Virus record (IMG/VR): IMGVR_UViG_3300010413_000107
Location: 1 to 33,451 of that record
Reading direction: 5' to 3' (one strand)
Length of the DNA stretch: 33,451 nt
From: a virus
Position 1 is the first letter of the stretch. Each line of letters opens with the position of its first letter. Below are positions 1 to 33,451 of the stretch, piece by piece. The notes below the pieces were generated by a model. The model worked only from the letters and a program-made list of their open reading frames with translations, did no database searches and was not told where the DNA came from. The translations under genes and the position numbers were made by a program.

Positions 1-2998
1 AGGACTGAGTTGTTGTGGTTGAGCTGGTTGTTGTTGTAGTCGTTGTGGACGTAGTAGACGTTTCACCAGGCTCAGTCGTAGTTGTGGTACTAAAGGTTGA
101 TGTGGTCGTAGACGTAGTACTCGTAGTCGAGGACGTTGTCTCGCTCGTGGTGGTACTGCTAAAGGTTGATGTTGTCGAGGACGTAGTCGTGGACGTGGTG
201 GTACTGGTCGTAGTCGAGGACGATGTCGATGTTTCTGTACTTGTGGTCGTGGATGTGGTAGTACTGGTCGTGCTTGACGTGGTTGTTGTCAAAGTTGACG
301 TAGTCGTGGACGTGGTGGTACTTGACGTGGACGTAGTTGTACTTGACGTGGAACTGGTAGTCTCACTCGTGGTTGTTGTGCTGAATGTAGATGTTGTGGA
401 GCTTGTGGTAGTCGTAGTAGTCGTGGATGAAGTACTTGTCTCACCAGGCTCCGTTGTGGTTGTTGTGCTGAAAGTTGACGTTGAAGACATCGTACTCGTA
501 GTCGAGGACGATGTAGTGGACGTTGTCGAAGACGTGGTTGACGTAGTCGTAATTGACGTTGTCGAGGTCGTGGATGAGGTACTCGAAGTTGAGGTTGTAC
601 TCGTAGTCGTGGTCGTGGTCGAGAATGTTGTAGTAGAACTGATTGTACTTGTGGTGGATGAAGTCGTGGTTGACGTAGTCGTGGTTGTAGTACTTGTAGT
701 GGTCGTAGCACCAGTATCCCAATTCAAAATAACGATACCAGAATCATTACTACTATTGGTAATATCTGTCCAGTCACAAGAAATAGCATCAGTAGAATTA
801 TACCGCTGAATAAGGGCAGTTGCTCCACCAGGCGTAACACTTCCCTGATAATATTCAACCTCATCAAGTGTAAAATCCCCACTTGGAGTTGGGTCTGTCA
901 CTTGATCGTAAATATTAACAACTGATAGTATCCAATCCCCAACTTGATCTGGAGTAGCACTACCAGTAGTAATATCAGTATCAAGGCTGTAATCCGCTAT
1001 TGGATCAACTTGAGATACGCCACTTAAAGCATACACGAATACAGAACTAAAAGATGTGTTTACTGTGAATGTATGACCACTACCTACTGTTGGATTTAAG
1101 CAGTAATAGAACGTAACATACTGACCACCAGTTGTATCTGATGGTCCAAGCTCGGTCCAACTATTACCTTTACTATCTTCAAAACTGTGGGTTACATTAT
1201 AAAACGCAACGCCCACAATTATAAAATCAGCTCCAGTAGTGTCTATTGCTCCAGTGACATTAGCAGTAGCCCCAGAAGCCTTTACTTGAGCAACTATGTC
1301 AATAAGAGGGGCAGGAGGACCAGTAGTAGTCGTAGTCGAGGTTGTCGAGGTCGTGGTACTCGAAGTTGTAGACGACCGTGTAGTCGTGGACGTGGTACTC
1401 GAAGTTGAGGTTGTACTCGAAGTTGAGGATGTAGTAGTTGAAGACTTAGTAACCGTAGTCGTGGACGTGGTACTCGTAGTCGAGGTTGTCGAGGTCGTAG
1501 TTGTAGGTTGTTTCGTGGGTTCTTCATAAGTGTCAGTCCTAATGGTGATATTATCAATGAAGCCCTCAACTGTTTGAGAGTCCCCACCAAACATACCTAC
1601 CATTAATTCATCTACTGTCCACGATTGAGCGGAACCAGTAATACCACCAGAACCTATCACATCACCATTTATTTTAGCTTCCCAAGTGTAATCACTTAAA
1701 TCCCATTTTAATTGAAATACATAACGACTACCTACTCTAAGTTTTGGTCCAGGTATATAATTAGAAGTCCCATCATGACTAACCACAATTTGAACAATAG
1801 CATCCCCAGCACCTTTATAAAGCATAAATTGTCCGGGGCTATTGACACCGCCAGCACCATACAATCTTAGAAAATACTTCTCATTTCCACCGGTAGTAAT
1901 ACCACTTCCATGATGATATTCAGCGGTCACAAAAACTGTGCTAAGATTTCCTAAACCAAGATGTTCTACATAAGCATCTCTCCTTGTGCTTGAATCGTCA
2001 TAACATTGAGCCCTCAAACATTGACTATCCCACCCTTGAGGATATCCCAAATTAGATGTTGCATAATCCTCATCCATGACACAGTTAGCATGTTCAAGCG
2101 TCTCTCCCTCGCTCCATGTTTCTTCATACCCTGAACCTTCAAATCTTTCATCCCAAACAACCGCAGGTACTGGTTCAGTTGTGGTTGTAGAGGTCGTAGT
2201 ACTGGTGGTTGTCGAGGTCGTACTACTTGAGGACGTAGTACTTGAGGTCATAGTACTGGTGGTTGTAGAGGACGTACTACTGGTGGTTGAAGTCGTAGAC
2301 GAGGTCGTAGACGAAGACACCGTTGAGGACGTAGTACTCGTAGTCGAGGACGTACTACTGGTGGTTGAAGTCGTAGACGAGGTCGTAGACGAAGACACCG
2401 TTGAGGACGTAGTACTCGTAGTCGAGGACGTGGTAGTTGTAGTACTTGTAGTGGACGTTATTGAATAAATTGTAACTGTGGAAGCAACGGTGTTATTTAA
2501 TGGTGTATTACCATTGGTTACGTTGACTACCCTAAAAGAATAGACACCTCCTGCAACAGCATTTTCTGGGGATAGTCCCCATTGAGCTTCAATCCAGTCG
2601 CCAGAAGATATACTCAAAGTACCTGAATCTGGGAGAGTATTATCACTCTCATTCATGCGGGCAGTGCCAGTCCCACCGCAACCTGCGGGAGCTGTGGCAA
2701 TTCTCAGAGTTCCAGTACCATCATCAGAAGCTATCCCACTTACATCAGTCCAACATATTTCTGAGACATCTGAAACATCATTCCAACCCAAAGCATCACG
2801 TTGCCATTGAAGTTTTACTTGGGCGGCATTGGGAGCTTTATTACATGCTAAAGTTAAAGAATACCCAATTTGAACACACAGAATAAACTTATCAGTTGTT
2901 AGCCAATCAGTAAAAACGCCATTATCAGCAGTTTGTCCAGTCCAGTCTTCACCGGCAAGACGAGAGTTGGCGTGGGTATCAATGTAATAAGTTCCCAT
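1..2998 (-). CDS. Large modular tail fibre/adhesin with Ser/Thr linkers (3' end outside window)
   Basis: The frame opens with ATG at 2998 and stays open to the left edge, at least 999 codons, so the protein is partial. Three beta-rich modules are separated by tracts made almost only of Ser and Thr. Module 1 is residues 1-178. Linker 1 is about 179-273. Module 2 (275-494) looks like a concanavalin A/LamG-type lectin sandwich, judged from its alternating beta pattern and a closing segment with FIDNITIRTDT. Linker 2 is about 495-561. Module 3 (562-764) is another beta-sandwich-like domain. The last tract runs from about 765 to the edge, over 230 residues, broken by two TEPGET motifs. Position after the lysis cassette, size and lectin-like module suggest a host- or matrix-binding fibre. 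That role is inferred; the long open frame and domain/linker layout are read directly. Plus-strand open frames here rich in Val are only the complement of the Ser/Thr codons. Confidence 0.8.
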   Translation of the reverse strand, partial: MGTYYIDTHANSRLAGEDWTGQTADNGVFTDWLTTDKFILCVQIGYSLTLACNKAPNAAQVKLQWQRDALGWNDVSDVSEICWTDVSGIASDDGTGTLRIATAPAGCGGTGTARMNESDNTLPDSGTLSISSGDWIEAQWGLSPENAVAGGVYSFRVVNVTNGNTPLNNTVASTVTIYSITSTTSTTTTTSSTTSTTSSTVSSSTTSSTTSTTSSTSSTTSTTSSTVSSSTTSSTTSTTSSTSSTTTSTMTSSTTSSSSTTSTTTSTTTSTTTTEPVPAVVWDERFEGSGYEETWSEGETLEHANCVMDEDYATSNLGYPQGWDSQCLRAQCYDDSSTRRDAYVEHLGLGNLSTVFVTAEYHHGSGITTGGNEKYFLRLYGAGGVNSPGQFMLYKGAGDAIVQIVVSHDGTSNYIPGPKLRVGSRYVFQLKWDLSDYTWEAKINGDVIGSGGITGSAQSWTVDELMVGMFGGDSQTVEGFIDNITIRTDTYEEPTKQPTTTTSTTSTTSTTSTTTVTKSSTTTSSTSSTTSTSSTTSTTTRSSTTSSTTTSTTSTTTTTGPPAPLIDIVAQVKASGATANVTGAIDTTGADFIIVGVAFYNVTHSFEDSKGNSWTELGPSDTTGGQYVTFYYCLNPTVGSGHTFTVNTSFSSVFVYALSGVSQVDPIADYSLDTDITTGSATPDQVGDWILSVVNIYDQVTDPTPSGDFTLDEVEYYQGSVTPGGATALIQRYNSTDAISCDWTDITNSSNDSGIVILNWDTGATTTTSTTTTTTSTTTSSTTSTISSTTTFSTTTTTTSTTSTSSTSSTTSTTSITTTSTTSSTTSTTSSSTTSTMSSTSTFSTTTTTEPGETSTSSTTTTTTTSSTTSTFSTTTTSETTSSTSSTTTSTSSTTTSTTTSTLTTTTSSTTSTTTSTTTSTETSTSSSTTTSTTTSTTTSSTTSTFSSTTTSETTSSTTSTTSTTTSTFSTTTTTEPGETSTTSTTTTTTTSSTTTTQS
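2268..2430. repeat. 78-bp in-frame tandem duplication in a Ser/Thr linker
   Basis: Positions 2268-2345 and 2346-2423 are identical 78-bp units, and a third copy starts at 2424 but diverges after a few bases. The unit is 26 codons long, so linker 1 of the left-edge fibre is lengthened without changing frame. Perfect identity in a tract where other Ser/Thr stretches use mixed codons points to a recent slippage or unequal recombination event. Confidence 0.9.
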
Positions 2999-3008
2999 GA
3001 TTTAATTC

Positions 3009-3368
3009 CTATATATCGATTAGGTCATGTTCGATAGTACAGTCTGGCGAATTAGCTTTTAATGGGTCTTGCAAACACCGAAATGGTCTATCAAATTTTG
3101 CTTGACATTTCCACTGACCATGGGCATTTCTTTCAAGCATGTTGCACTTTCCTTCATCGTCATTACCATACGGACTATGAGGATAATCAAGACAACAATC
3201 CCCACAAAAATTGCATCTGACCCGTTTAATTTCTATGGGATTACCTGGCACACGATGAACTAACATTTCCAGGCCAGCAATCAACGAAATTTCCTGATCT
3301 TGAGCCCAATCGGGAAGATTCAAGATCATGTCTTTCACGGCTTTTTTGAATTTAGTATAGCTTGCCAT
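3009..3368 (-). CDS. Cysteine-cluster protein, YkgJ (UPF0153)-like
   Basis: A 119-residue protein with eight Cys at about 52, 55, 58, 59, 75, 88, 98 and 110. The core is CNFCGDCC, the CxxCGxCC signature of the YkgJ-type putative metal/Fe-S cluster family, followed by a second half with WKC and RPFRC. The function of that family is not settled, so only metal binding is inferred. It lies between the secreted 145-residue protein and the large fibre gene, and is read in the same direction. Its ribosome binding site GGGAGA lies six bases before ATG and can be masked by the upstream hairpin element. Confidence 0.65.
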   Translation of the reverse strand: MASYTKFKKAVKDMILNLPDWAQDQEISLIAGLEMLVHRVPGNPIEIKRVRCNFCGDCCLDYPHSPYGNDDEGKCNMLERNAHGQWKCQAKFDRPFRCLQDPLKANSPDCTIEHDLIDI

Positions 3369-3371
3369 TTT

Positions 3372-3406
3372 TAGTCTCCCGGTAGGGAGAGCGAACTCTC
3401 CCTACC
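3372..3406 (-). promoter_or_regulatory. Two mutually exclusive hairpins over a ribosome binding site
   Basis: Read on the minus strand, an 11-bp perfect stem (GGTAGGGAGAG / CTCTCCCTACC, 3396-3406 with 3381-3391) closes a TTCG loop. It is followed at once by the ribosome binding site GGGAGA of the Cys-cluster gene. The 3' arm (TCTCCC) can pair either with the upstream arm, leaving the site free, or with GGGAGA across a four-base TACC loop, hiding it. No U-run follows, so a simple intrinsic terminator is unlikely. A switch or a processing hairpin is inferred. Confidence 0.55.
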
Positions 3407-3424
3407 ATACATTCCCGTCACTAA

Positions 3425-3862
3425 CTACCCTGTACTTGCAGGTTTCAGGTTTCGAATTACCCCGGGAGGTACATAAAACCTTATACCGAAAGGGTCCCCG
3501 GTACCATCTCCATTAACATCCCCTGCTATGTTAGGATCGTCAGACCAACCTACCACACTTTCGAGAGACGTAGAAGCATCAATAATTCTCCAAGTTTTAA
3601 CACCTACATAATACTGCCCCTCATTAGTCAGCGTGATTACAGTTTGAAGTTCTGAACCTCTCCAAACAGAGACAGGATTTGCCTTGTTCGGATCTGTCAA
3701 AGCGTTGGCTATAAAAACTTCATACTCAACAGACCCAGAATCAACTGCAACAGGATCCCATGTAACTGTCGTTTGATTTGCAGTATGCCATGTTAAAGCG
3801 TATAACTGTGTTACAGGAATAAAGAAAAGCAGAACGAACCAGATTAAGAATTTCTTTTTCAT
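3425..3862 (-). CDS. Secreted/periplasmic protein with beta-sandwich-like body
   Basis: From ATG at 3862 the protein is 145 residues and begins MKKKFLIWFVLLFFIPVTQL, a clear signal peptide ending near YALT. The mature part looks like a fibronectin III-like strand pattern (TVTWDPV...YEVFI...YVGVKTW). It ends with DVNGDGTGD, which resembles a dockerin/EF-hand-type calcium loop. An upstream TTG at 3877 is in frame, but it sits inside the ribosome binding site GGAGGTAACGTCA, so ATG at 3862 is preferred. It stands between the lysis cassette and the Cys-cluster gene. An exported phage protein here could be a host-surface modifier or moron, but no function is assigned. Confidence 0.65.
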   Translation of the reverse strand: MKKKFLIWFVLLFFIPVTQLYALTWHTANQTTVTWDPVAVDSGSVEYEVFIANALTDPNKANPVSVWRGSELQTVITLTNEGQYYVGVKTWRIIDASTSLESVVGWSDDPNIAGDVNGDGTGDPFGIRFYVPPGVIRNLKPASTG

Positions 3863-3989
3863 TGACGTTACCTCCAAAATAAGTTAATATTTGTTTTAGA
3901 CTTGGGGACTTCGCTATATTGGCAAGGTAATTGCGATTACTCATTTAATCGACTTATTGTCCGCCGTTGCCATAGCTAAGCCCCCTTGT

Positions 3990-4175
3990 CTATTCTGGAA
4001 TGTCAGGTAAGGGTGTAGCCACGTTCTTATTGAACCGTTCTCGTTCAGAGTTGAGTAACTCCTCGAGCTGTTCATCAGTTAATCCCGCCTGACGTCCAGA
4101 AGCGAAGTAGATTTGTAAACCTAACTTCGCAAGCTCCGTAAGGGCTGCTACTGTTACCGAAACCGCTGGTGCCAT
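3990..4175 (-). CDS. Small lysis-region protein of unknown function
   Basis: A 61-residue protein with a strong ribosome binding site (GAAAGGAGGTGTTTACATG). The N-terminal half is apolar and helical (VTVAALTELAKLGLQIYFAS). The second half is charged (DEQLEELLNSERERFNKN). It follows the lipoprotein gene by about 20 bases and so belongs to the lysis cassette. An accessory lysis or membrane-associated role is possible but not shown by any recognised motif. Confidence 0.6.
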   Translation of the reverse strand: MAPAVSVTVAALTELAKLGLQIYFASGRQAGLTDEQLEELLNSERERFNKNVATPLPDIPE

Positions 4176-4195
4176 GTAAACACCTCCTTTCTTCC

Positions 4196-4549
4196 TTATT
4201 GCACAACCATTGTCTGGAGTTGTGTTAGAAGATTATAGATTTGCTGTTCCTGTGCAAGTGTTGGATTACCAAGCTGAACTCCTTGATCGTATGCAGGAAT
4301 CAAAAGTTGCAACGTTTCAAGAATAGGCTTTTTAGATCGCAACACTTTCTTCTGACCCTCTGTCAGATTAGGATTAGCTGCCATTATCATGTAGTCCTCG
4401 TGCTGTGCGTTGTAGACCTGGTACATATACGCCAATTTCTGCTTAGGTGTCATTTCAGACCACGAGGGCGCATTTTTAGCAGTACACGCCGATAATAGCA
4501 GTAAAAGGATTAAGAGTAAAGACACGATTGTAAATTTTTTTCTAACCAT
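4196..4549 (-). CDS. Lipoprotein of the lysis cassette (outer-spanin candidate)
   Basis: From ATG at 4549 the protein is about 117 residues: MVRKKFTIV, then a Leu-rich core and the lipobox LLSAC, so a lipid-modified Cys is expected at the mature N-terminus. The rest is polar and helical. Two in-frame starts further upstream exist, but GGAGG lies eight bases before 4549, making it the best start. It overlaps the 3' end of the holin-like gene by a few bases, the coupling expected of a lysis operon. Outer spanins of phages of Gram-negative hosts are lipoproteins in this position. This one is longer than many of them and has no strong family signature, so the spanin call is inference. Confidence 0.6.
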   Translation of the reverse strand: MVRKKFTIVSLLLILLLLLSACTAKNAPSWSEMTPKQKLAYMYQVYNAQHEDYMIMAANPNLTEGQKKVLRSKKPILETLQLLIPAYDQGVQLGNPTLAQEQQIYNLLTQLQTMVVQ

Positions 4550-4850
4550 CACTACTACCTCCCTTACCATTTAGTTGTTTCACTTGTAGCTCCAAACTCT
4601 CCTTGTCTGTTTGTGCCTTTGAACTTCTAAAAGCCCAAACAACGATAGGATAAATTACGGAACCAAGCAAAAAACCAAGAATAGTGTCAACTATTCTCAT
4701 GTTCTCTTGTGGAACATGAGTAAAGGTTACTCCATAGAAGTAACCCGACACCAAGAGAATGATAATAGTTGAGAAGATCATCTCAAACAATCCTCTTTTT
4801 TTCACGATTGGTTTTTTGCCTTCCTTAGCCGACGTTTTACTATCTTCCAT
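4542..4850 (-). CDS. Holin candidate, two membrane segments
   Basis: A 102-residue protein with a basic N-terminus (KKPIVKKRG), two hydrophobic segments at about residues 21-42 and 53-74, and a charged, Lys-rich C-terminus. Size, topology and position directly after the endolysin gene fit a class II-type holin that would let the endolysin reach the cell wall. The ribosome binding site GGAGGTTTGAA precedes ATG. No holin family could be confirmed by eye. Confidence 0.6.
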   Translation of the reverse strand: MEDSKTSAKEGKKPIVKKRGLFEMIFSTIIILLVSGYFYGVTFTHVPQENMRIVDTILGFLLGSVIYPIVVWAFRSSKAQTDKESLELQVKQLNGKGGSSDG

Positions 4851-4861
4851 TTCAAACCTCC

Positions 4862-5299
4862 TTAGGGATGAATTAATTTAACGCCCAGCTTCTTCTTATC
4901 GTGATTTCTACAATCAATATGAAGCCAAGTAACGTCTAATTCGATTGCGGTTATATATTTAAACGCATACTTATCGTTACTTCGAATATCGAGCCTGACC
5001 TCTTCCGCTTCAACGTTTTTGAATTTACAATCTAATGCTCTTCCAAATCTGTGCTGACTAAAAACAGCACCAACGGTACAGTTATGCGGTCTAAATCCTC
5101 GATAATTATTTGCATTGTCAGTTCTCCACAACCAATCATTGACCACCATAGTACCATACCGTTCTCGAAGCATGTCGGCTGTAAAGAGGATTCTGTTATC
5201 GATTAATATCCACATCATATCCCCAAGTTGTGGATAAACTTCTTTGTAGTAATCTCGGGGAAACATTTCTTGCAGTTTAAAATATTTAGGAATATACAT
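4862..5299 (-). CDS. Endolysin, M15-family zinc peptidase (D,D- or L,D-peptidase type)
   Basis: The protein (145 residues from ATG) carries the M15/hedgehog-type motifs. SQHRFGRALD (about 81-90) matches SxHxxGxAxD, supplying the zinc ligands His and Asp. VTWLHIDCRN (about 123-132) matches WxHxD, supplying the third ligand. Such enzymes cleave peptide bonds in peptidoglycan stem peptides. No cell-wall binding domain or export signal is visible, so delivery by the neighbouring holin is expected. The ATG at 5299 overlaps the upstream stop (TGATG). GTG at 5302 is an alternative start adding one residue. Confidence 0.85.
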   Translation of the reverse strand: MYIPKYFKLQEMFPRDYYKEVYPQLGDMMWILIDNRILFTADMLRERYGTMVVNDWLWRTDNANNYRGFRPHNCTVGAVFSQHRFGRALDCKFKNVEAEEVRLDIRSNDKYAFKYITAIELDVTWLHIDCRNHDKKKLGVKLIHP

Positions 5300-5763
5300 C
5301 ACCTTTTCTTCCTGTTAAAGTTAGAATCATCGTTCATAGGATACTTATTAACATGCTTAAAAACTTGATCCATAAGTATCTTCTGTTCACTTGTGACCTC
5401 ATCAACACGTTTGATAAGCTGGTTCGTTTCACCTTCATGCTTACTCAAATCAGCCTTAATCTCAAACTTTACAATTTCCAGATTCCTTCTCATTTCTCCA
5501 ACTGAGGTGTACGTTGACAGTTGCATTCCTAACATAAAAATCAGTACAGTAATCAGTACAGAGACCAAGACATAGAACGGTTTTACTTTCAATCTCGTAT
5601 CAACCTCCTTAAATAGTTTTTCCGTCGTGTCGCATTGACGATTCAGCTTCGTGCAAACAAATTCCAAGTCTTTTGTCGCCTTTATCAAGTCCTCTCTAAG
5701 ACCTGGATGCTGGTCACAAAGTTCGCATTTTCGAATGCCTGATTGATCTTTTTCATCAGTCAA
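5299..5763 (-). CDS. Single-pass membrane coiled-coil protein of the lysis region
   Basis: A 154-residue protein with a cytoplasmic-type N-terminal part containing four Cys (13, 16, 37, 44), one membrane segment at about 61-83, and a helical, heptad-like C-terminal half ending in a basic tail (NFNRKKR). The start is TTG, preceded by AAAGGAGGTGATATAAC, one of the strongest ribosome binding sites in the window; there is no in-frame ATG nearby. The gene is translationally coupled to the endolysin by TGATG. It could be a holin partner or inner-membrane spanin-like component, but the long N-terminal region is unlike Rz. Confidence 0.6.
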   Translation of the reverse strand: MTDEKDQSGIRKCELCDQHPGLREDLIKATKDLEFVCTKLNRQCDTTEKLFKEVDTRLKVKPFYVLVSVLITVLIFMLGMQLSTYTSVGEMRRNLEIVKFEIKADLSKHEGETNQLIKRVDEVTSEQKILMDQVFKHVNKYPMNDDSNFNRKKR

Positions 5764-5780
5764 GTTATATCACCTCCTTT

Positions 5781-6065
5781 CTATACCGTAGAGACCACAA
5801 CTGTGGTCGTGTTTACGTTTGTTCCCCCTGCGACAGGCGGGTAAGTTGTCGTGGTTGATGATGTAGCCGTCGTAGTCGTTGAGGAGGTTGTTGTTGATTG
5901 TGTGTTCGTTGTGGTAGTAGAGGACGTTGTGGAACTCATAGTGGTTGTCGTTCTCTCGTCTAACCACTCGATTGTCTGATACGTCACACGAACATTAGGG
6001 GAATTAAAATCTTCTTCCAAATATTCTATGGACGTATAAGTATTTCTAACTGTGACATTAGGCAT
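5781..6065 (-). CDS. Short fibre-region protein dominated by a Ser/Thr tract
   Basis: A 94-residue protein. Residues 1-38 form a small repeat-like unit: NVTVRNTY..IEYLEEDFNSP is echoed by NVRVTYQTIEWLDE. Residues about 39-77 are nearly all Thr/Ser. The end (PPVAGGTNVNTTTVVVSTV) is again beta-prone. The ribosome binding site is weak (AGGAAATATAA). It lies ten bases after the lectin-like fibre gene and is probably a minor surface component. The duplicated N-terminal unit and the tract are directly visible; the role is inferred. Confidence 0.6.
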   Translation of the reverse strand: MPNVTVRNTYTSIEYLEEDFNSPNVRVTYQTIEWLDERTTTTMSSTTSSTTTTNTQSTTTSSTTTTATSSTTTTYPPVAGGTNVNTTTVVVSTV

Positions 6066-6074
6066 TTATATTTC

Positions 6075-7142
6075 CTAAGGTGCTGTTGTCGTAGTCGTGG
6101 AAGTTGTACTTGTCGTGGTAGTTCCAAGATAAGTTGCTTCTATCCCAGCTTCCATACTATTTAATTTTGCTTGTGTCCAGGGGTTGGAATCATTGGGATC
6201 ATCATCCCAACAGTCAAAGATAAAACTATATGTTGCTCCTAATGTTCTTTCTCCTACTGACGCACTATAATCGGAGCCTCCTTGTCTAACAAAATGTCTT
6301 ACTTTACCCGGAGCAATATCTCCATATCTCTTTACCATTGACTTAATCTGCATGCCTTTAATAACGTTCGCTGATGGGGCAGTTATTGTATAGGAGTCTT
6401 TCTGTCCTTCTGTATCGGATTCATTATAAGATGAATCTCCATCTGGAGCTACTTCATCAATTTCAACATAATGATCCCCAGCACCAAGAGGAGACCACTC
6501 AGTATAACTACCGTCAGCGTCAGGCATTACCCCTAACACCTTGCAAGGACCATGTCTTGTGTCGCTGTCAATATAAAAATCATTGAAGTAAGTCACCCAT
6601 CCAAGATTATAAACTCCAGCTAAATAAACTCGATCAATTAAATTTGTGCCCTTACTTGTATCCACAGACGTGTACTCTGCTGAAAGTTCATTGTCTATCC
6701 AAACTCTAAATTCTCCAGTAGTATCGTGTATTTTAGCGTACACTTCCATATAATGCCAAGTATAGTTTTGATAAGGAATACTACCCGCCGCACCAAGAAC
6801 CGCACTATTAAAACGAACTCCAAGTGGATAACGGGCGGTGTTCCAACACACATTACAATGAATTGTACTCTGGTAAGCGAATCCAACAAAGCAATGGTTT
6901 GTCCAATATGATGGATCAGTAGCAGTATTGACGTAAAAAGAAAACCCCACATACATGTCCGCTCTCGCAAGAGAAGCAGGCAGAATTAATATTTGATCCG
7001 CTGTATTTGTTCTAAACGAAGATTGGGAATGTGGACTTCTATAAATACCAGTACTTATTTGAAGATTATTACTTCCATTCCACAACGTTCTATGATTAGC
7101 TGTGTCTATATTTTGAAAGCTATCCAGAAATAATAAAGCCAT
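6075..7142 (-). CDS. Lectin-like (concanavalin/LamG-type) fibre protein with Ser/Thr tail
   Basis: A 355-residue protein. Residues 1-200 have the layout of a concanavalin A-like jelly-roll: an opening LFLDSFQN, a central WHYMEVYAKI and FRVWIDNEL, and a closing FNDFYIDSD. Residues 200-335 are a second domain rich in acidic loops. The last residues are TTTTSTTSTTTTTAP. Such domains bind glycans or act as structural caps in phage tail fibres. The gene is read just after another Ser/Thr-tailed gene, with its AGGAG ribosome binding site overlapping that gene's stop region, so the two are coupled. It is most likely a receptor-binding or decoration protein of the tail tip. Confidence 0.72.
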   Translation of the reverse strand: MALLFLDSFQNIDTANHRTLWNGSNNLQISTGIYRSPHSQSSFRTNTADQILILPASLARADMYVGFSFYVNTATDPSYWTNHCFVGFAYQSTIHCNVCWNTARYPLGVRFNSAVLGAAGSIPYQNYTWHYMEVYAKIHDTTGEFRVWIDNELSAEYTSVDTSKGTNLIDRVYLAGVYNLGWVTYFNDFYIDSDTRHGPCKVLGVMPDADGSYTEWSPLGAGDHYVEIDEVAPDGDSSYNESDTEGQKDSYTITAPSANVIKGMQIKSMVKRYGDIAPGKVRHFVRQGGSDYSASVGERTLGATYSFIFDCWDDDPNDSNPWTQAKLNSMEAGIEATYLGTTTTSTTSTTTTTAP

Positions 7143-7152
7143 TATATCTCTC

Positions 7153-7737
7153 CTATGCCGTAGTGGTTGTAGATGTAGTACTACTTGTTGAGGAAGTAGT
7201 TGTACTGGATGTAGTCGTTACGGTATAAACGTTCCTTGTTCCTGCAAGACACCAAGCAAGGTTTGCTAATGTAGCATCAGGAGAAGCTGGGGCCACGATA
7301 GTTAAAATTTGACCCGGAGTAAATGTCGTATTCAAAGCACAAGCGAAGGTAGCTGTCGTTCCTCCTGCTCCAAATGTAGCTGTCGCAAATTCTACACCGC
7401 CTTTTCTCAAACTAAAGATAGCCGTAGCTGTCGCCGCAACTGACGCTATCATCTTACTCAGAGACATGCCAGCTTCGAACATAACGTTCCTTACAAATGG
7501 AAAACGCATAATGGTAAGACTACCAGTAGGACTACCATTATAAGAACCACCTATATCGTAGGAAGAATCAAAGTATTCAAGAGCAGATTCTCCACTACCG
7601 ACCCTCGGTATCTTGCCCTTTTTTCCAGTAAAGCTACCACCAAAAACAGCATCAAGCTCCGCTAAAGGAGCGTTCATATCGCTGTCTTCATACGTGGTTA
7701 CCCCATCTTGATATGGTGTATGATGATCGGTCGTCAT
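7153..7737 (-). CDS. Tail fibre-region protein with Ser/Thr tail
   Basis: A 194-residue protein. Its start (HHTPYQDGVTTYEDSDMNAPLAE) resembles the attachment segments that open many phage fibre proteins. The middle is small-residue-rich beta structure (about 75-165), and the last ~24 residues are Ser/Thr only, ending TTTTA. The gene overlaps the upstream coiled-coil gene by TAATG. Position after the hub proteins supports a tail-tip or fibre role. The tail's final bases ACTACGGCATAG recur at the end of the connector gene at 20789. Confidence 0.65.
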   Translation of the reverse strand: MTTDHHTPYQDGVTTYEDSDMNAPLAELDAVFGGSFTGKKGKIPRVGSGESALEYFDSSYDIGGSYNGSPTGSLTIMRFPFVRNVMFEAGMSLSKMIASVAATATAIFSLRKGGVEFATATFGAGGTTATFACALNTTFTPGQILTIVAPASPDATLANLAWCLAGTRNVYTVTTTSSTTTSSTSSTTSTTTTA

Positions 7738-8048
7738 TATCTAACCCCCATTTCTTTGATTTTATCGAACACTTCCATCACTTGTTCTTTTCCTTGAAAT
7801 TCTTTGCCAACAAACAGATTCTTCATAAGTTCCGTTTGCAATTCAAACATTTTGTTCACATTAGTTTTAGACTTATCAGATAAGTCTATATGGTTTACCA
7901 CACTCTCCAGTAGCTTCGTCATATAACCAAGTGACTTCTGTATATCACTCAGCATGTCTTTAATATTTTTAAGCTCACTGGCGGACTCTGAGACGATCAT
8001 CACCCCTTGATTATGACTGGGGACCACGTTTCCAACAATATCACTCAT
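7737..8048 (-). CDS. Small helical/coiled-coil protein between hub and fibre genes
   Basis: A 103-residue protein, mostly helical and charged, with heptad-like spacing across about residues 22-95. The ribosome binding site ATAGGAGGTAATCCA precedes ATG. It has no Cys, no membrane segment and no recognised motif. Its location suggests a chaperone or linker for fibre assembly, which is inference only. Confidence 0.6.
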   Translation of the reverse strand: MSDIVGNVVPSHNQGVMIVSESASELKNIKDMLSDIQKSLGYMTKLLESVVNHIDLSDKSKTNVNKMFELQTELMKNLFVGKEFQGKEQVMEVFDKIKEMGVR

Positions 8049-8059
8049 TGGATTACCTC

Positions 8060-9190
8060 CTATATAGGACTACCTCCTGAATCTAATAGAACAAGTACGA
8101 AAGAATAAGCATAACCACCAACTTCATACAATAATGGAACAGAAGATTCGGATGCTGACTGGTCTCTTTCGAACTTGAAAGACCCAGTCGTGCTGACATA
8201 CGATTCGGCGTAATCTGATCGCCAACCAGTATAAGAACCATATACCTGACCAAAAGCCCCCATATTAGTGAGCTTCCCTCTCATTCCTGCAAAATTCCAA
8301 ACTGTGCCGTATTGATCGTAAACAGTTATAACTATATCACAATATGGTTGAGGGGGTGGTGTTGGATTCCACTCTAACTCGTCGTCTACCGTAACCCATG
8401 ATCCAGATATAGATATATCCACAGAACTATAAATTGGGGAAGAGTAAGATTTCCCAATCATATCATCGGTAACAACTGTATCTCCATAAAATACTAAGAC
8501 CCAATCAACTAACACATGTCCTGAAGGTACTGTGGGCATAGTAGGCACAGTAGTTGAAAAATTGACCGCTGTGCCAGAAATAACATCGATCTCATTATCA
8601 TGAGGACCAACTACCAAAATATCATATCTACCATACTTAGGAGTAGCTGGTGCCGCAGGTATGGTGACAACATAATACTGTCCACCCATAGTGACAGCAT
8701 CACTACCCATGAGTAAGGGAGCAGGATCATCCATAGTGTAAAAGAAATTATTTGTCTCAGACCATATATATAATCCATTATTATATCGGTAAGTACCCGG
8801 ATTTACTCTAACTGTCATAGTTGTTGGATCAGTAGCTAAGACTTCCATACCAGACAAAACGACATCTGTTAAATCAACCGAAGGTAAAGAACTCCCTGCT
8901 CCAATAGGTGTTGGAATAGCTCTACCAGTACCGATTACTTCAACATATCCCTTATTACCACGTCTATGTCTAATAGTAACAGCCGCACCAGGTTTTAGAT
9001 AAGATGGTGCGGCAGTCAAAACCTGATGGTAGTGGGATTTGAGTAAAGTATCAGAACCTTGTATCTTGACGTTGACAATGTTATTAGCTGAATCAACAGA
9101 CCACACAACAGCGTCCCGTTCTTCTACTCGTTTTCTCACTCGGCGATCAATAACACCGATTCCTACTTTTTTACCATAAAGTCTTGGCAT
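8060..9190 (-). CDS. Tail tip/baseplate-like structural protein
   Basis: From ATG at 9190 (TAATG overlap with the upstream hub stop) the product is 376 residues; GTG at 9205 would add five but sits inside the ribosome binding site GGGTGGAG. The N-terminal ~95 residues (VVWSVDSANNIVNVKIQG to NKGYVEVIG) look like a small OB-fold barrel, as in proteins attached to tail hubs. The middle and C-terminal parts are beta-rich with YYVVTIPAAP and a late tyrosine-rich domain. It has no Ser/Thr tail. A tail-tip role follows from its place between the hub and fibre genes. Confidence 0.62.
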   Translation of the reverse strand: MPRLYGKKVGIGVIDRRVRKRVEERDAVVWSVDSANNIVNVKIQGSDTLLKSHYHQVLTAAPSYLKPGAAVTIRHRRGNKGYVEVIGTGRAIPTPIGAGSSLPSVDLTDVVLSGMEVLATDPTTMTVRVNPGTYRYNNGLYIWSETNNFFYTMDDPAPLLMGSDAVTMGGQYYVVTIPAAPATPKYGRYDILVVGPHDNEIDVISGTAVNFSTTVPTMPTVPSGHVLVDWVLVFYGDTVVTDDMIGKSYSSPIYSSVDISISGSWVTVDDELEWNPTPPPQPYCDIVITVYDQYGTVWNFAGMRGKLTNMGAFGQVYGSYTGWRSDYAESYVSTTGSFKFERDQSASESSVPLLYEVGGYAYSFVLVLLDSGGSPI

Positions 9191-12100
9191 TAGTAGATTC
9201 TCCACCCTTCAATGTAATCCATCATATCTTCTTTTATTCTGAGAGTCCTTTTTAAGGTAGCTACCAATATCTGCATAGAAACCTGAGTATAAGGATGTTT
9301 CACAACAATCATGTCAAGCAATTCATCCTGTAAATGAGCAATCTTGTTTAATTTAATTCTCTCCCTTTGATACCTTAATATGTTTAATTCAAGTTCTGCA
9401 ACTCTTTGGCATTCTGCTACTGAGTAACAAAATGGGTCTTCAATCTCCTCGATAACTGGTTGTTGATTCAGAATATTCATAGCATCCGTATCGGTAGCAA
9501 TATACTGAATCGTTTGTTTTTCCTCACCGACTGGCTGAGCCCAAATTTCTATGTCATAAGTGGCTGTCGCTAATACTGCATAACATAATAGGCTTATAAA
9601 AACATTTGTTGCGAACACAAATGGACCACAATAAACACAATGAATAGCGGCAGCCCCCAATGCTAACGTACCAATAGCAAGTCCAACAACATAAGGTATC
9701 AAATTAGGACCTTCAATCGTCACTTCAACCCAAAGTTCATCCGTCGTATCAGTAGCCGTTATTTCTTCCCCTCCACCACCTTTAAAAAGAAAGTACCTAA
9801 AATCTTTGGTACTTATGATTGGATTAAGATATGGATTTCTACAAGTCTTCGTTCTCTCCTCATTATACCAGACTTGCTTAGTAATCGTTTCGTTCCACCA
9901 ACCACATGTTCCACTGACATTGGTAATCAACTCAGGGTCATAAACGACCTCTATAAAATCATGCGTTTCTCCTATAACTCGTAATTGATTGACGAAATTA
10001 GAAAAAGAAGTATCTGGAGTATAGTCAAGTATTTGAATATCGTTCGGATAAGTGTGATCTATTCCTGCGGTAAAATCGATTTTTTTAGGACTAAATACTC
10101 CAGTATTTGTAAAGAAACTGGCATACCCAAGATGATCGGTAAGGTCTTTAATTATATCATATATGGTTTCATCAGACCACTGATGCCAAATCTCATGTGA
10201 ATTATCGAAGTTTGGAATACTATAATCTGCACCAGACAATACAGTCCAACTATCAAGAATATCCTCAATTATTGCTTTGGGTTGCGCCTCATCATAATAA
10301 TCAGACAAAACAACTCTTGCATCCCTCCACAAAGAATCTATGGTTCGACACTTCACCTCTAATACTGGATATTGACCCCTTCTGTGGGTAAGCTGTATTT
10401 CCTCTACAAAATATATACCTTGATCGACCCAATAAGGAGTTCCACTAATATCTTCACCCAACTTGACTTTTATCTTACGTCCTCTTCTAAACATGTAAGA
10501 ATAACTTGAAAAGCTATTTTGAGGATCATAAAGATGTCCGTTAGCAAGAGAAAACGTCAACTCAGAAGGAGTATCAATAGCGTGAGCTATTTCAAGGGTT
10601 TCAACAAGATCATCGGAAACGTCTGTTTCCGACTCATCGTTATCCCAGTAAAAGTCTTCTTTATCGTTTTGATAGTCACGATGTTGCCACCAAGCCCACA
10701 TAATATCATTTTCATCCACAGCAGTAACAATATCTTTTTCAAAGTAGCCTTCGGTAAGATCACTTATTGCTCCTAAACCAAGATCAGTAACAACCTTAGT
10801 TCCCGTAGCAAAAGCCCCCTTATAATAGTGTCCATTTATATTAAAACGTCTGATACCATAGTATCCTTGTGATGGACAAGCTACATAGACATCCTGCGAA
10901 GAAACATCGTAAGCTATACGATAACAATAAGCATCCGTCATTCCCATATTGAAGCCGGGTAATTGTCCGGGGGTAGAATAATTCTCACTCCAGATTTCAA
11001 AACTTTGAGAACCAGTATGATACCTGATAGCGCCATCAAGACCTGCTATCCAAATGTAGTTGTTCCCAATATCAGAAAAGTCGTAGTCGTAAAAAGAGTA
11101 TTGGTCTTTCGAATCATACCCAGGACGAATTACAGCTCGACTGTTGGTTAGCATATCATAAGTATAAAGACCTCTCCAACTACCATGACCGCCAAGACTT
11201 GAATATGTGAAGGAACCATATATCTTGTTATCGTAAACATACGCTGAAAACAATCCATTATAAGGAAAGTTAGCATCATTATCGTAACACATTTGAAATT
11301 GAAGGATACCAGTATCAGCGTCATATACAAGTATGCCCCCATTACCACCAATGCCTCTTGCTCTTACCGCTACAATAACTCTGTCCTCTTTACAAAATCT
11401 AATATACTCCATATCTGCGCTGTTACTACCAACCCAACCATAGGTACTATTTAAAATAGAAGAACTTCCTCTAAACAATTCATTCCAAGTATAGTACCCC
11501 GTACCTGGATCAGGAGACTCAGTCAAATCAATATATCCACAGCAATAATCATTCGAATATAAATAACCATCATACATCCATATATACAGACGATCTTGAG
11601 CCGCATCTACCATACAGGCTTTTATACCGAACTGCGAAACCCAATGACTTGATTCTTCAACATAAACGTTTTCTGTCCACCCATAAGTAGGACAGTCTGC
11701 ATTAGTGCCCAACATATATTCAGTAACCTTATCGGTAACCCCATCATACTCACAAACGATCACCCTCCCAATACTCTTTCCGGTACACTTCTCATGCCAT
11801 CTTACAAGATACTTTCCATCACTCCATTGATTAAAAACAGACATGAAAAGTAAACTGTTTGGATCATACCCGGGAGTAGTGGTCGAAGTATAATTTTTAA
11901 CTACCGACATATCATCTGGGTCACCAACCCACATACCTGTAATAGCTTTAAGTCCTCCACCAGTATAAGCTCCAGTTAAATAAAAATTATTGTTGTATAA
12001 ATGTATAGACTGAGCATAAATATTGCCACCATCGTATATGATGCCTGGGGTATTCTTATCAAACAAAACAAACAAAGCAGTTTCGTGGAAAGTAAAGTAC

Positions 12101-12975
12101 ACACCAGAACTTTTTTCCGCAACAACGGGGTGTTCCCCGGCTATACCAACCGTCAAGTAATTTGATACCATCGTCGGAACAGCCCAAGTTGCACCATCAT
12201 CTTGTGAAACCGTATAGAAAACATTTGAAGTTTCATATCCAGAAGCGGCATCTACACCTGTAACAAACTCAAAACTAAGTGCTATATCTCCATCACTCAA
12301 ATAGATAGCATGTGGATTACCGTACCGAGCCGCATTACCAAGACTTGCTGGTGTGATGTCTACCCAACCAGACCAAGATGATATATCGCTGTCTGAGGCT
12401 GTATTCACGGAGAGATAGTAGTTACCTAAAGAATCATCATACCATCCCATAAACAACATGTGATTTCCAGTATTGGGATTATACATTAGATATAAACCAT
12501 GAACTACATCATTATAATCCAGAAGAGTAGGAGTATAAACTATTGTGTGATCCCAACCAGTGCCAGAAAAAGGGACATTAGTAACCCTTACACGCCAGCG
12601 ACTTGAATAATTAAAAGTCCACGCTACAAGCATGTCCCCATTCAATCTTTCGGAACATGTTAAATACTTAGGGTAAGTACCCGCTTCCCACCACGCCTTA
12701 CCATCGATCAAATACTCTGTCCAAAACGTTCTGTCTGGATCAGTTTTCATATATCGAAACCGTTCAGAATCATCTCCACGATATGAAACTAACACAAGAG
12801 CTCCTGAACTATGATATTTCAAATCCAGATCAAGATTGTCACCTTCATACAGAGACATATTATTCCCATCAAATGGAATAGTATTGGCAAAAGACGTAGT
12901 GACTATTTGTGCAATAGGCACTCTTTCAATACCATTTAAACGAGTCTGTAATGTGCCGTCTAATGTTAAGGACAT
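9190..12975 (-). CDS. Tail tip/hub protein with N-terminal beta-propeller-like region
   Basis: A 1261-residue protein. Residues about 30-780 are a repeated beta-strand region with one exact Asp-box, SQDDGATW at 257-264 (SxDxGxTW), as in sialidase/BNR propellers. From about 788 the sequence changes to a hub-type module: SELTFSLANGHLYD, a strand-rich block with FVEEIQLTHRRGQYPVLEVK, and a helical block with AIIEDILDSW and IIKDLTDHLGYASFF, the layout seen in gp27/gpJ-like tail hubs. Residues 1092-1140 are strongly hydrophobic and could insert into the host membrane. The C-terminus (about 1188-1261) is helical. It follows the tape measure and a small tail gene, where the hub is expected. The sialidase-like part may bind or trim surface glycan; catalytic residues were not assigned. 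Confidence 0.75.
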   Translation of the reverse strand: MSLTLDGTLQTRLNGIERVPIAQIVTTSFANTIPFDGNNMSLYEGDNLDLDLKYHSSGALVLVSYRGDDSERFRYMKTDPDRTFWTEYLIDGKAWWEAGTYPKYLTCSERLNGDMLVAWTFNYSSRWRVRVTNVPFSGTGWDHTIVYTPTLLDYNDVVHGLYLMYNPNTGNHMLFMGWYDDSLGNYYLSVNTASDSDISSWSGWVDITPASLGNAARYGNPHAIYLSDGDIALSFEFVTGVDAASGYETSNVFYTVSQDDGATWAVPTMVSNYLTVGIAGEHPVVAEKSSGVYFTFHETALFVLFDKNTPGIIYDGGNIYAQSIHLYNNNFYLTGAYTGGGLKAITGMWVGDPDDMSVVKNYTSTTTPGYDPNSLLFMSVFNQWSDGKYLVRWHEKCTGKSIGRVIVCEYDGVTDKVTEYMLGTNADCPTYGWTENVYVEESSHWVSQFGIKACMVDAAQDRLYIWMYDGYLYSNDYCCGYIDLTESPDPGTGYYTWNELFRGSSSILNSTYGWVGSNSADMEYIRFCKEDRVIVAVRARGIGGNGGILVYDADTGILQFQMCYDNDANFPYNGLFSAYVYDNKIYGSFTYSSLGGHGSWRGLYTYDMLTNSRAVIRPGYDSKDQYSFYDYDFSDIGNNYIWIAGLDGAIRYHTGSQSFEIWSENYSTPGQLPGFNMGMTDAYCYRIAYDVSSQDVYVACPSQGYYGIRRFNINGHYYKGAFATGTKVVTDLGLGAISDLTEGYFEKDIVTAVDENDIMWAWWQHRDYQNDKEDFYWDNDESETDVSDDLVETLEIAHAIDTPSELTFSLANGHLYDPQNSFSSYSYMFRRGRKIKVKLGEDISGTPYWVDQGIYFVEEIQLTHRRGQYPVLEVKCRTIDSLWRDARVVLSDYYDEAQPKAIIEDILDSWTVLSGADYSIPNFDNSHEIWHQWSDETIYDIIKDLTDHLGYASFFTNTGVFSPKKIDFTAGIDHTYPNDIQILDYTPDTSFSNFVNQLRVIGETHDFIEVVYDPELITNVSGTCGWWNETITKQVWYNEERTKTCRNPYLNPIISTKDFRYFLFKGGGGEEITATDTTDELWVEVTIEGPNLIPYVVGLAIGTLALGAAAIHCVYCGPFVFATNVFISLLCYAVLATATYDIEIWAQPVGEEKQTIQYIATDTDAMNILNQQPVIEEIEDPFCYSVAECQRVAELELNILRYQRERIKLNKIAHLQDELLDMIVVKHPYTQVSMQILVATLKRTLRIKEDMMDYIEGWRIY

Positions 12976-12976
12976 T

Positions 12977-13339
12977 TTATACCTGTGATCGAATGTTTAA
13001 TGTTAGCTCCACATCTTTTCTTACTGGAATAGCTTCGAGTCCATATTGAACGTACTTACCAACTAAATCCTCAACTATGACATTATAAGTGTTACCGTCT
13101 TGAGGATTAAAAACTACGCTGTCGGTCGATAAATATTTAGTTCTGAGATTGTCCCAAAATGTTTCGGTGATATTATCCCATCTCAAAACTACCGACAAAT
13201 CTTGAATATTTGCAGCCCATTGAAATATGGCTTCCCCACCGTATGTCATTACTTTAGCAACGACTTTTTTAGCTTCGACTAAATCCATTTCTTGAGGATT
13301 CTCAGGAAATGTGTAGCTGTCGAGAATCATCTTGTTCAT
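12977..13339 (-). CDS. Minor tail protein (distal tail, gpM-like position)
   Basis: A 120-residue protein, beta-rich, beginning MNKMILDSYTFPENPQEMDLVE. It sits directly after the tape measure gene and before the hub gene, the position of lambda M or other small distal-tail proteins that cap the tube and bind the hub. The ribosome binding site AAGGAGCAACT precedes ATG. No motif decides the family, so the call rests on synteny and size. Confidence 0.6.
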   Translation of the reverse strand: MNKMILDSYTFPENPQEMDLVEAKKVVAKVMTYGGEAIFQWAANIQDLSVVLRWDNITETFWDNLRTKYLSTDSVVFNPQDGNTYNVIVEDLVGKYVQYGLEAIPVRKDVELTLNIRSQV

Positions 13340-13348
13340 AGTTGCTCC

Positions 13349-16300
13349 TTACATAGAGTATTTTCTCATAGTTTTTAGGACAGCTTCTTCAATCTCACCT
13401 GGCAAGTATCGTGCGGCTCGATCAGTCATACCACCATTGACATTTACAGGAACATTAATCGAAGTACCTTGTGCCATCATACCAAGAGCCTGCATTTGTT
13501 TAGGAGTAAAAACCCCTTCATTCTTTTTGAGTATCGCAGGAAACTCATCAGGCATCAAACCACCATGTAGTTTAACTGCAAACGGGGCTTTTATTCTTCT
13601 CGTAGGTGCGCCCCCCTCTCCCCACATACCCCCACTATGAAAACCAAACATACCACCAAGACCACCTAACGCTTGCATCATAGCTCGCTTAGCCATCATC
13701 TCAGCAAGCCATCTCAACATGTCACGAGCGAAATCTTGAAAAGCCTCTTTAGCTGTCTTAGTACCAGTTAGAAAGTCTCCCCACATATCACCAAAACCAT
13801 CAGCAAGTTTTTGAGGTAATTCACTTCCAAATCTCTCAAAAAATTCAGCGTTGGTTTCCATCTTACCAAAGAAGTCTTTCCAACCTTCTTTTATACTTTC
13901 CCATGCAGTTCTTGATTCTCTTGTGACCGTCTCATTATAATCTTTCCATTCTATTCCACCTCTTACCATTAGTCCTCTGAGTTTGGCAAAGTAATCTTCT
14001 GCTGAAATTTCCCCTCTACGATACCTTTCCTCCAATTCTTCCACTTCTTGCTTAGCAAGTTCTTCGTCATATTTTCGTGCTTCTTCCTTCAGCTTCTTTT
14101 CACGTTCGAGCCATTCCTCTTCACTTAAACGATCTTTTTCCATACCCACTTTTGATGGGCCACTCGGTAGCTCGGTATAACCTATTTTTGAAACCCCCGC
14201 CGCTTCTCTGATTTTCTTTATAGATTTTTCCATTTCTTCTTTACTAATAAGATTACCGGGAGCTAAACCTTTATCTATAAGAGCCTGCATTTGGAGATAA
14301 TAGTCATACCATAATTCGGCTAATAATTGCTTTTTCACTTTCTGATCGGTAAAGTTATCTTCTATCGCCTTAGCAAGCTCCTCATATTGTGTCTTCAACT
14401 TGTGAAATTCTGTATCTGTGCCAGTACCCTCTACTTTAAAGCGCAACTCTTCCAGCTTCTTTAGAATTTTTTCTCGCTCGTCTAATTTCTTGCCCTCTTT
14501 ATTCTTCCACTCATTGTACTCTTTCCAAAAATACTTCTTCTGCATTTCGAAAGAATACTCAGCCCACTTTTCTGAGGAATCAAAGTCGGCTCGTTTTTCT
14601 CTTTCAAGAAACTTATAAAACTTAGACCAGCCATTCATAGCTTTAGTCCAAAATTGTTCTTCAAACTCAAACGCCCCTTCTGGGGATAGTGCTTCATAAA
14701 TTTCCCTAAACCCCAGTTTTTTCATAATGTCTATACGTTGAGCATATAAGTCGGCTCGTCTTTTCATGGCTATTTCATTAAGAGCCGCTATTTTCATATA
14801 CTCCTTTTTTATTTCTTCTAAGACAGTTTTTACAACTTGCTCATTTCCAGCCCACTGACTCACATACTCATTTATTTGACCCATTATATCCAGAGAAGAT
14901 TCATCAACAACACCAGCCAACTTATAACGTGGGATACCTTTAGTAACACCCTCCATAACCTTCTCTAAATTCTCCCACATTTCCGTATAGCTCTTACCAT
15001 CTTCGTGAACTCTCCACAAATCTTGAGCCCACCCTTGTACTATCTGACGAATAGCTTCATACTCTTTTTCTGTTCCTTTCAGAGTACCATAATATTCCAA
15101 GAAGTTGTTATTAAACTTCTTTCTACCTTCCTCCATACTCTCCCAAGTCTTTAACGCTTTTCCCATACTGTCAGCCATGCCAGCAAGTCTCGAAACAGAA
15201 TCAGCCCAAATTTGATCTAACTTGGTTTTCTCAAATTCTTTAACGATTTTTAATAGTTCCTCGAGACTCTTGCCAGAACTGTCTATCGCCTGTTTTAAAT
15301 CTGGATGTGATTGGGTTAAACGTTGAACTATCGCATCATATTCTTCTGAACCCTCCTTTGTATTTTTAAGTTGCATACGATAGTTATCCAGACTTGCGGT
15401 AACACCTCTGTTAATAGCTATCGATTTTTCGAGCTCCCTGTTCAACTTTGCCTGTTGTCCTTCAGCTTGATACATTATAGCAATTAGAGCGCCAATCGCT
15501 ATTATTCCTAAACCTATCGGTCCGGTGAAGAAAGCCGCAATACCTCCACCAACAGTAGTTATAGCAAATCCGATAGCTTGAATTGCTAATTTCAAAGCGA
15601 ATAGTGTGGATATTAAAACAGCCGCATTAGCAATTACCTGACCTAAACCAGTCTTAGAAAAAGCGATTATTGCGGTAGTTGCTGACCTTAACATATCAAC
15701 GAAAACACCAAAACCACCTCCCCCACCAGCCTCTCCCATAACAATAGCAAGCTCTTTCAGTTGGTCAGTTAAGTTTTTCACTTTAAACCCAAGACCTTCT
15801 GCTTGTCTTTCCATCATCTTTTGCGCGGCACCGATCTCCTTAGCATTTGCTAACATTCGATCCCATTCACCATCCAACTTCATATATGAATTGACAAGAA
15901 TAGCAGCCGCTTGAGCGCCACGAAGACCAAAAAGAGAATAAGCCTTCGACATGTCAACTGTGCCCTTATTAAAGTCAAACATTACGGTAGTCAACTTCCT
16001 GATCTGATTTTCAAACCAACCAGATTCGCCGGTAGCTTTATCTAACTCTAAACCGTATTCGGACATAGCTGTGCGAAGTTTAGCATTTGGAGCAAGCAAT
16101 CTCGCAAGCACTTGACGTAAACCAGTACCGATAGTACTTGCTCTTAATCCACTATTAGCAAGTATCATCATAGTTTGGGTTGTTTGTTCAAGAGATAGTC
16201 CTGCTTGCGCGGCACCAGCACCAACATAGTTAAATGCTGTGCGGAGTTTGTCTATGGTGAGTTTCGATTTATTGACAGCGTTTGCAAAAACGTCGGCTAC

Positions 16301-16966
16301 CCTTCGAGTTTCACCGGCATCGATGTTAAACGCTCTGAGTGCGGTTGTTACAAGGTCTGTAACATTTTTAAAATCGCTGAGAGTACCAGCGGCTAAGTCA
16401 GATACCGCTTCAACTGCTTTTATGGACTCCCCTGCTGATAAACCAGCTTGACCAAGGAGTACCATACCCTCTGCAATTTCAGTTGAGGAAAATTTGGTTC
16501 TAATAGCAGTTTTACCGATAACATCACGCATGGCTGCAATTTCACCAGACGTGGCCCCGGTAATAGCTTTTAAATTTGCTAACGCTTGATCGAAAGTTAT
16601 TATTTCCCGAACGCCAATTCCTAAACCACTTATAAGACCACTGAACAAGCGTCCCGCTACCGTATATACCGCAACAACTTTAAAGGATTGAATGAGTCTT
16701 TTTAAACCGCCCTGTATGCCACCAATTTGTTTATTAAATCTTTCGCCAGAAGAACTTGTACTATCAAGAGCTTTTCCAGCTTGTGCTGTGGCACTTTTTA
16801 GACTGGCTAAAGAAGCCTCAGTCTTTTTTGCGGCTTTATCAACTTTATCAAAACCTTGCTGAAAGCCAGTTACGATTGTACTAAGACGCCGTATTATTCT
16901 CTTAAAGTTCGGGTCCTCTCTGGCTTTAAAAAGTACACCAAGAGTTAAGTCAGATGGATCAGGCAT
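13349..16966 (-). CDS. Tape measure protein
   Basis: A 1205-residue protein with TP901-type tape measure features. An N-terminal helical part is followed by a conserved-looking core (about 120-350) with FSSTEIAEGMVLLGQAGLS and a GAGAAQAGLSLEQT stretch. A hydrophobic block lies at about 440-500, then a long charged helical/coiled-coil region (about 505-1080). The C-terminus carries FHSGGMWGEGGAP and a DEFPAILKKNEGVFTP segment, as in lambda gpH-like ends. It sets tail length and probably aids DNA delivery. At about 0.15 nm per helical residue the tail would be near 180 nm, an estimate only. The start ATG overlaps the T-product stop by eight bases, with AGGAGAAACGAA upstream. Confidence 0.95.
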   Translation of the reverse strand: MPDPSDLTLGVLFKAREDPNFKRIIRRLSTIVTGFQQGFDKVDKAAKKTEASLASLKSATAQAGKALDSTSSSGERFNKQIGGIQGGLKRLIQSFKVVAVYTVAGRLFSGLISGLGIGVREIITFDQALANLKAITGATSGEIAAMRDVIGKTAIRTKFSSTEIAEGMVLLGQAGLSAGESIKAVEAVSDLAAGTLSDFKNVTDLVTTALRAFNIDAGETRRVADVFANAVNKSKLTIDKLRTAFNYVGAGAAQAGLSLEQTTQTMMILANSGLRASTIGTGLRQVLARLLAPNAKLRTAMSEYGLELDKATGESGWFENQIRKLTTVMFDFNKGTVDMSKAYSLFGLRGAQAAAILVNSYMKLDGEWDRMLANAKEIGAAQKMMERQAEGLGFKVKNLTDQLKELAIVMGEAGGGGGFGVFVDMLRSATTAIIAFSKTGLGQVIANAAVLISTLFALKLAIQAIGFAITTVGGGIAAFFTGPIGLGIIAIGALIAIMYQAEGQQAKLNRELEKSIAINRGVTASLDNYRMQLKNTKEGSEEYDAIVQRLTQSHPDLKQAIDSSGKSLEELLKIVKEFEKTKLDQIWADSVSRLAGMADSMGKALKTWESMEEGRKKFNNNFLEYYGTLKGTEKEYEAIRQIVQGWAQDLWRVHEDGKSYTEMWENLEKVMEGVTKGIPRYKLAGVVDESSLDIMGQINEYVSQWAGNEQVVKTVLEEIKKEYMKIAALNEIAMKRRADLYAQRIDIMKKLGFREIYEALSPEGAFEFEEQFWTKAMNGWSKFYKFLEREKRADFDSSEKWAEYSFEMQKKYFWKEYNEWKNKEGKKLDEREKILKKLEELRFKVEGTGTDTEFHKLKTQYEELAKAIEDNFTDQKVKKQLLAELWYDYYLQMQALIDKGLAPGNLISKEEMEKSIKKIREAAGVSKIGYTELPSGPSKVGMEKDRLSEEEWLEREKKLKEEARKYDEELAKQEVEELEERYRRGEISAEDYFAKLRGLMVRGGIEWKDYNETVTRESRTAWESIKEGWKDFFGKMETNAEFFERFGSELPQKLADGFGDMWGDFLTGTKTAKEAFQDFARDMLRWLAEMMAKRAMMQALGGLGGMFGFHSGGMWGEGGAPTRRIKAPFAVKLHGGLMPDEFPAILKKNEGVFTPKQMQALGMMAQGTSINVPVNVNGGMTDRAARYLPGEIEEAVLKTMRKYSM

Positions 16967-17719
16967 TTCGTTTCTCCTGAGACCACATTCTCAAAGCACC
17001 TATACCAAGGAAGTGTTTTTTCATTCTCGTAGTCATTTCGTCACGTTCTTCCTTGCTCAGATGCTTGTAAGAATCTGGGTTACCAAACATAGTCGGAGTT
17101 TCAGTTTTTTTGGACTTCACGGGAACTTTGGGTTCATCTTTAAAAGTAGCCCCCATGATCCTCGCTTGATTCTTCCAACTCTCGAGGTCTCTTTTTCGCC
17201 AATGATTATAGAGAACCGTTACTTGTCCTAATGTTAGTCCGCCTTCTCGGAATCTTTTTTGGTAGATGTCTTCAAGTCGGTATCCGTAGATTTGACAGAC
17301 TGCTGTAACGGCCTCTTCGAGGTCTGAATCGTCTCCGCTTGATTCATCATCTTCTCGAAGAGGCCCCTCACTTTTTTTATTAGGGACTCATAATTCTGTT
17401 CAAAGACGATTTCTGCAATATCGACCGCTTGAGTATTAGTTATATCCTTTAGTAATTCCTCTACGTTTTCTTTGTCTGTATCAACAATATATCCCAAAAT
17501 CAATGGAATATTTTGTTCTAAGAGTCCAATAGCAATAGCCGCCGTTTCTACATCATCTCCAGCAGAACCAAACGCTGTAAATGCTTCTTTAATAACACTT
17601 GTAGTGGCGAGTTGATCTCCAAGACTCATGGGATAGACCTTGAGTTCCCTCAGATTGCGACGGCCTATTTTAGTCGTCGCAATCTGGGGATTAAGTTTCT
17701 TACTGTCCTCAGCCGGCAT
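16959..17719 (-). CDS. Tail assembly chaperone GT fusion by -1 frameshift
   Basis: Near the end of the G gene the codons ACC AAA AAA GAT give an A6 run (17255-17260). Stepping back one base enters a frame that is open across the G stop (17234-17236) for 98 further codons to 16959 and includes RFREGGLTLGQVTVLYNHW. The ATG at 17156 inside this frame has only a poor, too-close ribosome binding site, so independent initiation is unlikely. If slippage occurs here the fusion would be about 253 residues. This matches the lambda G/GT design, where GT bridges tape measure and tube subunits. The frame relation and the open overlap are read directly; slippage frequency is unknown. Confidence 0.72.
17234..17719 (-). 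CDS. Tail assembly chaperone, G-type
   Basis: From ATG at 17719 the product is 161 residues (MPAEDSKKLNPQ...), helical and acidic, with a C-terminal segment rich in Lys, Thr and Ser. TTAGGAGAAACAAA gives this start a very good ribosome binding site. An upstream ATG at 17746 would add nine residues (MKKLVRRNK), but those codons are mostly the ribosome binding site itself and that ATG has no proper site of its own. Position between tail tube and tape measure is diagnostic for the G/GT chaperones that coat the tape measure during tail assembly. Its 3' end holds the slip site for the -1 frame. Confidence 0.8.
   Translation of the reverse strand: MPAEDSKKLNPQIATTKIGRRNLRELKVYPMSLGDQLATTSVIKEAFTAFGSAGDDVETAAIAIGLLEQNIPLILGYIVDTDKENVEELLKDITNTQAVDIAEIVFEQNYESLIKKVRGLFEKMMNQAETIQTSKRPLQQSVKSTDTDLKTSTKKDSEKAD
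17240..17260 (-). promoter_or_regulatory. -1 frameshift site: A6 slip run plus small downstream stem
   Basis: On the minus strand the slip run CAAAAAAG is followed, four bases on, by TCCG-AGAAGG-CGGA, a four-pair stem. The run allows a P-site Lys tRNA on AAA to re-pair with AAA after moving back one base, then AGA is read. The stem is modest, so stimulation could also come from another structure. Confidence 0.6.
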
Positions 17720-17750
17720 TTTGTTTCTCCTAACGAGTTTCTTCATAGCC

Positions 17751-18395
17751 TTATGAAGTTGTTGTGGTTGACGAAGTTGAAGTCGTGGTTGTCATTGTGC
17801 CTTGTCCGTCATCCCAGTAGATACGACCTAAAGGTTTGTCGTCCCAAGCCGCATGACCACCAGACATACCACTATCCGCACGTTTTGCTTCAATGGTAAT
17901 CGGAACTGCGGCGATTTCTTCCGTCTGAAAGTCTACTTCAGGAGCAGACAGAACTTGCGCTCTCGGGAAGATAATCGTCATGGTGTTTACCGCATCAGGA
18001 AACGTGTAAACAGCTTCCATTCTGACATACTGCGGCGTAGCTAAAGCACCGAGCCCGATACTTCCCGAATGTGCGGCTGAATACTCAGACGCAGACGGAT
18101 CAAGCCCTTTAGCAAGCGCCATATTCGCAGGAGTCAACTCTTTAAACGAACATTCGAGCATAGCAGACTCCCGCAAAGGAAACACCGCATCTTCAAGTAA
18201 CGGATACCCCGATTCTAATTTGTAAAACTCTTGGTTCAGGGTCAGCTTGGTGTTAGCAAGCGCACCAATAGAATCGGTTGAAGCAAGAATAGGTCGAATC
18301 TGCCCCACAAAGGTGGCAGAGTTACCGATCCTTATTTGAGCAAGTCCCAACGGGACTGTCGTGGTGTCCTTGGTAGTTGGTCCAGTTCTTGGCAT
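17751..18395 (-). CDS. Major tail tube protein with Ser/Thr tail
   Basis: A 214-residue protein of the size and place of a siphovirus tube subunit: after the tail terminator candidate and just before the G/GT chaperone genes. The body is beta-rich, with KLTLNQEFYKLESGYPLLED (about 50-69) and a late VPITIEAKR strand. The final ~16 residues (TTTTSTSSTTTTS) are a Ser/Thr tail, which would be displayed many times along the tail if exposed. The ribosome binding site AGAAAGGAGGTGAGGACTA is near-perfect, fitting a highly made structural protein. Confidence 0.76.
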   Translation of the reverse strand: MPRTGPTTKDTTTVPLGLAQIRIGNSATFVGQIRPILASTDSIGALANTKLTLNQEFYKLESGYPLLEDAVFPLRESAMLECSFKELTPANMALAKGLDPSASEYSAAHSGSIGLGALATPQYVRMEAVYTFPDAVNTMTIIFPRAQVLSAPEVDFQTEEIAAVPITIEAKRADSGMSGGHAAWDDKPLGRIYWDDGQGTMTTTTSTSSTTTTS

Positions 18396-18691
18396 TAGTC
18401 CTCACCTCCTTTCTCTGTTGGATTTATCTCTGCCGGTAGAGATTCGACCTGTTCATCGATTGCTTCCTTAGCTTGTGGAAAAAAGTTAAAGATATTCCAA
18501 TGATCTGGATTGTCTCGTCTGCATGATCGGCGCAGACACCTCATTTTAAGATTCCCATGAATGTGCATTTCAACAGGAACAAATTTTTTATTTTTACCAA
18601 ACACGAAATACCACAGACCATTGGGCCTTCGCTCAATGAGAATCTTGCCGCATTTTTCGCATCGATAAAATAGCTTCTTAGAGCGTGACAT
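18395..18691 (-). CDS. Zinc-ribbon-like small protein
   Basis: A 98-residue protein with CEKC at 11-14 and a second Cys pair at 52 and 57 (CLRRSC), a four-Cys zinc-ribbon pattern, surrounded by many Lys/Arg and followed by an acidic tail. Nucleic-acid binding is plausible, and the general form recalls Mu Com-like zinc fingers, but its place between tail terminator and tube genes is unusual. It may be a moron or a translational regulator; no role is assigned. Confidence 0.6.
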   Translation of the reverse strand: MSRSKKLFYRCEKCGKILIERRPNGLWYFVFGKNKKFVPVEMHIHGNLKMRCLRRSCRRDNPDHWNIFNFFPQAKEAIDEQVESLPAEINPTEKGGED

Positions 18692-18740
18692 TTTAATTAC
18701 CCTTGTCTTGATATTCGTTTAAAAAGATCGTTTAAATTTG

Positions 18741-18755
18741 AGCTCCTGAGGAGCT
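18741..18755. repeat. Small perfect hairpin between tail genes
   Basis: AGCTCC-TGA-GGAGCT forms a six-pair stem with a three-base loop in the 70-bp gap between the 157-residue tail gene and the zinc-ribbon gene. On the minus strand it is followed after about 13 bases by a T5 run, so weak termination or attenuation is possible. Two copies of CGTTTAAA lie alongside it. Confidence 0.4.
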
Positions 18756-18760
18756 GTGTT

Positions 18761-19234
18761 TTATATTTTAGAAGCAAAGCGCAACGTTAAATAAATCACT
18801 TTGAACTTAGACTCGTCTTCCGCAATTAAAACACCGGATTCTATAATGTCTTGAACCACTATACCACCAATCTTTACCCAAGGAGTAGGTGCTTCATAAC
18901 TTCGATAGAAGTCTATTGATTTAATTCCAGTACCTTCGATAGTGGTAAAGTATCCTATAACTTTATCACATAGTTGGGCAAGTCTAAATCCTTCATTATC
19001 TTGACGAGTACAACATCGGATTTCTACGCTCGCTCTGCTGAGATCATCCCTGTAAAAATCTCCAAAACGAACATTGAGCCAAGTTGTAAGCTCCATATTA
19101 TTCGCTAACTTTGGTTTAGACAAAGCAGGATCAAAACTAATCGGCACTTTTTCTATCGTCCACATGGTATCAACGATGTACTTTTTCATGCTATCCTTAA
19201 AATTAGCTTCTCGTGCTGTTGGGTCGAGAGCCAT
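18761..19234 (-). CDS. Tail terminator protein (candidate)
   Basis: A 157-residue protein. Mixed alpha/beta with NMELTTWLNVRFGDF and RASVEIRCCTRQDNEGFRLAQLCDKV, resembling the pattern of U-type tail terminators (a strand, a helix holding LxxLxDxV, then strands ending VIYLTLRF). It precedes the tail tube gene, where terminators are usually encoded. The start is coupled to the gene before it (TAATG overlap) and has AGGAGGGAAGTGTA upstream. The family call is by size, pattern and synteny. Confidence 0.55.
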   Translation of the reverse strand: MALDPTAREANFKDSMKKYIVDTMWTIEKVPISFDPALSKPKLANNMELTTWLNVRFGDFYRDDLSRASVEIRCCTRQDNEGFRLAQLCDKVIGYFTTIEGTGIKSIDFYRSYEAPTPWVKIGGIVVQDIIESGVLIAEDESKFKVIYLTLRFASKI

Positions 19235-19446
19235 TACACTTCCCTCCTCAGCATTTCTTCTGTCAGTTTATCGAGTTTGGGAAAGAAGTCACCGATTACA
19301 TAATCCTTAGCTTTCAGCATGTCTTCTTCCGAAACATCTCCTTGAAACTCACAGTTGTCAAGAAAGTCAAGCAACTTCTGAACCTGAGTTAATGACAACT
19401 CGATTCTAACATGCCAATCTTTCGGATATACTTCTAAGATGTCCAT
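19234..19446 (-). CDS. Small helical protein of the connector region
   Basis: A 70-residue acidic protein (DILEVYPKDWHVRIELSLTQ, then a helix with LLDFLDNCEF). It overlaps both neighbours by one base in TAATG junctions, so it is translated as part of a tight cassette with the 134-residue protein and the tail terminator candidate. No motif is recognised. Confidence 0.6.
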   Translation of the reverse strand: MDILEVYPKDWHVRIELSLTQVQKLLDFLDNCEFQGDVSEEDMLKAKDYVIGDFFPKLDKLTEEMLRREV

Positions 19447-19844
19447 TACAGTCGCCTCAAAAAGTTTGCAATTCTTTCGTCTTTTTGGGTTGGTGATAAA
19501 AACTTACCAGACAGAATCATATTTTTTATATCTTTAGCCATCTTGTTTTCTCGTCTGATTCTGCCTTGAGAAACCATCTTGTTTTTCATGTGAAGGTCAA
19601 GAAGTCTGCTTTTACATGACCAATATATCTGCGTGTAAAGGTATCTCTCCCTGATTTGAGAATCTTCAGGAAGAGACTCACAATATTTCCTGATTTCAAG
19701 ATTCATACCTCTTGAAAAATGTCCCCACTTCAAACTGAGGCGTCCCTCTTTTCCCTTTAATTCGTTAAATTTAATGTCGATTTGTTCAATAAATTGCTCC
19801 GGTGAATATTCTGGATAAAAATTTCTTATAGGTTCATTATTCAT
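19446..19844 (-). CDS. Hypothetical head-tail region protein
   Basis: From ATG at 19844 (ATGA overlap with the upstream gene) it is 132 residues, helical and basic, with an N-terminal YSPEQFIEQIDIKFNEL and a Lys/Arg-rich C-terminal half (RIRRENKMAKDIKNMI). A TTG at 19850 is an alternative start, but GGAGG lies eight bases before 19844. It is unrecognised; a connector or chaperone role is suggested only by context. Confidence 0.6.
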   Translation of the reverse strand: MNNEPIRNFYPEYSPEQFIEQIDIKFNELKGKEGRLSLKWGHFSRGMNLEIRKYCESLPEDSQIRERYLYTQIYWSCKSRLLDLHMKNKMVSQGRIRRENKMAKDIKNMILSGKFLSPTQKDERIANFLRRL

Positions 19845-20416
19845 CGCCAACTCCTCCCGATTAGGTCTTTAGATTCTTTTACTCGTTTCGGGAATCCCCC
19901 ACGTTGATACTCGACTTTTGTTGGTCTAAAAATTGGTCTTGCAGGATGATTATATCCTGCATAGACTCCCCCATATTCATTGACATAAGCATACATATTT
20001 ATCGATTTTGGTTTACCTGCCCCGGGAGGCATGAGCCAAGAACTACCAGGAACCATTCCAGCGTTAGGTGGTAAACCACCAATCCATCGTTGTGGATGTC
20101 TATCTCGATAAACTGTTAATGATTTGATTATTTCTCCCCTCATAATCCAAAAACCACGCATCATAAAATACTGAGATTTCCACTTTTCATACTTTGGATT
20201 ATAAGGAGCTGATCCACCTAAATGCTTTTGACTCATTATATTTTTGGTCAGTAGATTGACATAGTCAACAGCTCCTCGATAGGGGAGCTCTTTCTTTTCT
20301 CTATCCACAGCACGTTGCACTCTTCCTAAAGCTCTAACATATCTGCGGACATCATTTGGATCGAATAGTATTTCGAGACTAATCAACGTATAACCATCCA
20401 CCAATGAGTTTTTCAA
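19841..20416 (-). CDS. HK97 gp10-like tail completion protein (candidate)
   Basis: A 191-residue protein, strongly basic. It contains GGSAPYNPKYEKWKSQ, then FWIMRGEIIKSLTVY, a pattern like the W..hR.G.Lh.Sh segment of gp10/virion-morphogenesis tail completion proteins. The Gly/Pro-rich middle (MVPGSSWLMPPGAGKP) and a late HPARPIFRPT also fit that group. It likely bridges head connector and tail. The start is TTG at 20416 inside the preceding gene; a GTG at 20401 is another option and neither has a strong ribosome binding site. Confidence 0.55.
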   Translation of the reverse strand: MKNSLVDGYTLISLEILFDPNDVRRYVRALGRVQRAVDREKKELPYRGAVDYVNLLTKNIMSQKHLGGSAPYNPKYEKWKSQYFMMRGFWIMRGEIIKSLTVYRDRHPQRWIGGLPPNAGMVPGSSWLMPPGAGKPKSINMYAYVNEYGGVYAGYNHPARPIFRPTKVEYQRGGFPKRVKESKDLIGRSWR

Positions 20417-20786
20417 ACTTGCATTTCTCTGAATTAAACGGTAAAGGTTGACTTTTAATATCAGGATTTAATTTCAAATTACTGCTGAATAATCTTGGCT
20501 CAAAAACAACCTTACCGTCACCTCTTGCCATGAATAAGGAAAACATATCAATATCACGAGAATAAAGCAAAACTGATCTAATATCGGCAATAAGTCGTGG
20601 ATCAAACCACTCGTTGTCATAAGCAACAGCATAGAACAACGATTTTTTAATGGTACTATTGATTTGAGACCAGCTCCGAGCCGCATAGTGCTGATGAACA
20701 ATCGACATAGAGCTTTCCACGGTACGTTTAGCCTTCTCCTCATTCAGTAATCCCTTTCTCGGGACAATGAATAAATCCATTAACAT
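20379..20786 (-). CDS. Hypothetical connector-region protein
   Basis: A 135-residue mixed protein beginning MLMDLFIVPRKGLLNEEKAK; a second ATG two codons later is equally possible. The middle is helical (INSTIKKSLFYAVAYDNEWF). It starts two bases after the Ser/Thr-tailed connector stop and overlaps the next gene by about 38 bases, indicating translational coupling. No family recognised. Confidence 0.58.
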   Translation of the reverse strand: MLMDLFIVPRKGLLNEEKAKRTVESSMSIVHQHYAARSWSQINSTIKKSLFYAVAYDNEWFDPRLIADIRSVLLYSRDIDMFSLFMARGDGKVVFEPRLFSSNLKLNPDIKSQPLPFNSEKCKFEKLIGGWLYVD

Positions 20787-20788
20787 AG

Positions 20789-21481
20789 CTATGCCGTAGT
20801 TGTGGTTGTAGACGTTGTTGTAGAGGTAGTTGAGCTTGTTGAGGTTGTTGTAGTTGATGGTGCGGGACGTGAATCTTCACCAACCTCAAAAACATCTACT
20901 CCTTCGTAACGTCTCGGTTTAATCGTTTCAACACGATAGTATGATGTAGAGGTTAGTCGAATACGGTCAAGCGTTTGCACACGCAAAGATTCGGGCAGGT
21001 AGAGTTCGTGTACTTCGAGTCCTAAGTACCCTAACTCCTCATCTGTGACAAGATCATGACCATATAGTGGGGTCGTCAAAAGTCCATAAACTCGACCCTT
21101 CACCATTTGCCACGTTGTTAATTTCTGGTAGTTCGAATCCCAATTATCTGACTCATAAGGTCGGATTATGTCAAGTACAACATTACATTTATAAAGAACC
21201 ACATCGTACTTGATTATTGAGTCCTCAAACATCATTGGGGTTATGTTCATTACGATGTAAATGTCCCCAGTCGTAATAAACTGAACATAATCTCCACCGA
21301 CAGCTAACGTGTTGTATGGAAACCACGCTTCAAGGAAGAACTCACGAATAAAAGGTTTAGTTACCTGACTATTCGCTTTAAAATATGTTTTCTCCCCTGT
21401 TAAATCTCCGCTGTCTCGAAGTATCTTATATGAAGTGCCTACCTCATCCAATACTTCTTCGATGTCAGGACCTATCGTCAT
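20789..21481 (-). CDS. Head-tail connector/stopper candidate with Ser/Thr tail
   Basis: A 230-residue beta-rich protein with VQFITTGDIYIVMNITPMMF (about 64-83), typical of small barrel connectors that report 'status after measurement' in stopper families, then a mixed domain. The last ~24 residues are STTTTSTSSTTSTTTSTTTT plus TA. It lies between the 149-residue adaptor-like gene and tail completion genes. Stoppers are usually about 100-130 residues, so this protein is longer than usual, and the identification is by context. Confidence 0.55.
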   Translation of the reverse strand: MTIGPDIEEVLDEVGTSYKILRDSGDLTGEKTYFKANSQVTKPFIREFFLEAWFPYNTLAVGGDYVQFITTGDIYIVMNITPMMFEDSIIKYDVVLYKCNVVLDIIRPYESDNWDSNYQKLTTWQMVKGRVYGLLTTPLYGHDLVTDEELGYLGLEVHELYLPESLRVQTLDRIRLTSTSYYRVETIKPRRYEGVDVFEVGEDSRPAPSTTTTSTSSTTSTTTSTTTTTA

Positions 21482-21484
21482 TGG

Positions 21485-21934
21485 TTAATTCTCTTTAGGA
21501 TCAAACTCAACCAGTTGTTCATCATCGTATGTGATGTCCGTACCATATTCAGCATAAGCAAATCCAGCATCAATTTTAGTACCAAACATCTTATACGAAT
21601 CGACTCCAGCAAACAGATCAGGACGTTCTTCTTGAAATGTTTCGAACTGTTTGTCCTCCATCTCTATCAGTTTGCTATAATGATCGAACCTGTGTTGCAG
21701 GTTGATTTGCTCGAATTTGAACTTGTGTGCGCTCTCGGTTAGAAGATAAAAAAACAAATGACGTTTGGCTCGTTTCTTGACCCAGTATTCAACTAAGTTA
21801 CCAGAAACAGGAAATGAGCTATCAAACTCTCTGATAGAATCGTCAGCGGCATTTTCGTAGTCTTCAGGAACTAAATACTGATGAAGACCCTTTACCTCTT
21901 TCTCCAGCTTCAAAAGTAACTCTTGTTTGGTCAT
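21485..21934 (-). CDS. Head-tail adaptor-like protein
   Basis: A 149-residue acidic, helical protein (NLVEYWVKKRAKRHLFFYLLTESAHKF..., about 46-75) with a C-terminal acidic extension. The helical form and place after the capsid genes fit gp6/gp15-type adaptors that dock below the portal. Its ribosome binding site lies in the last codons of the gene before it (TTAGGAGATAACAA). Confidence 0.52.
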   Translation of the reverse strand: MTKQELLLKLEKEVKGLHQYLVPEDYENAADDSIREFDSSFPVSGNLVEYWVKKRAKRHLFFYLLTESAHKFKFEQINLQHRFDHYSKLIEMEDKQFETFQEERPDLFAGVDSYKMFGTKIDAGFAYAEYGTDITYDDEQLVEFDPKEN

Positions 21935-21937
21935 TTG

Positions 21938-22279
21938 TTATCTCCTAACAAGTTTCGACTTTCTCTTTTTTGGTAAAACAGCGGCCTCTACCTCCCGCTT
22001 TTCTTTTTGTAGAGCTTCCTCTAACGAAGCTCTGGTTGAGACAGACGTTTTAATATCGTTTGTTGTCGAAGTCTGTACAGGATTATTTGTTTTCTTAGGT
22101 GGAATTATTTTCTCCTCAGATTGCTGTGTTATTTCCACCGTTCCCGTGCCTCTTGCAATCTCAAGCATCAATTCGGCTGGTATAGAGGGGTACTCCCTGT
22201 TCGGGAAGTAAGACCCCTCTATCCATACCGTCTTGCCAAACTTGAGGGTTTTTAACAGCTTGACTTGTTCGACTTTCAT
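21938..22279 (-). CDS. Hypothetical capsid-adjacent protein with basic C-terminus
   Basis: A 113-residue protein. The first ~50 residues (VKLLKTLKFGKTVWIEGSYF) form a small beta unit. The rest is polar and helical, ending in a very basic PKKRKSKLVRR. The final KLVRR codons are also the ribosome binding site of the next gene. It has GGGAGGAGTAATCG before ATG. No function is recognised. Confidence 0.58.
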   Translation of the reverse strand: MKVEQVKLLKTLKFGKTVWIEGSYFPNREYPSIPAELMLEIARGTGTVEITQQSEEKIIPPKKTNNPVQTSTTNDIKTSVSTRASLEEALQKEKREVEAAVLPKKRKSKLVRR

Positions 22280-22296
22280 CGATTACTCCTCCCTTA

Positions 22297-23622
22297 TTAG
22301 GTGGAAGTTGTGGTTGAGGTTGAACTCGTGGTAGTCGTTGTGCTTGTTGCAGACTCACCAGCTCTGGAAGTAACATCAATGGAGTAAATTGCATCCGTAT
22401 GATACAGAACAGGCAAACCTTTGTCTTGCACCCGAATCCACGTACCCTCGGGGTCCCACTCATCTTTACGATCTGTGTAAAGACCCCAATGACGACCAAG
22501 TCCGAAGGGGGCTTGGATGTACCGACTAATCGGGGTTCCCTCTACGGAAGATGCCATCATTATGAATTTGTCACCCGGCACATAGTACCGTTGCATGGTA
22601 ACATAATCCTCACCGGCTACATAGCTGTTGGTGAACGGGTATTCGATTTGGATTTGATTGGTGAACTTGTTGACAGACAGAATGTAACGTTGCTCGTATG
22701 TATCCGCATTGCTACGATCCCAGATCGTCAGTTTTTCGTATGCGTCAAAATCCGACGCATCGTTCACTTGAATCCATGTGGTAGACCCGCCGGTTACAGC
22801 ACCGGTGATCTCGGCTTTGACCTCATACATCTCATCGTAAATGATAAAGTTCTTGATGTCGAGGAGAGTGCCGATTACCTTGGCGTTGACAAGAGCAAGG
22901 GCATCGATGCCAGGGCCAGCCATCAGAGTGCCGTTACCAAAAGCATTGGTTTGCAACAGAGCGCGGATCGAAGAATCTTTACCAATCATATCAAGGACTT
23001 GGCTGTTGCAGATAGCAATATCCACTACTCCACCGTTTGCTTCGGCAATCTTGCGTTTACCGTCTTTAACGTCACCCAAAATGTCCTTACTACCACCAGT
23101 ATCCCAGTAGTAAGACGAGCCAAGGGTAACACGATGATCGGACGGGATACCATAGTTAATGGTGACCATATACCCGCCCTTTACTTGGTAGCTGAAACCG
23201 TTGTTGATGAACATGTTGGAGAACATCCACTCTTTTCTCCTATTTGCTCGGTTTACGATGTCAGCTAAGTTATCCGCCAACGTATCAGCGGCAGACTGAT
23301 ACGCTGAATCTGTACCCGGTTTACGAAGATTGTTTAAAAACTCCTCGTCAAAATACCGCTTTTCTTTCCAATAAGCGGCGGTCGCTTGATGCTGTGCGAC
23401 GCCGTGCGGTGCAGAAACGGGTGCAGGCGCTCCCGGGGGAACGAACGGAACCATACCTCTTCCACCTCTTTGCGATTCCCACTTAATTGTGTCGGACTCC
23501 GCATTTCGTGTTCCGGGGAAGAGACTTGAGAACATCAGGTTGGGTGCCGCTTTGAACCTCGTAATGAAGTCCTGTAGTACTTCCAACCTGAGAATGGGTA
23601 TTTCAGAAGCTCCACGTGGCAT
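22297..23622 (-). CDS. Major capsid protein, lambda E-like, with Ser/Thr tail
   Basis: A 441-residue protein with the layout of the lambda gpE group: an N-terminal EIPILRLEVLQDFITRFKAA, a Gly/Pro-rich arm (GGRGMVPFVPPGAPAPVSAP, about 53-72), a helical spine around 105-135, and beta-domain strands including NFIIYDEMYEVKA (HK97 fold). The C-terminus, from about 420, is nearly all Ser/Thr (ATSTTTTTSSTSTTTST), which lambda gpE lacks. The ribosome binding site GAAGGAGGTGAAAACTT is shared base for base with the decoration gene. It forms the icosahedral shell on the scaffold and is stabilised by the decoration protein. Confidence 0.92.
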   Translation of the reverse strand: MPRGASEIPILRLEVLQDFITRFKAAPNLMFSSLFPGTRNAESDTIKWESQRGGRGMVPFVPPGAPAPVSAPHGVAQHQATAAYWKEKRYFDEEFLNNLRKPGTDSAYQSAADTLADNLADIVNRANRRKEWMFSNMFINNGFSYQVKGGYMVTINYGIPSDHRVTLGSSYYWDTGGSKDILGDVKDGKRKIAEANGGVVDIAICNSQVLDMIGKDSSIRALLQTNAFGNGTLMAGPGIDALALVNAKVIGTLLDIKNFIIYDEMYEVKAEITGAVTGGSTTWIQVNDASDFDAYEKLTIWDRSNADTYEQRYILSVNKFTNQIQIEYPFTNSYVAGEDYVTMQRYYVPGDKFIMMASSVEGTPISRYIQAPFGLGRHWGLYTDRKDEWDPEGTWIRVQDKGLPVLYHTDAIYSIDVTSRAGESATSTTTTTSSTSTTTST

Positions 23623-23643
23623 AAGTTTTCACCTCCTTCCGTA
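23618..23643. repeat. 26-bp duplicated translation-start region, copy 1
   Basis: Identical over 26 bp to 24336-24361. It covers the start codon, spacer, the GGAGG ribosome binding site and a few upstream bases of the major capsid gene. The two highest-copy capsid genes thus share the same initiation region. Confidence 0.9.
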
Positions 23644-23650
23644 GAGAATT

Positions 23651-24340
23651 TTAACGAATATACATGTACTGTCCAAACGAAGCGGCGCTCAGGTCTGTCT
23701 TAGCGGCCGCATCAACGTTTGTCAGCAAGCCTTCGTAAAGGACGCAGTTACCGAGAATCAAGGTAGCGACAGCTCCCTTGGCATTAACTCCCAGACCACA
23801 GTCCACAGATTTTTCAAGAATACCAACACAGTCGGAATAGTTATTGGTATTGTCCCCAGCCTCGACTGCAAGATACGCTTTCCTTGCCGCAGTAAAAGAT
23901 GTACCGCCGGTAGCTGTCGTGACTGTAATAGCGGCACGACTCAGATCAGTTGTTCGATCAATAGCGGTAATTGCGCCAAGGTTTTCAGCAGCCGTTGTGT
24001 TATCGTTAATGATAACATCGTCTCCCACATTGAATTTATAGCTATCTTCCTGCGAGACATACAGGATAGAAGCTGTCGTACCAGAATCCGCAACAAGGTA
24101 AGCCCTACCAGGATGCTTTTCAGCGCCCGTAAAAACGGTAGGGTTATAAGGTACAAGTTTGTCACGACCGCCAGCAACGCCAGCAGACTTATTCAAAGCG
24201 AGCGCAGTCCCGATTTTCAACAAACCGTATCCCGCTTGCAACGTGACAGGTACTTTCAGAGCAGCCATCGGTTCCGAGTAGTAAAGGTTCCGATAGTCGT
24301 CTTGAACTCCTCGAATGATTGAAGGAATATCAGTCGGCAT
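23651..24340 (-). CDS. Capsid decoration protein, lambda D-like
   Basis: A 229-residue protein. The C-terminal part has the pattern of the lambda gpD-type beta-tulip domain: a Gly/Ala-rich start with the segment CVGILEKSVDCGLGVNAKGA and a late VATLILGNCVLYEGLL. It is longer than lambda gpD (about 110 residues). The additional N-terminal and middle parts contain GDDVIINDN and ITAIDRTT strands, typical of an added beta module. It precedes the major capsid gene as D precedes E in lambda, and shares its initiation sequence, which would help equimolar production. Confidence 0.76.
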   Translation of the reverse strand: MPTDIPSIIRGVQDDYRNLYYSEPMAALKVPVTLQAGYGLLKIGTALALNKSAGVAGGRDKLVPYNPTVFTGAEKHPGRAYLVADSGTTASILYVSQEDSYKFNVGDDVIINDNTTAAENLGAITAIDRTTDLSRAAITVTTATGGTSFTAARKAYLAVEAGDNTNNYSDCVGILEKSVDCGLGVNAKGAVATLILGNCVLYEGLLTNVDAAAKTDLSAASFGQYMYIR

Positions 24341-24361
24341 AAGTTTTCACCTCCTTCCGTA
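24336..24361. repeat. 26-bp duplicated translation-start region, copy 2
   Basis: Second copy of the shared initiation region, here in front of the decoration gene (see 23618-23643). A related but shorter form, AAGGAGGTGAAATT, precedes the nested scaffold start at 24892. Confidence 0.9.
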
Positions 24362-24370
24362 TAGGAATTT

Positions 24371-24892
24371 TTAAGCCGTTGCTTGCTGACCCGCTCGGGA
24401 TAGCAGATCGTTTGAAAGTTTCGTATTTTCTTCCGCACTAACAGGAGCTTTGCCACCGTCTGCTTTGCGCTCGACAGAGCCCAAACCCGAAACAGACTGA
24501 TTGGAGAGTTTACCTTCCCAATCTTTAATCTCCTCGTTAATCGCGGCAGAAAACGCCTCAACGTCAAGAACATCGTCTTTGACGAATTTCTTGAAGGAAA
24601 CCATTCTCTTGACTTTCTCATGGAGATAGTCGTCAATGTCAGATTCCGCTAACTTCTCAGCCCAGATTCTATCAGCATGGTCTTCCCTCTCACGTTCCTC
24701 ACGGAGAGCGTCTTTCTTCTCCAGACCAGCGAGACGCTTTTCGTTATCAGCGTTCTTTTGCTCCAGAGCATCTTTCTCAGCCGTGAATTGTGCCCGTTCC
24801 TTGTCAAATTCCTTGTTCAAGGCGACTTTCACCTCCTCAGACAGTTGGGTGACAAGATCAGGGTGTTTTTGTTTCAATTCATCCAGATTCAT
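24371..24892 (-). CDS. Nested scaffolding protein (lambda Nu3-like)
   Basis: An in-frame ATG at 24892 (residue 374 of the long form) has a near-perfect ribosome binding site, GGAAGGAGGTGAAATT. The product (173 residues, MNLDELKQKHPDLVTQL...) is the whole coiled-coil scaffold domain: Glu/Lys-rich heptads over about 30-80, then a KKFVKDDVLDVEAF segment and a C-terminal part likely to contact the shell. The design equals lambda C/Nu3. The scaffold is needed in greater amount than protease, which the better initiation signal would give. Confidence 0.8.
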   Translation of the reverse strand: MNLDELKQKHPDLVTQLSEEVKVALNKEFDKERAQFTAEKDALEQKNADNEKRLAGLEKKDALREEREREDHADRIWAEKLAESDIDDYLHEKVKRMVSFKKFVKDDVLDVEAFSAAINEEIKDWEGKLSNQSVSGLGSVERKADGGKAPVSAEENTKLSNDLLSRAGQQATA

Positions 24893-25552
24893 AATTTCAC
24901 CTCCTTCCTCATTGAAATATTGTGTGTCCTCTGACTTTGCGAATTGAGTACCCTCATGGGTCTCCTCAAGCGCATTTTCTATATATTCGACATCTTCGGT
25001 GGCTTCTCTCGAAAACGCAGAGGACTTCGTTGACGAATCCCACCCGAAAACGCAGACAGACGCCTCTTTGAACTCACACTTTCTCCAGACAGTACCCGGA
25101 CCACGCATCGTGAACCCATTTACTTCTGTCGTTTCGTCCTTCATGAGGCGCTGGATTTCAGTAGGTTTTGCATAAATGCTTGCTTGGTAAGGAAAGCCAT
25201 CAGAAGACAATCTCGCAAACTCATTCGCCGCTTCTGTGTCTACAAGATGGGTCTTCTCAGGTACAAGCTCCAACTTATTGTCTTCAATATCAGGTTTCCC
25301 ATTGTGAAAGCCAACTTTCCTTGCGGTATCGTGATTTTCAAGTATTGGGAACTTCCCGCTACCGAATTTGATCCCGCTAAGATCAATGGCTAAATCACCC
25401 CAATACCAATGTCCCTTGATGATTTTCCCATTGTAAGCCGTCATTTGAATACGCATCGGTTTGTCTTCACCGTCTTTAAAAGCAAACGCATGAAAACCTT
25501 CCTCAACAAAACGAAGCGCACCCTTTGGGACTTTTTCAGTTGTGACTTCCAT
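24371..25552 (-). CDS. Internal in-frame product: protease-scaffold without N-terminal extension
   Basis: An ATG at 25552 lies in frame (residue 154 of the long form), preceded by AAGAAGGAGAAACAA, a strong ribosome binding site at good distance. It falls exactly between the Cys-containing extension and the protease domain, so the product would be a normal-sized protease-scaffold of 393 residues. The site is also coded by Lys/Glu residues, so chance cannot be excluded. Confidence 0.5.
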   Translation of the reverse strand: MEVTTEKVPKGALRFVEEGFHAFAFKDGEDKPMRIQMTAYNGKIIKGHWYWGDLAIDLSGIKFGSGKFPILENHDTARKVGFHNGKPDIEDNKLELVPEKTHLVDTEAANEFARLSSDGFPYQASIYAKPTEIQRLMKDETTEVNGFTMRGPGTVWRKCEFKEASVCVFGWDSSTKSSAFSREATEDVEYIENALEETHEGTQFAKSEDTQYFNEEGGEIMNLDELKQKHPDLVTQLSEEVKVALNKEFDKERAQFTAEKDALEQKNADNEKRLAGLEKKDALREEREREDHADRIWAEKLAESDIDDYLHEKVKRMVSFKKFVKDDVLDVEAFSAAINEEIKDWEGKLSNQSVSGLGSVERKADGGKAPVSAEENTKLSNDLLSRAGQQATA

Positions 25553-26011
25553 TTGTTTCTCCTTCTTTTTGCAGGCTGCAAGCCCCGGCCAATGTCTGCA
25601 AACACAAGCCTTTATACCTGCTGGTTTAGGTGCGTGTCGAGCATAACCTATCGCGGCTATCGCTCTCGCACGAGTGTTGACGGGATAAGTACCTTTAGGT
25701 GCCCCACCAGCCGGTCCACAAAATGGACCTTTCTTATACTTACCCGCATTACTGCCACCCTTTTTCTTCCTATCTTCGGTGACACCAAAGTACTCATTGT
25801 GACGGTCAAGATCATCAAAAGTCCAAATGCTGTCAATATCAACAAGATCAAACTTGCTGTTAGCAATTCGGATAGCTTTTCCCTCACAGTCTTTTCCACC
25901 CTCAGATTGACATTCCTTAAGAACACCATTTGCGATACTGACCCACTTTTTCTTCTGTGCAGGAGTTAGACCTTTTTTAAAACCGTCAACGTCTTTGACA
26001 GTCCACGGCAT
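24371..26011 (-). CDS. Prohead maturation protease fused to scaffold, with N-terminal extension
   Basis: A 546-residue protein in three parts. Residues 1-153 hold a ChaB-like helical unit (MPWTVKDVDGFKKGLTPAQ) and a second unit with KGPFCGPAGGAPKG and IKACVCRHWP. Residues 154-345 are the protease: ENHD at 225-228 provides the probable catalytic His 227, and KEASVC (315-320) the probable Ser 318, as in U35/S78-type prohead serine proteases. Residues 374-546 are a charged coiled-coil scaffold. It should cleave scaffold and itself during head maturation. The start has AAGGAGTAAGTC upstream and follows the portal gene closely. In-frame internal starts at 25552 and 24892 are listed separately. Confidence 0.84.
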   Translation of the reverse strand: MPWTVKDVDGFKKGLTPAQKKKWVSIANGVLKECQSEGGKDCEGKAIRIANSKFDLVDIDSIWTFDDLDRHNEYFGVTEDRKKKGGSNAGKYKKGPFCGPAGGAPKGTYPVNTRARAIAAIGYARHAPKPAGIKACVCRHWPGLAACKKKEKQMEVTTEKVPKGALRFVEEGFHAFAFKDGEDKPMRIQMTAYNGKIIKGHWYWGDLAIDLSGIKFGSGKFPILENHDTARKVGFHNGKPDIEDNKLELVPEKTHLVDTEAANEFARLSSDGFPYQASIYAKPTEIQRLMKDETTEVNGFTMRGPGTVWRKCEFKEASVCVFGWDSSTKSSAFSREATEDVEYIENALEETHEGTQFAKSEDTQYFNEEGGEIMNLDELKQKHPDLVTQLSEEVKVALNKEFDKERAQFTAEKDALEQKNADNEKRLAGLEKKDALREEREREDHADRIWAEKLAESDIDDYLHEKVKRMVSFKKFVKDDVLDVEAFSAAINEEIKDWEGKLSNQSVSGLGSVERKADGGKAPVSAEENTKLSNDLLSRAGQQATA

Positions 26012-26014
26012 GAC

Positions 26015-27682
26015 TTACTCCTTAGATTTGGGTAAAGGTGTCGAACGCTTGACGAGCTTCTTCCCTGCTGGCTTACTTTGAACTGATTTCTTACCTGGTT
26101 CACCTTCAACTGATTCTTGAACGCTCTCAGCGTCCACACCGGCTGAGTAAATCAACTCAGGGTATCGCTCGTCTTCGGTAGCTTTAAGCAATCTCAGTCT
26201 TCCATAACCACCAAAACCCATTCTTCTCGCTACTTCGCTGTGAGGAATACCAATTTGCTCTGCTACCGGACCATGTTTCGTACCAAGTAATCCTTTAGCT
26301 CTTGCTTCGTAGTCTATTACCTCAGATGTCGGAAAAGAGACTTCAAGCAAATGCTCAGGAGCTTTACTGACTTGTTCAAACTGGGGTTCTCCTTTGTCGC
26401 TGAAACTTGTGGCTTCTCTGACTTTGAACTTAGTTGGAAATCTCGTTACCTTGCTTCGTAGGTAGAAGATGCCTGCCCAAAACTCGTATTTCACAAACCT
26501 CTCAAAATAAGCGATCTCGTCACTCATCCTATCAGAATATGGGCCACGAGATGCTTTAACGCTCGCATAAGGAGCTCTTGAAGCTCCAGTACTTATATCT
26601 TCGGGCTCGTTTAAGCCTGCTGTAATCAGATTTAAAATGTCGGTATCTTCTTCCTTGATTTTAGATAACTGAGGGTAAGTCGCTTGCAAAGTACAGCCAG
26701 GTGGTAGGACAAGTGTGCTACCGGGAGTCTTTTTAGCCATGATCCCAGTCTTGCGTCTTTCTTCGTCTGAAAGACTAAGCCACAATTTGAACGTTCTCGG
26801 GTCTTCTATCTGTACTGTCCAGACATAAGCTCCCGCAGACTTTTTATGATCGATTTCATATTTTTTGAGGTTCTCGTAATGGTTTAACCATTCGATTGTC
26901 GTTCTCAGATAACCAATAGCTCTACGAGTCAAGAACCCCTTATCCCATGCAACTACGAATCGATAATAGCCACCAAAGGGTTTAAACGCTTTATTCTTTG
27001 ATTTGGCTCTGTATTGGTACTTATCATTAACATCATTGTGATTTGATACCGCCTTTACAAAATCGGGGTATTTAGCCACATAGATGCTCGGTACTTGGTC
27101 ATATTCTCGAAAGGGGATTACCTTCGAGCTTGTGCGTTGTATTCGGACATTATAAAAGACAGGGGTTAATACTTTGGTAGGATGAAAAATGATACCAGAA
27201 CCATCATCTCCACTGGTATCTATTGTTGATGGATCGATAAAATCTACCTCTACAAACCCATCTGGATGTAGTGTTAGCATTAAAAAAAGCTCGCCTTCAA
27301 CTTCTGCACGAGCTACAAATTTTGGCCACATATTATAAAGTCTGTTTCGCCAGTCAAATGTGACCTCATCAATTACGTCCTGAATTTGTCTTATTTCTGA
27401 CCAAAAACCAAAACCATTACCACATACTCTTCCAGCAAGACCTCTAACTGCGGTATTGACTTGAGGATTGCGCTGAAATTTCTCCCAACACTGGGATTGT
27501 AAAGACTTTCTATCCTGATTTGAGTCTTCTTTACCTTCTGGATTTACAGGAAAACCATCAGGGTCTTTACGCTTTCCGTCACTCTCATCATACTGCCACG
27601 GCATTGCAAATGTCATGTTAGCCATGACATCGTCCGGTATGTTCATAATATATTCAGATATTTCTTGCTGTTGCAAAATCAA
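26015..27682 (-). CDS. Portal protein
   Basis: A protein of about 555 residues placed between terminase and protease, as portals are. Visible portal-type features: an N-terminal QRNPQ..NTAVRGLAGRV helix region, VEGELFLML..HPDGFVEVDFIDPSTID (clip/wing strands), and a late EYFERFVKYEFW-like helical stretch. The C-terminus is Lys/Ser-rich. The start is TTG: the upstream stop TGA overlaps TTG at 27682, and a second TTG two codons on (27676) has the better distance to AAAGGGGG. The first ATG (27643) lacks a ribosome binding site. It forms the DNA entry ring at one capsid vertex. Confidence 0.88.
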   Translation of the reverse strand: MILQQQEISEYIMNIPDDVMANMTFAMPWQYDESDGKRKDPDGFPVNPEGKEDSNQDRKSLQSQCWEKFQRNPQVNTAVRGLAGRVCGNGFGFWSEIRQIQDVIDEVTFDWRNRLYNMWPKFVARAEVEGELFLMLTLHPDGFVEVDFIDPSTIDTSGDDGSGIIFHPTKVLTPVFYNVRIQRTSSKVIPFREYDQVPSIYVAKYPDFVKAVSNHNDVNDKYQYRAKSKNKAFKPFGGYYRFVVAWDKGFLTRRAIGYLRTTIEWLNHYENLKKYEIDHKKSAGAYVWTVQIEDPRTFKLWLSLSDEERRKTGIMAKKTPGSTLVLPPGCTLQATYPQLSKIKEEDTDILNLITAGLNEPEDISTGASRAPYASVKASRGPYSDRMSDEIAYFERFVKYEFWAGIFYLRSKVTRFPTKFKVREATSFSDKGEPQFEQVSKAPEHLLEVSFPTSEVIDYEARAKGLLGTKHGPVAEQIGIPHSEVARRMGFGGYGRLRLLKATEDERYPELIYSAGVDAESVQESVEGEPGKKSVQSKPAGKKLVKRSTPLPKSKE

Positions 27683-28008
27683 CCCCCTTTACCGGTCGTT
27701 TGTTTAATGAGTTGATCTTCTTGCTTACGCAACTTATCAAGTTTGTCCTTCAACCTCTTATACTCCTCACGATCATCTGAATTTGTCCATTTATAACAGT
27801 TATCACTTCCGTTTCGTTCTTCAAGTCTCCACATTCTACCTTGAATTTCTTGAATAGCGTGGGAAGTAAAATGAAGTTGTTGACTGGCTTTAACAAATAA
27901 AACATCGGACGACTTTGCAAAGTATTCATTCGCACCGAAAGCCATTCCGAAAAGTACAAAAATAGCGATGGTCACCTCAATGACCTCTTTTTTAAACGCT
28001 AAAGCCAT
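27679..28008 (-). CDS. Small membrane-anchored protein between terminase and portal
   Basis: From ATG at 28008 it is 109 residues with one hydrophobic segment near the N-terminus (VIEVTIAIFVLFGMAFGA) and a charged helical C-terminal half (EEYKRLKDKLDKLRKQEDQL). GTG at 28014 is another possible start, but AAGG sits seven bases before 28008. Its stop overlaps the portal TTG start. A membrane protein here is uncommon; it could anchor packaging or be a moron. No family recognised. Confidence 0.6.
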   Translation of the reverse strand: MALAFKKEVIEVTIAIFVLFGMAFGANEYFAKSSDVLFVKASQQLHFTSHAIQEIQGRMWRLEERNGSDNCYKWTNSDDREEYKRLKDKLDKLRKQEDQLIKQTTGKGG

Positions 28009-28017
28009 AAACACACC

Positions 28018-28191
28018 TTAGGACTCTTTACAAATAGCATCTTCAAAGACAGTTTGATGGTGTTTATGACACCATCCCCAACAATACCAATGTGAGCCAG
28101 TCTGTCCCTGACTACGGTAACTATCGAAGCTCTGACAATCCTTACAGCGGTCGTGACTCGTGATTTTCAACTCCACATCCGAATCAGACAT
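28018..28191 (-). CDS. 57-residue Cys/His-rich protein
   Basis: An open frame from ATG at 28191 to TAA at 28018 encodes MSDSDVELKITSHDRCKDCQ and onward, with Cys at 16, 19, 37, 41, 54 and several His (HKHH at 42-45). CxxC plus CxxxC with His suggests a small metal-binding fold. GAAGG lies seven bases before ATG. It opens the transcript that follows a possible internal promoter, and its stop is ten bases before the next start. Unknown function. Confidence 0.65.
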   Translation of the reverse strand: MSDSDVELKITSHDRCKDCQSFDSYRSQGQTGSHWYCWGWCHKHHQTVFEDAICKES

Positions 28192-28216
28192 AATCACGCC
28201 TTCGATAATTAGTTCG

Positions 28217-28250
28217 TTCGGGGTGAGGAAAGGAGTAAACTCACCCCGAA
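28217..28250. repeat. Strong 11-bp hairpin downstream of terminase
   Basis: TTCGGGGTGAG (28217-28227) and CTCACCCCGAA (28240-28250) are perfect inverted repeats with a 12-base loop. No T-run follows on either strand, so this looks like a processing/stability hairpin or operator rather than a standard terminator. It lies between the possible internal promoter and the 57-residue gene. Confidence 0.6.
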
Positions 28251-28295
28251 CTTAGGAGGATATATGAGGTAGCTAAACCCCGGTTACCCACTCCT

Positions 28296-28326
28296 ATGAT
28301 ACCAAATACATGGACCCCCTTGTCAA
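28296..28326 (-). promoter_or_regulatory. Possible internal promoter before portal/capsid genes
   Basis: TTGACA (28321-28326) and TATCAT (28296-28301) on the minus strand, 19 bases apart; the -10 is preceded by TGG, an extended -10 form that tolerates poor spacing. It would give separate transcription of the 57-residue gene through the structural genes, independent of the terminase transcript. Confidence 0.5.
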
Positions 28327-28345
28327 GAACTTTTTTTCACTTTTT

Positions 28346-30256
28346 TTAATATTTTGCAAGAAGTCCCTGTCCTGGTGAGAAGAAGCCAAATCCCGCACTT
28401 GATCTTCTCAGTCGAAAACTGTCAAAACCTAATTCTCTACCACCATATAAACCCCATCCTGTTGCATAGACTGAATCATCTTGTATTCCCCCTCTTTCAA
28501 ACTTCTCCCTACTACCAAATACATAGGCTGATGTTGTAGGGTCAGAGGATTTAGTCCAATGATCGAAAGCACCCATTTCTTCCCGTAAGATGTCTTCTGT
28601 TTTCGAGCCCGGTGTTGGGATATGTGGGGCTTTAAAACGTCCTTCTTTACAGCAGATATAGAACTCTTTAAAGGCTGCTTTTTGTCTGTCGTAGTTTGGA
28701 TAGATCGCTTCGAATTTGATTGTTCTTTCTTCACACCAACCTCCTATGTCCCAAGCACCCCAACGTTCTGAGCATACCACATCTATCCCGTCATACTCTA
28801 TATCTAATAAATCCATAGTCTCTTTGACAGCATTAACCGCATGATTTTCCACATTCATAAGATATAAAAGTACATAAAAGTACTTGGGAGCTGCTTCTGA
28901 GAGTCTTGCCGTAAGAGGATTGGTCTTACTACCAATTAACCCCTTAGCAATAGCCACCAATACCGTTCGAGCTTGTCCCCTTACAGCGAGAGGATCCCCG
29001 AAGTCTAATCCTACCAATATAGCCCAATCAGTATCAAATACCTTAGACAACTCCATCAACATGTCAAAAGTTACAGGATAGTTGCTATTTGCATCTATTC
29101 TGGCTATATTGTCGAGGTAATACATTCGATTGTCTATTTCCTGTATCTGATTATATAGGAAATCAGTATCAAATCCCTTTTCAGAATTTGAATCAACGCT
29201 GTTTAGTATGTCGTTCCTTCGTGTGACAGCTTCCATGATCTTCGCATTATTCAAATAATCCCCATCGATAGCTATAATTCTCATAGCGTCAATCAATTCC
29301 TGAGTAAATATCTGAGTGCGACCAGCTTCCCATGTGTTTAAGAAATATCGCTCGAACTCACCGAATGGAAATTTTGCCTTGTAATCTGCAAGTTGTCCAG
29401 CCGTCATGTGGGGGTTCATGTAGTCGTCAATGTCCCCAGTTTTAGAGGCTCGGTAGTTAAAAAACACAGTATGGGTTTGTTTGGTGACGTAGTTTTCGTA
29501 GAGTTGATAGAGGACGTGGGTCTTCTCGCTCACAGTCGAGTCGATTACCCCAAGTGCGTTAGGCATGTTTCTTATACTACCGTCAAGCTGGACGAAGAAC
29601 TTGGGCTTCTTCATGTCAAAGATTTCTGAAAATGTGTATCCCGTAATATTTGACACGATACCGCTAAAGGATGATATAGAACGAATCAAAGATCGAATCT
29701 GTCCATCAGTACCTTTGAGCCTTATCTCTTTCTCCTGTATATTACGTTTTCCTACCGCAGTTAATAGATTAGGTGAATTTAAGATAATATCCCGCATGAT
29801 GTCATAATGAACGAACTTGACCTGATCCTTACTATTCGCACCCAACATTATCTGCTGACGAGGGAAGTTAAAGAACTTCCATAACTGAATAAGACATGCT
29901 AAGAGACTCTTACCTTCACCACGTTGCCAACAGAGGACAATGAGACGGTATAAAAAACGACCATCAGACATTCTAAGAGCTTCACGACAGATGTTTTGTT
30001 GAGTCCACCACATGGTTGCGTAGGATTTCTTGGTTTCTGGATGAAGTTCGGTGGGTAGTTCCTTCATCAGCACCCAAGCAACTGTGGCGGAGCCAGGTGG
30101 GTAGATCGGTACGCAAACGTTTTCATTAGCCCAAGCTACAAATCCCTCTCCACCGTCACGAAAACTCACTGGTTCGTACTCCGGTGTCGGGGGAGTAAGT
30201 AAATCAGGCTCACGAAACCCCGTCACTATACCATGACGATTCACGAGCTTGCCCAT
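28346..30256 (-). CDS. Terminase large subunit
   Basis: A 636-residue packaging motor. The ATPase domain has the Walker A sequence QRGEGKS (111-117) and a Walker B-like YTFSEIFDM around 207-215 with the catalytic Glu at about 211. The nuclease domain starts near residue 410 with ILVGLDFGD (Asp 418 as a likely metal ligand) and a second acidic motif near YDGIDVV (488-494). The protein moves DNA into the prohead through the portal and cuts concatemers. The ribosome binding site AAAGGAGTTAATC overlaps the upstream gene's stop region. Confidence 0.93.
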   Translation of the reverse strand: MGKLVNRHGIVTGFREPDLLTPPTPEYEPVSFRDGGEGFVAWANENVCVPIYPPGSATVAWVLMKELPTELHPETKKSYATMWWTQQNICREALRMSDGRFLYRLIVLCWQRGEGKSLLACLIQLWKFFNFPRQQIMLGANSKDQVKFVHYDIMRDIILNSPNLLTAVGKRNIQEKEIRLKGTDGQIRSLIRSISSFSGIVSNITGYTFSEIFDMKKPKFFVQLDGSIRNMPNALGVIDSTVSEKTHVLYQLYENYVTKQTHTVFFNYRASKTGDIDDYMNPHMTAGQLADYKAKFPFGEFERYFLNTWEAGRTQIFTQELIDAMRIIAIDGDYLNNAKIMEAVTRRNDILNSVDSNSEKGFDTDFLYNQIQEIDNRMYYLDNIARIDANSNYPVTFDMLMELSKVFDTDWAILVGLDFGDPLAVRGQARTVLVAIAKGLIGSKTNPLTARLSEAAPKYFYVLLYLMNVENHAVNAVKETMDLLDIEYDGIDVVCSERWGAWDIGGWCEERTIKFEAIYPNYDRQKAAFKEFYICCKEGRFKAPHIPTPGSKTEDILREEMGAFDHWTKSSDPTTSAYVFGSREKFERGGIQDDSVYATGWGLYGGRELGFDSFRLRRSSAGFGFFSPGQGLLAKY

Positions 30257-30258
30257 GA

Positions 30259-30825
30259 TTAACTCCTTTCAGCTTTCCTCCTTACGAGTTTCAGCTTGCG
30301 CTGTTCCTTTAACGCTTCCTTCTCCATGTTCTCGTAGTATCCTCTATTACTGGGAACGAGATCAGCGACATCAGGTTGAGATTTCTTCCCCACACCCAAC
30401 TCTCTCCAAGTGCTATCAATCGTTTTGATAACTTCCCTGATTTCCTTAAACAACGAATGTATCTTAGTGGTTCCAGATTTCGTCATTTCGGGTATCTGTG
30501 AGGTTTGTAAAGCCATCTCAAGTATCTTAAACCGTGCCAACTGCTTATATAACGGGATTATCTGCATTCCAACTCTGAACAAGTCAAAGTTATCCATCTC
30601 AGAAGCAAGGTTATCCAGTATCATCTTCTCAACCTGCTTGAGGTACTTCATCACAACCACACATTTTCGATTAAGCTCCGTGGTAAAGTAGGGACATATT
30701 TGGTAAGAGGGGCAGTTTTCCATGTCACAGTCCTGTATAGCAGTCCATACTGGGAACGTTTCATCCTGAAGTTTACGCTGATTGACCTTCATCAATCCAT
30801 AGTCTTTATATTCACCGTTATCCAT
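30259..30825 (-). CDS. Terminase small subunit (candidate)
   Basis: A 188-residue protein, first of the virion block and directly before the large terminase, the normal place of the DNA-recognition subunit. Helical from about 55 to 150 with a central amphipathic stretch (QIIPLYKQLARFKILEMALQ), ending in a basic KLVRRKAERS tail. The N-terminal part has four Cys (33, 38, 44, 55) that could bind a metal, which is unusual for small terminases. A strong promoter and AAAGGAGATGTC lie just upstream. Assignment is by position and size; no DNA-binding helix-turn-helix was recognised. Confidence 0.6.
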   Translation of the reverse strand: MDNGEYKDYGLMKVNQRKLQDETFPVWTAIQDCDMENCPSYQICPYFTTELNRKCVVVMKYLKQVEKMILDNLASEMDNFDLFRVGMQIIPLYKQLARFKILEMALQTSQIPEMTKSGTTKIHSLFKEIREVIKTIDSTWRELGVGKKSQPDVADLVPSNRGYYENMEKEALKEQRKLKLVRRKAERS

Positions 30826-30859
30826 GACATCTCCTTTGTTTTAAAGTGATTTTTAAGCC

Positions 30860-30889
30860 ATCATAAAGCACTCCGATAGCGTTTGTCAA
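30860..30889 (-). promoter_or_regulatory. Strong sigma70-type promoter for the virion block
   Basis: TTGACA (30884-30889) and TATGAT (30860-30865) on the minus strand, spaced 18 (17 if the -10 is read as TTATGA). It points into the small-terminase candidate, whose start is 35 bases from the -10. No other equally good promoter was noticed for that gene, so this is probably the late promoter or one of its elements. Confidence 0.78.
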
Positions 30890-30924
30890 GCAAAAAATGG
30901 GTTTGATAAGCCTCTATACAGTGG

Positions 30925-30969
30925 ATTACGCAGAACTATGTAATTCCTTACATAGTTTTAACAGCGTAA
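30925..30969. repeat. Large hairpin upstream of the virion promoter
   Basis: AACTATGTAA-TTCC-TTACATAGTT (30934-30957) is a perfect 10-bp stem, and TTACGC on the outer left pairs with GCGTAA on the outer right to extend it. It may be a terminator for a rightward transcript (followed by TTTTAACA), an operator or a cruciform. Confidence 0.6.
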
Positions 30970-30977
30970 AACAGGCC

Positions 30978-31031
30978 TAAAACACTGGAAAACACTCTCG
31001 AGGCATAGAAAAACACTGGAAAAACACTCAA
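30978..31031. repeat. Two near-identical ~20-bp direct repeats (AACACTGGAAAA type)
   Basis: The segment AAAACACTGG followed by an A-run and ACACTC occurs at 30978-30999 and 31008-31031, about 30 bp (roughly three helical turns) apart on the same face of the DNA. This suits cooperative protein binding upstream of the virion promoter. Confidence 0.6.
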
Positions 31032-31068
31032 AAGACATCATATTTAGGCATATATTACGCAGGGAAAG

Positions 31069-31088
31069 TGTCTCAAATTAATGAGACA
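31069..31088. promoter_or_regulatory. Palindromic operator-like site TGTCTCA-N6-TGAGACA
   Basis: A perfect 7-bp inverted repeat with a six-base AT spacer. The same 14 bases TGTCTCAAATTAAT recur at 31774-31787. Fits a site for a dimeric repressor. Confidence 0.6.
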
Positions 31089-31090
31089 AC

Positions 31091-31187
31091 CTTTTAGGAG
31101 CTTGCTACACGTTAAAAAGTCTGCGTTATATGATTTTCGCTTAAAATCGTCATTATCATTAACGTAGACTTTTAGGAGCCCGCTACA
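31091..31187. repeat. Hairpin bracketed by direct repeats TTTTAGGAGC..GCTACA
   Basis: Near-identical ~21-bp segments of the form CTTTTAGGAGCnnGCTACA flank a large dyad. The outer arms are AAAAGTCTGCGTTA and TAACGTAGACTTTT (13 of 14 pairs), and GATTTT-CGCTT-AAAATC forms a perfect inner stem. The whole could fold into a branched RNA or cruciform. Confidence 0.6.
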
Positions 31188-31283
31188 TCGATTTGACTAC
31201 ACAGCTATATAACTATACTTGTAGTTACGTTTATTATGATCCGTGAGCCGTGGGGAATATTATTGGTATATTTATGTTGTGTG

Positions 31284-31357
31284 GGAACCGGGTTCCGGTG
31301 TCTGTAAGACACAATACAAGGCTACTTTTGCAAGCAAAACCACGAAATATTTTGTGG
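31284..31357. repeat. Cluster of three small dyads
   Basis: GGAACC-G-GGTTCC (31284-31296), GTGTCT-GTA-AGACAC (31298-31312) and ACCACGAAATATTTTGTGGT (about 31338-31357) lie close together. They could be part of a folded RNA or of protein sites in the control region. Confidence 0.45.
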
Positions 31358-31459
31358 TCGAGTCTCGGTAGTCAAGAGATGGGGGCTACTACGCTGTGAT
31401 ATTTCGAGGGGGGCTACATTTTTTGTAGCTTATACGCTATATGTAGCACAAAATATGAT

Positions 31460-31566
31460 GTAGTTATATAGTTATATAGTGTCTGATAATTATTATTATG
31501 TAAACTTGTATTGTATAGTTAACTCCGTATGTAGTTATATAGTTATATAGTTGTATAGTTATATAG
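31460..31566. repeat. TAGTTATA iterons, forward orientation
   Basis: The 20-mer GTAGTTATATAGTTATATAG occurs at 31460 and again at 31531, and the second copy continues with TTGTATAGTTATATAG. The basic unit is about 8-9 bp (TAGTTATA/TAGTTGTA). Single units also occur at 31583, 31615 and 31631. Confidence 0.75.
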
Positions 31567-31672
31567 AAAACAACATGCCCCATGTAGTTGTATAGTTATC
31601 TTCATATATTGCGATGTAGTTTTCGATATATGTAGTTGGCATCACGTCTACTCAAGCGCTTTACCGCAAGGC

Positions 31673-31971
31673 AACTATACAACTATACAGCTACAAAAAA
31701 ATAAAACTACATAGCTACGAAATATAGTTTTATAGATAACTACATAGGGACTGTCTCAAATGTCTCAGTTTTATGTCTCAAATTAATTGCAATAAATTAT
31801 AATAAATTCAGTTAGTTATAGCGTGAGACAGTATTGTATCAAATAACAATTCGAGACAGTTCGTATTGTTACTTTTTTTTCATACTTTTATGTAATTAAA
31901 TATCTAATATTATGCAAATAATGTCACAGCTAACTATACAACTATCTAACTACATAGCTATACAACTATAT
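31673..31971. repeat. TAGTTATA iterons, reverse orientation
   Basis: The complementary form (AACTATACAACTATACAGCTAC at 31673-31694, and a 40-base run at 31931-31971) dominates right of about 31660, so the array is roughly symmetric around 31640-31670. Further copies lie at 33187-33270, outside the two plus-strand genes. Confidence 0.7.
31750..31860. promoter_or_regulatory. Cluster of TGTCTCA / TGAGACA sites
   Basis: TGTCTCA at 31752, 31761 and 31774, TGAGACA at 31824, and GAGACAGT at 31825 and 31853; ACTGTCTC at 31750 is the inverse of GAGACAGT. The motifs flank an AT stretch. With the palindrome at 31069 they look like operators of a single regulator acting on both sides of the control region. 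Confidence 0.55.
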
Positions 31972-32018
31972 CTTCCGAACTCATGTATTTGAATTTATTG
32001 AAAAAAAAATTTTTAAAA

Positions 32019-32083
32019 TATATGGTATATTTTTTTTATTTTATGCTTTATATGGTATTAAACTTGCTTACTATATAAGGTAT
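32019..32083. repeat. Three TATATGGTAT-type repeats
   Basis: TATATGGTAT at 32019-32028 and 32049-32058 (30 bp apart) and TATAAGGTAT at 32074-32083. They lie in the A/T-rich stretch just upstream of the first plus-strand gene, the last one overlapping its possible -10, so they may be regulator sites. Confidence 0.5.
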
Positions 32084-32086
32084 GAT
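32058..32086 (+). promoter_or_regulatory. Possible promoter for the plus-strand genes
   Basis: TATGAT (32081-32086) with TTAAAC 17 bases upstream (32058-32063). The -35 is weak; the -10 is good and lies 43 bases before the first start codon. Confidence 0.45.
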
Positions 32087-32129
32087 CGCAACGATAAAAA
32101 AAACAACTAAACTACAAGGGGGTAAAGCT

Positions 32130-32294
32130 ATGAAAAATTTAAAAGGTAAAATTTTTACAATGGTATTAATCGGTGTTCTGTTTTTTTGCGTGAGTTACCT
32201 CATTTCAAAGCGCTTTTATATCAACTATGAAATTTCGAGCGCTTACAGCTATACTCACAGCGTAAAGCAAGCTATTGAAGAACTCACAAAATAA
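32130..32294 (+). CDS. 54-residue single-pass membrane protein
   Basis: From ATG at 32130 (AAGGGGGTAAAGCT upstream) the product is 54 residues: a basic N-terminus (MKNLKGKIFT), a hydrophobic segment (about 10-26, VLIGVLFFCVSYLI), and a polar tail. An in-frame ATG at 32082 would add 16 residues but has no ribosome binding site. It is AT-rich and, with the next gene, the only plus-strand coding in the window. Two AGCGCT sites fall inside it. Function unknown; an early membrane peptide is possible. Confidence 0.58.
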   Translation: MKNLKGKIFTMVLIGVLFFCVSYLISKRFYINYEISSAYSYTHSVKQAIEELTK

Positions 32295-32370
32295 GGGGTA
32301 AAATTAGGGGTAAGGATAAAAGCGCTTTACCTCTAAATTTAGCGCTCAAGTATAAGGGGTAAAAAAAACT

Positions 32371-32775
32371 ATGAATAAAATTGAAAAAATACATGGTATG
32401 ACGGTAAAAAAGATACAAGAAGTACTATCGGGTAAAGGTATCAAGTACGATAGTAAGGCAAAAAAAGAAGAATTAAAAGACATCGTATCTAAGAACTCGA
32501 AAGCATTTTACATCGGTGTTCATAGCGGTAGCTATTACTTCAGCTCAAGACGCAACACGCACGCTGGCAACGTCTGTCGGCTTATAGCGCTTGAAGAAGT
32601 AAAGTCTAAGCAAGATATTCGCAAAAAATATACAACAGCGTACACGTTTAAACAGACGCTTGAGCGCTTGAACTTTGAAGGTATTATTATTTTTACCGAT
32701 AAAAAACACAGCGCTTTCGAGTTAACAAGTAAAGGTAAAGAACTTGCTAAAAAGTATGTCAAAATTTACGGGTAA
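32371..32775 (+). CDS. Small HeH/SAP-type DNA-binding protein (candidate)
   Basis: A 134-residue basic protein. Residues 10-40 (MTVKKIQEVLSGKGIKYDSK, then AKKEELKDIV) match the HeH/LEM-like helix-extended loop-helix pattern common in phage proteins, a DNA- or protein-binding unit. The C-terminal part (FKQTLERLNFEGIIIFTDKK and a final helix) looks like a winged helix. The ribosome binding site AAGGGGTAAAAAAAACT is one copy of the local GGGGTAA repeat. Three AGCGCT palindromes lie within the gene and many around it. A terminator follows. It is a candidate binder of the repeats. Confidence 0.66.
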   Translation: MNKIEKIHGMTVKKIQEVLSGKGIKYDSKAKKEELKDIVSKNSKAFYIGVHSGSYYFSSRRNTHAGNVCRLIALEEVKSKQDIRKKYTTAYTFKQTLERLNFEGIIIFTDKKHSAFELTSKGKELAKKYVKIYG

Positions 32776-33451
32776 GGATAAAACAAGGGGTAAAATTTAA
32801 ACAATAACTTTAAATAGCTTGAGCGCTAAACTTAGGGGTAAAGTGAATAACTTTACCCCTTATTTTTTGTCTTGAGCGCTTGAGTAAAGCGCTAAATTTA
32901 GAGGTAAGGGGTAAAGGTAAAGGTAAGGGGTAAAGCGCTTGAGTAAAGCGCTAAATTTAGCGCTTGAGCGCTTACAAGGGGTAAAATTAGGGGTAAGGAT
33001 AAAACAAGGGGTAAAGTAAAGCGCTTTACCTCTAAAGCACTTGCAAGGGGGTAAAGGTAAAGCACTTGAGCGCTTACAAGGGGTAAGGGGTAAAGGTAAG
33101 GGGTAAAGGTAAGGGGGTAAAATTAGGGTAAGGATAAAACAAGGGGTAAAGTAAAGCGCTCAAGCGCTCAAGATAAAAAAAGAATATAACTACATACATA
33201 GTTTTATGCTATATATAGCTTTAAATAATTATATAGTTATAGATAACTACATAACTAAACTTGACTACATACAAAACCCAAACCATCGTTTGCAGAAGAC
33301 AGCAGAAGAATAAGGACGATATCCCCAAACCATTTTAATTCCGGCGCTCTCCCTCGCCCCTTCTGCCCCACGCCCCACCTCCTTGACTTCTCCCTACATC
33401 CGCTCCATATTTTACGATCTGAAAAACTGGCAACGGCTCCCAAACCCCCAC
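32776..33451. other. Gene-free right end: repeats, iterons, then C-rich end
   Basis: No supportable gene. The terminator, GGGGTAA and AGCGCT repeats fill it to 33170; TAGTTATA-type sequences follow at 33187-33270; from about 33325 the base composition becomes C-rich (for example CCCTCGCCCCTTCTGCCCCA). An open frame on the minus strand here has no ribosome binding site or recognisable product. Confidence 0.55.
32834..32868 (+). terminator. Intrinsic terminator after the HeH-like gene
   Basis: AGGGGTAAAG-TGAATAA-CTTTACCCCT forms a perfect 10-bp stem followed by TATTTTTTG. It sits about 60 bases after the stop of the 134-residue gene. The stem consists of one direct and one inverted copy of the local GGGGTAA motif. 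Confidence 0.82.

Follow-up and report, generated by a model that had tools for sequence, protein, structure and literature searches.

A dense array of AGCGCT palindromes confined to one locus upstream of the terminase genes of a phage

Results

The window that we analysed is a 33,451-bp stretch of phage DNA in which an array of AGCGCT palindromes lies upstream of the terminase genes, 1.4-2.3 kb from the small terminase gene. Adjoining the array is an AT-rich stretch (positions 31700-32099) with a GC content of 0.24. The features of this part of the window are as follows.

28346-30256, minus strand: terminase large subunit (PHROG 9, E=2.9e-11)
30259-30825, minus strand: small terminase-like gene, so called from its position beside the large terminase gene; it starts the leftward late module
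31417-31980, no single strand: words TAGTTATA / CTACATA with an 8-bp period, on both strands; also in relatives L007 and L014
31655-31660, no strand: outlying AGCGCT in the terminase-side spacer
32119-33150, plus strand: directional word (A)GGGGTAAA(G), interleaved with AGCGCT; 14 forward copies, 1 reverse
32130-32294, plus strand: 54-aa ORF, preceded by AAGGGGGT; two AGCGCT inside
32209-33168, no strand: AGCGCT palindrome array, 18 copies, extended preference approximately T-W-R-AGCGCT-Y-W-A
32353-32580, no strand: divergent allele patch (window versus G001), inside the largest AGCGCT-free interval
32371-32775, plus strand: 134-aa ORF, HeH/LEM-like at residues 10-39; three AGCGCT inside
32834-32867, plus strand: intrinsic-terminator-like hairpin, AGGGGTAAAGT / ACTTTACCCCT followed by a T run, after the 134-aa gene
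33183-33280, no strand: second short block of TAGTTATA / CTACATA words, beyond the array as seen from the terminase genes

No family match was found for the small terminase-like gene. The product of the 54-aa ORF is probably a small membrane protein, as judged from its predicted sequence. Searches of the region returned no Rfam match to an RNA family and no DNA similarity to phage records. The C-rich end of the window (33255-33451) is unlike the remainder, is not present in G001 and had no match in IMG/VR; it is possibly a chimeric contig end.

A wider view of the genome comes from a near-identical IMG/VR record, IMGVR_UViG_3300009506_000122 (67,201 bp; G001), which covers window positions 1-33159 at ~99-99.7% identity, ends inside the array and reaches 34 kb past the left end of the window. 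The plus strand at its left end carries a DnaB helicase module together with a cut-off upstream ORF. The rightward genes encode the DnaB helicase, a clamp, a DNA polymerase, a clamp loader and gp32-like, UvsY-like and UvsX-like proteins, and further ones encode an exonuclease, SbcC-like and thymidylate-synthase-like proteins and an N6_N4 methylase domain. The left end of G001 and the right end of the window do not overlap; if these ends join, the array has the late module on one side and the replication module on the other. The divergent module beside the array probably leads to the replication genes, and the phage is probably a virulent tailed phage with T4-like replication. For host assignment, the only leads were terminases of 47% identity on two MAG contigs, too distant to name a host, and no clustered AGCGCT triplets were found in the two genomes that encode them. 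We note that a single ORF at L026:4486-6891 (plus strand) joins a radical SAM domain to a C-terminal N6_N4 DNA methylase domain and adjoins PP-loop (QueC-like) and thymidylate-synthase-like genes, a neighbourhood with a possible function in DNA base modification.

The window contains 19 copies of AGCGCT, one at 31655 and 18 at 32209-33168, and none elsewhere. An earlier, sequence-only reading had reported these 18 copies as far in excess of chance and as continuing through two coding genes, and both claims hold: sequences simulated locally for the array with an order-1 Markov model carry 0.59 copies on average and at most 4 (5,000 runs), shuffled versions of the whole window average 3.5 copies and never exceed 9, and the 54-aa and 134-aa ORFs contain two and three sites, respectively. 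All 18 GCGC tetramers of the array belong to an AGCGCT. That reading had also pointed out that a similar density elsewhere in the phage or host would make the array a general feature of composition. For the phage this explanation is refuted, as all 17 copies in G001 are at 65720-67117 and positions 1-65000 contain none, against 7.4 expected from trinucleotide statistics.

AGCGCT is one of many palindromes missing from this genome. In positions 1-65000 of G001, 24 of the 64 hexamer palindromes are absent, all hexamer palindromes together number 513 against 992 expected, and CTAG occurs 0 times against 199 expected. This very strong avoidance of palindromes resembles restriction avoidance; broad palindrome loss is an anti-restriction strategy that is stronger in non-temperate phages (PMC6286503). 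Among the 24 missing palindromes, only AGCGCT (19 copies) and AGGCCT (1 copy) are found at window positions 30826-33280. Two relatives are likewise poor in AGCGCT (0 versus 6.7 expected and 1 versus 6.1 expected), as is the phage contig from a gut MAG (0 versus 5.1), but G016 is not (4 versus 1.7); the absence of AGCGCT outside the locus may therefore reflect avoidance either of restriction or of stray binding sites.

The 18 array sites fall in 16 distinct 24-bp contexts, too many for the copies to descend from a single duplicated unit; the sites appear instead to have been selected or recurrently created. To compare their flanks with those at random array positions, we removed two near-duplicate contexts. 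Position +1 is T or C in 26 of 32 cases (p 0.002), position +2 is never C (p 0.002) and position +3 is A in 25 of 32 cases (p <0.0004). Of the 18 array sites, 12 have the form T-NN-AGCGCT-NN-A, as does the outlier at 31655. This extended near-dyad resembles the site of a dimeric DNA-binding protein, unlike a bare Type II restriction hexamer. The longer dyads that had been described are present in part: the GTAAAGCGCTTTAC dyad is found at 33017-33030, whereas flanks differ among sites. The array sites, 8 to 245 bp apart, have neither the helical phasing nor the even spacing that plasmid iteron arrays generally show (no significant period, p=0.43). RNA folding of the array gave z-scores of -5.2 and -9.6, which we set aside as evidence because repeated palindromes give such values anyway.

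The excess extends to the coding sites. When synonymous codons were shuffled with phage codon usage, the two AGCGCT in the 54-aa ORF compared with 0.06 expected (p=8e-4) and the three in the 134-aa ORF with 0.09 expected (0/20,000 shuffles); with each ORF's own codon usage, the expectations were 0.38 (p=0.03) and 0.21 (p=2e-4), respectively.

The 134-aa ORF differs between the window and G001 at 20 nucleotides (1, 2 and 17 at the three codon positions, respectively) that yield a single amino-acid change, Y to F, which shows that the gene is real and under protein-level selection. Residues 10-39 match Pfam HeH with 23.2 bits (E=5.7e-5), below the curated cut-off of 28.9; the protein matches PHROG 1539 (Arc-like repressor) with E=2e-8, and residues 92-132 give a very weak winged-helix match, below the Pfam cut-off. 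No homologues were found in phage and plasmid records or among PDB sequences, and in IMG/VR the near-identical G001 alone carries one. Single-sequence AlphaFold gave no confident structure (mean pLDDT 34.6). Most of the substitutions that separate the window from G001 in this region fall in the patch 32353-32580, which stops 7 bp short of the AGCGCT site on one side and 6 bp short of that on the other; a random 228-bp patch would be bounded by AGCGCT in this way with a probability of 0.011. The patch probably arose by recombination between strains, and a role for the AGCGCT sites in such recombination is only a suggestion.

Between the AGCGCT sites lies a second, one-directional word, AGGGGTAAA. 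Two of the 14 GGGGTAAA copies occupy the Shine-Dalgarno position of the two ATGs and most of the others precede no start codon; the sole reversed copy completes the terminator-like hairpin at 32834-32867. The pattern AGCGCT-AGCGCT-AGGGGTAAA has six matches in IMG/VR, of which five are chance pairs and the sixth is G001.

Among relatives, L007 (terminase 93% identical) shows partial conservation of the terminase-side spacer, including the TAGTTATA words with their 8-bp period, and L014 (terminase 79%) shows a weaker one, again with these words; the contigs of both end before the array. L007 has one AGCGCT in the stretch that matches 31655, though the surrounding DNA has diverged. In several more distant relatives, word repetition reaches its highest level, or at least a local peak, upstream of the terminase, with different words; others, G013 and L020, have no such peak. 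The clearest case is G007 (89 kb, terminase 50-52% identical), in which 15 of 20 copies of TGAA-N5-TTCA fall within a 3.6-kb region in which CATTCA/TGAATG reaches 20 per kb, against 0.69 elsewhere; there, dyad words are dense at a boundary between leftward and rightward genes.

L037:14437-15620 and 17590-17880 (G007): dense TGAA-N5-TTCA / CATTCA dyad words

This dyad array lies at a gene-module junction equivalent to that of the AGCGCT locus, a comparison that is exploratory because the regions were picked after word enrichment had been seen. TCGCGA was considered as a swapped palindrome in G003 (15 copies versus 0 AGCGCT) and rejected, as its copies are dispersed and form no array. At L053:4770-6420, in a phage contig assigned to the bin of a Paludibacteraceae MAG, AATTTCCA and TCAAATC words make up a spacer of ~1.6 kb.

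Discussion

We tentatively favour, with somewhat less than even confidence, the notion that the array is a clustered cis-acting locus at whose dyads a phage protein binds as a dimer, the 134-aa HeH protein being the likeliest candidate, and that the locus works as a transcription switch, an origin or both. A binding array had been proposed before, and it fits best because the contexts differ, the flanks are constrained, the sites are enriched within genes and the word is absent elsewhere; the HeH-like protein is plausible as a candidate binder by its position and predicted fold class. The AT-rich stretch beside the array, the DnaB module of G001 and the localized dyad array of G007 speak for the wider reading as well. 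Made inside the array, this protein would bind the dyads cooperatively and autoregulate its own gene. The resulting nucleoprotein complex would control the divergence of early and late transcription units and might open the adjoining AT-rich DNA for replication to start, and AGCGCT would be kept out of the remaining genome by avoidance of restriction, of titration, or both. The sub-cut-off HeH and winged-helix matches, the lack of phasing and the lack of homologues outside G001 count against this reading, as do the gap between the array and the replication module and the generally word-repetitive look of the region.

An alternative that we regard as unlikely, if a serious one, is that the array is a replication origin proper, in which the dyads are iterons for an initiator, perhaps the product of the cut-off ORF upstream of DnaB, and the HeH protein is incidental. 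The AT-rich flank, the iterated sites and, at the left end of G001, the genes for the DnaB helicase and the replisome all speak for it, as does the likeness to the lambda origin and plasmid iterons, where clustered repeats for a replicon-encoded protein have an AT-rich neighbour; in lambda the repeats are dyad-symmetric, O dimers binding near-perfect inverted-repeat iterons beside the AT-rich region (PMC5043065). Unlike iterons, however, the 18 sites here are shorter (only ~12 bp), lie at irregular, unphased intervals over ~960 bp and are spread through two genes. Furthermore, the candidate initiator has no family match, and an unclosed gap separates the left end of G001 from the array.

Somewhat less probable again, in our estimate, is that AGCGCT is functionless and has proliferated by slippage and illegitimate recombination in a fast-evolving spacer. 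The array region does look generally word-repetitive, as recombination or slippage can produce: it has exact repeats of 19-29 bp and near-repeats of up to 62 bp, the G001 assembly breaks at it, and other repeated words occur upstream of the terminase in several relatives. Against such proliferation stand the distinct contexts and flank preference of the sites, their enrichment inside conserved coding sequence and the absence of AGCGCT from the other 65 kb.

The relatives also permit a broader and decidedly speculative proposal, which we think improbable. Each phage of this terminase clade would ban a dyad from most of its genome and concentrate it in an array at the late/early boundary, with the motif swapped between lineages (AGCGCT here, TGAA-N5-TTCA in G007), so that array and binder form a fast-switching self-recognition locus that selects, among co-infecting genomes, the one to be expressed, replicated or packaged.

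That a methyltransferase of the phage or its host acts on AGCGCT and that the array gates packaging or replication, a variant of the methylation or identity tag proposed earlier, seems to us more doubtful still. The model would be P1, which requires Dam methylation at pac for proper packaging and which likewise has clustered hexamers near the terminase and a methyltransferase of its own (PMC12707154). G001 has an ORF with an N6_N4_Mtase domain, the terminase genes adjoin, and the phage and two relatives avoid AGCGCT in the manner of a restriction target. Unlike the P1 hexamers, however, the array is more distant from the terminase, with 1.4 kb between it and the small terminase gene, and the sites have a preference at +1 to +3, beyond the hexamer, that is not expected of a plain Type II target and disfavours such a tag. 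A packaging site, which had also been suggested, is possible; nothing specific supports it.

Other known kinds of site, like iterons, each match some features of the array and fail others. The stoperators of Cluster A mycobacteriophages are likewise numerous and phage-specific, with a motif that changes between relatives (PMC6550527), but they are 13 bp long, asymmetric and scattered through the genome, whereas AGCGCT is palindromic and confined to 1 kb and only its companion AGGGGTAAA is directional (14:1). The SPbeta repeats bound by MrpR (PMC10516654) are also phage-specific operators repeated for one regulator, but their 15-bp motif lies at scattered promoters and not in one dense array. 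The SAS/ESAS of Cluster K mycobacteriophages (PMC3203893) similarly combine a one-directional Shine-Dalgarno-like word, rare or absent elsewhere, with a dyad; SAS mark gene starts across half a genome, whereas here an annotated start follows only 2 of the 14 AGGGGTAAA-type words, and the others are crowded into one spacer. We consider it very improbable that the array is a repressor stoperator or operator cluster of a temperate phage, in spite of the many sites for one protein, the directional words and the HeH/Arc-like repressor match, since its sites are confined where stoperators are spread, no integrase or partition gene was found among the proteins scanned, and palindrome avoidance is as strong as is more typical of non-temperate phages.

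The interest of the locus lies in the opposition between a banned word and its concentration at one place, together with the turnover of the motif. With 0 copies in 65 kb and 18 in 1 kb, it is a clean case for distinguishing restriction avoidance from confinement of binding sites. For uncultured phages whose proteins lack homologues, dense and confined dyad arrays whose motif turns over between relatives would allow origins or master switches to be approached from sequence alone.

We note separately that Thr/Ser-rich tails (TTTTSSTTTT) end several predicted phage proteins, the major capsid protein included, and that window positions 1-2500 are filled with repeat DNA like that which encodes these tails. 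The genes concerned are as follows.

5781-6065, 7153-7737, 17751-18395, 20789-21481 and 22297-23622, minus strand: Thr/Ser-tailed proteins
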